Source of the DNA: an uncultured Bacteroidales bacterium
GTDB lineage: Bacteria; Bacteroidota; Bacteroidia; Bacteroidales; Paludibacteraceae
Length of the DNA: 46,868 nucleotides
Assembly: GCA_900318245.1 (NCBI GenBank)
Contig: ONJT01000022.1
Coordinates: forward strand, 1 to 46,868
Reading direction: 5' to 3'
Below are positions 1-46,868 of the stretch, one piece after another. The number at the start of each line of letters is the position of its first letter. Within the stretch, counting starts at the first letter, position 1. The notes beneath the pieces were generated by a model. The model was not told the origin of the DNA. It made no database searches and was given only the letters and a program-made list of their open reading frames with translations. The position numbers and the translations under genes were made by a program.

Positions 1-95
1 AGGAAAAGCAAGCTTCTCCCGCGCTGCCCCTCGACTTGCATGTGTTAGGCCTGTCGCTAGCGTTCATCCTGAGCCAGGATCAAACTCTTCGTTGT
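1..95 (-). rRNA. rrs: 16S ribosomal RNA, 5' end only (truncated by window edge)
   Basis: Read on the minus strand, this begins a few bases before the universal 16S 5' primer site (AGAGTTTGATCCTGGCTCAG, at 88-69). It continues into the familiar stretch about AACGC, ACATGCAAGTCGA and the variable V1 loop. Only about 95 nt of roughly 1,500 are present; the gene runs off the left edge. The exact mature 5' end is an estimate, placed about 7 nt before the primer site. The rest of the rrn operon would lie outside the window. Confidence 0.97.
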
Positions 96-164
96 AAAAG
101 AAATTATATGATAGCTCAGAATAATCGAATTTATCAAGTGTAGAATTTTTCGGGAACCGTTGTT

Positions 165-197
165 AAATTGAAAATTGAAAATTGAAAATTGAAAATT
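165..197. repeat. 7-bp tandem repeat in the rRNA leader
   Basis: The heptamer AAAATTG is repeated head to tail about 4.5 times in the transcribed leader between the rrn promoter and 16S. It is a simple AT-rich repeat with no obvious coding role. Confidence 0.85.
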
Positions 198-374
198 CAA
201 GATCCAACGCCAAGATTCAAATCAGTTCTTGTACTACACTAATTGTATCAATCTTTCAAAGAGGTTTTCTTTCAGTTTGGCGCAAAAAAATTAGGTCCTC
301 AAAGAGAATCTGAATTTTAATGTCCGCGCCTTGCGGTAGAAAATCGAAACACACTTGTTTCTCAAAAGCGAGTG

Positions 375-406
375 CAAAGGTACGACAAATTTTTGATATG
401 ACCAAA
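375..406 (-). promoter_or_regulatory. rrn operon promoter (Bacteroidota type)
   Basis: On the minus strand there is a -7 box TACCTTTG (382-375). Exactly 20 nt upstream of it is a -33 box, TTTG (406-403). This matches the Bacteroidota primary-sigma consensus TTTG/TAnnTTTG. Transcription would start near 370, giving a 16S leader of about 275 nt. Confidence 0.8.
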
Positions 407-631
407 TATTTTTGCAAAAAAATGCAAGAAAAAATACACTTTCTTTGTAAAGTGCTGAAAATAAGCAAGTTACGAAATCCCTATTTTTAGGGGTATTTTG
501 GGGCAAAAGCGCAAAATATGCCATAATATATAAATACGGTTCGCGTATGTGTACGTGCGTAAATATATATAAGGAACGCGCGCACACGCGTATGTTTAGG
601 GATAAATCGAAAATGCGCAGTCATTTTGGCC

Positions 632-831
632 TACGCGGCCTAAGCGTAAACGACTACTAATCCGCGCTCGTAAGCGAGCTTCCAGCGCGTCTTACTACTC
701 CTTTCCGCCGTTGAGACCCTTGATAGGGCTCAACATGACTGCTTACAAAAATACGGGCTTGCAGCCCTCACAAAAATAAAGAAAATAGGCCCCTCCCAAC
801 CTCCCCAATAGGACGGCACTATCGAGTGCCG
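632..831. other. Cluster of perfect short hairpins in a gene-free region
   Basis: The stretch 407-945 has no credible gene. Within it I see a series of clean hairpins: TACGC/GCGTA (632-648), GCTCG/CGAGC (about 665-679), GTTGAG-CCCT/AGGG-CTCAAC (710-734), and CGGCACT with an ATCG loop (814-831). None is followed by a convincing T-tract on either strand. Spacing and sequence differ between them. It could be a small structured RNA or REP-like debris; I cannot assign a function. Confidence 0.45.
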
Positions 832-945
832 GACGAAGGCTAAGCGGACAAAGGCGGGCGTTGGGCTTGCACAAAAGAACGAATTTGGGCGTTTAGACTA
901 AGGCGTATTAAGCGCCGAAACGCCGCATTTTCGATTAAATATTCA

Positions 946-981
946 TAAAAAAAGATCATTCCCGAAGAAATGACCTTTTTT
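946..981 (-). terminator. Rho-independent terminator of the surface-module operon
   Basis: On the minus strand an 8-bp stem (AGGTCATT/AATGATCT, one G-U pair; arms 976-969 and 960-953) with an 8-nt loop is followed by seven T residues. It lies about 35 nt past the stop codon of the small membrane protein gene. The flanking A- and T-runs mean it could also act on plus-strand transcripts. Confidence 0.8.
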
Positions 982-1014
982 GAGTTACGCGAAGCTGCGT
1001 TAAACTTTGCGCCA

Positions 1015-1512
1015 TTAAGCGTTGCGGCGGCGGTAGTAGCGGAAGCCGAGGAACACAAGGGCGAAGAAGAGGAGGACAAGCGGTTCGCCGACAGGCTGGG
1101 GGGTGACCGTACCAATAGGGTCATCTTCATCCGTAGGATCAAACGGCGATGAGTATGCGGCACCCTCCGCCAAGATGACGGGTTGTGCGCTTGCTCCTGC
1201 GTTGGTCCTATAAGCAGAGGTGGTCTGGAAGTTATAGGACGGCATTGATGGCATAGCCACCGAGGCTGATGCGGGAGAATACGAGGATCTGTATGCAGAT
1301 CCGCCATTTCCGACAATGCCTCCTCCTGCGCCGCCACCGCTTCCCACAACGTGGACTTGCGAGGCAGAAACGCTATGGAGCGGTTTATAGCCCCATGAAG
1401 AAGCAGCCTGCGGCGTATAGGTGGCCGCAGATGCGACGGATTGCGTGTGGCACACGCCACACAGCATCCATAGCATTAAAACATACCTTATTAAAACAAA
1501 CTTATTTTTCAT
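1015..1512 (-). CDS. Small secreted protein with C-terminal membrane anchor, coupled to the giant surface protein
   Basis: About 165 residues. It starts with a signal peptide (MKNKFVLIRYVLMLWMLCGV, likely cleaved after SVASA). A low-complexity Ser/Ala/Gly/Tyr-rich middle follows. It ends in an acidic patch (DPTDEDDP), one hydrophobic helix (LVLLFFALVFLGF) and a terminal RYYRRRNA. A Pro-Val-Gly before a C-terminal helix with an Arg-rich tail is a layout seen in many Bacteroidales surface proteins, and resembles sorting or anchoring tails in general form. The gene follows the 3,360-residue protein. An alternative start at 1536 overlaps that gene's stop as ATGA, which implies translational coupling. 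I prefer the start at 1512 because it gives a standard signal peptide. The function is unknown; a partner or anchor of the giant protein is inferred only from coupling. Confidence 0.75.
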   Translation of the reverse strand: MKNKFVLIRYVLMLWMLCGVCHTQSVASAATYTPQAASSWGYKPLHSVSASQVHVVGSGGGAGGGIVGNGGSAYRSSYSPASASVAMPSMPSYNFQTTSAYRTNAGASAQPVILAEGAAYSSPFDPTDEDDPIGTVTPQPVGEPLVLLFFALVFLGFRYYRRRNA

Positions 1513-1532
1513 CTTTTCATTTCCCCCTTTCC

Positions 1533-4500
1533 TCATCTGATTTGTTGTCCATACATTGTGTAAACATGTCCATCTCGTATGATGAGTACATGTCCGTCCT
1601 TTATCAGTTTCAGGGCCTTCATGTCGTTGGTTCGGATATCATCCCATCCTGTAGCTATCGGATCATCCTGGTTACCCTGTCCGTTGGGGTTGAAGCCCTT
1701 ACGGCGGATGAAGTAGCGCGTCTGATGGCTGACTTCGGGTGTTTCTATCTCGAGTCGGATACCATCGAGGATCAGCCTTTCAGTGTCGTTGAGTGCATCG
1801 TAGAGCACGAGTTCGCCATCTATATTATTGACGCCGGTGAACCAGAGATAGGAAATCGGTTCAAATGGCAGGTCACTATTATAGAAGGAGATGGGCACAT
1901 TGACGATGACATCCCGCAGGTCGATCGACAGTCCGTTGTTTCCTTCCACGGCGTAGATATTAAACGGCGTGGCGGGTGCGGATGTTGCGGTATAGTTATC
2001 AATATTGATGGTCGTCAGTGTAGCGTCCTCGCCTCGTATGATGGCTTCGTTGAATCCTTGTCCGAGCAACAGACGCGAGGTGCAGCGCTTGGAAGCGGGG
2101 TTGACGGCGGTGACGGTCATTATTCCCTTCGGGAGTTTAATGGCTTCGCCGTTCAGGCGTTTAGGCGCCGGTGCCGGATCAGGTACAGCTGCCTTTTGGC
2201 TGGCATCGGTCACAATACGGTTGGTATTGAGGGTCACCTCGAGTGATGTAGCAGCGTCGCCTTTCTTCGTCAGTACGATAGCGTGCATCGGCGGCAGGTA
2301 ACGCGTCAAGGAGCTGATAGCGTCCGCTTCCTCCAGTGCGCCCTTGGTAATCGTCAGATAATTGCCGGAAGCATTCATATAACCGATTTCGTTCTCGAGC
2401 ACGCCTGAGTTATCGGAGATGAATCCCCAGATATCGATATATCCCATGGTGGGGTTACCGAAGACGAAGGATGTTGCGGCCACTCCGTTGGAGAGCGTAT
2501 AATTTCTGCCGGTAGCCGCCTTGCCGGGATAGAACGCCATCTTACCCACCTTGTCCGCACCGCCGGCAATCTCTTCACGTTTTTTCTGAAGTCCGGACTC
2601 ATAGAGGTCATAGACTTTATCACCGTATTTGGTGTAGTAATAGTAGGTATCGTCGTTCTTGGGCAGGCGCACTGCGGCGTCACCATTGGTACGGGTGCGT
2701 GTATAAACCGCCCATCCCTGAGCCGGTTGCAGTTCGAGCGAGAGTGCGTTGGTCACTTTCGACCAGGTAGCGGCTTCCGTCTCAATTGTATCCACAGTAG
2801 CGGTATGATTCTGATGAATAGCATCGCGGCTGTAGAGTGAGAGCCAGAACGAGGCGTTACCCGTCGAGTAGTTACGCCCTGCAGCGTCGAACGGTCCGAC
2901 TGCCCACGGGGATGTTTCCGATGTCAGATCGGTGTTGGCCATGAAGATGTCTCCGGACAGGAGTCCCTCTATCGGCGCGGAGCGCAGTGCCCACTTGTCA
3001 TGGGGTGCGCTGAGGTCGGCAATCACGCTGTCGTATTCGAGTCGTTGTTGCTGGCTGAGAGCACCTCCCGGCAGGAATCGGATGGAATGGCAGGTATTGT
3101 ATTGGAATCCTACCTTCTGTATGGAGTCCGCTGGTGGTATGGAAGCCGGCATGACCGGATAGGGTCTTCCGTCGGTCATCGGCGGTATAACGACATAGGT
3201 GGACGACAGAGGCGCAAAGCGTGCGTCCTCATGTATCAGGGCGGTGTTCGACGAGTTGATACCGATCCAGTTATCGGGGTTATTCCATCTGTTATCTTCA
3301 GTCTCCGGGTCCCATCGCAGGTATTTTGGTACGACACTGATGGTAAACGGAATCGTACCTACCGGACATTCGTCGCCTAAAGCGGCCCATCCGGATTCGC
3401 CGAGGTTTGTCATCATCTCGATACCGAAGGTATAGCTGTATCCTTCGCGCATACGATAGGTCGTCTCTGAAGTGTGTTCAATGAGCAGTGTATCGTTACC
3501 GTTTCGGTAATAGCCCGTATTCTCACCGCCCTCCAGGTTCCACGTTCTATCCGGTTGTAGCACGATACGGTCCACTCCGTCATGGAATTCCGGATCATTG
3601 GTGGATATGAAATCAATCTGTTTCATAGCCACTTTCGGACCATCCGTTCCCGGGAACATCATCAGCGAGTCGATTGGAATCGCAAACTCGGAGTTCGCAT
3701 GTTCCACGTCAGCGAGAACGACGATCGGGTATTGGGACTCTTCTTCGGAGCGGTTGAGTCCACCGATGATCATCGGCACGCCCTGTCCAAGACTGGATTT
3801 GAGGGCGATATGTACCGGTGTCGGGCACACATCGATATTCAAATCCTGCATTACTTCGGATCCCGAACCCGAAATCGGGAAGATGGTATATTTCACCGAG
3901 TCGTTCACGGGGGTGACGATTGTCATGTTCGACTGATAGAGAGTCAGGTATCCGTTGTTCACCAGGTGAGTAAGGATGTTGTATGGTTCTTCGGAAACGG
4001 ACAGTACTATTCCCAAAGCTGTCTGTATTTTCTCCATTTCCACTTTATTTACGTCCGCGAGCGAGCGTGCGAACTGGTTGGCATTCGGATCCCCGCCATA
4101 CAAGCCATCGGCTCGTAGGATTTGTATCACCTTCACGATATCTTCGTAGTCATAGCCGTATGTAGTTGCGCTGGTAGCCTTCGTGGTATCGCCGTAAAGG
4201 AGCCAGTCGTTAGAGCAGGTACCTGTAACCTCAACCGGGGCGGTATTATCCATGAGCAGTGTACCTTTGACGTGCAACGAGACATCATAGAGGGTATTGG
4301 CGCACATATTCTGCACTTCCTTCTCCGGCATCTCATCGCCATTGAGAGTGAGGATCATACGGTTTCGTACTTTCACCTTACGCGTCAGGGCACACTGGCT
4401 GGATAGCAACTGACTAGAAGCCCCCGCCATGTGCACGATGTAGGTGTCATGCGACGACATCTTCGCCGTATGTATGACATAGAATACCGGACGGATGGAG

Positions 4501-7500
4501 TCATCGAGGTGCTCAAAGACATACCCTTTACGGAATACCTCTACGCCCGGATTGACTTTGTGTTCCTCAAAGGAATCTTCGAACCGATTCACCAGGTTCT
4601 GTAGATTCGCGAAGACGGAATCATTCCCATCCTCGGGTGTATAGTATCGGTTGGGCAAGTTAATCTTGCCATAGACGGTATCCTTTGTGGAAGGAGCTAT
4701 AGCCGGCCGGGTAACCTCATTGTCATAGCCGTCCTCGAGTCTCAAGAAGGTAGTGTCATTGGATTTTGAGATATCCTGAACGGTATAATATTCCGATCCC
4801 AAGCTATATATATCCTCTGTAAATCCCTGATAGTCCACGCGTAACACGACGTGTGTGAGCGAGTCATTTTCGTTCTCGTTCTTACAGGTCGTGTTTGCCT
4901 GATAAACCATCAACGGCGGTTTGGTAGCGAAGATGCACATGTCATCGATGATAAAGTCATTACCATCATCGTTCGCCGCCATATTATATACGCGTACGCG
5001 GAACTTCGTATATTCTTTGTTCTGCTCTATCGGGAAATAGATCTGATACCACTTGTTAGCAGCCGGGAGGTCACCGGTCATATACGAAGTGATGTCCTCC
5101 CAAACAGAGCCATCCAGCGAACCTTGCACGGCAAAGGTGAAGTTCGGGCAGGTCTTGCCATTTTGGTTATATGGGTTTCCGACGAAACCGGAGAAGTACA
5201 TCTTCTGTCCTTCGCAGAGCGTGGTATCGAGTTCGATAGCCGCCACTTGTCCGGCAGATGACATACCGTCGCAGAAGATCATATATCCATTTTCGGCACT
5301 GCCATGCTGCTCCATCTTATGCCAATACTGACCAAATTCCGGAATACGGTTGATGAGGTTATACTCACCCATATTCGCCAGGTTTTCCAAACCATTCTTG
5401 TTGTGCGGACGGTTATCCGGCAGGGCTGCCGTTCGCGGATAGGCAAATCCGTATGAAGCATCCGCCCAAGGCAACGGTTTCGGATAGACGGTATAGTGAC
5501 GTCCGGGTTGGTTGTAGTCGAAGTTCAGACGCTCCAACACCTCGTAGTGTTGCTCAATTTCATCATTGGTAATGATGGCTTTGTCCACACCGCCTACTCT
5601 CGCCTCCAGCTTCGGACCGTATTTATTCACACGGTGATAGATGATTTTATAGCGGCATATATTGAACCAATAATCTCCTGCTACCGGATCCTTCGGATCG
5701 GGATCATCCAGAGTACCGGCAGTGGCCGTTTTCACGCTGCGTGCGCGCAAACAATATATTATTGTATCAGCATCCTTTCCGGCAGGAATACTCGTCTTTT
5801 CAGGCACGGACAGGAAGTCATTTGCCTCTGTAACGGAGTATGAACACGAAGTATAGGTTTGCGTCTTGGGGTTATAGGTGTACCATTGGCATGGGGCATC
5901 CCATCCTGCGCACCAAATCATGGAGTCCTTACGGGCTGCATCCCACCCACCGGTGGACCAGTTATCATCGCGTATATAGTAACCCAAGAGGGACTCTGAG
6001 TGTCCGGTATTCTTGATATTATCATAACTATAACGATGCTCGGTCTTCAGAAGCAGACGGTTTCCTAAAGGAGCCATCATCACATGGTCCTCCAGATAAC
6101 GCTCGCCGGCAAGAGGGAAGGTAGCGCCCTCCGGCGACTTATAACCTTCCATACGTTCCGCCATTTCTGTCCACGGGTGGAGTTCGTATATCTCACGGAG
6201 TGAGAGGGTCGGCTCCGGGATATTCTGCATGGTATCCAGTTTATCTATATCTACCTGGTTGATATTCTTCATGGACAGCGGCAGGTTGTCGTAATAGACA
6301 CTGAGGTCCACCGCGTAGGTCTCAGTATCTTTGTTCTGCGGCGGATAGAGCATCGGGGCTTTGGACGGAGGATCCTTACGCGCGTTATAATCCGCCGATG
6401 GATAATGGAAAACGGTATAGCGTCCCTGGGTCACGAGTTTCTTTCCTTTGGAAGGATCCTCCGGATCTACAGGCACCGAGTCTCCGATGATACGGAACGG
6501 GAAGTTCCATTTTCCGGTATTGGACGGCTCTGTCTGCCATCTCTCCGCAGGTATATCCGTATCCTCTTCGCCCGGCTGGAGCGAATACCAACGCCACCAT
6601 CCGTAGAAGTTACGCTCACGGATGGGCAACTCGACACGCTGGTCGGTCGATTGGGCGGCGTTGGACGGGTTGTAATAATAGAGAATCGTCTTGTTCTCAT
6701 GTACCTGTTGTACGCCGTCCTTCAGATCGGCACCCGAAGCACCTTTGGAGTGCACGAGGTTCTGGTTACCTGCGTATTGGAAGCGGCTGGATTGCGCCAC
6801 CTGGAGGCGGAAATTGATATAACGAGATGTTCCCTTTACGTTTATCACATAGGCTATGTTGATATTTGCCGAACGCGGTGCACGGATACCATTGCCCTTA
6901 CAATGCACGGTGATTGTATTCGTGCCCAGGTCGCTGATTTCACACCAATCGGGCGCATTACCATACTCATCGGCCAGACGAATATCCGCATAAGCCGGAT
7001 CGTCCAAATGCATGTCATCGGTATGCTCGTCCGAAGTAGCAGAGGAAGATACCACATTGCCATCCACATCCAGTATATTCGTACCTATCTTATGTTCGGT
7101 ACCCAACGTAAAGGTATGTGTATCATTCACTCCCGTAGTTACCTCCGGCGGGAAGACATAGTTATATTCATCGCGATCAACATAACAAATCAACGAGTCG
7201 AATGGTGCCTCGTGATAAGTCTTACGGATGAGCGGAATCTTCAGGTGCGCGTCATTGATGGAAGTGAAGCTGCTCCATTTATCTTTGAAGCGATATGTCG
7301 GTGCTCCGGGTTGCAGCGAAATCTGCACATCCAGCGTATCGACTATATTGACATACTTGCCGCCGTACTGAATATCCGTCGGACTGTCTCCAGCAGGGGT
7401 AACGGTGGTAGTAAGGTTACCGGTATTCGTCGATTTGCTCAGGCCGCTGGCTCCTGGACTAAAGCGGCTGTCGGAGATAAGGTCGATGGTATAATTCGTT

Positions 7501-10500
7501 TTCCAGTCATTGCCGGCAGAGATAAGGTCGGAGATGTCATTCTCGTCTTCCCGACCGCAGTATGTCAGCGTGTTGTTGACCAGCATCGAATAGATGCGGT
7601 ATGCTTTGTATCGCGTTTGGACTGAGGCACCGCTCGTAGTATTGTAACCGAACACCAACTCGTCATAGTTCGGATAATCACCGTTGTTGAGGAGGTTGTA
7701 CTCCTGTTGCAGGTAGCTCCACGAGAAGGTGGTAGCTTCCTCTTCATTCGTGGTCAAGGAGAGTGTTGGTACACCACCCGGTGCTGTAAATTGCAGCCAA
7801 TTGGTTTCTCCATACTTGAGTTTGACCTGTTCCTCGAAGTTGGCATTCTCGTTGACTAACTCGTTGACATACACATAGGTCAAGGTAGCGGGACCGGTGG
7901 TCGCTACGTCCGGTTCGGAAGAACCGTTAATGACGAAATAGCGATCCACTCCATACTCTGTCTCGAGTGTGAGTTGTTGAGCAGCCTGATCGACGTAGTC
8001 ATATTTCCACGGCGTGATATACTTGGTATCACTGTTCTCCGCATTTGCAGATCCTTTTACCAGTTGTGTCTTTCCGTCTTCTTTCTTATAGAGCGTTGAT
8101 CCCTTGAGTTCGTACTGACGGAAGATGAGGCCCCCTGATCCCGCCATGATATAATAACGGTTTCCGTTCGCGTACGCGGACCAAACCAGCTCCGCATCAC
8201 TCATCGTGGATTGCATCAAAGGCACACGTCCGGTCACCGGATAAGTCACTCCTTCTACTATTGCGGTAGAGTTGATACGGAGCGTGTCGTAGTTTATTCC
8301 TTCGCTGTTACCGGATTTCGTCACGAGCGTCACATAGTCGTTGATGGTTTGCTCGGCATTGACGCTGAAATAGGCGGAAGGAGATCCGCTTGTGAACGTA
8401 CAGTGTCCCGGAGCGAGTTTGAGCGACGGAGTAACATCAACGGTGTTCAATATCTCCTCGCCGAGCACATTGCCATCCGTATCGAGCAACTGGCGTGAAA
8501 GAACTTTCGCGAGCGTGAAGGTCAGTCGTTTAGAGTCATCCGCCAGCGGGTTGAAGTTATAAACCGGATACTCAGGCGTCAAAACCAGTTTGGTCTCCAC
8601 AGCTCCGTGGTGAGCCGTTTTTGTACGGATGATGATGTCCCTGTAGCGTGAGCCATCGGGAAGGACATGCAGTCCGGGCGCGCCCTCTTTCCAACGGCCG
8701 TAGTACTCTTTGATCTTTACCGGTCCAAGTGTCCTGAGGCGGATACGCAGGGTATCGACGATGTCGATGTACTCACCCTCATAAATGACATCAACCGGGG
8801 TATTCAAACCGCTTTGGATGAGGCGTCCGAAGTAGTTCTTGTCCAACCAGTTGCCGATCATGTGGGGTCTGTCTTCTTCGTCGACGGTCTCTAAACTCTC
8901 CACGCGTGCATCGCGGATAAATTCAAAGGTCTCCTCCAAGCGGTAGTTGGCGTTGAGACGCATCGTCATGTAGTCGGTAATGATCTTATTCGGGTTCGGG
9001 TGGAAATAGACGGTGTCGTCATCCAACTTCATCATTGCCATGAGTTGTTTGCCGATGAGTTTGGACCATACTCTTTCTTCCGTCTGCTCGCCCTGGTGAA
9101 TACCGAAGACTATTTCGTCTCTCCACTCTTCCGTTGTGTCGGGTATGACGACATAATGCTCATCCGCCACGCGAACACGGGAGATCTGGAAGACGGTTGC
9201 GTTTGCTTCCGAAGCGTCGCCGTCAAATTGGTTATCGGCAGCATTATATTTAATCCACGGCGCACTGCTGTTGGAGCGCTCGTCGCGAGTTAAGACATCC
9301 CCCACACGATGCAGATAGTGAGTGGAAGATAGTTTGGCGTTCTGAACATCCGCTACGGTGTAGTCCGGCCATCCGTTTCGGCCGCCGGCACCCGTCGATT
9401 TGAACAGACCCGCCCATGTATGATTTGCCAAAACCGTATTCGGGTCAGTATAATACAAACCAAGGTATTCTTCTTCACCCGGAGTGAAGTTCTCGTAGAA
9501 GAGGAGGGAGTCCACCGCGCCATAACGCATCTCACGGCGAGGATCCAGCACTACTTCATCGGCCGCACACTCCGCACAGGGATCAGGATGGGTAAGCACC
9601 TTGAAGGTATTGATATAGCGGTTATCCACATTGTACGCGTTCGCCATACCTTGGTAGGCATCGGTCCATTCGTCGATGTGCCGTGCACGGGAGAAACGCG
9701 GAGCATCTGAGCCCGGATGGGTGAGGAAGTAACGCTTGCCGTCCGCTTTCTTGAACGAGAGCGCCACGTGAATCGTACCGGTATATGTAGCTTTGGCATA
9801 AAGCGTCGTCGTGCCTGGTACCAAGTCGATTGAGTCTCCCGGATGATACAAGGTACCCGTTCCATCTGCGTTCGTCGTCCAGCCAAGGAACGTAAATCCT
9901 TTCACAAGACGCGCATCCCGAGCGGCAACTTTAGTCTTGCCGTACATCGGATATTGATCTGCGATAGTATCACCTGTGCAACCGTTGTTGTTATAATGAA
10001 TATGCCGATCGGGGTTTGCAGGCACGAACTCGATAGCGCCGTTCGGAGCGGCGTTGTCAATGTGGATACGCGCCCAACCGTCGCGGTCGATAATACTACC
10101 GCCACCGACAACCGGCACAGAGGTGCCCACCACAGGAACACTCCAACCCGAGATATCTGCTCCCTCGTCGTGTTCGTCATATTCGGAGCCGGTGAACATC
10201 GTAGCTTTGATGGTCAAAGCGGCGTACGCAGCTGTAATATGCCACATCTCCTCGCAGGTCCAGGTCTTGTAATCATCACTCGGACGCAACTGGATGTTAC
10301 GGCCGGTATTGGTGCGCAAGAAATAACCACCCGGTTGGAACTCCACACCGAGGTTCAGTTCGCCCGTTTGCGTCGTATCGACAATCATCTGACCGTACGC
10401 ACCTCGTGGAGCCGGAAGACCCAAATAGTGAATCGGCAAAGTCTCTATCTTCTTGAACTGCGAGTTAAACGCGTCACCTCGGTCCGTATGGCAATACTTG

Positions 10501-11615
10501 TTCTTATATCCCACGTAGTAATACGTACTATCGGGTATCGGAACAAACATATAATCGCTTACATAGTACTTGGTCTCCCCAAGACGCTCCATGCAGACCA
10601 GACGGTCGATGGTATAGATCTTCTTCTTAGTGGTGTAAGTGTACTTCTCAGGCTTTTCGTTAAAGTTTTTATTGTAGTTTACATAGTTCTGCTCGTCGTA
10701 CGCGAAATAATACGAATCCGCACAAGTAGAAGTCAACGGATCATTCAGTACATACAAACGGAAAATCGTACGCGGGGTTGCATGGTGTTTATCTTTATTA
10801 CCAAAAGCATACAATGCCTGCCCCGGTCGAGCCGATGCTTCTTTGTTACTATATTGTATTGTGCTTAACGTTTTATTAAAACCGACCACCGAAGCATTGG
10901 TGTAAGACACAGGAGCGTTGCCTCGCGGTATATCCAGCCAATACACTTCGCGGTAGGGCAGGCCTAAGAAACCATACCCTTTCTCTCCATTGAATCGGCC
11001 TTGGGCATCCGCATCATCTCTTCCTAATGTTTTATTCGGGTCAAATGAGGTAACGGACGAGCGGTTGGTCGGTGCAACAAAGACGGCGTTACAGATGTTT
11101 GCGTTGTTTGTCTCTCTGGTCAAATCGCCTTGGTACTTATAGGAATTACCGGAAGACGTGAGCAAGGTATAGGAATCGCCTCCGGGATTGGTACTCCACA
11201 TCGTATAGGCGATACCATCTAACTGATAATTTTTACCACTATAAAGAAACGTTACAGGGTCATCAATGGTCCAAATAGAAGGAGAAGCGGGTTCCGTTGC
11301 ATCTGCAGCTTGCGGAATCAACTTAAGGAAGTTTCCTTTGTCACTATCCCAGTTCGTGTAACCGAAATAACCTCCGGTTTGACTCGGGTAATGGCACACG
11401 AAATACTCCTCACCGTCATCCTCTACACCGTTACCATTCTCGTCAACCCACGTGGACAGCAAAATCTGGTCACCCTGTTTGAGATTGACTACCAGACCAC
11501 CATCCGTCGGCGTAAAATCGTACACGGCTCCATACGTTCCTACAGAGACAAATAATACACAAATCAACAACAGAATTCGTACCTTACATAGATTCTTTAA
11601 ACAGACAATATTCAT
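1533..11615 (-). CDS. Giant secreted surface protein (about 3,360 residues)
   Basis: An upstream in-frame ATG at 11750 precedes the promoter. The ATG at 11615 instead gives a typical signal peptide (MNIVCLKNLCKVRILLLICV... cleaved near GTYGA) and lies downstream of the promoter at 11658-11688, so I chose it. The protein is very rich in Tyr, Asp, Asn and Thr. Near residues 560-630 it has an InlB/Listeria-Bacteroides-type repeat (FTFLGWTTNADGTGTLYHPG ... TLYAKATY). Around two thirds along is a probable jelly-roll segment (SVWEDITSYM ... FRVRVYNMAAND). The C-terminus (KDGHVLIIRDGHVYTMYGQQ) resembles a tail common on secreted Bacteroidales proteins. This suggests export to the cell surface, possibly by a type IX-like route; the export route is inference. 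No catalytic motif was recognised. It is likely an adhesin or a structural surface protein. It is followed by a coupled membrane-anchored protein and preceded by a membrane-bound AraC regulator. Confidence 0.85.
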   Translation of the reverse strand: MNIVCLKNLCKVRILLLICVLFVSVGTYGAVYDFTPTDGGLVVNLKQGDQILLSTWVDENGNGVEDDGEEYFVCHYPSQTGGYFGYTNWDSDKGNFLKLIPQAADATEPASPSIWTIDDPVTFLYSGKNYQLDGIAYTMWSTNPGGDSYTLLTSSGNSYKYQGDLTRETNNANICNAVFVAPTNRSSVTSFDPNKTLGRDDADAQGRFNGEKGYGFLGLPYREVYWLDIPRGNAPVSYTNASVVGFNKTLSTIQYSNKEASARPGQALYAFGNKDKHHATPRTIFRLYVLNDPLTSTCADSYYFAYDEQNYVNYNKNFNEKPEKYTYTTKKKIYTIDRLVCMERLGETKYYVSDYMFVPIPDSTYYYVGYKNKYCHTDRGDAFNSQFKKIETLPIHYLGLPAPRGAYGQMIVDTTQTGELNLGVEFQPGGYFLRTNTGRNIQLRPSDDYKTWTCEEMWHITAAYAALTIKATMFTGSEYDEHDEGADISGWSVPVVGTSVPVVGGGSIIDRDGWARIHIDNAAPNGAIEFVPANPDRHIHYNNNGCTGDTIADQYPMYGKTKVAARDARLVKGFTFLGWTTNADGTGTLYHPGDSIDLVPGTTTLYAKATYTGTIHVALSFKKADGKRYFLTHPGSDAPRFSRARHIDEWTDAYQGMANAYNVDNRYINTFKVLTHPDPCAECAADEVVLDPRREMRYGAVDSLLFYENFTPGEEEYLGLYYTDPNTVLANHTWAGLFKSTGAGGRNGWPDYTVADVQNAKLSSTHYLHRVGDVLTRDERSNSSAPWIKYNAADNQFDGDASEANATVFQISRVRVADEHYVVIPDTTEEWRDEIVFGIHQGEQTEERVWSKLIGKQLMAMMKLDDDTVYFHPNPNKIITDYMTMRLNANYRLEETFEFIRDARVESLETVDEEDRPHMIGNWLDKNYFGRLIQSGLNTPVDVIYEGEYIDIVDTLRIRLRTLGPVKIKEYYGRWKEGAPGLHVLPDGSRYRDIIIRTKTAHHGAVETKLVLTPEYPVYNFNPLADDSKRLTFTLAKVLSRQLLDTDGNVLGEEILNTVDVTPSLKLAPGHCTFTSGSPSAYFSVNAEQTINDYVTLVTKSGNSEGINYDTLRINSTAIVEGVTYPVTGRVPLMQSTMSDAELVWSAYANGNRYYIMAGSGGLIFRQYELKGSTLYKKEDGKTQLVKGSANAENSDTKYITPWKYDYVDQAAQQLTLETEYGVDRYFVINGSSEPDVATTGPATLTYVYVNELVNENANFEEQVKLKYGETNWLQFTAPGGVPTLSLTTNEEEATTFSWSYLQQEYNLLNNGDYPNYDELVFGYNTTSGASVQTRYKAYRIYSMLVNNTLTYCGREDENDISDLISAGNDWKTNYTIDLISDSRFSPGASGLSKSTNTGNLTTTVTPAGDSPTDIQYGGKYVNIVDTLDVQISLQPGAPTYRFKDKWSSFTSINDAHLKIPLIRKTYHEAPFDSLICYVDRDEYNYVFPPEVTTGVNDTHTFTLGTEHKIGTNILDVDGNVVSSSATSDEHTDDMHLDDPAYADIRLADEYGNAPDWCEISDLGTNTITVHCKGNGIRAPRSANINIAYVINVKGTSRYINFRLQVAQSSRFQYAGNQNLVHSKGASGADLKDGVQQVHENKTILYYYNPSNAAQSTDQRVELPIRERNFYGWWRWYSLQPGEEDTDIPAERWQTEPSNTGKWNFPFRIIGDSVPVDPEDPSKGKKLVTQGRYTVFHYPSADYNARKDPPSKAPMLYPPQNKDTETYAVDLSVYYDNLPLSMKNINQVDIDKLDTMQNIPEPTLSLREIYELHPWTEMAERMEGYKSPEGATFPLAGERYLEDHVMMAPLGNRLLLKTEHRYSYDNIKNTGHSESLLGYYIRDDNWSTGGWDAARKDSMIWCAGWDAPCQWYTYNPKTQTYTSCSYSVTEANDFLSVPEKTSIPAGKDADTIIYCLRARSVKTATAGTLDDPDPKDPVAGDYWFNICRYKIIYHRVNKYGPKLEARVGGVDKAIITNDEIEQHYEVLERLNFDYNQPGRHYTVYPKPLPWADASYGFAYPRTAALPDNRPHNKNGLENLANMGEYNLINRIPEFGQYWHKMEQHGSAENGYMIFCDGMSSAGQVAAIELDTTLCEGQKMYFSGFVGNPYNQNGKTCPNFTFAVQGSLDGSVWEDITSYMTGDLPAANKWYQIYFPIEQNKEYTKFRVRVYNMAANDDGNDFIIDDMCIFATKPPLMVYQANTTCKNENENDSLTHVVLRVDYQGFTEDIYSLGSEYYTVQDISKSNDTTFLRLEDGYDNEVTRPAIAPSTKDTVYGKINLPNRYYTPEDGNDSVFANLQNLVNRFEDSFEEHKVNPGVEVFRKGYVFEHLDDSIRPVFYVIHTAKMSSHDTYIVHMAGASSQLLSSQCALTRKVKVRNRMILTLNGDEMPEKEVQNMCANTLYDVSLHVKGTLLMDNTAPVEVTGTCSNDWLLYGDTTKATSATTYGYDYEDIVKVIQILRADGLYGGDPNANQFARSLADVNKVEMEKIQTALGIVLSVSEEPYNILTHLVNNGYLTLYQSNMTIVTPVNDSVKYTIFPISGSGSEVMQDLNIDVCPTPVHIALKSSLGQGVPMIIGGLNRSEEESQYPIVVLADVEHANSEFAIPIDSLMMFPGTDGPKVAMKQIDFISTNDPEFHDGVDRIVLQPDRTWNLEGGENTGYYRNGNDTLLIEHTSETTYRMREGYSYTFGIEMMTNLGESGWAALGDECPVGTIPFTISVVPKYLRWDPETEDNRWNNPDNWIGINSSNTALIHEDARFAPLSSTYVVIPPMTDGRPYPVMPASIPPADSIQKVGFQYNTCHSIRFLPGGALSQQQRLEYDSVIADLSAPHDKWALRSAPIEGLLSGDIFMANTDLTSETSPWAVGPFDAAGRNYSTGNASFWLSLYSRDAIHQNHTATVDTIETEAATWSKVTNALSLELQPAQGWAVYTRTRTNGDAAVRLPKNDDTYYYYTKYGDKVYDLYESGLQKKREEIAGGADKVGKMAFYPGKAATGRNYTLSNGVAATSFVFGNPTMGYIDIWGFISDNSGVLENEIGYMNASGNYLTITKGALEEADAISSLTRYLPPMHAIVLTKKGDAATSLEVTLNTNRIVTDASQKAAVPDPAPAPKRLNGEAIKLPKGIMTVTAVNPASKRCTSRLLLGQGFNEAIIRGEDATLTTINIDNYTATSAPATPFNIYAVEGNNGLSIDLRDVIVNVPISFYNSDLPFEPISYLWFTGVNNIDGELVLYDALNDTERLILDGIRLEIETPEVSHQTRYFIRRKGFNPNGQGNQDDPIATGWDDIRTNDMKALKLIKDGHVLIIRDGHVYTMYGQQIR

Positions 11616-11657
11616 ATCGTTTTGATTTTTTATACAATAAAAAAAATAAAAAGTGTG

Positions 11658-11688
11658 CAAAGGTACACAAAAATGCCCACTCACGCAA
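11658..11688 (-). promoter_or_regulatory. Promoter of the giant surface protein gene
   Basis: Minus-strand -7 box TACCTTTG (11665-11658) and -33 core TTG (11688-11686) are exactly 20 nt apart. The -33 core falls in the loop of the terminator of the upstream AraC gene, so the two signals overlap. The predicted leader is about 36 nt. Confidence 0.75.
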
Positions 11689-11706
11689 GTGCGAGCGGGC
11701 GTTTTT
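11669..11706 (-). terminator. Rho-independent terminator after the AraC-type regulator
   Basis: A strong hairpin: GCCC, CTC and CGC blocks pair with GCG, GAG and GGGC (two A-C mismatches) around an AA loop, flanked by five A and five T. On the minus strand it ends in TTTTT and lies about 40 nt past the AraC stop codon. The flanking runs make it usable in both directions. Confidence 0.8.
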
Positions 11707-11746
11707 GTATTAAAGTTAAGAAAAACAAGTATTTTTTTACGAATTA

Positions 11747-12928
11747 TCAATTATTCGCACTCCACTCTCTCGGAGTCATGCCGGTTTCGCGAGTGAAGAT
11801 ACGGGAGAAGACTACGGGGGATGAGAAGCCGCATTGCTCGGCGATATCCTGCATCTTCAGATCCGGCTTTTCTTTCATCAATCGCTTCGCTTCTTCGATA
11901 CGGTAATTGGTCACAAATTGATAAAATGTGCATCCGTATTCCGCGTTGATAAGTTGGCTCAGATAGGTGCGGTTGAGCGGCAGCACTTGACGCAGATCAT
12001 TCAAACGGAACTCCGGATTAAGATACGGCTTCTCCGTCTCCATCCACTGCTCCAACTTCGCGCGGTACTCCGCGCCGGATTCGGTTTTCGCTTCTTCTTC
12101 TTCTTCTTCTTCTTCTTCTTCTTCTTCTGCATTTTCTATCCACGGCTTGGCGCGGAAGATAACCTGGTCATTGGTATAGATGGTGACGAAGAGCATCAGC
12201 CATTGTTGGGTGAAAAGCCGCGTGGGTTCGTTGGAGAAACAAAGGTAGGTGTACGACACACCTAATACCAGCACCATCAGCAGGTAGCGAATCACCCATT
12301 TCTCATCCGTTTGCTCCACCGAACCGTAGTTCTCCTCGGCGTACCGACGATAGTCATGCAGATGCCTGAACAACATCGCTACCCATACCACCGGAACAAG
12401 CGCCAGGAGCCATCTCAGGTCCCATGGAACCATCATGTCAATCACTCCGAGCACGACCACCGGCAGGAGACGTTTCAGGCTGTTCTTCCACGTCAGCCAT
12501 CCGGGATGCAAGAGCTCCGACGGATAGGCCAGTATAAGCCATGCAAGCAGATCACCGCCTACCATCTCCCAGCCTTCAAAAGCAAAGATTCCCTCCGCCG
12601 GCAGCAACTCCGGATTGGTGAACATACGATAACTGACACCTGCAATTATTATGACCGAAAAAACGGCCATGATCCATGCCTGTACATACCGCACGCGGAT
12701 GCCTTCCGAATGACGCGCCATCGCCCAGGTACTGATCAGCGTTACCGTAATGATGGCGGTGTTTTGGATGGGCGAGATGATCGAGCGAAAGATATCAATC
12801 GGGATCAACGGCGCGAGCAAATAACTCACTACTACACAAGCAAGGAGTCCGAGTCCAAATAGGCACTCATCCTTGTATTCCACCAAGAACTTACGAAGCG
12901 AGAATCTTGTGTTTTGATTAGCTTTCAT
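11747..12928 (-). CDS. Membrane-bound AraC-family transcriptional regulator
   Basis: 393 residues. The N-terminal half is a string of hydrophobic helices (for example CLFGLGLLACVVVSYLLAPL and WIMAVFSVIIIAGVSY), about six or seven membrane spans. A run of about 12 glutamates then leads to a C-terminal AraC-type double helix-turn-helix (from about residue 300: LNRTYLSQLINAEYGCTFYQ ... MQDIAEQCGFSSPVVFSRIF). Such membrane-anchored AraC proteins are common in Bacteroidota and are thought to sense envelope or extracellular cues. The gene sits just upstream of, and points the same way as, the giant surface protein gene, with a terminator and new promoter between them. It is therefore a plausible regulator of that module, but this is inference from position. 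The glutamate run is encoded by a triplet repeat and may vary in length without a frameshift. Confidence 0.9.
   Translation of the reverse strand: MKANQNTRFSLRKFLVEYKDECLFGLGLLACVVVSYLLAPLIPIDIFRSIISPIQNTAIITVTLISTWAMARHSEGIRVRYVQAWIMAVFSVIIIAGVSYRMFTNPELLPAEGIFAFEGWEMVGGDLLAWLILAYPSELLHPGWLTWKNSLKRLLPVVVLGVIDMMVPWDLRWLLALVPVVWVAMLFRHLHDYRRYAEENYGSVEQTDEKWVIRYLLMVLVLGVSYTYLCFSNEPTRLFTQQWLMLFVTIYTNDQVIFRAKPWIENAEEEEEEEEEEEEAKTESGAEYRAKLEQWMETEKPYLNPEFRLNDLRQVLPLNRTYLSQLINAEYGCTFYQFVTNYRIEEAKRLMKEKPDLKMQDIAEQCGFSSPVVFSRIFTRETGMTPREWSANN
12091..12128. repeat. Trinucleotide microsatellite (CTT)12 inside the AraC-type gene
   Basis: Twelve uninterrupted CTT units plus CT read as 12 GAA (Glu) codons on the coding strand. 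The tract lies between the membrane domain and the DNA-binding domain. Slippage would change linker length in frame. Confidence 0.95.
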
Positions 12929-12951
12929 GTGCTTTTTTCAAAAAACAAGCA

Positions 12952-12983
12952 CAAAGGTACTGCTTTTTTTTGACATGTGCAAA
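12952..12983 (-). promoter_or_regulatory. Promoter of the AraC-type regulator
   Basis: Minus-strand TTTG (12983-12980), 20-nt spacer, TACCTTTG (12959-12952). The spacer carries the AAAAAAAAGCAG run also found in the typA, tmRNA and tRNA promoters of this window. The start codon is 23 nt past the -7 box. Confidence 0.8.
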
Positions 12984-13130
12984 TAAAAAAAGGAAAAAAA
13001 TCAAGAAAAAAAAGACTTATATTCTATAATAATAAAACGCGTGCACGCGCTGGCGAAGAGGGTGCGGGGGGGTTACGGGTTACGGAGTTTGCTAAATGAT
13101 GGAATGATGGATTGATAAAATGATGGAATG

Positions 13131-13155
13131 GAGCCATTTCGGGGCTCTTTTTTTT
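13131..13155 (+). terminator. Rho-independent terminator with no recognised upstream gene
   Basis: GAGCC (13131-13135), a 7-nt loop, GGCTC (13143-13147), then eight T. It points along the plus strand, yet the nearest upstream gene (AraC type) is transcribed the other way. The spacer 12990-13130 holds only short ATGATGGA-like repeats and a perfect palindrome CGCGTGCACGCG (13038-13049). It may end a small unannotated transcript or protect typA from read-through. Confidence 0.6.
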
Positions 13156-13173
13156 AAAATTTGCAGATTTTTC

Positions 13174-13204
13174 TTGCGTATATCAAAAAAAAGCAGTACT
13201 TTTG
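13174..13204 (+). promoter_or_regulatory. typA promoter
   Basis: TTG (13174-13176), 20 nt, TACTTTTG (13197-13204). The whole element is identical over about 30 nt to the initiator-tRNA promoter at 39625-39655. The leader to the typA start is about 50 nt. Confidence 0.85.
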
Positions 13205-13260
13205 CGGGCTAAAATGCGCTCGCGTAGTCGCACACGCATATAAAATCATATATATAGATT

Positions 13261-15075
13261 ATGCAAAACATACGAAATATAGCTATTATTGCGCACGTCG
13301 ATCACGGCAAGACGACCTTGGTCGATAAGATGCTGTACACGGCGAATGTTATCAGCCGTCAGCAATCAGCATTCAGTGATCAGCCGAAGGAGTTGATATT
13401 GGACAACAACGACTTGGAGCGTGAGCGCGGTATCACCATTCTGGCGAAGAACGTCGCCATCGAGTACAAGGGCGTTAAGATCAACATCATCGACACTCCG
13501 GGTCACGCGGACTTCGGCGGCGAAGTGGAGCGCGTGCTGAACATGGCCGACGGTGTACTGCTGCTGGTAGATGCGTTCGAAGGCGCGATGCCGCAGACCC
13601 GCTTTGTGCTGCAGAAAGCGTTGGAGATCGGTCTCAAACCGATCGTAGTGATCAACAAAGTAGATAAGCTGAACTGCCGTCCGGACGAGGTACAAGAAGA
13701 GGTATTTGACCTGATGTGCAACCTCAACGCGACGGATGATCAGTTGGATTTCCAGACGCTGTACGGTAGTGCCAAGCAAGGCTGGATGAGTACCGATTGG
13801 CGCAAGCCGAAGACGGATCTGACGGACCTGATGGACGCCATCATCAAGTATATCCCGGCGCCGGAAGAGAACCCGGGTACGCCGCAGATGTTGGTGACTT
13901 CGCTGGACTACAACTCCTATGTCGGCCGTATTGCGATCGGTCGCGTGCATAGAGGTGAGTTCAAGGACGGACAGGCCGTGACGCTGGCGAAGAAAGACGG
14001 CACGATGATCAAGACGAAGATCAAAGAGCTGCACACTTTCTCGGGAATGGGTCATGTGAAGACCGACGTGGTGAAGAACGGCGACATCTGCGCGATGATC
14101 GGTATTGACGGTTTTGAGATCGGCGACACGATATGCGACGCAGAGAATCCCGAACCGCTGAAGCCGATTGCTATCGACGAGCCGACGATGAGTATGACCT
14201 TCTGCATCAACGACAGTCCTTTCTTCGGTCAGGACGGAAAGTTCGTGACGAGCCGTCATATCCAGGACCGATTGAACAAAGAGCTGGAGAAAAACCTGGC
14301 GCTGCGCGTAGAGAAAGGTGCGGAAGAAAGCAGTTGGCGTGTCTATGGCCGCGGTGTGCTGCACTTGTCGGTGCTGATCGAGACCATGCGCCGCGAAGGA
14401 TATGAGTTACAGGTGGGTCAACCGCAGGTCATCATCAAAGAGATCGACGGCGTGAAATGCGAACCGGTGGAGAGTCTGACGGTGAACACGCCGGAAGAGT
14501 GCTCGGGTAAGATCATCGAGTTTGTCAGCACCCATAAGGGCGAGATGACGAAGATGGAGATGGTCAACGACCGCGTGCACCTCGAGTTCACCATCCCGAG
14601 TCGCGGCATCATGGGTATGCGTACCTATGTGATGAACGTCTCGGCCGGTGAGGCGATCATGGCGCACCGCTTCCTCGAGTACCAGCCGTGGAAAGGCGAG
14701 ATCGTGAAGCGTACGAACGGTTCGCTCATCGCCATGGAAGCCGGAACGGCATATGCGTACGCCTTGGACAAGCTGCAAGACCGCGGTAAGTTCTTCATCG
14801 ACCCACAAGAGGAGGTATATGCCGGTCAGGTAGTAGGCGAGAACGCGAAAGAAGGCGACATCGTCATCAACGTGACCAAGTCCAAGAAACTGACGAACAT
14901 GCGTTCGAAGAGTGCGGACGACAAGGCTGTGTTACCACCGCCCGTTCGCATGAGTCTCGAAGAAGCGCTGGAGTATATCAAGGAGGATGAGTATGTGGAG
15001 GTAACACCGCACGCGATGCGTATCCGCAAGATCATCCTCGACGAGCTCGAGCGAAAACGCGCGGGAAGGGCTTAA
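13261..15075 (+). CDS. typA: Ribosome-associated GTPase TypA/BipA
   Basis: 604 residues, the usual length of the family. GTPase motifs are all present: P-loop [10 protein letters not shown] (about residues 11-20), switch region [20 protein letters not shown] (G3) and NKVDK (G4). The elongation-factor-like domains follow, for example [20 protein letters not shown] and the TypA C-terminal region (HEF-like [12 protein letters not shown]). BipA binds the 70S ribosome in a GTP-dependent way and supports 50S assembly and stress adaptation. The gene opens a plus-strand run of housekeeping genes and has its own strong promoter. Just past its stop codon lies the first copy of a 100-nt structured repeat. 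Confidence 0.98.
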
Positions 15076-15077
15076 AT

Positions 15078-15177
15078 CGTTCGCATATCAACCCTTCGGA
15101 GGAATTCGCCCCCTGCTCAATGACTCTCGCGGACCCAAACCGCTCGAGACACCTCCGAGAGGGTTATATGCTCACTC
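15078..15177 (+). repeat. 100-nt structured repeat, copy 1 (after typA)
   Basis: Identical over 100 nt to 18005-18104 in the same orientation. The ends form a long imperfect inverted repeat: CATATCAACCCTTCGGAGG near the start pairs with CCTCCGAGAGGGTTATATG near the end. An inner stem (TCTCG-CGG with CCG-C-TCGAGA) also forms. It starts 3 nt after the typA stop and ends where the next element begins. It has no coding potential that I can support. It could be a small palindromic mobile element or a 3'-end RNA structure. Confidence 0.9.
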
Positions 15178-15293
15178 TGATTATTGATTTTATTTTAAAA
15201 GAATCTTTATTTCGAAAACTTATTTTTAAATAAATTTAACATAACTTTTCCAAATAAATCTTCCGGATTTTTCAACTCCAAAATCAATAATCA
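15178..15293 (+). promoter_or_regulatory. Inverted-repeat leader element A, before tig
   Basis: A 14-bp perfect inverted repeat (TGATTATTGATTTT at 15178-15191, AAAATCAATAATCA at 15280-15293) encloses about 88 nt of AT-rich sequence. It is followed by CAAAAATACCAAAAATA. An element of the same build lies before mpl (16462-16582); its arms carry a compensated T-A to G-C change, and the interiors share TCTT-ATT-CG and TAAATA-ATTT patches in the same order. This looks like a conserved RNA or DNA hairpin, not chance. No Bacteroidota promoter box was found between it and tig. Confidence 0.7.
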
Positions 15294-15343
15294 GCAAAAA
15301 TACCAAAAATATTTTTCGTAATCATATTTAAAATTATAGTATA

Positions 15344-16426
15344 ATGAAAATTGAACAAAGTGAATTGAAAGACCTGAATGGCGTGGTAACGATTACGATC
15401 GAGCCGGCTGATTATCAGGAAGAAGTAGCCAAAGAGCTGAAACAAGTGCGTCAGAAAGCGCAGATGCCCGGTTTCCGTCCGGGAATGGTTCCGGCAGGTT
15501 TGGTAAAGAAGATGTACGGCAAAGGTATCCTGGCCGACGTACTGAACAAGAAAGTAGGCGAAGGTCTGCAGAAGCACATCGAGGACAACAAGATTCAAAT
15601 CCTCGGTGATCCGCTGCCCAGCGAGAACGCTCCGCGTATTGATCTGGATCACGACGACACCTTTACCTTTAGTTTTGACATCGCTGTAGCACCGGAGTTC
15701 GACGCCAAACTGACGGCTAAGAACAAACTGCCGGAGTACACGATCGAGGCTACCGAAGAGATGATCGACAAGCAGGTGGAGGCGTATACCAACCGCTTCG
15801 GAGAGTATATCCCGGAGGACAAAGAAAAAGGTACGAAAGCAGAAGTGAAGCCGTGCAAGGTAGATGCTGAGTTGTTCGCAAAAGTATATGGCGACAAGGC
15901 TCCGAAGACCGAGAAAGAGTTCCGCGCTCGCATCAAAGAAGATATCGAGCGTAGTCTGGCAGAAGAGAGCAAGTACCGCTTCGGTATCGACGCCAAAGCA
16001 GCTATCCTGAAGAAACTGGAGAAGGTGCAGTTCCCGGTTGACTTCCTCAAACGTTGGGTACTCGCTACAAACGAGAAGATGACCCAAGAGGAACTCGATA
16101 AAGATTTCGACAAGATGCTCGAGGAACTGAAATGGCAACTCGCGAAGGACCAGTTGATGAAGGAGTACAACATCAACGTCGAGAAAGAAGAGGTAGAAGA
16201 TTTCGCAAAACGTATCGCGAAGATGCAGTTCATGCAGTACGGTCTGATGAACGTGGAAGACGAGCACCTGACGAACTACGCGAACGAGATGCTCAAGCAG
16301 GAGAACCAACTGCGCGGCATCGTAGAGCGCGTCGTAGAAGACAAGATCTTCGCAGCGCTGAAGGGTGTAGCCAAGATCGAGCCGAAGACCGTAAGCCAAG
16401 AGGAGTTCGACAAACTGTTTAAGTAA
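15344..16426 (+). CDS. tig: Trigger factor without a PPIase domain
   Basis: 360 residues, against about 430-450 for most trigger factors. The N-terminal ribosome-binding domain is clear, with the signature loop GFRPGMVP at residues 43-50 (the canonical GFRxGxxP; one usually basic position is Met). The C-terminal chaperone arms are clear from about residue 172 (VDAELFAKVYGDKAPKTEKE) to the end. Between them (residues 150-172) there is only a short charged linker, so the FKBP-like peptidyl-prolyl isomerase domain of about 80-100 residues is absent. The reading frame is intact, so this is a natural domain loss and not a frameshift. The protein should still hold nascent chains at the ribosome exit. 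It is preceded by the inverted-repeat element A. Confidence 0.93.
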   Translation: MKIEQSELKDLNGVVTITIEPADYQEEVAKELKQVRQKAQMPGFRPGMVPAGLVKKMYGKGILADVLNKKVGEGLQKHIEDNKIQILGDPLPSENAPRIDLDHDDTFTFSFDIAVAPEFDAKLTAKNKLPEYTIEATEEMIDKQVEAYTNRFGEYIPEDKEKGTKAEVKPCKVDAELFAKVYGDKAPKTEKEFRARIKEDIERSLAEESKYRFGIDAKAAILKKLEKVQFPVDFLKRWVLATNEKMTQEELDKDFDKMLEELKWQLAKDQLMKEYNINVEKEEVEDFAKRIAKMQFMQYGLMNVEDEHLTNYANEMLKQENQLRGIVERVVEDKIFAALKGVAKIEPKTVSQEEFDKLFK

Positions 16427-16461
16427 TTGATAATTATTAAAAGAAAAATACATAAAAAATA

Positions 16462-16582
16462 TGATGATTGATTTTAGTACTTCGTACCATGAGTCTTATT
16501 CCGCTAAAATGCTCTCTTAAATACATTTACAGACCATTTTATCCGAATAATCCTCATCTCTTTGAGATAAAATCAATCATCA
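16462..16582 (+). promoter_or_regulatory. Inverted-repeat leader element B, before mpl
   Basis: A perfect 15-bp inverted repeat (TGATGATTGATTTTA at 16462-16476, TAAAATCAATCATCA at 16568-16582) encloses about 91 nt. It is followed, as in element A, by CAAAAATACCAAAAATA. Compared with element A, arm position 5 changes from T to G and its partner from A to C, so pairing is kept. The inner GTACTTCGTAC also forms a small hairpin (16477-16487). It lies 35 nt after tig and 66 nt before mpl. Confidence 0.7.
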
Positions 16583-16648
16583 CAAAAATACCAAAAATAA
16601 TTTATTTCATAGTAGGATACAAACACGCTGCATAGATTATAATCGTAA

Positions 16649-17974
16649 ATGGTTAGGATTCATTTTATAGCTATTGGTGGCGCGGCGATGCATAACTTGG
16701 CATTGGCCGTGGCCTCCAAAGCGGGGTACAGAGTGACGGGGTCGGATGATGAGATCTTCGACCCCGCTTTGTCTCATCTTCGCGAGGCAGGACTATTGCC
16801 GGACGAGATGGGATGGCACCCCGAACGCATCACCAAGGACATCGATGCGATCATCCTCGGCATGCATGCCCGCGAGGACAATCCGGAATTGGTTCGTGCC
16901 CGCGAGTTGGGTATCAAGATCTACTCTTTCCCGGAGTATCTGTACGAGCAGACGAAGGATAAGATCCGTATCGTGGTAGGTGGCAGTCACGGCAAGACGA
17001 CCACGACCTCGATGATTCTGTATGTACTCAACCGTTTAGGCATTGAAGCCGATTATATGGTAGGTGCGCAGATCGAAGGCTTCGAGCGAATGGTACGGTT
17101 GAGCGACACCGCCAAGTACGCGGTGTTTGAGGGCGATGAGTACCTCACTTCCCCACTCGACTTGCGCTCGAAGTTCCTTTGGTACCACCCGCACGTAGCT
17201 ATCTTGACGGGTATTGCGTGGGATCATATCAATGTGTTCCCCACCTTCCCGGAGTACGTAGAGACCTTCCGGAAGTTCGTAGACAGTTTTGAACCGAACG
17301 GTTCGTTTATCTACTATAAGGGTGATGAGAATCTGCGGGCGATAGCAGAGGGGGCACGCAATGATATCACGTGTATTCCGTATAGCGAGTACACCGGCGA
17401 TGTGGCGATGCAGGTGTTCGGGAAGCATAACATGCAGAACCTGCAGGCCGCGATGTTAGCGTGCCATTGTATTGGGGTCAAACCGGATGATTTCTACCGC
17501 GAGATAGCGTCGTTTACGGGCGCCAGCAACCGCTTGGAGAAGATCGCCGAGACCGCAGACTGCGTGGCATACAAAGACTTTGCGCATAGCCCGAGCAAAC
17601 TGAAGGCAACGGTCAATGCGGTGCGCGAACGCTATCCGGAGAAGCGATTAGTCGCTTGTATGGAGTTGCATACTTTCTCGAGTCTGATGGCGGATTTTCT
17701 GCCGCAATACAAAGGCTGCATGGCCGAAGCGGATGTGGCGTACGTGTATTTCAACCCGAAGGTGATTGAGCACAAGCGCTTAACGCCGATCACGGCCGAA
17801 GAAGTGCGCGAAGCGTTTGGCACGACAAACGTGGAAGTGTTCACAGAGAGCGAGGCGCTGCAAGCAAAATTACGCAGCCTCGAGTACAAGAACACAGCAT
17901 TGCTGATGATGTCCTCAGGCACGTTCGACGGGATTGACGTGAAGGATTTTGCCAATAAATTACTGCACTTTTAG
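16649..17974 (+). CDS. mpl: UDP-N-acetylmuramate:L-Ala-gamma-D-Glu-meso-DAP ligase
   Basis: 441 residues, a Mur ligase of the Mpl branch. The N-terminal Rossmann motif IHFIAIGGAAMHNLALAVA is the form specific to Mpl (MurC has IGGxGMS). The ATP loop is GGSHGKTTTTSMILYVL, followed by FEGDEY and GIAWDHINVFPT, the usual Mur ligase central motifs, and HSPSKLKATV in the C-terminal domain. Mpl re-attaches recycled tripeptide to UDP-MurNAc in peptidoglycan recycling and acts in the cytoplasm. It sits between two structured elements: the inverted-repeat element before it and the second 100-nt repeat after it. Confidence 0.93.
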   Translation: MVRIHFIAIGGAAMHNLALAVASKAGYRVTGSDDEIFDPALSHLREAGLLPDEMGWHPERITKDIDAIILGMHAREDNPELVRARELGIKIYSFPEYLYEQTKDKIRIVVGGSHGKTTTTSMILYVLNRLGIEADYMVGAQIEGFERMVRLSDTAKYAVFEGDEYLTSPLDLRSKFLWYHPHVAILTGIAWDHINVFPTFPEYVETFRKFVDSFEPNGSFIYYKGDENLRAIAEGARNDITCIPYSEYTGDVAMQVFGKHNMQNLQAAMLACHCIGVKPDDFYREIASFTGASNRLEKIAETADCVAYKDFAHSPSKLKATVNAVRERYPEKRLVACMELHTFSSLMADFLPQYKGCMAEADVAYVYFNPKVIEHKRLTPITAEEVREAFGTTNVEVFTESEALQAKLRSLEYKNTALLMMSSGTFDGIDVKDFANKLLHF

Positions 17975-18004
17975 CGGAATGCAGCTCCTCGGGGTACCGG
18001 CAAG

Positions 18005-18104
18005 CGTTCGCATATCAACCCTTCGGAGGAATTCGCCCCCTGCTCAATGACTCTCGCGGACCCAAACCGCTCGAGACACCTCCGAGAGGGTTATATGCTC
18101 ACTC
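18005..18104 (+). repeat. 100-nt structured repeat, copy 2 (after mpl)
   Basis: Identical to 15078-15177 over all 100 nt and in the same orientation, 2.9 kb apart. It begins 30 nt after the mpl stop and ends 38 nt before the dCMP deaminase start. Perfect identity in non-coding DNA suggests recent duplication or movement, gene conversion, or strong constraint. Confidence 0.9.
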
Positions 18105-18142
18105 CCCCTCGTGAGCTCATACCGCTAAAGAGAAAACAAAAA

Positions 18143-18577
18143 ATGATGACGAAACAAGAGAAACGCGATTATTTGTATATGCGCATGGCGCGGACGTGGG
18201 CTGAGAACAGTTACTGCGTGCGCCGCAAGGTGGGTGCGCTGTTAGTAAAGAATCAGATGATCATCTCCGACGGCTACAACGGTACGCCTTCGGGATTCGA
18301 GAATATCTGCGAGGACGAAAACAACGTCTCCAAACCCTACGTGCTGCATGCCGAAGCGAATGCGTTGACCAAAGTAGCGCGTTCGAACAACAGTTCCGAC
18401 GGCGCGACGCTGTATGTCACGGCTTCGCCGTGCCTGGAGTGCTCGAAGTTGATTATCCAATCGGGCATCAAGCGCGTAGTATATGGTGAGGAATACCGCA
18501 TCATGGATGGCGTGGAACTGCTCAAGCGAGCAGGAGTGGAGGTCGAGTTTCTCAACGATGCCGTTGAGAAAATTTGA
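18143..18577 (+). CDS. dCMP deaminase family protein (ComEB-like)
   Basis: About 144 residues from the Met pair at 18143/18146. A longer in-frame start at 18047 lies inside the 100-nt repeat and adds a non-conserved tail, so I did not use it. The zinc-binding deaminase motifs are present: HAEANAL (catalytic His and Glu) and PCLECSKLI (two Cys ligands). The N-terminal part (MARTWAENSYCVRRKVGALL) and GYNGTPSGFEN are typical of deoxycytidylate deaminase, which makes dUMP for thymidylate synthesis. The gene stop is followed directly by a heptamer repeat and the start of ctpA, so the two are probably co-transcribed. Confidence 0.93.
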   Translation: MMTKQEKRDYLYMRMARTWAENSYCVRRKVGALLVKNQMIISDGYNGTPSGFENICEDENNVSKPYVLHAEANALTKVARSNNSSDGATLYVTASPCLECSKLIIQSGIKRVVYGEEYRIMDGVELLKRAGVEVEFLNDAVEKI

Positions 18578-18605
18578 GATTTAAGATTTCAGATTTGAGA
18601 TTTAT
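18578..18605. repeat. 7-bp tandem repeat directly before ctpA
   Basis: GATTT recurs exactly every 7 nt four times (18578, 18585, 18592, 18599). The repeat runs from the deaminase stop codon into the ctpA start codon, so it would form the whole intergenic translation-initiation region. Confidence 0.85.
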
Positions 18606-20235
18606 GAAGAAGTATATCTTTCCTACATTGACGGTGATTGGTGTGGCGCTGGGAATCATCATCGGCGGCGCACTGAGCCAGAAAGTGAATGCGCAGCGCA
18701 TCGTCTTTCAAAACGGGCAGTTGCAGTGGGAACTGTCGAAGGTCGATCGGCTGCTGCAGTTGATGGAGACGGCGTATGTCGATGAACTGAATATCGACAG
18801 CATCACCGACGAGGCGATGACGGACCTGGTGAAGAAACTGGATCCGCACTCGGCGTATATCCCCAAAGAGGACCTGGAGATGGTGAATTCGGAGTTGTCG
18901 GGTTCGTTCTCCGGCATCGGTGTGCAGTTCACAATCCAGCAAGACACGGTGCGTATCGTAGCGGTCATTGCCGGCGGTCCGTGCGCAGGTGTAGGTGTGC
19001 TGGCAGGTGACAAGTTGATCGCCGTAGACGACTCTGCGTTCGTAGGAAAGAAATTGAATAACGAGAAGGTGATGAAGACGCTGCGCGGCGAGAAAGGTAC
19101 GCAAGTGAAGTTGGGAATCCTGCGCGCCGGCGTGAAAGAACCGCTCTCGTTTACCGTGACGCGCGGCGATATCCCCGTGACAAGTGTCGATGCGAAGTTC
19201 ATCATCGAGCGTCAGGGCAAGAAGATCGGTTTTGTGCGCGTGAACAAGTTCGGCGAGACGACGTATAAGGAGTTTATCACCGCCTTAGCGGAACTGAACG
19301 CACAAGGCGCGACGAGTTTTATCGTGGACCTGCGCGAGAACAGCGGCGGCTACATGGATCAGGCGATCAAGATGGCCAATGAGTTCCTGAAGGGCGGCGA
19401 GATGATCGTCTATTCGGAAGGTCGCGCGTACCCGCGCTACGAAGCGAAAGCGAACGGCGGCGGTCGGTTCAAAAACGTGCCGTTGGTTGTGCTGATTGAT
19501 AATTTCTCGGCATCGGCCAGTGAGATCTTCGCCGGCGCGATGCAAGACAACGACCGCGCGACGATTGTCGGTCGCCGTTCGTTCGGCAAGGGTTTGGTGC
19601 AGCAGCAGATGCCGTTCTCGGACGGCAGTGCGGTACGTCTGACCGTTGCACGGTATTACACGCCGAGTGGCCGTTGCATCCAGAAACCGTATACCTTAGG
19701 CGATCAGGACGATTATGAGAAAGATCTGATGGAACGCTATGAGCATGGTGAGTTCTACTCGGCCGACTCGGTGCATTTCTCCGACACGACGGTGTATCGC
19801 ACAAAGAAAGGACGTATCGTGCACGGCGGAGGAGGAATCATGCCGGATGTGTTTGTCGGCCGCGACACGACGCTTAACACGCCGTGGTATAACATCTGCG
19901 TGAACATGGCCTACACCTATCAGTTCGCCTATAAATACACGGACGAACACCGCAAGGAGTTGAGCAAATACACCGATTGGCAGTCCTTGGAGAAGTACCT
20001 GAAGACGAAAGATATCATCCGCGAGTTCGTCAAGTTTGCCGAAGAGAAAGGCGTAGAACCCAAGGAGGCAGAGATACAAAAATCGCGCCCGTTGATGACG
20101 CGACTTCTGCATGCTTATATCATTCGTGACGTGCTCGGCGATGAAGGATTCTTCCCGTTCTTCGAGCGTGACGATGAGATTACTAAAGTTGCCGTAGAGC
20201 AGCTAACACAAAGCGATAGAACTTCTGCACAGTAG
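18604..20235 (+). CDS. ctpA: C-terminal processing protease, S41 family
   Basis: 543 residues from the ATG at 18604. The in-frame ATG at 18574 would add ten residues before a normal signal sequence, so I did not choose it. There is an N-terminal signal or anchor (MKKYIFPTLTVIGVALGIII). The S41 N-terminal helix region includes LDPHSAYIP. A PDZ domain follows (about 85-170: GSFSGIGVQF ... AGDKLIAVDD). The protease core has catalytic Ser in NFSASASEIFAGAMQ and Lys in RRSFGKGLVQ. Such periplasmic proteases trim or degrade proteins from the C-terminus. The 3' end overlaps the oppositely directed pepD gene by 53 nt. Confidence 0.95.
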   Translation: MKKYIFPTLTVIGVALGIIIGGALSQKVNAQRIVFQNGQLQWELSKVDRLLQLMETAYVDELNIDSITDEAMTDLVKKLDPHSAYIPKEDLEMVNSELSGSFSGIGVQFTIQQDTVRIVAVIAGGPCAGVGVLAGDKLIAVDDSAFVGKKLNNEKVMKTLRGEKGTQVKLGILRAGVKEPLSFTVTRGDIPVTSVDAKFIIERQGKKIGFVRVNKFGETTYKEFITALAELNAQGATSFIVDLRENSGGYMDQAIKMANEFLKGGEMIVYSEGRAYPRYEAKANGGGRFKNVPLVVLIDNFSASASEIFAGAMQDNDRATIVGRRSFGKGLVQQQMPFSDGSAVRLTVARYYTPSGRCIQKPYTLGDQDDYEKDLMERYEHGEFYSADSVHFSDTTVYRTKKGRIVHGGGGIMPDVFVGRDTTLNTPWYNICVNMAYTYQFAYKYTDEHRKELSKYTDWQSLEKYLKTKDIIREFVKFAEEKGVEPKEAEIQKSRPLMTRLLHAYIIRDVLGDEGFFPFFERDDEITKVAVEQLTQSDRTSAQ

Positions 20236-21628
20236 CGATATTGACGCGTTCGTCAGGGCTGTGCGGATGTTCGATCGTCGGACCGAAGGAGATCATCTCC
20301 ATACCCTCGTATTTGCTACCGATGATACCGCATTCGAGTCCGGCGTGAATAGTAACGATACGAGGAGAGGAACCAAACTCTTTCTCGTACGTTTCTTTCA
20401 TGGTCTTGAGTAATCCACTCTTGAAATTAGGTTTCCAACCCGGGTATGCGCCGCTGAACTCCACCTCTGCGCCGGCCAGCGAGAAGGCCGATTGGATGAC
20501 GGAAGCCAGTTCTTCTTTGCGACTCTCCACACTCGAACGGGTGAGGCAGAAGACCTTAACCGTATTGTCTTTGGTCTCGATGATGGCGATGTTGTTGGAG
20601 GTCTCCACGATGTCCGGCATCTCCGGAATGACGCGGTACACACCGTGCGGACAGAGGGTGACAGCGTGAATGAGGAAGTCCTGCACATCCTCCGGCATCT
20701 CGGTCTTCGGGCATTCCACTTCTTTACCCACGAAATGCAGGTCGGGTTCTACGCCGTCGTATTCGCGCAAGAAGAGGTCTTCGTAACGATCTACGAGGTC
20801 TTGCACGTCCTGATAACTCTCTGCAGGAATGGTGATGACCGCCGAGGCCTCACGCGGAATGGAGTTGCGCATGTTGCCGCCATCGACGGAAGCGAGACGT
20901 GCTTCGAAGTTCGCAACCGCGTCTTTGAGGAAGCGGAAGAGGAGCTTGATGGCATTCGCACGCTGGAGATGGATGTCGCAGCCCGAGTGGCCGCCTTTGC
21001 AACCTTTCACCGATACACGCAGGGCGATGTCGCCTTCTTCGACCTCTACGGGTTCGTAGCGGAAAGTAGCTTCGGAGTCAATACCGCCGGCGCAGCCTAC
21101 GTATAACTCACCCTCGGTCTCGGAGTCGAGGTTCAGCAGGTATTTGCCCTTGAGCCAACCGGACTTGAGGTCATTGGCGCCATACATACCGGTTTCTTCG
21201 TCGATGGTGAAGAACGCCTCCAAAGGAGGATGCACGGCATTCTTATCGGCGAGAATGGCCATAGCCGTAGCTACGCCGATACCGTTGTCGGCACCGAGCG
21301 TCGTTCCGTCGGCTGTTACCCATTCGCCGTTGTCTTCGATATAGGCCTCAATCGGATCTTTCTCAAAATCAAAGACTTTGTCGGAGTTCTTCTGAGGTAC
21401 CATGTCCATGTGTCCCTGAAGGATGACACCCGGATGGTTCTCGTAGCCCGGCGAGGCGGGTTTGCGAATGAGGACGTTGCCTATCTCGTCCTGAAGGGTC
21501 TCCAGACCGAGCGATTTACCGTAGTTCACTAAGAAGTCCGCGATCTCTTTGCGTTTGCCGCTGGGACGCGGGATTTGGGTAAGGCTGTAGAAACTGGACC
21601 ACAGGCCTTTGGGTTCTAAGTTTTTCAT
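20183..21628 (-). CDS. pepD: Aminoacyl-histidine dipeptidase (PepD, M20 family)
   Basis: 481 residues, the typical PepD length. It begins MKNLEPKGLWSSFYSLTQIP. M20 metal-site motifs are present: GHMDMVPQ (first His/Asp), TTLGADNGIG (bridging Asp), DEETGMYGA (catalytic and metal Glu), LNLDSETEGELYVGCAGG, and a C-terminal HAGLECG metal His. It hydrolyses Xaa-His and related dipeptides in the cytoplasm. It lies 61 nt downstream of ansA on the same strand and is probably co-transcribed, making an amino-acid catabolism pair. Its last 53 nt overlap ctpA tail to tail; the C-terminal VQKFYRFVLAALRQL looks conserved, so both reading frames appear real. Confidence 0.96.
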   Translation of the reverse strand: MKNLEPKGLWSSFYSLTQIPRPSGKRKEIADFLVNYGKSLGLETLQDEIGNVLIRKPASPGYENHPGVILQGHMDMVPQKNSDKVFDFEKDPIEAYIEDNGEWVTADGTTLGADNGIGVATAMAILADKNAVHPPLEAFFTIDEETGMYGANDLKSGWLKGKYLLNLDSETEGELYVGCAGGIDSEATFRYEPVEVEEGDIALRVSVKGCKGGHSGCDIHLQRANAIKLLFRFLKDAVANFEARLASVDGGNMRNSIPREASAVITIPAESYQDVQDLVDRYEDLFLREYDGVEPDLHFVGKEVECPKTEMPEDVQDFLIHAVTLCPHGVYRVIPEMPDIVETSNNIAIIETKDNTVKVFCLTRSSVESRKEELASVIQSAFSLAGAEVEFSGAYPGWKPNFKSGLLKTMKETYEKEFGSSPRIVTIHAGLECGIIGSKYEGMEMISFGPTIEHPHSPDERVNIATVQKFYRFVLAALRQL

Positions 21629-21651
21629 ATTATTGGTGTTTATTAATTAAT

Positions 21652-21684
21652 CTAGGTAGAACTAGGTCTAACTAGGTAGAACTA
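21652..21684. repeat. Direct repeat of CTAGGTAGAACTA between ansA and pepD
   Basis: The 13-mer CTAGGTAGAACTA occurs at 21652-21664 and 21672-21684, separated by GGTCTAA, which also resembles part of the unit. Similar CTAGG-rich short repeats flank sufB (42508-42541 and 43977-44000). Confidence 0.8.
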
Positions 21685-21689
21685 TGATT

Positions 21690-22712
21690 CTAATCTATTG
21701 TCATTTCGCCGCAGAGGTCTTTGCATAATAACTCCTTCGCGTTCTCGGGTTGTTCTCCAAGGAGAAGCATCATCTTGGTGAGCAATGCTTCGGTCGTGAT
21801 GTCATGCCCCGAGAGCACGCCGGCTTTCATGAGGTTGAGCGAGACGGCATAGAGTCCCATCTCCACCGAACCGGTGTTACACTGCGTCTTATTGACGATG
21901 ATGATGCCGCGATCCACGGCCGCTTTGAGTTCGCGGTACAGCCATTTATCGGAAGGTGCATTTCCCGCGCCGAAAGTCTCGAGGACTACTCCTTTAAGAC
22001 CGCGCGTACGCAACAGCGCGCGCACGACGGCAGGTTGGATACCAGGGAAGAGTTTGAGAACTGCCACGTTGGTATCAAACGCTGTATGGAGCGTGAGGGG
22101 TTTGGTCGGATCGGAATAACGAACGAGATGCGGCAGGTAGGTGATATGCACGCCGGCCTTCGCAAGCGCAGGATAGTTGTAGCTGTTGAAAGCCGAGAAA
22201 TGCTCAGCATTGCGCTTGGTAGTACGGTTAGCGCGGAAGAGCCGATCCTCGAAATAGATCGTCACTTCAGGCACGATTGCATTGCCTTCTTCATCCTTCG
22301 CGGCCGCTATCTCGATAGCCGTCAAGAGGTTTTCCTTCGCGTCCGAGCGAAGCACTCCGACCGGCAGTTGCGAACCCGTGAAAACGACAGGTTTCCCGAG
22401 ATTCTCGAGCATGAAAGAGAGAGCCGACGCGGAGTATGACATGGTGTCCGTGCCATGCAGAATGACGAATCCGTCGTATTCGTCGTAATGGTCATAGACC
22501 GTGCGTGCCATCTGCTCCCAAATGGCAGGACCGATATCCGAAGAGTCGATAAGGGGCGTAAAAGCCTGAATCTCCACTTGGAAATCACCGGCAGAGAGCT
22601 CGGGCATAAAGGCCTTGAAGGTCTCCATATCCGCCGGCACAAGTGCGCCGGACACGGCGTCACGAACCATCGTGATGGTTCCGCCCGTAGATATTAAAAG
22701 AATCTTACTCAT
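21690..22712 (-). CDS. ansA: L-asparaginase, cytoplasmic type I
   Basis: 340 residues from the ATG at 22712, just downstream of a promoter. A longer open frame to 23081 crosses that promoter and the divergent gene and is spurious. Asparaginase motifs: LISTGGTITM (first catalytic Thr near residue 12), FVILHGTDTMSYSASALSF (second catalytic Thr and Asp) and a Lys-bearing segment in the middle. Length and lack of a signal peptide fit the type I enzyme, which converts asparagine to aspartate and ammonia. It is transcribed divergently from the response regulator gene and probably together with pepD. Confidence 0.94.
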   Translation of the reverse strand: MSKILLISTGGTITMVRDAVSGALVPADMETFKAFMPELSAGDFQVEIQAFTPLIDSSDIGPAIWEQMARTVYDHYDEYDGFVILHGTDTMSYSASALSFMLENLGKPVVFTGSQLPVGVLRSDAKENLLTAIEIAAAKDEEGNAIVPEVTIYFEDRLFRANRTTKRNAEHFSAFNSYNYPALAKAGVHITYLPHLVRYSDPTKPLTLHTAFDTNVAVLKLFPGIQPAVVRALLRTRGLKGVVLETFGAGNAPSDKWLYRELKAAVDRGIIIVNKTQCNTGSVEMGLYAVSLNLMKAGVLSGHDITTEALLTKMMLLLGEQPENAKELLCKDLCGEMTID

Positions 22713-22735
22713 GGTATTTTTCTTTTTTTTCGCTG

Positions 22736-22766
22736 CAAAGTTACGATTTTTTTTGCACATATGCAA
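22736..22766 (-). promoter_or_regulatory. ansA promoter
   Basis: Minus-strand TTG (22766-22764), 20-nt spacer, TAACTTTG (22743-22736). It overlaps the divergent promoter of the response regulator gene by about 14 nt, so both cannot be bound at once. Confidence 0.75.
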
Positions 22767-22783
22767 GAATTTTTGTAAATTTG
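22753..22783 (+). promoter_or_regulatory. Response regulator promoter
   Basis: TTG (22753-22755), 20 nt, TAAATTTG (22776-22783). Only 16 nt separate the -7 box from the ATG at 22800, so the leader would be about 10 nt. Confidence 0.75.
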
Positions 22784-22799
22784 CAGCGAATTTGTTGGT

Positions 22800-23477
22800 A
22801 TGAGCGCAAAAATTCTCATCATAGACGGCGATATCAGCCTCTCGACGGTGCTCTGCGACTACTTTTGTAGTCGCGGGTACGAAAGTCATGCCGTCGATTC
22901 GGGCAAAGAGGGACTGGATTTTCTCTCGGCGACGTACGCCGATCTCGTGCTGATGGAGATTCAGGGCGTCGGGATGAACGGGTATGATTTGTTGCGCGAG
23001 ATTCATCACCGCTACTCGGAATTGCCGATCATCGTATTGACCACCCGCACCGATCGCGAGAGTCAGATGCGTGCATTCCAATTAGGGTGCGACGACTATC
23101 AGTTCAAGCCCTTTTCGATGGATATTTTGATCTACCGGATAGAGGCTATTTTGCGTCGTGTAAAGAAGCAAAACGAGAGCAAACAGCGGGTTTTTAACCT
23201 CAACGGACATACGTTCGATGCAACGCATCAGACCTTCGACGGCGAGCATCTTTCGGGACGCGAAAGTGACCTGCTTTTGATGCTTTGTCGGAACGAAGAT
23301 GAGGTAGTGGACAGGCACCGTATTTTAGCCTCGTTATGGAAGGAAGACAATGCCTTCACTTCGCGCTCTATGGGCGTGTATATCAATCACTTACGTCGAT
23401 TTGTGGAACGCGCCGGATACTCGATTGCGGCGGTGAGAGGCAAAGGATATAAACTTGTATTTAACGAATCAAAATGA
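22800..23477 (+). CDS. Atypical OmpR-family response regulator with Glu at the phosphorylation site
   Basis: 225 residues: receiver domain (1-120) and winged-helix DNA-binding domain (about 128-222, ending RGKGYKLVFN). In the receiver, the phospho-acceptor Asp is replaced by Glu53 (ADLVLMEIQGVGMNGYD against the usual DLVxLDxxxPGMxG). One of the paired Mg-binding acids is Gly10 (IIDGD). The Lys (KPF) and Thr (VLTT) switch residues remain. Such degenerate receivers are usually not phosphorylated and may be locked on or sense another signal. No histidine kinase gene is adjacent; rpe follows with a 4-nt overlap. It is related in general form to RprY-type regulators, but I do not assign that name. 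Confidence 0.9.
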   Translation: MSAKILIIDGDISLSTVLCDYFCSRGYESHAVDSGKEGLDFLSATYADLVLMEIQGVGMNGYDLLREIHHRYSELPIIVLTTRTDRESQMRAFQLGCDDYQFKPFSMDILIYRIEAILRRVKKQNESKQRVFNLNGHTFDATHQTFDGEHLSGRESDLLLMLCRNEDEVVDRHRILASLWKEDNAFTSRSMGVYINHLRRFVERAGYSIAAVRGKGYKLVFNESK

Positions 23478-24124
23478 GACTGATTGCACCAAGTGTTTTG
23501 TCGGCCGATTTCGGTCATTTGGCACAGGATTTGGAAATGATTAACCGCAGTGAAGCGGACTGGTTGCATGTGGACGTGATGGATGGTACGTTTGTGCCGA
23601 ATATCTCGTTCGGTTTTCCGCTGATGGAGCCGATGCGCAAGTATTGCACAAAGCCGCTGGATGTGCACCTGATGATCGTTCATCCGGAGAAATACGTGGA
23701 GCGATTTTGCGATGCGGGTGCGTGGTCGGTAGGTTTTCACTTGGAGGCTGTGGACGATCCGCTGCCTATCCTGGATTTGATTAAGGCGAAGGGCGTGAGG
23801 ACGTGTCTTACCATCAATCCGGACATTGACGTAAAACGTTTGGTTCCGTATTTGGACAAGGTGGATATGGTGTTGCTGATGTCGGTTTTTGCGGGCTTCG
23901 GAGGCCAGAAATTCATTCCCGAAACGATGGATAAGATTCGCTTTATCAAGGCGGAGATAGAGGAGCGGGGGCTGCAGACGCTGATTGAGATTGACGGCGG
24001 TGTGAACGTAGAGAATGCGCATGCATTGTTCGACGCCGGCGCGGATGTGCTGGTAGCCGGAAGTGCCGTCTTCGGAGCGAAAGATCCAATAGAAGTGATA
24101 CATAAGATGAAAATCACGGCATAA
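23474..24124 (+). CDS. rpe: Ribulose-phosphate 3-epimerase
   Basis: 216 residues, a complete TIM barrel. Family motifs are present: APSVLSADFGHLAQDLEM, WLHVDVMDGTFVPNISFG (metal-binding His and catalytic Asp), LDVHLMIVHPEKY, LLMSVFAGFGGQKF (normally MSVxPGFGGQxF; here Ala replaces Pro), and IEIDGGVN with the second catalytic Asp. It interconverts ribulose-5-phosphate and xylulose-5-phosphate in the pentose phosphate pathway. Its start overlaps the stop of the response regulator (ATGA), so the two are translationally coupled. Confidence 0.96.
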   Translation: MRLIAPSVLSADFGHLAQDLEMINRSEADWLHVDVMDGTFVPNISFGFPLMEPMRKYCTKPLDVHLMIVHPEKYVERFCDAGAWSVGFHLEAVDDPLPILDLIKAKGVRTCLTINPDIDVKRLVPYLDKVDMVLLMSVFAGFGGQKFIPETMDKIRFIKAEIEERGLQTLIEIDGGVNVENAHALFDAGADVLVAGSAVFGAKDPIEVIHKMKITA

Positions 24125-24141
24125 TATACTTTGTATATTAT
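24121..24141. repeat. Perfect 9-bp inverted repeat at the rpe stop codon
   Basis: ATAATATAC-TTT-GTATATTAT. The rpe stop codon lies within the left arm. No T-run follows, so it is not a standard terminator. It could be an operator, or a weak transcript-end structure before comEC. Confidence 0.7.
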
Positions 24142-24183
24142 AAGGATGGGTAGGATACGATATTACCCCGAGATGATAAGCAC

Positions 24184-25512
24184 ATGCTAAGCAAAATACG
24201 TGCATACCCGATGATTGTATTGCTGTTGCCATTGGTAGCAGCAATACTTCTTTTTGACCATTTTCGACCGTTTGTGCCGCAGACAGAAGAAACGGGTACA
24301 GAAGCGCAGCGGGAAGAGGTGAAGACGTACGGATTTGTGATTGAGAGTGCGCCGAAACCGACAGCCAAGTGCGAGCGGTTTGAGACGAAGGTGATAGGGA
24401 TGAAGGAGTTAGGGATGAGTGAGTTAGGGATTAGAGGCTTAGAGGTTTATTTGTATCTATTGCGAGATAGTACGCGGGCCTTGCCGAGTTGGGGTGATAC
24501 CGTAGTGGCGAAGACGCAGATTGAATGGTCGCGAAGGACGGGCAGAGCGTTCGCAGCGCGGTATAATCTTTTGCCGGCAAAGGAACATAAAGAGCCGTTG
24601 CAAGTGCGATTATACCGGCGCTTGGCAGCAGCCGGTTTAAGCGGGGATGAGTTGGCCACAACGGGTGCGTTGACGCTGGGTTATAAAGATGATATTGACC
24701 CGGAGATACGGCGGCAATTTCAGGCCTCCGGCGCTGCACATGTGCTGGCCGTGAGTGGTTTGCACACGGGTATTTTGTACGGGTTGGTATTGTGGCTTTT
24801 GACCTTAGGCGGACGCTTCAAACCGCTGTACGAGAACCGATTCGGGCGATGTGTGATTAGCGGAGTTGTTATTGCGGTGATGTGGGGCTACGCGTGGTTG
24901 ACGGGTATGACGCCTTCGGTAGTCCGGGCGGTGACGATGGTGACGATCTTTGAGACGGGAAGGATGCTGTACCGGCCGGCTTTTAGTCTGAATACCATCG
25001 CCGCAGCAGCGGTATTGATCTTGGCAGTGCGTCCGACGGATTTATGGAGCGTCAGCTTTCAGCTGAGTTTTGCAGCTACGGCAGCAATCGTAGTGATGGC
25101 AAAAAGCCTGACTCCTACCCTGCCTTCTAAGCAAGGATTTTTCAAACAAATCGGACTCTATTTTCTCGGGATTATCATCGTGTCTCTTGCGGCGCAGATA
25201 GGCACTTTACCTATCACGATGTTCTATTTCGGGCAAATCAGCTGTTATTTTCTGTTGACTAATCTGATTGTGTTACCACTCGCGACATTATTGGTTCCTT
25301 GCGGGCTGGCTACGATTGTCTTGGGCGGCAGTTGGTTGGGAACGATGATGGGCAAAATGACGTACGGTTTGGCATGGGCAATGAATCATTCGACGGGTTG
25401 GATAGAGCATCTTCCGGGCAGTACGGTCTCGGTGCATATCGGGTTAGGAATGGTTGTTGTGTATTACCTGATTTTTATTCTTTTTAGTACATTTCTTATT
25501 AAAAATCGCTGA
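24184..25512 (+). CDS. comEC: ComEC/Rec2-type DNA uptake channel, short form
   Basis: 442 residues with N-terminal hydrophobic segments and a typical competence-domain core: SGAAHVLAVSGLHTGILYGL (signature SGxxHLLAISGLH), TGMTPSVVRAVTMV, and many membrane spans to the end. In transformable bacteria ComEC passes single-stranded DNA across the inner membrane. Bacteroidota forms are often near 700 residues; this one has a shortened N-terminal region and no metallo-beta-lactamase tail. It follows rpe by 59 nt. A membrane-anchored helix-hairpin-helix protein encoded at 34355-35125 might be functionally related, but that is only a suggestion. Confidence 0.88.
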   Translation: MLSKIRAYPMIVLLLPLVAAILLFDHFRPFVPQTEETGTEAQREEVKTYGFVIESAPKPTAKCERFETKVIGMKELGMSELGIRGLEVYLYLLRDSTRALPSWGDTVVAKTQIEWSRRTGRAFAARYNLLPAKEHKEPLQVRLYRRLAAAGLSGDELATTGALTLGYKDDIDPEIRRQFQASGAAHVLAVSGLHTGILYGLVLWLLTLGGRFKPLYENRFGRCVISGVVIAVMWGYAWLTGMTPSVVRAVTMVTIFETGRMLYRPAFSLNTIAAAAVLILAVRPTDLWSVSFQLSFAATAAIVVMAKSLTPTLPSKQGFFKQIGLYFLGIIIVSLAAQIGTLPITMFYFGQISCYFLLTNLIVLPLATLLVPCGLATIVLGGSWLGTMMGKMTYGLAWAMNHSTGWIEHLPGSTVSVHIGLGMVVVYYLIFILFSTFLIKNR

Positions 25513-25537
25513 TTTGGTATAAAAATTGCATTTTTAT

Positions 25538-25568
25538 TTGTGTGGATGCAAAATTTTTTGTATCTTTG
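25538..25568 (+). promoter_or_regulatory. Promoter of the IgGFc-binding-type giant protein
   Basis: TTG (25538-25540), 20 nt, TATCTTTG (25561-25568). An AT-only hairpin ATAAAAAT-TGC-ATTTTTAT (25519-25537) lies directly upstream and may end the comEC transcript. Confidence 0.8.
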
Positions 25569-25604
25569 CGCCCTAAATGAATAATGTGCACGAACATGAG
25601 ACAC

Positions 25605-28600
25605 ATGCGTAAATTATCAGTACTGATATATGCCCTCTGTTTGGCCCTCGTTCTTCGGGCTCAGAAGACCTTAGCCGTTTCGCCGGTTACGAGTACCGAG
25701 GGTTATGATTTCTATGCCACTTTTTTGCCGAACGGAACCGCTCAGCGGAATGCTCCTGACTTGAAGTTGCAATTCTTGGTTAGTTCCCGAGAAGTGCCCG
25801 GTCATCCGGAGATCACGGAGAATACAGTGGTTGTGCAATGCGGTTCATTTCGTCAGGAATACCCCGTGGCGGTTAACTCCACGGAGGTCATCGACATGGA
25901 CGCGGATCTCGCTTATTGGGATATCACCCACGAGAAAGACAATGTAGAGATCCCGCTCACGTTAGGTGTGCACATCTATAGTAAGAACGGCGTGAAGATG
26001 ACCGTGTATGCGGTCAACCAGATTGGTACTACCGACAAGAGTCTTTCTTTGGACGGTTCGCATGTGCTGCCGAAACAAGCGCTGGGACACGAATATATCG
26101 TAGCTTGTAACAAAGAAGACAATATCGCAACGGAGTTTGTAGTTATGTCCACAGCGGCCGGTACGAATATTAAAATCCAGTTGCCGGATAACGTAAAAAC
26201 CAGCAAAGGAAGTACCGGCACACTGACGGCGACTTTCCCGCAGCCTTACCAGATTTATATTGTTCGCGCAACGGCTGATCCGGAAAACCCGGCGAATACC
26301 ATTGACTTATCCGGAGCAACGATCTGTACAGATCGGCCGGTAGCAGTATGGAGCGGAAACCAAACGGCCGTTTTCACCACCGACCTGCCGAATGCAACCT
26401 TCGACCATGCTTTTGAGCAATTATTGCCGATTGACCGCTGGGGCACGGAATTCATTGTGCCGTTGACAGGTCTTCATACGCAGATCAATAAAGTGGATAT
26501 CATCGCGCGGGACAACGACACCAAAGTGACGTTAACCACCGCCCAAGGACCACAGACGAAGGACAACATGCTCTCCGGAGAAAAGTGGTCGAGACTCATT
26601 GATGCGTACCACGTGCACGGCTTCGGTGCTACGTTGGAAGACAGTACGGTGGTTATCAAGGCAGACAAACCGATTCAGGTCAACCTCTTCACCTCCAGTG
26701 CCGTCTACAACGGATATCTGGTGAACAATATCCCGCAGTACCAAGGTGACCCGTCCATGACGATGATTACGCCGTTGGAACACTTGACGGACACCGCGGT
26801 ATTCGCAACGTATCAAAATCCGCTGAAAGAGATACAACCAATGAGTTATGAGTTGGTAGTGTGGGCAAAGAAAACGACCATTCCCACGCTCAAACGCAAC
26901 GGGACGGCCGTACCTCCGAGTTTGTTCAAGAACTTACCCGGCAATGTATACAGCGGTTATCAGTATGCCCGCATTCCTATTCCGAGTGAGGAAGAAGGTT
27001 ATCAGATTCTCACGGCTGCGGAGAAAGGTTTCGGCGGATATGTATACGGTTTGGAGAATAGTCAAGCGTGTCTCTACCCGATTGGCTACGACTGCACACC
27101 GGTGGAGGACTCATTGTTCCTCTCCAAGAAATACGAGCCAAAGGAAGTACATGGCGCAGATTTCAACACCAAGTATCCGGACAAAGCGAACGGCGGCGGT
27201 TGGTATCTGGACAAAGTAGTGCTGCCCAATATACCGACTCAATACGACACGATTTTCATATGCGACAGCACTAAATTGCGTTTCCCGGCTATCATCCATA
27301 ACGATTGGGACGCTATCAAGTGGGAAGTGATGCGTATCAATCAAAGTAACCAAGCGCGTACGGAATACACGCATGTGGACGACGCAACGCACAAGTACGA
27401 ATACCAAGAAGGCGGTCTAAGCAATCCGTTCCTCGAGACGAGGTTCTTCGTGTTGCCGGAGAAAGACAGATCAGCCAGACAGCGCCATCCGTATGAGGAC
27501 TTTGAGGTGCGTGCCATTCTATATCGCCAGCCTATTTTGTGCGATGAGACAGAGCAAGACAACTGGCAGAAAGACACACTGAGTACCATCGTGCGTACGT
27601 TCCGCAGTTACAACGACACCACCTGGCTTATCCGTTGTACCAACGATCCTGACATCGTAGAGCAAGACGGTAAATATTACATTAAGTTCTTCGTAAACCC
27701 GGAGACAAAAGAAAGTGTACTCACTCCGCTAGTAGTAGGAGAAAACGGAGTCGACGGAAATAGCGCTTTCACGCAATATTATACCACCGTCAACGGATGT
27801 GAGAATGATTCGATTGCCACGCTACGCGTGCTGCTTTGCCAGAGCGACGTGAAAGTATTGGACCTCGGTTATTTGTGTGAAGATGATCTGGCAGATGTCC
27901 CCGACCAACTCAAAGACAAGCAATTCGGCGATTTCTTCAAGAACTTTGATTTCCCCGGCACTTTTACCGCCTGCAAGAACAATGGCAATATAGGAGCTAA
28001 TGGCTGGACGTACTTGGGCGACAGTAAGTTGTATTGGCAGTTTGAAAGCACCGACATCATTCTCAAAACAGATTGTAGTGACAAGATGCAGGAGTGGATT
28101 GACAAGTACGGCGCTACGCTTCATTCATCGCGCAAAGTCCTCGGATGTGACAATTCGCTGAAACTGAGTTTCTATGTTTGGCCCATCAAGGAGTACATAC
28201 ACGATGACGAAACGACCTGTAATACGCGATTCACATGGTCTCTTGACTACAACTGGTACGACGGACGCTTTACCAAGCACATAGACATTCCCTATCAAGT
28301 CGGTGTAGACGGTATACATGAGGGAACGAATGTATGTGTATATAATCACCCGAGAGCCACCTATCCTGCCGGTACCAGTTTCTCCGGGTGTGTCGGTGAA
28401 CGCCATATCCTACACCTCACCTTCCTCCACCACGATGAGACGCGTATCAAGGAGAAGGAGTTATGTAAAGATGATCCTCTATTGATTGTCGACAAGCGTT
28501 CTGACCGTGACATTAAGGACGAAACCTTTGAATGGGTCTTCAACCCGAGAGATTCTCTAACGGGAGTTGTGTATTACAGCCCCGAGATAGAATGTGTCAA

Positions 28601-31600
28601 CTCGGATGGTTGTCCGTATATTATCCAATACAAGGTGACGGTTAACCCGGTAGAGACTCATTACGACACGGTTGTATATTGCTACGATGACGGCACGCAA
28701 ATAGAACATAAATGGCCGGAGCACTCTCCGTTCTGGGCCTATGAAAAAGGCAAGCCTAACACCAGGAAGCGTTACCACAACGAGACCAATCCGCTGCGTA
28801 TCAATCGCTCCAAGACTGCGCGTATCGTTTACGAACTGGCGGATACGATTGTGGACATTCCTTGCCATAGAATTTATTATCAGACGGTTATCCTTCAGCC
28901 CATATACGAGACCAAGGAGACCTACACGCCTATCTCGACCCAACAATGGTTTGAGTGGCACGGCGTGATCTGGGCCGGAGAGAGAGTGCTTACCGACACC
29001 ATCCCGAACCCCGGGGGCAAGCCCATCGCCGTGCTCCAAGAATACGGAGTGGTACCGGAAGGATGGACCGTAGTTCCGGGCAAGAATATGTATACGTTGA
29101 CAACGACCATCACCACTCGCCCCTATACGCGCGATGACGGTGCGTTGACGGATGTCTGCGACTCGACAGTGACTTTGCAGGTTCCGGTAGCGGACGTACA
29201 AGAGGAGCATACGTACGCATGGGCTTGTAGCAACGAGACACCCTATACATGGCAAGCCGGAGATACCATTATCTCTGTGGACCTGCAGGACTACTATACT
29301 GATTTGAGTGAGTTACCGAAAACCGTCCGGTTAGAGGAACATCGTAAGACTGTTTCTCCTCCTTGGCCGGTAGCAGGTCTGGATGCGCATTTCTATCGAC
29401 ACTTGACGATTTATCCGGCTTATGTCACGACGGAAGATACTACTTTGTGCCAAGTTCCAGGAGAGACGAGAACATTCAAAGGTATCGAATTCTCCGTAGA
29501 CAAAGATACCGTATTGATATCCGGTAATGACTTAAAGACCAAAACGAAGTATTGGACAGACCCTGAAACCGGCGATCAGGAACCGGTAGAATGCGATAGT
29601 ATCGAGGGCGTACGTATGTTCGTGCTTCCTATTTACCGGGAGGATGCCAACAAAGATCGCTCCACGTATGAGCGCACGCTCTATACGTATGACACGCTGC
29701 GTTTCTTCACGAATCCGCAAGTGCTCTTTGTAGGTCAGGACTTCTTCCTCACCCATCCGAGCATAAAGAACCTGGAGGAACTCAAGACTGTGGCGAAAGT
29801 GGACTCTGCGGTCATCATCACGGAGGAACTTATAGAGAAGGAAACAGCAGGTGCCTTAAGTGGTATCTATCATAGTTCACAACTCTCCGACGGAACACAG
29901 GGAAGTATATCTTGCGATAGTACGACCTTCCTGAATATCACGGTAAACAAGACAAGTATCTTACCCGCCATCAATCTGGGTGATAACGGCGATGTGATGG
30001 ATGAAGGAGTAACCGAACCGTGGCATTTTGGCGGCGACACGACCGTAGCGCGCGCGGATGGCACACGCTACCATACGTTCGCCTATACGACAGGAGATTA
30101 CTTCCGCTACTACTACGACGAGAACGGAAATGTCATCGACGAGGTCGATTATTTCGACCCCTCCACTAACCGTGGTAGCCGAGACTATCACTATAACGCG
30201 GACGGTACGCGCACCTACCTGCTGATAGACACTGTACTGAATGCTGACGGTTCTTTCGAGGTGTTTGTGCAAAATGTAACCGTCTATCCAACCTATTTGG
30301 TAAATGCGAACGTAAGCGAAAGTCTTGGTACCGTTGAGGTGTGCGCAAGCGACACCTATCATTGGGTAGGTCACAGAGATATTGTCGTTAGCGAACAGGT
30401 TTTGAAAAATCGGCATGCAACAGCAACCGATACCTTATGCGCTAAGCAATATCTGAGCCGCGGTATCTGCGTCGACTCTATCTGTATATTAGACTTGGTA
30501 GTCTTCGGCGACGGAGTGGTACGTGAGCCTAAGAACAGGTGCTTCAACGATCCTAAATGGGCCCCGGATTGGAAACGGGATTCCGTGTGCTATAAGGCAG
30601 GAACAACGGTTCCGGATACTATACGTAACATCATACAGCCGCAAGACCCAACCGTCACATGTATCGACACCCGTGAAGTCATCGTTAGTTACACTCCTGC
30701 TTACGGTGTATGGCCTTGCGAGGGTGACGAAGCCGATTTGAGACGCTTCCGAGCCATCTATATCGAGCCGTATACCTATGACACGATGGTATGCTATAAC
30801 GACGATGATTTCCACTGGCTGTTGCGCAATGGTGAAGAGCATATCCCGAGCAACTTATACTTGTTCGACAGTGCAGGCAATCCGATCAATCGTTATACAG
30901 ACGCGAAAGGCAATGCGACAAACAAGGTGTCGGGCAATATCGTTCCCACGGACTTGGAAATCGGCCATTCATACATCGTACGCGATAGCTTGAAGACGGT
31001 AGCATGTTTCTGCGACTCCGTGCTCACGCTCTACTATGAGATCCTCGAATCGCTGCCGCCTATCACCATGAGCACTACGATATGCGAAGGCGAGACTTAC
31101 CAATTCGGCGATACTATCTTAAGCACTGCTGGCACATACGTGAGGTTTGTTCAAGAGGAGGGCAAGCCATGTAAGACCAAAACCACACTTACCCTCTCCG
31201 TAGTGAAGTCCTCGCAGATCACCGTCGAGCCTACTCCCGTATGCTTCGGCGAAGCAAATACCGAAGCAACCTATGCCATTCGCTATTCGTACAAGGGCGG
31301 TCACCCGACGAGTTTCAGCATCCAGTACGCCGATGATGCACACGAGATTGGCTTCGTGGATATCATTGACCAGGCTATCGTTCGTCCGGAGAGCGAATGG
31401 AAAGTAGACTCGGTATACGCACTCGACCTGCCGATTCCGCAACTCGAAACACGTGAAGACTATCCGACGCCCGGTGTTTATCATGCAACCATCAGTTTCC
31501 AGAACGGCACTTGCTCCGGCGCAGGTCAGATGACCTATGATATCGAGGTGAAAGTGAACTACCCAGCATGGGTGATGGTTCAACGCCATGGTGACCTGAT

Positions 31601-32159
31601 TGTCTTGCTGGATGAGAACAACAACGGCGGTTACGCATGGAACGGCTTCCAGTGGTATCGCAACGGACAAAAGATGTTCGGATACACCAAGCCATATCTC
31701 TATGTGCCGGAAGGTCTGATATACGACTCGGAGCAAACCGCGGAATACCACGTCGTGCTCACTGAGACGGATATCACCGGCGCTGTGATCAGTTCCGAAC
31801 CCACCTGTCCGATCGTCGTAAAAGCCATGCCGAACTCCTCGACAGACCCGGGCAAAGACCATGGTCCTTCGAGTGACTATATTGCCGTAACGCCTACCTG
31901 CGTTCCGCGCGGAGGATCCATACACATCCTCTCGCTCAACGAGAACAGCAGCGGCGAGTACCGCATCAACACCGTGGATGGTCAGTTCATCTCCAAAGGC
32001 ACATACCACGGCCAGTCCACACCGGTGTCCATACCGTCCGTAGAAGGAATGTATATCGTTCAGGTATGGTCGTCGGATAAGGAGTCAAAAGAATCATATA
32101 GAGCCATTAAAGTAATCGTAAAAGACACATGTCCAAACTGCGACAAATCATCGTTCTAA
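25605..32159 (+). CDS. Giant secreted protein with IgGFc-binding-type N-terminal region
   Basis: About 2,184 residues. In-frame ATGs at 25584, 25596 and 25605 are possible; the last gives the cleanest signal peptide (MRKLSVLIYALCLALVLRAQ). Residues of about 100-480 match the IgGFc-binding family pattern (CTDRPVAVWSGNQTAVF, DHAFEQLLPIDRWGTEFIVP, PSMTMITPLEHLTDTAVF). A long series of Cys- and Asp-rich beta modules follows with many C-D-S/T and 'ICEGETYQFG'-like motifs. A C-terminal beta domain (RINTVDGQFISKGTYHGQST ... GMYIVQVWSSD) resembles the type A sorting domain of type IX secretion cargo. An unusual CPNCDKSSF end follows. It is probably cell-surface displayed. It overlaps the next gene, an outer-membrane barrel, by 31 nt, which suggests a pair. 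The ligand is unknown. Confidence 0.85.
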   Translation: MRKLSVLIYALCLALVLRAQKTLAVSPVTSTEGYDFYATFLPNGTAQRNAPDLKLQFLVSSREVPGHPEITENTVVVQCGSFRQEYPVAVNSTEVIDMDADLAYWDITHEKDNVEIPLTLGVHIYSKNGVKMTVYAVNQIGTTDKSLSLDGSHVLPKQALGHEYIVACNKEDNIATEFVVMSTAAGTNIKIQLPDNVKTSKGSTGTLTATFPQPYQIYIVRATADPENPANTIDLSGATICTDRPVAVWSGNQTAVFTTDLPNATFDHAFEQLLPIDRWGTEFIVPLTGLHTQINKVDIIARDNDTKVTLTTAQGPQTKDNMLSGEKWSRLIDAYHVHGFGATLEDSTVVIKADKPIQVNLFTSSAVYNGYLVNNIPQYQGDPSMTMITPLEHLTDTAVFATYQNPLKEIQPMSYELVVWAKKTTIPTLKRNGTAVPPSLFKNLPGNVYSGYQYARIPIPSEEEGYQILTAAEKGFGGYVYGLENSQACLYPIGYDCTPVEDSLFLSKKYEPKEVHGADFNTKYPDKANGGGWYLDKVVLPNIPTQYDTIFICDSTKLRFPAIIHNDWDAIKWEVMRINQSNQARTEYTHVDDATHKYEYQEGGLSNPFLETRFFVLPEKDRSARQRHPYEDFEVRAILYRQPILCDETEQDNWQKDTLSTIVRTFRSYNDTTWLIRCTNDPDIVEQDGKYYIKFFVNPETKESVLTPLVVGENGVDGNSAFTQYYTTVNGCENDSIATLRVLLCQSDVKVLDLGYLCEDDLADVPDQLKDKQFGDFFKNFDFPGTFTACKNNGNIGANGWTYLGDSKLYWQFESTDIILKTDCSDKMQEWIDKYGATLHSSRKVLGCDNSLKLSFYVWPIKEYIHDDETTCNTRFTWSLDYNWYDGRFTKHIDIPYQVGVDGIHEGTNVCVYNHPRATYPAGTSFSGCVGERHILHLTFLHHDETRIKEKELCKDDPLLIVDKRSDRDIKDETFEWVFNPRDSLTGVVYYSPEIECVNSDGCPYIIQYKVTVNPVETHYDTVVYCYDDGTQIEHKWPEHSPFWAYEKGKPNTRKRYHNETNPLRINRSKTARIVYELADTIVDIPCHRIYYQTVILQPIYETKETYTPISTQQWFEWHGVIWAGERVLTDTIPNPGGKPIAVLQEYGVVPEGWTVVPGKNMYTLTTTITTRPYTRDDGALTDVCDSTVTLQVPVADVQEEHTYAWACSNETPYTWQAGDTIISVDLQDYYTDLSELPKTVRLEEHRKTVSPPWPVAGLDAHFYRHLTIYPAYVTTEDTTLCQVPGETRTFKGIEFSVDKDTVLISGNDLKTKTKYWTDPETGDQEPVECDSIEGVRMFVLPIYREDANKDRSTYERTLYTYDTLRFFTNPQVLFVGQDFFLTHPSIKNLEELKTVAKVDSAVIITEELIEKETAGALSGIYHSSQLSDGTQGSISCDSTTFLNITVNKTSILPAINLGDNGDVMDEGVTEPWHFGGDTTVARADGTRYHTFAYTTGDYFRYYYDENGNVIDEVDYFDPSTNRGSRDYHYNADGTRTYLLIDTVLNADGSFEVFVQNVTVYPTYLVNANVSESLGTVEVCASDTYHWVGHRDIVVSEQVLKNRHATATDTLCAKQYLSRGICVDSICILDLVVFGDGVVREPKNRCFNDPKWAPDWKRDSVCYKAGTTVPDTIRNIIQPQDPTVTCIDTREVIVSYTPAYGVWPCEGDEADLRRFRAIYIEPYTYDTMVCYNDDDFHWLLRNGEEHIPSNLYLFDSAGNPINRYTDAKGNATNKVSGNIVPTDLEIGHSYIVRDSLKTVACFCDSVLTLYYEILESLPPITMSTTICEGETYQFGDTILSTAGTYVRFVQEEGKPCKTKTTLTLSVVKSSQITVEPTPVCFGEANTEATYAIRYSYKGGHPTSFSIQYADDAHEIGFVDIIDQAIVRPESEWKVDSVYALDLPIPQLETREDYPTPGVYHATISFQNGTCSGAGQMTYDIEVKVNYPAWVMVQRHGDLIVLLDENNNGGYAWNGFQWYRNGQKMFGYTKPYLYVPEGLIYDSEQTAEYHVVLTETDITGAVISSEPTCPIVVKAMPNSSTDPGKDHGPSSDYIAVTPTCVPRGGSIHILSLNENSSGEYRINTVDGQFISKGTYHGQSTPVSIPSVEGMYIVQVWSSDKESKESYRAIKVIVKDTCPNCDKSSF

Positions 32160-33307
32160 GCCTCTGCCTCGCCTCTATTGCGACATGGGGGCAGAACCGC
32201 TATTCCACATCCTCCAAGGCGGAGAGAAACCTCTCGAAAGTGAAAGGCTTCTCCGCTAGGGATGCGAATAAGACACGGAACTCGCTTGGCCTGCATTCCA
32301 CCACATATACCGGATCGGGCCACTACCTCGGTTTCTCTGTAGATGGAGGTTGGAGTACATTCCTGTCTAATATTCAAGGAGTTCAAAGTACGCCGGGCGG
32401 ATGGGCCGCTAACGGCAAGTTCCTATATGAGTTCCACGTCAAGAACTTCTTCTTGCAAACCGGTGTCGGTGTGGGGATTCAGCATGTGACCACACCGCTT
32501 AAGGCAGAAAGTATTCCGGCGAGTGCGTCCACATTCCTCAATGGATTCTCCAATCCGGATATCGGGAAACGCTATCCGATGACCGACCCCTACGACGGTA
32601 TGCCGTTTAACATGAAGCATGTCTTCGGCGAACGCAGCGACATGGCGGAACTCTATTACGCCCAACTGCCTATCAACTTCGGTTATTATATCTCCGGTCA
32701 AGGCGGTGTGGGTTATGTGATGCTCGGCGCGCAAGTCAACTACGCCTTCGGCGGAAAGACACGCATCAATGCCACCTGTACCTCGCGTGCGGTCTTCGAC
32801 GATTATATGGGTGTTTTTGAGGAAATGGATAATCATGGCTTCCGCAAAGATGTACCGCTCTCTGCCGACGGAGGTAAACTGCCGATTCGCTTGGGTAAAA
32901 CCGGTGTCGAGAATCTCGATATTATCGGTCACCTCGAAGGCGGCTACGAGTTCAACACCTATGAGGTGATTCAGCAATACCGCACCAGCAAGTCCGATAA
33001 CTTAGACTGCCGCATGCGTATCGCGGCCTTTATCGACATCAGTCTGCCCAACATCAGCCCCAACGGGACCAATAAACTATACGATCTCAACATCAACGAA
33101 GCCGAGACCGATCCGGCAAAGATAGAGGCACAACAACGCGGACTGTATGATTTCCATACCTTCAAGATGAATCACGTCTTCACGACGGATGTCGCTAACG
33201 GCAATCAACTCTGGGTGCGTAATCTCACTGTCGGCGTACGCTTTACGGTTCTCTTTAGTTTAAAGGCACAACAGCGTTGTATCCTTTGCGACCCGTGGCG
33301 ACACTAA
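32129..33307 (+). CDS. Outer-membrane beta-barrel protein, partner of the giant protein
   Basis: 392 residues with a signal peptide (MSKLRQIIVLSLCLASIATW, cleaved near GQ). A series of alternating amphipathic strands rich in Gly and aromatics follows (HYLGFSVDGGWSTF, FFLQTGVGVGIQHV, YYAQLPINFGYYIS, GVGYVMLGAQVNYAF) to the end (VGVRFTVLF). This is typical of Bacteroidota 8- to 12-stranded barrels. The start lies inside the 3' end of the giant gene (31-nt overlap), so translation is probably coupled. PorP/SprF-like proteins often follow giant surface proteins in this phylum, but I do not see enough similarity to use that name. Role as anchor or export partner is inferred. Confidence 0.8.
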   Translation: MSKLRQIIVLSLCLASIATWGQNRYSTSSKAERNLSKVKGFSARDANKTRNSLGLHSTTYTGSGHYLGFSVDGGWSTFLSNIQGVQSTPGGWAANGKFLYEFHVKNFFLQTGVGVGIQHVTTPLKAESIPASASTFLNGFSNPDIGKRYPMTDPYDGMPFNMKHVFGERSDMAELYYAQLPINFGYYISGQGGVGYVMLGAQVNYAFGGKTRINATCTSRAVFDDYMGVFEEMDNHGFRKDVPLSADGGKLPIRLGKTGVENLDIIGHLEGGYEFNTYEVIQQYRTSKSDNLDCRMRIAAFIDISLPNISPNGTNKLYDLNINEAETDPAKIEAQQRGLYDFHTFKMNHVFTTDVANGNQLWVRNLTVGVRFTVLFSLKAQQRCILCDPWRH

Positions 33308-34362
33308 CTCTCTCCGAACTATGCGCCCTCATCGGTGAAGCGCTGGACGACAGTCTGGCCGCTTCGTACTGGGTGAAAGCCGAGATCAGCAGCCTCAGCG
33401 AACGCGGAGGCCACATGTATCTGGACCTCATTGAAGGAAAGTCCGCGAAGATGCGGGCCACCTGTTGGGCCGGAACAAAAGAGATGCTCACGACCTATTT
33501 TGAGTCGGAGACAGGGCAAGCGCTGCAACCGGGCATGTCGGTGCTCGTAGAAGTGGAGATACAGTACCACGCCGTTTATGGATTGAGTCTCTCTATCATC
33601 GGCATCGACCCGAGTTACACACTCGGCGACCTCGCACGGCAAAGGCAACAGACGATTGCCCAACTGCAGAAAGACGGACTCTTAGACGCCCAGCAATTAC
33701 TCCCCTTGCCTACTCTCATTCGCCGCATCGCCGTTATCTCTTCGCCGAAAGCGGCCGGTTACGAAGACTTCAAGCATCAGTTAGAAGCTTCTCCTTATTC
33801 TTTCCTTCTATCCCTTTTCGGGGCTACGATGCAAGGCGAAGGGGCTGCTCCTTCCATCATCGCGGCGCTGGATGAGATAGACAGTCAGGCTTTCGATGCC
33901 GTAGTCATCATTCGTGGCGGAGGAGCCACAGCGGATCTCAGTTGTTTTGACGACTATACCCTCTGCGCCGTGTGTGCGCAGTGCGAGCTGCCGGTACTGA
34001 CCGGCATCGGTCACACCCGTGACATATCGGTCTTGGATCTGGTGGCGCACGAAGCGCTGAAGACTCCTACGGCCGTTGCCGAATGGCTTATTCATCGGAT
34101 GGATGCGCAGATGGACCGCCTCGCAGATCTATTCATTCGCTTGCACCGCACGGCAGAACGGCAGATTCTTGTTCGCCAACATCGCGTAGAACTCTTAGAG
34201 CAACGTTTAGCGGCATGTAACCCCGAACGCATCTATCAACGCGGGTACAGTCTCTTGACCAAAGACGGAAAAATCATTCGTTCTATCGCGGAACTGCAAC
34301 CGGGCGATCAGGTCACTTCGCATCTTGCGGATGGAACGGCAGAGATGACAGTCAATGGCTAA
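33295..34362 (+). CDS. xseA: Exodeoxyribonuclease VII large subunit
   Basis: About 355 residues. There is no ATG near the expected start. The GTG at 33295 gives VATLTLSELCALIGEAL, close to the conserved XseA beginning; TTG at 33277 is an alternative. Both overlap the previous gene's stop. There is an OB-fold N-terminal domain (YWVKAEISSLSERGGHMYLDLIE), then the catalytic XseA core (RIAVISSPKAAGYEDFKHQL, VVIIRGGGATADLSCFDDY, LPVLTGIGHTRDISVLDLVAHEALKTPTA). The C-terminal coiled coil is short. With XseB it degrades single-stranded DNA to oligonucleotides. No xseB gene is next to it. The link to surface-protein genes upstream is only by overlap. Confidence 0.94.
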   Translation: MATLTLSELCALIGEALDDSLAASYWVKAEISSLSERGGHMYLDLIEGKSAKMRATCWAGTKEMLTTYFESETGQALQPGMSVLVEVEIQYHAVYGLSLSIIGIDPSYTLGDLARQRQQTIAQLQKDGLLDAQQLLPLPTLIRRIAVISSPKAAGYEDFKHQLEASPYSFLLSLFGATMQGEGAAPSIIAALDEIDSQAFDAVVIIRGGGATADLSCFDDYTLCAVCAQCELPVLTGIGHTRDISVLDLVAHEALKTPTAVAEWLIHRMDAQMDRLADLFIRLHRTAERQILVRQHRVELLEQRLAACNPERIYQRGYSLLTKDGKIIRSIAELQPGDQVTSHLADGTAEMTVNG

Positions 34363-35125
34363 GAAAGACCGACATATACTGGCCAAAGAGCAACGTATCG
34401 GTGCGTTTATCCTATTCGGCATTTTCCTGATCATATGGTTGATGGTAGCCCTGTGGCCTTCGAATGACCCCGAATTACAAGCACCGCAAGAACCCGTCAA
34501 ACGCACGTGGGAACAGCGCAAGGACTCGATGCGGCGTGTCGATTCGTTACGATATGCGCAATGGTCCAAAGAACGCGAACAGCGCTATGACTCCTTCCGC
34601 TTGGCAGACTCGATGCGTCGCGACGAATGGAAACGCGAGCGGCAACTGGCCTATGACTCGTTTCGCGTAGCCGACTCTCTCTGGCGCGACTCCGTCGGAT
34701 GGTATTATGCTCGGCATATCAAGAAAGATACCGTCTTGGATCTCAACCATACGGACACCACCGAACTGCAGTTCATCCGCGGCATCGGTCGTTATACCGC
34801 CATGCAGATCATCCGGTATAGGGAGCAGTTAGGCGGATATGCCAGTCCCTCCCAACTGACAGACGAAGCGTTTGCCAAACTGCGTTTGGACACCCTGTTA
34901 AATCATTTTACCGCCGATAGCAAAGACGTGCAGACCATACCGGTCAACAGCAGTTCAGCAGAACGGCTCCAACAGCATCCCTACATCCGCTATCAGCAAG
35001 CAAAAGCCATCTACGCCCTCCGCAGGAAGCGCACACGTCTAAAGAGCATCGAGGACTTGCAACATCTGCCGGAATTCAGCGAAAATGAACTCAAACGCCT
35101 CGCTCCCTACCTCTCTTTTGAATAA
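34355..35125 (+). CDS. Membrane-anchored helix-hairpin-helix protein (ComEA-like)
   Basis: 256 residues, overlapping xseA by 8 nt. One N-terminal membrane helix (IGAFILFGIFLIIWLMVALW) is followed by a charged, probably coiled-coil segment made of a repeated unit of about 20 residues (RYDSFRLADSMRRDEWKRER / AYDSFRVADSLWRDSVGWYY). Two helix-hairpin-helix motifs follow (LQFIRGIGRYTAMQIIRYRE and the C-terminal KSIEDLQHLPEFSENELKRL). ComEA-like proteins bind double-stranded DNA outside the inner membrane during uptake. Bacteroidota have many such proteins with no proven competence role, so the function is uncertain. It follows xseA, a DNA nuclease gene, in the same unit. Confidence 0.82.
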   Translation: MAKKDRHILAKEQRIGAFILFGIFLIIWLMVALWPSNDPELQAPQEPVKRTWEQRKDSMRRVDSLRYAQWSKEREQRYDSFRLADSMRRDEWKRERQLAYDSFRVADSLWRDSVGWYYARHIKKDTVLDLNHTDTTELQFIRGIGRYTAMQIIRYREQLGGYASPSQLTDEAFAKLRLDTLLNHFTADSKDVQTIPVNSSSAERLQQHPYIRYQQAKAIYALRRKRTRLKSIEDLQHLPEFSENELKRLAPYLSFE

Positions 35126-35139
35126 AAATTCAAAAATAT

Positions 35140-35170
35140 TTGCATAATTCAAAAAAAAGCAGTAATTTTG
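35140..35170 (+). promoter_or_regulatory. tmRNA promoter
   Basis: TTG (35140-35142), 20 nt with the AAAAAAAAGCAG run, TAATTTTG (35163-35170). The 78 nt before the mature tmRNA hold stable hairpins (AAGGGG/CCCCTT and CCCCG/CGGGG), presumably removed during maturation. Confidence 0.8.
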
Positions 35171-35248
35171 CGCTCGCTTTTAGCAATCAAGGGGTATAGT
35201 GCCCCTTCCGGCGGAGGCCGGTTTCCCCGATTAACGGGGACACCTCCG

Positions 35249-35641
35249 GGGGCTATTTGGTTTTGACAGCAGGTAGAATGGTTGTGTAAGCACGCCGAGC
35301 AATGAGGCAACGCTCGTAAATCTCGCTTCGACACATAACTGGCAACAACTATGAGTATGCTCTCGCTGCCTAATCGAAGTATAGTAGATTAGCTTTCTTC
35401 GGGCGCAAGGCGCCTGAACGAGACATCGCTCCAAGCCGAGTCTGTGGGCTGAAAGGATATAGCGGTGCGGGAATTCACAGAATAGATATCGCAGGCTGCG
35501 ATGCGGTATCGAGAACTTAGCAGATAAGCCGGTAGTTGGTGGCTTGGGTCTTGCTACCGGACGAAAACGAAGGCCAAGATAAGCGTGTAGAAAGCGGAAT
35601 TGTTCCTTGTTTGGACGCGGGTTCGACTCCCGCTAGCTCCA
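35249..35641 (+). ncRNA. ssrA: Transfer-messenger RNA
   Basis: About 393 nt, one-piece form. The 5' GGGGCTA pairs with 3' TAGCTCC, with A35641 as discriminator; CCA is not encoded. The 3' end carries the T-arm GGGTTCGACTCCC, and the 5' part has the tRNA-like GGTTTTGACAG. The tag reading frame is at 35341-35373 and encodes GNNYEYALAA followed by TAA; the ALAA end is the usual proteolysis signal. The RNA rescues stalled ribosomes and marks the truncated product. tRNA-Ala lies 6 nt further on, so the two probably come from one precursor. Confidence 0.96.
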
Positions 35642-35647
35642 CAAAAA

Positions 35648-35720
35648 GGGGTATTAGCTCAGTTGGTAGAGCGCAACGTTCGCAATGTTGAGGTCAGGGG
35701 TTCGACTCCCCTATGCTCCA
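35648..35720 (+). tRNA. tRNA-Ala (anticodon CGC)
   Basis: 73 nt, full cloverleaf. Acceptor stem GGGGTAT/ATGCTCC has the G3-U70 pair that defines alanine tRNAs. The anticodon loop TTCGCAA reads CGC; the T-arm is GGGGTTCGACTCCCC. CCA is not encoded. The next gene's ATG is only 4 nt downstream. Confidence 0.96.
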
Positions 35721-35724
35721 CTTA

Positions 35725-36855
35725 ATGGCAATAGAGATTCGACAAATTAACACGAAACGCGAACTGAAAAAATTCATTCAGTTCGCTAATGATTTGTATG
35801 CCGATTGTCCGTACTATTGCCCTCCCCTCTTCTTCGATGAGATGAACTGCTTCGACGCGGAGAAAAATCCTGCGTTGGAGGTGTGTGAGTTTCAGCTATG
35901 GATGGCGTTTCAGAACGGTCAAGCAGTGGGACGTATCGCCGGTATCATCAATCATCGCGCCAACAAGAAATGGGGTTATAAGCATGTCCGTTTCGGTTGG
36001 ATCGATTTCATTGACGACCTGGAGGTAAGTCGTGCCCTGCTGGATACCGTTGTAGCGTGGGGAAAAGAACGCGGCATGGATGCATTGAACGGTCCGGTAG
36101 GATTTACGGATTTCGACCACGAAGGCTTGCTCATTGACGGGTATGACTATCCCGCGGTGATGGCTTCGCTGTATAACTACCCGTATTACGTGAAGCATAT
36201 GGAGGCCTACGGACTGACAAAAGAAGCCGACTGGTTTGAGTTCCGAGTCTATCCGCCCAACGGCTGTCCGGAGCGCTTATGCCGCATCGCCGATATAGTA
36301 AAGGAACGCTCGCACGTACGCGTGGACAAAGTGAAGAACTCGCGCGAACTGGTGCGCAAGTACGGCATCGAGTATATGGACGTCATTGACGAGGCCTACC
36401 AGACTTTGTACAACTTCCAACCGATGACGATGAAGCAGAAGAACTACTACAAGAACATGTATTTCCCGCTGCTGAACTTCGACTTCGTGACACTGGTTGT
36501 GAATGAGAAAGACGAGATCGTAGGTGTCGGTTTGGGTATGCCTGATATCTCGGATGCGTTGCGTAAATGTCGTGGCAAATTACTGCCGCTCGGCTGGTAC
36601 TACCTGCTGAAAGCGCTGTGGGCAAAGAAGATGAATTCGTTCAGTTTTCTGCTCATCGCCGTTCGTCCGGACTACCAGGACAAAGGTATCAATGCCTTGT
36701 TCTTCCAGGACCAGATACCTATCATCAACAAGTACGGTATCAAAATACTGGAGACGACCAACATATTGGAGACGAACACCAAGAACATTGCGAATTTTAC
36801 GCAGTTCGACCACAAGCGGCATAAGCAACACCGCGCATATATCAAAGCGATCTAA
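35725..36855 (+). CDS. GNAT-fold acetyltransferase-like protein
   Basis: 376 residues from the ATG at 35725; an upstream in-frame ATG at 35713 is inside tRNA-Ala and unlikely. The protein has an N-terminal GNAT-like region (FQNGQAVGRIAGIINHRANK) and a C-terminal GNAT-like half (EKDEIVGVGLGMPDISDAL ... LLIAVRPDYQDKGINALFFQ). It ends ILETTNILETNTKNIANFTQ, a pattern of a conserved Bacteroidota family of about 375 residues. The substrate is unknown. Only 4 nt separate the start codon from the tRNA 3' end, so tRNA processing would leave an almost leaderless mRNA. The stop overlaps the next gene's start (TAATG). Confidence 0.85.
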   Translation: MAIEIRQINTKRELKKFIQFANDLYADCPYYCPPLFFDEMNCFDAEKNPALEVCEFQLWMAFQNGQAVGRIAGIINHRANKKWGYKHVRFGWIDFIDDLEVSRALLDTVVAWGKERGMDALNGPVGFTDFDHEGLLIDGYDYPAVMASLYNYPYYVKHMEAYGLTKEADWFEFRVYPPNGCPERLCRIADIVKERSHVRVDKVKNSRELVRKYGIEYMDVIDEAYQTLYNFQPMTMKQKNYYKNMYFPLLNFDFVTLVVNEKDEIVGVGLGMPDISDALRKCRGKLLPLGWYYLLKALWAKKMNSFSFLLIAVRPDYQDKGINALFFQDQIPIINKYGIKILETTNILETNTKNIANFTQFDHKRHKQHRAYIKAI

Positions 36856-37334
36856 TGGGCAAGGTCTTCAAAATCTTCGGTGCAGCACTGGAGCGGATGA
36901 ATGCGTACTTGCAAGAGCACGATGGTCGCTATTCCGCTATCCGGGAAAAGGTGTTGGAGCAAGCATGTATGTTGCCTCAGCCCTTCACCGCAGAACACCT
37001 GGAAAAAGCCTGTCAGTCGGATGGTATATCTTCGGGAACGATCTACAACTGCTTGCAACTCTTCCTGGATGCGCAGATCATCCATGCTACCAAGCGCCAG
37101 AAAGGACACCAGGCAACGGAGTACGAACTGATCACCGGCAACTCGATCCGGATGCAGCGCATATGCCAGAAGTGCGGACGAACCACTAATTTCCGCTCAC
37201 CGGCTATCGACTATATCATCCGGGAGCAGAAGACCCAGAGTTTTTTTATGCAGCACTATACGCTCCTGCTCTATGGTGAATGCCGCAAATGTAAGATGTT
37301 AGAAGCGAAAGCCAAAAAGAAAGCAAAAGCATGA
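36855..37334 (+). CDS. Fur-family transcriptional regulator
   Basis: 159 residues. A winged-helix N-terminal domain (RYSAIREKVLEQACMLPQPF ... GISSGTIYNCLQLFLDAQII) is followed by the dimerisation domain. Two CxxC zinc motifs are present (CQKCGR near residue 104 and CRKC near 146). Sensor-site His/Glu residues are sparse compared with canonical Fur, so the sensed metal or signal is not clear; PerR/Zur-like roles remain open. A lysine-rich tail (EAKAKKKAKA) is unusual. Both ends overlap neighbours by 1-4 nt, so it belongs to one operon with the GNAT-like and metallopeptidase genes. Confidence 0.87.
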   Translation: MGKVFKIFGAALERMNAYLQEHDGRYSAIREKVLEQACMLPQPFTAEHLEKACQSDGISSGTIYNCLQLFLDAQIIHATKRQKGHQATEYELITGNSIRMQRICQKCGRTTNFRSPAIDYIIREQKTQSFFMQHYTLLLYGECRKCKMLEAKAKKKAKA

Positions 37335-38017
37335 GTACAATGACTATATATTGGATTATCTTTATCGCCATTGCCTTGGCAAGTTGGCTTGTCTCGTATT
37401 CGCTCAAACAGAAATTTGAGCGATATGGCAAAGAAGCACTGCCTATGAACGGGCGCGACGTAGCTGCCAAAATGCTGCGTGACCATGGTATCACGGATGT
37501 GCAGATTACGCATGTCGACGGCCGACTCACCGACCATTATAATCCGGCTACCAAGACCGTCAATCTCTCGAAAGATGTGTATTACGGCACGAACGTAGCA
37601 GCCGCAGCGGTAGCTGCACACGAATGCGGACATGCGGTTCAACATGCCACGGCTTATGCGCCGCTGAAGATGCGCTCGGCTTTAGTACCCGTAGTGTCTT
37701 TTGCCAGCAACTGGATGACGTGGATTCTCCTCGCCGGTATGCTGTTGATTGAGAGTTTTCCGCAGATCCTGCTGGCAGGAATAGGTCTTTTCGCACTGAC
37801 TACCCTCTTCTCTTTCATCACCTTACCGGTGGAAGTCAACGCCAGTCAGCGCGCTGTGAACTGGTTGCAAGAATCAGGCCTCACCGATCGCGAGACCACA
37901 GAGATGGCGTCCGATGCACTGCATAGCGCCGCTTATACCTACGTCGTAGCCGCCCTCTCGTCGCTCGCCACACTGGTGTATTACATACTGATCTTTTTAG
38001 GAGGAAACCGCAGGTAA
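37331..38017 (+). CDS. Membrane zinc metallopeptidase (YugP/neutral zinc protease family)
   Basis: 228 residues. The zinc motif is HECGHAVQH (about residues 98-106) in VAAAAVAAHECGHAVQHATA. An N-terminal membrane helix (TIYWIIFIAIALASWLVSYS) and further hydrophobic segments follow the motif (WMTWILLAGMLLIESFPQIL, ILLAGIGLFALTTLFSFITL), with a C-terminal helix. This order matches the YugP-type family of putative neutral zinc metallopeptidases, whose targets are mostly unknown. It overlaps the Fur gene by 4 nt (ATGA), and tRNA-Arg starts 7 nt after its stop. Confidence 0.9.
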   Translation: MSTMTIYWIIFIAIALASWLVSYSLKQKFERYGKEALPMNGRDVAAKMLRDHGITDVQITHVDGRLTDHYNPATKTVNLSKDVYYGTNVAAAAVAAHECGHAVQHATAYAPLKMRSALVPVVSFASNWMTWILLAGMLLIESFPQILLAGIGLFALTTLFSFITLPVEVNASQRAVNWLQESGLTDRETTEMASDALHSAAYTYVVAALSSLATLVYYILIFLGGNRR

Positions 38018-38024
38018 CCTCTTC

Positions 38025-38098
38025 GGCCCCGTAGCTCAATTGAATAGAGTGTCAGATTCCGGTTCTGAAGGTTCTGGGTTTGAGCCCCAGCGGGGTCA
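38025..38098 (+). tRNA. tRNA-Arg (anticodon CCG)
   Basis: 74 nt. Acceptor GGCCCCG/CGGGGTC; anticodon stem TCAGA/TCTGA with loop TTCCGGT gives CCG; T-arm CTGGGTTTGAGCCCCAG. CCA is not encoded. Its last 10 nt are the start of a 49-nt tandem repeat that continues downstream. Confidence 0.94.
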
Positions 38099-38201
38099 CA
38101 GAAGCTCGCACCGCTAGGTGCAAGGTAGAACCCGCCCAGCGGGGTCACAGAAGCTCGCACCGCCAGGTGCAAGGTAGAACCCGCCCAGCGGGGTCACAGA
38201 A
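38089..38201. repeat. 49-nt tandem repeat containing the tRNA-Arg 3' end
   Basis: Two full units (38089-38137 and 38138-38186, one mismatch) and a 15-nt partial unit (38187-38201) begin with AGCGGGGTCA, the last ten bases of tRNA-Arg. Each unit holds a GCACC-GGTGC hairpin. The array thus creates two extra copies of the tRNA 3' terminus. It may come from slippage, or from insertion at the tRNA end. Confidence 0.92.
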
Positions 38202-38228
38202 AGAGCAGTCTCGATGACTGCTCTTTTC
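38199..38228. terminator. Bidirectional Rho-independent terminator
   Basis: A perfect 10-bp stem AAGAGCAGTC/GACTGCTCTT (38201-38210, 38216-38225) with a TCGAT loop, flanked by A and T runs. It ends the tmRNA-to-tRNA-Arg unit on the plus strand and the nuclease gene on the minus strand. Confidence 0.92.
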
Positions 38229-39518
38229 TTATTGAAGTTTGATATCTACTACGATTGGTTCGTGGTCCGCGTAGCGATGCATGCTCTTGTCCTTCAACCT
38301 ATACGCGCCATGCTGGTAATACCAATCGGTATTGACGTGCCAGGGTTGCACATGTACCACCTGCGTCGCCATGGATGGTGAAGCGAAGCAACGGTCCAAA
38401 TACCCCATCTCGCCTCGGAATACATACGAATAGTCATCCGGACAAAAACGCATCAACTGATCCGGATAACCGGCACGCACAATCGCCTGAATCGGCAACT
38501 CCTGCGTATAGCAGTTATAATCGCCCAACAGCAGCACATCCGAATCACCGTACAGTGCCATCGCTTGCGGGAGCATCGATAATAGCGAGTCCACGTTCGA
38601 CAACCGCTTCAGGTGCGTATCGTAATTTCCACGGCCTGCCCGTTTGGACTTCAGGTGATTCAGACTGACGATGAAGCGTTCGCCCGTAGGCTGACCTTTC
38701 TTATCGAGACATTCAAATCCCTGCGCGAACATACGGGCATGGTAATGGCTGCTCGTATCAGCGTACGCGGAAAGCGGCGCTTCATACGGTTGCACGCGGT
38801 CCGTACGATAGATAAAACAACCGCCGATACGGTCCATATTCTCCATCGGCATCGAGACATACGCGTATTTCTTACCGCCTTTGTTCAACGCCTCCAGAAG
38901 CATCGTCGGCGCTTTATCACCAACCTGCACTTCACACAGCGCATAGAGATCCGCCTTCATTGCCTTCAGTCCTTTCGCCACTTTGCTTACCTTCAGCGCA
39001 TTCTGTTGCGGTGTCGTACGCCGCGTAGCATATCCGCCAAGGTCCGCAAACAGATTCTCCACATTCGCGCCTACCACGCGCACTGCACCTTTCTCCTTTC
39101 GTGCGAGCGGAGCTACACGGGCATGCGAAGTCTTCACGCCTGCGCCCGTCACAAAATGCCGCTCACTTGTCACGCGCGCTTGAAACCCGCGCACACGATC
39201 GCCCGTGCGAACCTTATAATAAGTGTTACGACAATGCACGCAAATCGAGTTCGCGCGATTAGAAGCCTGGATGCGCCAATAGTCCGTACTGTCGCCGTCC
39301 GCCAAACCTACCGCGCGTTCTTCCGGACAATACAAGCGCTCCGGAGCCAGAATCAACGAGTCATAATAACTACCGCACACTACGAGCGGCGTCGTGACTT
39401 GAACCATCCGATTGGCGTAGCGAGACCAATCAGCCTGTAACTGCTCTAACGAAACACGCTCCACCGCCGAAACGGAGAGCGTGTAAAGAGTCATGAGTAA
39501 TATAAAGTGCTTTCTCAT
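38229..39518 (-). CDS. Secreted endonuclease/exonuclease/phosphatase-family protein
   Basis: 429 residues from the ATG at 39518, which opens a signal peptide (MRKHFILLMTLYTLSVSA); an upstream in-frame ATG lies inside the tRNA. Residues of about 30-150 form a nucleic-acid-binding-like beta region. The C-terminal EEP domain follows with its expected motifs: VVGANVENLF (Asn), YALCEVQ (metal Glu), GGCFIYRTD, IVSLNHLKSK (His), LLLGDYNCY (Asp-x-Asn), MGYLDRCF and the closing YADHEPIVVDI (Asp-His). It is likely a periplasmic or extracellular nuclease or phosphoesterase. The start codon is 3 nt after the initiator-tRNA gene, so one transcript carries both. Confidence 0.88.
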   Translation of the reverse strand: MRKHFILLMTLYTLSVSAVERVSLEQLQADWSRYANRMVQVTTPLVVCGSYYDSLILAPERLYCPEERAVGLADGDSTDYWRIQASNRANSICVHCRNTYYKVRTGDRVRGFQARVTSERHFVTGAGVKTSHARVAPLARKEKGAVRVVGANVENLFADLGGYATRRTTPQQNALKVSKVAKGLKAMKADLYALCEVQVGDKAPTMLLEALNKGGKKYAYVSMPMENMDRIGGCFIYRTDRVQPYEAPLSAYADTSSHYHARMFAQGFECLDKKGQPTGERFIVSLNHLKSKRAGRGNYDTHLKRLSNVDSLLSMLPQAMALYGDSDVLLLGDYNCYTQELPIQAIVRAGYPDQLMRFCPDDYSYVFRGEMGYLDRCFASPSMATQVVHVQPWHVNTDWYYQHGAYRLKDKSMHRYADHEPIVVDIKLQ

Positions 39519-39521
39519 AGT

Positions 39522-39596
<75 letters not shown>

Positions 39597-39624
39597 ATAT
39601 ATCTTCTCTTTCGAAAAGCGGGTG

Positions 39625-39655
39625 CAAAAGTACTGCTTTTTTTTGATATACGCAA
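39625..39655 (-). promoter_or_regulatory. Initiator tRNA promoter
   Basis: Minus-strand TTG (39655-39653), 20 nt, TACTTTTG (39632-39625). Spacer and both boxes are identical to those of typA. It would drive the tRNA and the following nuclease gene. Confidence 0.85.
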
Positions 39656-39684
39656 ATTTTTAAGCGTTTTTCTTTGTTTTTTTG

Positions 39685-40557
39685 CTAAAAAAGGCTCAAA
39701 TCGGCGTCCGTGATAATACCTTTGGAGCGTTTTTTGCCTCGCGAAGAAGGTTTTACTCCATTCGTACCTGTCGGTGCGAAAGGCGATACATACCGACCGA
39801 TATACGGGTTGATGATCGCGCGGGTTTGCTCATCCGTCGTCGGACATTTATCCACGATCCACTCCAGGTACGAACGGTCAATACGCAGCATCGACTCAAT
39901 CGACTCATTGCGATGCGCGCCCTGATTCAAGTAGTAGTAATCGCCCTTTTTCACCAACCAGCGGTCGAAAGAGATAAACCCGAACTCCGGGCGCTGTGCC
40001 CATTCCCATCCATGCGCCGCCACCTGCGCTTTGAACACCTCGATCGTAGCCCGCACATCGTCCAGCGAGTTATGCGCACCTTCGAACGGATGACCGTAAT
40101 AACGGGTATAAGCCGCCGTCAGGTTATTATGTAATTTCTCGCCGTTCTCATCCACCTGCCCTGCCGTATGGATGCGCTCCAACAGCAACGCGTCGTACCA
40201 CGTGCGACCGTCAAAATCGAAGCTCAGACCCAAGCGCGCCAGGTTATAGTGCAAGATCGGCGCATCATATCCGTTCCCGTTATACGAGAGGATATCGCAA
40301 CCCTCCGTGAACGCCATCAGATCATCGTACACGCTGCGCAGCGACACGCCGTGCTCCAGCAAAAAATCCTTCGATATATGATGCACGGCTTCGGCCTCAG
40401 CAGGAATCGTAAACTCCCCTTCCGGAAGGATATACCAGTCGCGCTGGTCCAACACTTCCCAACTTTCGGTGTCCACCTTCACTAACGACAACTGAATAAT
40501 GTGCTCTTTCTGCACATCCAGACCCGTGGTCTCGGTATCAAAACAAACGAGTTTCAT
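39685..40557 (-). CDS. DEDDh-type 3'-5' exonuclease (DnaQ-like)
   Basis: 290 residues. Exonuclease motifs: VCFDTETTGLD (ExoI, residues 4-14), LSYNGNGYDAPILHYNL (ExoII) and GAHNSLDDVRATIEV (ExoIII with the catalytic His). A C-terminal extension (FGFISFDRWLVKKGDYYYLN ... GKKRSKGIITDADLSLF) is typical of a Bacteroidota-specific form in which a small domain follows the nuclease. It is related to the DNA polymerase III epsilon proofreading subunit but is probably a stand-alone enzyme in repair or RNA turnover. Its start overlaps the stop of the methyltransferase gene by 4 nt (ATGA), so it is the last gene of a three-gene operon. Confidence 0.9.
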   Translation of the reverse strand: MKLVCFDTETTGLDVQKEHIIQLSLVKVDTESWEVLDQRDWYILPEGEFTIPAEAEAVHHISKDFLLEHGVSLRSVYDDLMAFTEGCDILSYNGNGYDAPILHYNLARLGLSFDFDGRTWYDALLLERIHTAGQVDENGEKLHNNLTAAYTRYYGHPFEGAHNSLDDVRATIEVFKAQVAAHGWEWAQRPEFGFISFDRWLVKKGDYYYLNQGAHRNESIESMLRIDRSYLEWIVDKCPTTDEQTRAIINPYIGRYVSPFAPTGTNGVKPSSRGKKRSKGIITDADLSLF

Positions 40558-41774
40558 TCTATATAAAGCACTAATCCCTTCAGGTACTCGCCTTCCGGGT
40601 GGTAAATATTTATCGGGTGATCTTGCGGCTGATGCAACTGATGCAGAATCCTTACTTTTCTTCCTACAGAAGCCGCAGCACTGAACACCGCCAAGCGGAA
40701 GGCCTCTTTATCCACCGCCTGCGAGCAAGAGAACGTGAATAAGATGCCGCCCGGGCGAATCATCTCTATCGCCTTCGCATTGATGCGCTGATAACCGCGC
40801 AGAGCATTCTTCACCGCATCGCGGTGCTTGGCAAAAGCAGGCGGATCCAAGATAATCAAATCGAATGTCCGACCCGCATTCTTCTGCGCCGTAAGGTAGT
40901 CGAACGCATCAGCAGTCACCGCAGTATGATTCTTCGCTTTCGGAAAGTTATGCGCTACATTCGCATTCACAAGGTCAATCGCTTTCTGACTCACATCTAC
41001 CGAATCCACACGCTTCGCGCCGCCGCGCAGGGCATACAAACTGAAACCACCGGTGTAGCAAAACATATTCAGCACTTCCTTGCCGGCCGCATAGCGCTCC
41101 ACCAACGCGCGGTTCTCGCGCTGATCCACAAAGAATCCCGTTTTCTGGCCCTTCAACCAATCAATCCGAAACTCCAGTCCGTTCTCCGTAGACCAGAATT
41201 CAGAATCCTCAGAGCACTCCGTCTTTTTCACCAACCATCCGGTCTTTTCCCCCTCAATAGCCGCCTTAAACGGCAAGGTGTCGTCGGACTTATAATACAC
41301 GTTTTTTACTTGCGGCACTACCGCCACAATCGCCTCAGCGATCGCCTCGCGGAACACGTGCATGCCTACCGAATGAGCTTGTACCACCGCCGTGTCCGCA
41401 TACACGTCCACAATCAGTCCCGGCAACCAATCGCCTTCGCCGTGTATCAACCGGAAAGTGTCGTTATCCTTTCTCACTAACCCCAAACTCTCGCGCACCT
41501 GATACGCCGCGCGGACGCGTTGTTCCCAGAAATCAGCCGGCAACTCCGCTAGGCCAAACTCCAAGATTCGCACCGCTATCGAACCCACCTGCCAATGACC
41601 GACACCCAGCGTCTCACTATTCGCGCTCTCCACGCAAACGAGTTCTCCCTCTTCCGGCGCAGCAGCCTTATGCGCCGCATCCAAAACGATGCGGGCGATC
41701 GCCCCACTGAACACCCACGGGTGAAAACGCTTCAGCGACTCTTCTTTATGCGGTTTTAAGATAATCGTGGTCAT
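40554..41774 (-). CDS. rlmI: 23S rRNA m5C methyltransferase, RlmI-like
   Basis: 406 residues from the ATG at 41774; a GTG one codon earlier is also open. The N-terminal PUA domain begins ILKPHKEESLKRFHPWVFSG. A middle EEHD-like region follows (GLIVDVYADTAVVQAHSVGM). The class I SAM-dependent methyltransferase fold has VLNMFCYTGGFSLYALRGGA (SAM binding), DVSQKAIDLVNANV, LIILDPPAFAKHR and FTFSCSQAVD with the catalytic Cys. In E. coli RlmI methylates C1962 of 23S rRNA. The start overlaps the upstream stop (TGATG), so translation is coupled. Confidence 0.92.
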   Translation of the reverse strand: MTTIILKPHKEESLKRFHPWVFSGAIARIVLDAAHKAAAPEEGELVCVESANSETLGVGHWQVGSIAVRILEFGLAELPADFWEQRVRAAYQVRESLGLVRKDNDTFRLIHGEGDWLPGLIVDVYADTAVVQAHSVGMHVFREAIAEAIVAVVPQVKNVYYKSDDTLPFKAAIEGEKTGWLVKKTECSEDSEFWSTENGLEFRIDWLKGQKTGFFVDQRENRALVERYAAGKEVLNMFCYTGGFSLYALRGGAKRVDSVDVSQKAIDLVNANVAHNFPKAKNHTAVTADAFDYLTAQKNAGRTFDLIILDPPAFAKHRDAVKNALRGYQRINAKAIEMIRPGGILFTFSCSQAVDKEAFRLAVFSAAASVGRKVRILHQLHQPQDHPINIYHPEGEYLKGLVLYIE

Positions 41775-42280
41775 CACTCAACTCCTCTCGTGTGTTCGTG
41801 ATAGGTGTGCAAACTAAGGTTATCGCTCACGTACTTAAGAGCATGCAAGTGCTTGAATCCCAGCGCCGCAATAAATGCCAATTCCATATCGAACACACAA
41901 TCCTTGTAATCCGACGCCAGCACAAAATCGCAGTTGGTATAACAAATCGCGCGGCGTGTCTCGTGCTCCAGCGGCAGTTCAGCGCCGAGCGACTCGTCAA
42001 TCAACGGCAAGCGCGGCTCTGCGTACGTCACATTCGGATGATTCAGTCGCACTTCCGTCACTTCTACCCAACTGCCCAAATCAAAGTTCGCACTGCCGGC
42101 ATAGCCGATATTGTACAACTCCGCCTCGCGGTCTAAGTGCTGCAGCGAACGGATGATATTGATTGCGCCGACGCCGGTAAAAAGAATCTCCGCGTCGCGC
42201 AGATCCAACCCCAACTCTTCGCGGGCTTTGTCGATCAACGGCAACTCGCCCTCTTCGGCCATAACGATGTATTTTGCCAT
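41774..42280 (-). CDS. Nucleoside phosphorylase/MTA-SAH nucleosidase-like protein, short form
   Basis: 168 residues from the ATG at 42280, 22 nt past a promoter box; an earlier in-frame start at 42289 leaves almost no leader. The phosphorylase-superfamily core is visible: ILFTGVGAINIIRSLQHL, LYNIGYAGSANF, CVFDMELAFIAALGFKHLHA and KYVSDNLS (position of the catalytic Asp region). Canonical Mtn/Pfs proteins are about 230 residues, so this is a reduced version. Co-transcription with an SAM-dependent methyltransferase would fit S-adenosylhomocysteine breakdown, but the substrate is not proven. Confidence 0.8.
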   Translation of the reverse strand: MAKYIVMAEEGELPLIDKAREELGLDLRDAEILFTGVGAINIIRSLQHLDREAELYNIGYAGSANFDLGSWVEVTEVRLNHPNVTYAEPRLPLIDESLGAELPLEHETRRAICYTNCDFVLASDYKDCVFDMELAFIAALGFKHLHALKYVSDNLSLHTYHEHTRGVE

Positions 42281-42302
42281 ATAACACAAACTTTTGCGGG
42301 TG

Positions 42303-42333
42303 CAAAGTTACTCTTTTTTTCCCATATTTGCAA
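42303..42333 (-). promoter_or_regulatory. Promoter of the nucleosidase operon
   Basis: Minus-strand TTG (42333-42331), 20 nt, TAACTTTG (42310-42303). It drives nucleosidase, rlmI and the exonuclease, which overlap one another. Confidence 0.8.
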
Positions 42334-42350
42334 AAAAAATGCCTAAAAAT

Positions 42351-42381
42351 TTGCGTAATTCAAAAAAAAGCAGTACTTTTG
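42351..42381 (+). promoter_or_regulatory. tRNA-Cys promoter
   Basis: TTG (42351-42353), 20 nt with the AAAAAAAAGCAG run, TACTTTTG (42374-42381). The mature tRNA starts 20 nt later. Confidence 0.85.
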
Positions 42382-42400
42382 CACCCGCAAATTTAAAAAC

Positions 42401-42475
42401 GGCCGGTTGGATGAGCGACTTAGTCAGCGGTCTGCAAAACCGTATAGAGCGGTTTGACTCCGCTACCGGCCTCCA
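42401..42475 (+). tRNA. tRNA-Cys (anticodon GCA)
   Basis: 75 nt with encoded CCA. Acceptor GGCCGGT/ACCGGCC, discriminator U73 (the cysteine identity base), anticodon loop CTGCAAA, T-arm GCGGTTTGACTCCGC. Confidence 0.95.
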
Positions 42476-42509
42476 AGCCGCCCGAAAAAAGGGCGGCTTA
42501 TTTTTTCTT
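42475..42509 (+). terminator. Rho-independent terminator after tRNA-Cys
   Basis: A perfect 9-bp stem AAGCCGCCC/GGGCGGCTT (42475-42483, 42491-42499) with a GAAAAAA loop and a following T-run. It overlaps the last base of the tRNA and lies only 31 nt before sufB, which has no obvious promoter of its own. Confidence 0.93.
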
Positions 42510-42541
42510 AGGAAGACCTAGTACTACCTAGGAAAACCTAT
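42508..42541. repeat. Short CCTA-type repeats before sufB
   Basis: Four CCTA/TTAGG-type units about 9-10 nt apart (TTAGGAAGA, CCTAGTACTA, CCTAGGAAAA, CCTATGG) run into the sufB start codon. Related CTAG-rich units follow the sufB stop (43977-44000) and lie between ansA and pepD. Confidence 0.6.
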
Positions 42542-43976
42542 GGACAGTATAATAGAAAATATTACTTCTCAAGAGTACAAGTACGGCTTTACGACAGACG
42601 TTGAGACGGAGGTCGTACCGGCGGGACTGAACGAAGATATCGTTCGGCTCATTTCGGCGAAGAAAAACGAACCGGAATGGTTGCTGGAGTTCCGCCTGAA
42701 GGCCTTCCGCAAGTGGCAAACGATGCCTGTGCCGACCTGGGCGCACCTCGATATTCCGGAGATAGATTTCCAGGCCATTTCGTACTTCGCCGCACCGAAA
42801 GCGAAGAAAGAGCAAGGACAGAAAGACGAGATTGACGAAGAGATCATGAAGACCTTCGACAAACTCGGCATTCCCTTGGAAGAACGCGCGGCGCTGGCCG
42901 GAAACATGGCGGTGGATGCGGTCATGGATTCGGTGTCCGTGAAGACCACTTTCCGCGAGACCTTGGCCGAGAAAGGCATCATTTTCTGCTCGATCTCCGA
43001 GGCGGTGCGCGAGTATCCGGAATTGGTCAAAAAGTATCTTGGCAGCGTCGTGCCTCCGACCGATAATTTCTATGCGGCACTCAACTCCGCAGTCTTCTCG
43101 GACGGCTCGTTCGTCTATGTGCCGAAAGGCGTTCGCTGTCCAATGGAGTTAAGCACCTATTTCCGCATCAACGCCGGTAAGACAGGTCAGTTCGAGCGCA
43201 CGTTACTCGTCGCCGACGAAGGCGCGTATCTCAGCTATTTAGAGGGTTGTACGGCGCCGATGCGCGATGAGAACCAACTGCACGCGGCGATCGTGGAGAT
43301 CGTCGTCCACAAAGACGCGGAAGTCAAATATTCCACCGTGCAAAACTGGTATCCGGGCGATAAAAACGGCAAAGGCGGAATCTATAATTTCGTCACCAAG
43401 CGCGGCATCACGCACGAGAACGCGCGCCTCTCTTGGACGCAGGTTGAGACCGGTTCTGCCATTACTTGGAAATATCCGAGCTGTATCCTGCGCGGCGACA
43501 ACTCCAGCGCGGAGTTCTACTCCGTGGCTGTGACCAATAACTACCAGCAGGCGGATACGGGAACGAAGATGATTCATATCGGAAAGAACACGCGCTCGCG
43601 TATTATATCAAAAGGTATCTCGGCGGGACATAGCCAGAATGCGTATCGCGGTTTGGTGAAGATGGGCGCACATGCAGAGAATGCCCGCAATTACAGCCAA
43701 TGCGACAGCCTATTGTTGGGCGACAAGTGCGGCGCGCACACCTTCCCGGACATGATTATCTCCAACCCGACGGCGACCGTAGAACACGAAGCGACGACGA
43801 GCAAGATCAACGAAGACCAGTTGTTTTATTGCCGTCAACGCGGCATCGGCGTAGAAGATGCGGTAGGACTCATCGTGAACGGCTACGCCAAAGAAGTCAT
43901 GGACAAACTGCCGATGGAGTTTGCCGTCGAAGCCCAGAAATTACTGCAAGTATCTTTGGAAGGATCTGTTGGATAA
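42540..43976 (+). CDS. sufB: Fe-S cluster assembly scaffold protein SufB
   Basis: 478 residues, close to family length. SufB signatures are present: [20 protein letters not shown] at the N-terminus, [39 protein letters not shown], the beta-helix region ([20 protein letters not shown]) and [20 protein letters not shown] carrying a conserved Cys, then the [20 protein letters not shown] end. SufB forms the SufBC2D scaffold on which Fe-S clusters are built in the cytoplasm. In most Bacteroidota sufB is followed by sufC, sufD and sufS. Here the next gene is murI on the opposite strand, so sufB stands alone in this window. Confidence 0.96.
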
Positions 43977-43993
43977 TCTAGTTCCCTAGGTTC

Positions 43994-44890
43994 CTACTCC
44001 CCTAATTGAATCGTCTTCGCGCTTATAGGCGCAGACAAAAAGTTCGATGCGGATTGTGAAAAACGATCCGCATTTTCTGTAGTCAGATAGGTGCATGTGC
44101 CGCCTTGCGAGAGCTGCTCGCGATACTCGGAATGACGAGACAGATAATCCGCGAGAGAATCGGCTTCCAATTCGCCCTGCGCGATAGTCGTCACCTTTGG
44201 TGAGTCCGTCGGTTGCGGGAATTCCGACTCATCGAGTTCGTGACGGAATTCGAGCCAGTTATCAATCTTAGCTTTCATCAGCGGATAGTGGGTACAACCC
44301 AGAACGAGGGTGTCAATCTGCGGGTCTTTGGCAAGAATCTCACGCAGGTATTTGCCGATGAAATATTTGGCGCCGGGTTCATTATGTTCGCCGGCTTCAA
44401 TCAATGGCACCCACATAGGACAAGCGTGCTGAACAATGGTTAACTCCGGTGCTATTTTCTCCAATTCGAGGACATAGGATTCGGAACTTACCGTAGCGGG
44501 TGTTGCGAGAATGCCTACATGGCCGGTTTTGGTGATGGTTGGCACGGCTTCAACTGTGGGACGGATTACACCCAAGACATTCACTCGTTCATTCTTTAAC
44601 TCCTTCACTCTTTCAGCGTTAATGACCGGCAGGTCGTGTTGCTGAATCGTCCTCAGCGCCTTCGCGCTCGCCGTATTACAAGCCAGAATGATGAGTGCGC
44701 AATCTTGCTCAATAAGGTATTTGACAGCCTGCAGCGTATAGCGATAGATCACGTCGAACGAGTGCGTCCCGTACGGCGCACGCGCGTTATCGCCCAAGTA
44801 CAAATAGTCGTACTGGGGGAGTTTTTTGCGAATCGCATCCAATATCGTCAATCCGCCATACCCGCTGTCAAAAACACCTATCTTTGCCAT
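43994..44890 (-). CDS. murI: Glutamate racemase
   Basis: 298 residues, slightly longer than typical (about 270). Family motifs: IGVFDSGYGGLTIL, YLGDNARAPYG, LIILACNTASAKAL (first catalytic Cys), and LVLGCTHYPLMK (second catalytic Cys). It makes D-glutamate for peptidoglycan. The C-terminal extension (REQLSQGGTCTYLTTENADRFSQSASNFL) is of the Bacteroidota type. The start codon is only 8 nt downstream of the -7 promoter box, so the mRNA would have almost no leader. Confidence 0.96.
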   Translation of the reverse strand: MAKIGVFDSGYGGLTILDAIRKKLPQYDYLYLGDNARAPYGTHSFDVIYRYTLQAVKYLIEQDCALIILACNTASAKALRTIQQHDLPVINAERVKELKNERVNVLGVIRPTVEAVPTITKTGHVGILATPATVSSESYVLELEKIAPELTIVQHACPMWVPLIEAGEHNEPGAKYFIGKYLREILAKDPQIDTLVLGCTHYPLMKAKIDNWLEFRHELDESEFPQPTDSPKVTTIAQGELEADSLADYLSRHSEYREQLSQGGTCTYLTTENADRFSQSASNFLSAPISAKTIQLGE

Positions 44891-44898
44891 TCCGCGTG

Positions 44899-44929
44899 CA
44901 AAAGTACTGCTTTTTCTTCAATTGTGCAA
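44899..44929 (-). promoter_or_regulatory. murI promoter
   Basis: Minus-strand TTG (44929-44927), 20 nt, TACTTTTG (44906-44899). With 8 nt between the -7 box and the ATG, the transcript would be leaderless or nearly so. Confidence 0.82.
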
Positions 44930-44956
44930 ATTTATTTGCTTTTTTCGCCCCTATAT

Positions 44957-44987
44957 TTGCATATTTCAAAAAAATATTGTAATTTTG
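44957..44987 (+). promoter_or_regulatory. Promoter of the RhuM-family gene
   Basis: TTG (44957-44959), 20 nt, TAATTTTG (44980-44987). It is divergent from murI, with 27 nt between the two -33 cores. The ATG follows 25 nt after the -7 box. Confidence 0.8.
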
Positions 44988-45012
44988 CAGTCGCAAAATC
45001 GAAACGCCGCAG

Positions 45013-45858
45013 ATGAATGAAATAGTACTATATCAACCGGATGAAAGTGTACAATTAGAAGTACGCTTGGAGGATGATACTGTATGGTTGACACAACAGC
45101 AAATGGCGGAATTATTCCAAAAGGATATTTCTGTCATCTCAAGGCATATTAAAAACGCCTTTGCAGAAGGGGAATTGGAAGAAAAAAGCAATTTGCATTT
45201 TTTGCAAACTCCTAATTCTGATAGGCCGACCAGACTATATGATTTGGATGTTATTATTTCGGTTGGTTATCGCGTTAAATCCCAACGCGGCACTCAATTT
45301 CGCAGGTGGGCAAGTCGCATATTAAAAGAGTATATGCTGAAGGGTTACGCCGTCAATCAACAACTCATGAATATGGAGCAGCGTATTGATCGCCGCCTGC
45401 AAGAGCACACAGAGCAAATTCATGATTTGCAGAACAAAATAGATTTCTTTGTTCGCACGTCATTGCCTCCAGTAGAACAAATCTTTTTTGAGGGAGAATT
45501 CTTTGAGGCACGCGTATTATTGGAGAAATTGATTAAGACAGCAAAGAAACGCGTGGTCATTATTGATCCTTATGTCGATGCAGCAACATTCGATATGCTC
45601 GACGTGCGTGCTAAAGGTGTTACTGCGGACATCTACTCGGACGGAGAGTATAAATCGCTGCGCGATACACATAACGCATCCAAAGGCAAACAACCTATTA
45701 ACACACATAAATGGTCTCAATCCTCGCATGACCGCTGGGTGATTATTGACGATACTTTATACCACTGCGGTCATTCTGTTAAGGACTTGGGAAAGAAACT
45801 CTCCGCGATTATGCGGATGGATTTGAACCCTGAGGTGATTTTGAAAGAAGTAAGATAA
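45013..45858 (+). CDS. RhuM-family protein with PLD-like C-terminal domain
   Basis: 281 residues. The N-terminal RhuM region (1-110) has VWLTQQQMAELFQKDISVIS (a helix-turn-helix), the conserved YDLDVIISVGYRVKSQRGTQ and FRRWASRILKEYMLKGYAVN. A short coiled coil follows (118-150). The C-terminal domain from about 155 (FFEGEFFEARVLLEKLIKTA ... KRVVIIDPYVD) carries a phospholipase-D-like site: His239, Arg241, Asp246/247, then GHSVKDLGKK (Ser255, Lys257, Asp258). This is an HKD-like pattern with Arg at the usual Lys. RhuM-type proteins occur in virulence, phage and defence regions; a nucleic-acid-directed role is inferred. Codon use is AT-richer than in neighbouring genes, as in the rest of this island. 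Its stop codon is the first base of a 45-nt repeat. Confidence 0.85.
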   Translation: MNEIVLYQPDESVQLEVRLEDDTVWLTQQQMAELFQKDISVISRHIKNAFAEGELEEKSNLHFLQTPNSDRPTRLYDLDVIISVGYRVKSQRGTQFRRWASRILKEYMLKGYAVNQQLMNMEQRIDRRLQEHTEQIHDLQNKIDFFVRTSLPPVEQIFFEGEFFEARVLLEKLIKTAKKRVVIIDPYVDAATFDMLDVRAKGVTADIYSDGEYKSLRDTHNASKGKQPINTHKWSQSSHDRWVIIDDTLYHCGHSVKDLGKKLSAIMRMDLNPEVILKEVR

Positions 45859-45901
45859 TTAACATCCCGCTGGCCTTGACAGCGTAAAAAAGCAAGGACA
45901 T
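45857..45901 (+). repeat. 45-nt pseudoknot-forming repeat, copy 1 (after RhuM gene)
   Basis: One mismatch over 45 nt to 46351-46395. It starts inside the TAA stop of the gene before it. It contains CGCTG-G-CCTTG-A-CAGCG-TAAAAAAG-CAAGG, so CGCTG/CAGCG and CCTTG/CAAGG can pair as a classical H-type pseudoknot with an A-rich third loop. Confidence 0.85.
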
Positions 45902-45935
45902 TGAAAATTAAAAAAAAGAAAAATGGCACAAATAT

Positions 45936-45966
45936 TTGCAAGTGTCATTTTTTTTCTGTAATTTTG
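45936..45966 (+). promoter_or_regulatory. Promoter of the antitoxin-like gene
   Basis: TTG (45936-45938), 20 nt, TAATTTTG (45959-45966). The coding start is 26 nt further; a purine-rich AAGGAGG precedes it by about 8 nt, a rare clear Shine-Dalgarno for this window. Confidence 0.8.
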
Positions 45967-45992
45967 CAGCGCAAAATCAAAAGGAGGCCATT

Positions 45993-46223
45993 ATGAGCAC
46001 TATGACATTACATATTCCTACGGAGCAAATTGCATGGTTCGAGCAAATGGTTCGAGCCATGGGCTGGTCTTTTACCCGCGAGGATAAAGCGGATACGCCG
46101 CAAGAGCAAATTACTCCTGCGATGCGTCGTCGTATCAGCAAGGCCCGCAAGGAGTCGGCTCTCGGAGAAACCACACGCTGTAATAACAAGGCAGAAATGC
46201 AGCAATTCTTCGATAGTTTATGA
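45993..46223 (+). CDS. Antitoxin-like protein (RelB type) of a broken toxin-antitoxin pair
   Basis: 76 residues from the ATG at 45993, which follows AAGGAGG. It begins MSTMTLHIPTEQIAWFEQMV and has a middle ARKESALGETTR and an end MQQFFDSL, a layout common for small Bacteroidota antitoxins that pair with RelE/ParE-type toxins. Its stop overlaps a start codon (ATGA) that opens the N-terminus of a toxin-like protein, now interrupted. The antitoxin itself appears intact and has its own promoter. It may be an orphan kept for regulation, for immunity against a related toxin, or simply not yet lost. Confidence 0.75.
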   Translation: MSTMTLHIPTEQIAWFEQMVRAMGWSFTREDKADTPQEQITPAMRRRISKARKESALGETTRCNNKAEMQQFFDSL

Positions 46224-46352
46224 TGTACGCTGTTGAGTTTTCCAAGGCTGCCGGTAAATATTACTGCGCATGATCGAATCATCTATGACATATATGATGA
46301 GCATGTCTATGTTCTGGTAATTCAATTAGAGGAACATTACGACGATAAATAA
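46220..46352 (+). pseudogene. RelE/ParE-type toxin remnant
   Basis: The frame from 46220 reads MMYAVEFSKAAGKYYCA then stops (46271-46273). A second frame from 46275 reads RIIYDIYDEHVYVLVIQLEE and HYDDK to a TAA at 46350-46352. These look like the two ends of a RelE-family toxin of about 85-95 residues; the middle (about 45 residues with most of the catalytic surface) is deleted and the frame shifted. The start overlaps the antitoxin stop, as in intact pairs. The toxin should be inactive. Confidence 0.78.
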
Positions 46353-46395
46353 TTAACATCCCGCTGGCCTTGACAGCGTTAAAAAGCAAGGACAT
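46351..46395 (+). repeat. 45-nt pseudoknot-forming repeat, copy 2 (after toxin remnant)
   Basis: Matches 45857-45901 at 44 of 45 positions, same strand. As in copy 1, it starts in the stop codon of the preceding reading frame. Stems CGCTG/CAGCG and CCTTG/CAAGG are both kept. The single difference (T for A) lies in the A-rich loop. Confidence 0.85.
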
Positions 46396-46403
46396 ATTGA
46401 AAG

Positions 46404-46634
46404 GCGTTTATTGACGCTTGTTTTGGCTTTTCTCGAATCTAGCAAATTTGAAGCCCCGAAACAAGATAGTGCAATAAGCGTTCTCGTGGATATGTATTAT
46501 CCGTTCACGCCCTTCATAGGGCGGGAGGGTTGTATATATCGGGCGTGGACGTTATTGTTTATTCTTGGCTGACGGTTTTGCTAGAACCTGAGAAAAGGAG
46601 AATGAGCGTGAATAATGTTCACGCTTTTCTTGTG
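46404..46634 (+). ncRNA. Candidate structured RNA of about 230 nt, unknown family
   Basis: A gene-free stretch with an ordered series of hairpins: GGCGT/ACGCT (about 46403-46419); CTTGTTT-GGCTT with GAAGCC-AAACAAG (46417-46465); a long interrupted rod from CAATAA (46472) to TTATTG (46557), capped by CGCCCT-TCAT-AGGGCG (46508-46523); and a terminator (46605-46633). Rod plus terminator suggests an independent transcript. Its general form resembles 6S-like rods, but I see no decisive signature and no clear promoter. It could also be an attenuating leader of the small gene at 46679. Confidence 0.55.
46605..46633 (+). terminator. Rho-independent terminator of the candidate RNA
   Basis: A perfect 8-bp stem AGCGTGAA/TTCACGCT (46605-46612, 46618-46625) with loop TAATG, followed by TTTCTT. 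Confidence 0.85.
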
Positions 46635-46655
46635 TTATACTATTTATTTTAAACT

Positions 46656-46676
46656 ATAAACAATAAACAATAAACA
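46656..46676. repeat. 7-bp tandem repeat before the last gene
   Basis: Three exact copies of ATAAACA end 2 nt before the start codon at 46679. This is similar in period and position to the heptamer repeat before ctpA. Confidence 0.85.
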
Positions 46677-46678
46677 AC

Positions 46679-46868
46679 ATGGAAACATTAAGTATTCCTT
46701 CTGGGAAAAAACATTTTGACTTAACAACGCCAGCCGGAAAAAGTACAGCCCTTGGTTTCATCGTGGGAACTGGTGGTGTAATTCTAATTACCGGCCTTAG
46801 TATTTGGTTAAACAAACATCTAAAACTCACTAAAGAGTCGAGTAAGACAATAACGGATATTATTGCAG
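46679..46868 (+). CDS. Small membrane protein, truncated by window edge
   Basis: 63 codons are visible and the frame is still open at the edge. It begins METLSIPSGKKHFDLTTPAG and has one membrane span (ALGFIVGTGGVILITGLSIW) followed by a polar segment (LNKHLKLTKESSKTITDIIA). There is no signal peptide before the span. I do not recognise the family. Codon use is AT-rich, like the RhuM gene. It follows the terminated structured RNA and a heptamer repeat, in an island that holds toxin-antitoxin debris. Confidence 0.6.
   Translation, partial: METLSIPSGKKHFDLTTPAGKSTALGFIVGTGGVILITGLSIWLNKHLKLTKESSKTITDIIA

Follow-up and report, generated by a model that had tools for sequence, protein, structure and literature searches.

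Two palindromic elements, designated w1 and w2, flank tig in a window of 46,868 nucleotides (the whole stretch of DNA analysed here), which is contig ONJT01000022.1 of an uncultured Bacteroidales bacterium of the Paludibacteraceae. Both elements are intergenic, one before tig and the other before a Mur-ligase gene, and the question is what they are doing there. A preliminary description of the sequence had offered two answers, a cis-regulatory RNA for these two genes or, as second option, a MITE-like mobile element. We have examined the structure of the elements, their distribution among related genomes, their turnover and their relation to genes and to GC skew.

Two palindromic elements beside tig

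Both inverted-repeat elements were recovered, each with perfectly pairing arms of 15 bp. For w1, formerly given from position 15178, one more C-G pair closes the stem at 15177. The arms of w1 and w2 differ at one position, and the partner base has changed as well, from T-A to G-C, as had been reported. The arm motif with 0 mismatches occurred at four places in the window, which are the arms of w1 and w2 only; with up to 2 mismatches there were 5 matches as compared to a shuffle mean of 1.45, and 5 was reached by 0 of 100 shuffles. Both elements folded much better than shuffled sequences, with z values of -7.1 (w1) and -6.7 (w2). The similarity of the interiors was borne out by a covariance model built from eight copies, which matched both elements with the scores listed in Table 1, w1 and w2 both being among its 8 training copies. 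The common tail CAAAAATACCAAAAATA was found after both cores, at 15295-15311 in w1 and at 16583-16599 in w2. Element w1 is a poor copy with respect to its side hairpins, P2 being degenerate and P4 absent from the predicted fold; the tip of its central arm is AAATAAATTT. A near-twin of w1 with a complete left tail is present in the relative L245.

Table 1. Positions of genes, elements and element parts in the window, and of close copy pairs in other loci
Feature	Position	Strand	Remarks
typA	13261..15075	+	upstream of w1; TIGR01394, 888 bits, above cut-off
w1 palindromic core	15177..15294	+	fold, arm complementarity, 80.9-bit model match
w1 outer stem P1	15177-15191/15280-15294		15 bp, 100% complementary
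w1 right tail	15295..15314	+	CAAAAATACCAAAAATATTT; tail type common to other copies
tig (trigger factor)	15344..16426	+	between w1 and w2; TIGR00115, 169.5 bits, cut-off 180.2
w2 left tail	16438..16461	+	TAAAAGAAAAATACATAAAAAATA; start of homology to copy C10:5392
w2 palindromic core	16462..16582	+	fold, 112.6-bit model match, near-identical copy C10:5392
w2 outer stem P1	16462-16476/16568-16582		15 bp, 100% complementary
w2 P2	16477-16487		loop TTC (GAA on the minus strand)
w2 P3	GAG 16491-16493 to CTC 16553-16555		TC/TC internal loop, tip 16518-16529
w2 P4	around 16556-16568		loop TTT
w2 right tail	16583..16599	+	CAAAAATACCAAAAATA; beyond it, homology to copy C10:5392 fades
mpl/murC-like Mur ligase	16649..17974	+	downstream of w2; TIGR01082 and TIGR01081, both below cut-off
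Close copy pairs	L073 388-695, L079 3488-3788, L193 1863-2231, L205 1699-2062
Further close copy pairs	L208 1844-2214, L238 2356-2724, L354 3374-3722

As to the gene names used previously, the profile match of tig falls just below the curated cut-off; the second gene is a Mur-ligase relative fitting murC (230.7 bits, cut-off 335.1) better than mpl (192.8 bits, cut-off 388.7), with both scores below cut-off. A scan for sigma-70 promoters, with a consensus that is unsuited to this phylum, gave 5 weak matches as compared to a shuffle mean of 2.3.

Directly before w1, a second inverted-repeat element extends over positions 15085-15170 (AACCCTTCGGAGG ... GCCCCCTGCTC ... CCTCCGAGAGGGTT); it occupies the position where L245 has the left tail of its w1 copy. 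Judged by eye, elements like this one precede tig in L246, L259, L261, L262, L272, L276, L283 and L285. In other species (L271 and other named loci), the gaps flanking tig contained many unrelated short palindromic or tandem repeats, of GATCACGTGATC-, CTAG-, AAATTTG- and GACATGACGTCATG-types, as if these gaps were general repeat sites.

A family of elements within one genus

When used as DNA query, w1 already found partial relatives in the genome. The covariance-model search proposed in the preliminary description was then run with the 8-copy model, from which most of the tails had been left out. In the 2.26-Mb genome (G000) it gave 28 matches, which fall on 20 places, the remaining 8 of the 28 being the reverse strand of the same palindromes. 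Loci fetched from several genomes contained 115 places (146 matches before reverse-strand duplicates were removed). Copies at least 93% identical were dropped, leaving 103 copies in which w1 is represented by its near-twin from L245.

Matches were found in 10 of 41 relatives (G000 included). All 10 are of the same genus, and the number of matches per genome ranged from 1 to 24; at that model setting, 15 of the 25 genomes of this genus gave none. A scan of the wider taxonomic family gave matches in 2 of 41 genomes, both of the same genus. The scan of the order was weak, with only 9 candidates scored per genome, and gave matches in 3 of 393 genomes, two of this genus and G397. The G397 match, outside the genus, is a hairpin without tails and was taken as chance. 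Named relatives, identified by means of tig, are MAGs of Paludibacteraceae/Bacteroidales which for the most part come from the guts of ruminants; five of them were searched with the model and all five contained matches. Two exact patterns gave 0 matches each in viral contigs. Rfam matches at gathering score were found neither at w1 and w2 nor at 7 further loci, and w1 alone, searched against Rfam with E up to 5, gave one match far below its cut-off. A search of titles and abstract openings found no publication on this repeat family.

A recurring fold with compensatory changes

The copies share a cloverleaf-like fold with four recurring parts: an outer stem P1, a small left hairpin P2, a long jointed central arm P3 and a small right hairpin P4. 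Near its base, P3 carries an internal loop which has TC opposite TC exactly in 34 of 103 copies; its tip is, for example, AAA-TAAA-TTT, and the loop TAAA occurs in 68 of 103. In a subgroup of copies (L037/L086, L016/L089, L083), the tip lies around ACAAGC closed by GAAA/TTTC, not TAAA. Most copies possess two side hairpins, which on visual inspection do not look like clear inverted copies of one another; the hairpin is missing at P2 in 6 of 103 copies and at P4 in 6 of 103.

The earlier proposal that the hairpin is kept by compensatory change was strongly supported. In a MAFFT alignment of 8 copies, with a structure drawn by hand from two of them, two-sided changes occurred in 24 of 42 pairs, and the covariation score was reached by 0 of 500 shuffles. 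With 28 copies, in an alignment fitted to the model, nearly every pair covaried: two-sided changes were seen in 39 of 42 pairs, and 92.2% of the cells were paired as compared to 67.9% in shuffled controls, pairing dropping to 33-47% when the partners were slid. Covariation alone does not make an intergenic element an RNA. Furthermore, template switching in DNA palindromes can yield compensatory changes without selection.

The better-folding strand

The pairs and loops of the family were examined with respect to strand and molecule. Among 1161 pair cells, 1052 were Watson-Crick, 18 G-T and 32 A-C. As a control, 13 tRNAs from the same loci (2 of 15 dropped as duplicates) contained 21 G-T and 0 A-C in 272 pairs; A-C pairs may not be permitted by ARAGORN, which biases the control in this direction. 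Read on the minus strand, the same cells comprise 32 G-U and 18 A-C pairs.

Of 70 triloops in P2, 55 were TNC, and of 18 tetraloops, 11 were TNNC. For P4 the corresponding numbers were 31 of 68 and 15 of 26, about half of its loops being of other kinds; the expectation for TNC/TNNC loops is 7%. On the minus strand these loops read GNA and GNNA, and GNA loops on the plus strand numbered 0 in P2 and 6 in P4. GNA/GNNA loops are described as extraordinarily stable DNA mini-hairpins (PMC4686876). The minus strand folded better in 103 of 103 copies with DNA parameters and in 102 of 103 with RNA parameters, with a mean advantage of 8 and 11 kcal/mol, respectively; hence, the better-folding strand is clear. 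DNA rather than RNA is suggested by the wobble counts, by GNNA rather than GNRA loops and by an orientation following skew (see below).

Common tails and turnover among relatives

A full copy measures about 160-165 bp and consists of a left A-rich tail of about 22 bp, an imperfect palindrome of 115-130 bp and a right A-rich tail of about 20 bp. The left and right tails resemble each other as direct repeats. Tail types are few, common to many copies and not locus-specific. AAAAATA-like tails are found in most G000 copies, ATAAAC-like tails in G001, G002 and some G000 copies (e.g. on C55, C30 and C13), and AAAAACA-like tails in several G003 and G006 copies. Species-specific tails were ruled out, G000 having both the AAAAATA and the ATAAAC type. 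Alignment of w2 with copy C10:5392 revealed near-identity over the whole unit, both tails included, and divergence beyond; four recent copies in G002 are near-identical and define the same tail-to-tail unit. In these two sets of alignments, no clean target-site duplication was seen by eye.

Copies are gained, lost and exchanged among close relatives. The gap between tig and mpl, inspected by eye, did not exceed 14 nt in 7 of the 9 relatives compared, G021 and G004 carrying other inserts, and none of the 9 had a model match in this gap. In 78 named tig loci, copies were present in the two gaps beside tig in 3 (L244, L245 and L265). L244, with a tig 98% identical, has w2 and a different copy before tig; L245 (tig 93% identical) has w1 and lacks w2; L243 (tig 98% identical) has neither. 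Still other copies, oriented likewise, precede tig in G006 and G001.

At C21:174223 in G000, two tails are fused around one AAAATACC, and G424 has a whole copy between two AAAATACC repeats; this 8-bp direct repeat flanks the core at that one G424 site. The fused-tail pattern was searched for in 8 genomes and found at 2 places in G000, both with copies in G424, and at 1 place in G423. The second G000 place differs in that the tails of the G424 copy are of another type, which points to replacement and not to a simple loss. None of the compared loci provided an entirely clean empty site. Additionally, L210 of G015 contains two copies in direct repeat 530 bp apart (1633-2289), apparently a tandem duplication.

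Near-identical copies occur at unrelated loci, and copies are absent or swapped in close relatives; the family is therefore mobile. Accordingly, the second option of the preliminary description, a MITE-like mobile element, is supported in a broad sense. It had been stated there that a lack of homologues with compensatory changes, or scattered copies with target-site duplications, would speak against a selected hairpin. This holds by half: such homologues exist, but the copies are dispersed and mobile, by eye without a clean target-site duplication and at 66 of 68 places outside kept ORFs of at least 120 aa. Elements w1 and w2 thus belong to a real mobile family, which among the genomes searched occurs in one genus only.

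Orientation tends to follow GC skew

The orientation of the copies agreed with local GC skew, taken as a proxy for replication direction, at 80 of 115 places. At the level of loci the agreement was 58 of 75 (p=2e-6), 9 of an initial 84 having been dropped for lack of a net orientation; some of the loci are orthologous, so they are not independent. Agreement with net coding direction was seen at 58 of 115 places and 41 of 75 loci. Where skew and coding disagreed, orientation followed skew in 21 of 25 loci, and third-position skew was on average positive on the plus strand of the element for genes of either direction. Agreement with skew was 36 of 48 when three close relatives and unassigned loci were left out. 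Orientation ran against skew at 17 of 75 loci, G018 agreeing in 1 of 3 and G015 in 0 of 1. On contig C38, minus copies lie at 44-72 kb, against skew, and plus copies at 103-121 kb; a replication boundary at this switch was ruled out, as the skew does not flip there. If the G-rich strand is the leading strand, the well-folding minus strand tends to lie on the leading-strand template. Orientation tends to follow GC skew, not gene direction.

Position relative to genes

Almost all copies are intergenic: 66 of 68 places overlapped no kept ORF of at least 120 aa, and the other 2 overlapped by more than 30 nt with doubtful frames. Many copies fill the intergenic gap, with little left over but tails. 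Some have downstream of the element what we take to be a promoter-like motif. The copies have no fixed relation to gene direction. Neighbour arrangements were scored at 58 places, 10 of 68 having been dropped without a called neighbour on both sides, and were ++ in 23, -+ in 14, +- in 12 and -- in 9 cases; the ORFs were called mechanically and some are wrong, a spurious antisense frame replacing tig next to w1. Two copies less than 400 bp apart were convergent in 7 of 8 pairs (close pairs are listed in Table 1), and copies 400-2500 bp apart shared orientation in 14 of 17 pairs. The latter had suggested gene cassettes of the attC-like kind; these were rejected, as tig and its neighbour keep their place in relatives without copies, and are also disfavoured by the genes between other copies, which look like housekeeping genes.

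A TnpA-REP-like gene as a lead

Genomes of the genus were searched for the Y1 domain (PF01797). Matches were found in 13 of 31 genomes; G000 was without match to this model, which is too weak for this subclass, and the negative for G000 accordingly carries no weight. Of 12 fetched Y1-like loci, seven encode proteins with an HUH-like PDHIH/PDHVH motif, about 330-390 aa in length and in one case broken; no family copies were found near the 12 loci within the roughly 3 kb fetched. A tblastn search over the fetched loci revealed one more TnpA-REP-like gene, on C36 of G424 (L353 725-1771), whose product is matched by PF01797 with only 15 bits (E 0.028). This protein and the two of the seven that were scanned gave a weak match, below cut-off, to the NCBIfam REP-associated tyrosine transposase. 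The L353 gene lies between two family copies, at distances of about 630 and 720 bp, one of these copies being truncated by the contig end, with a third copy 2.4 kb off; by eye, it has hairpin repeats of its own which are closer than the family copies. We regard it as a candidate enzyme, a lead rather than a link.

The TnpA-REP-like proteins of L353, L216 and L218-L222, about 330-390 aa in size, have a long extra C-terminal part and are poorly detected by PF01797. Tandem hairpin repeats, for example TCGCTCAATGATGAGCGA, lie on either side of the gene in L216.

Discussion

What, then, are w1 and w2? We consider it probable that they are copies of a non-autonomous mobile DNA element whose minus strand folds as single-stranded DNA and which is moved in trans by a single-strand recombinase, most likely of the TnpA-REP (HUH) type. 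The active form would be the folded minus strand with its side hairpins capped by GNA or GNNA loops, and the element would become single-stranded at the replication fork. A trans-acting recombinase, most likely TnpA-REP, may recognize the fold, cut at the tails and rejoin them, which would allow both insertion between genes and removal leaving a fused tail. Any effects on tig or mpl would be incidental to the intergenic position.

The family is REPIN-like and most probably belongs, as a variant, to the single-stranded-DNA miniature elements. By behaviour, REPINs/BIMEs with TnpA-REP (RAYT) are closest, being likewise short intergenic palindromes in many copies with compensatory changes. They are described as showing such changes and predicted single-stranded DNA folds including a clover form, and as thought to be moved in trans (PMC3116915). 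Unlike REPINs, the family described here has two unequal side hairpins flanking a long jointed arm, plus direct-repeat tails; by eye, a GTAG-type foot was not noticed, and neither was an adjacent transposase apart from the one lead in G424. Subclass 2.6 of TnpA-REP, from Bacteroidetes, is reported to be flanked by atypical structures, said in that account to be without a GTAG/GTGG-type tetranucleotide (PMC6006769). Compared by description, these structures could include elements such as this family. The cognate transposase is still only a candidate; we therefore do not file the family as REPIN.

Other known systems share part of these properties. Integron attC sites are also sequence-poor and structure-rich with one strand folding as active form, and attC bottom strands in chromosomal integrons are reported to lie mostly on the leading-strand template (PMC8946536). 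However, attC sites form a single hairpin with extrahelical bases, not a four-way junction, and the elements found here are not tied to cassettes, with housekeeping genes lying between copies. IS200/IS605 elements act on single-stranded DNA at the lagging-strand template and recognize hairpins (PMC6006769); the same mode of action would be shared by our family, which unlike these elements has no internal gene and one central cloverleaf instead of a hairpin at each end. ERIC, Correia and similar MITEs have a size similar to the elements described here, and are likewise imperfect AT-rich intergenic palindromes of variable copy number. In contrast to these, our family keeps its fine structure from species to species, has tails outside the inverted repeat and an orientation linked to GC skew, and was found here only in one genus of another phylum.

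It is also conceivable, although we hold this only tentatively, that the elements represent a new class of miniature mobile DNA, of which the only recognized feature would be single-stranded DNA folded into a four-way junction, with GNA loops capping the side hairpins, with purine mismatches and with direct repeats as cut sites; the recombinase would then be neither a known RAYT nor an integron integrase.

An ordinary MITE of a DDE transposase, with the 15-bp arms as terminal inverted repeats cut in trans and the inner structure incidental, appears unlikely. Bacterial MITEs are described as imperfect palindromes which are AT-rich, intergenic and variable in copy number (PMC10969869), and AT-richness, intergenic position, inverted repeats and varying copy number of our family fit this picture. 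The conserved unit, however, runs about 20 bp past the inverted repeats on both sides into the direct-repeat tails, and the arms therefore do not behave as terminal inverted repeats. Neither would tails of few common types instead of locus-specific duplications be expected, nor inner loops and side hairpins recurring across genomes, nor an orientation tending to follow replication skew.

Still less probable is a cis-regulatory or processed RNA element (leader, 3' stabiliser or terminator) that has spread through the genome, the more general form of the function first proposed for w1 and w2. It would be in keeping with the stable fold, the covariation and the intergenic position, with the copies of different sequence before tig in three genomes and in L244, and with ++ being the commonest arrangement (23 of 58). 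On the other side, all four arrangements occur among the 58 places scored with mechanical ORFs, many unrelated genes are neighbours, and copies differ or are absent in close relatives. Orientation followed coding in only 4 of the 25 loci in conflict with skew, a G-U excess of the tRNA kind was not seen, and no terminator-like site was found in 15070-16700. As a general function, a cis-regulatory RNA for tig and mpl was thus not upheld, and for w1 and w2 themselves the comparison of sequences renders this reading unlikely.

We attach only a small probability to a passive palindrome, which would spread without any recombinase by ectopic recombination or gene conversion via the A-rich tails, its pairing being kept by template-switch repair. 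Such conversion would give different copies at the same site and in the same orientation in relatives, as seen upstream of tig and at the second C21 site, and would agree with tails of few common types. Template switching should erase internal loops and side hairpins, yet these recur, as does TC/TC in P3 (34 of 103), and a strand-specific loop bias is not expected. A family of small RNAs transcribed from the better-folding strand, with GNA/GNNA loops and GA/GA internal loops used in RNA binding, is very improbable: RNA parameters favour the minus strand (102 of 103) and G-U pairs outnumber A-C pairs there (32 vs 18), but the G-U share is 2.8% as compared to 7.7% in local tRNAs, which show no A-C, TNNC loops are rarely GNRA on the minus strand (P2, 0 of 11; P4, 2 of the 14 listed out of 15), and Rfam gave no match at gathering scores.

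For the mobile single-stranded DNA element that we favour, the wider interest lies in the structure itself. Small palindromic repeats fill bacterial intergenic space, and the purpose of their structure is seldom clear. This family offers, in one system, three testable statements: a structure conserved without clear G-U preference, loops matching known, very stable DNA hairpins on only one strand, and an orientation tending to follow replication and not transcription. If the single-stranded DNA reading is true, more than 100 natural variants would be at hand for learning how a recombinase reads folded DNA.
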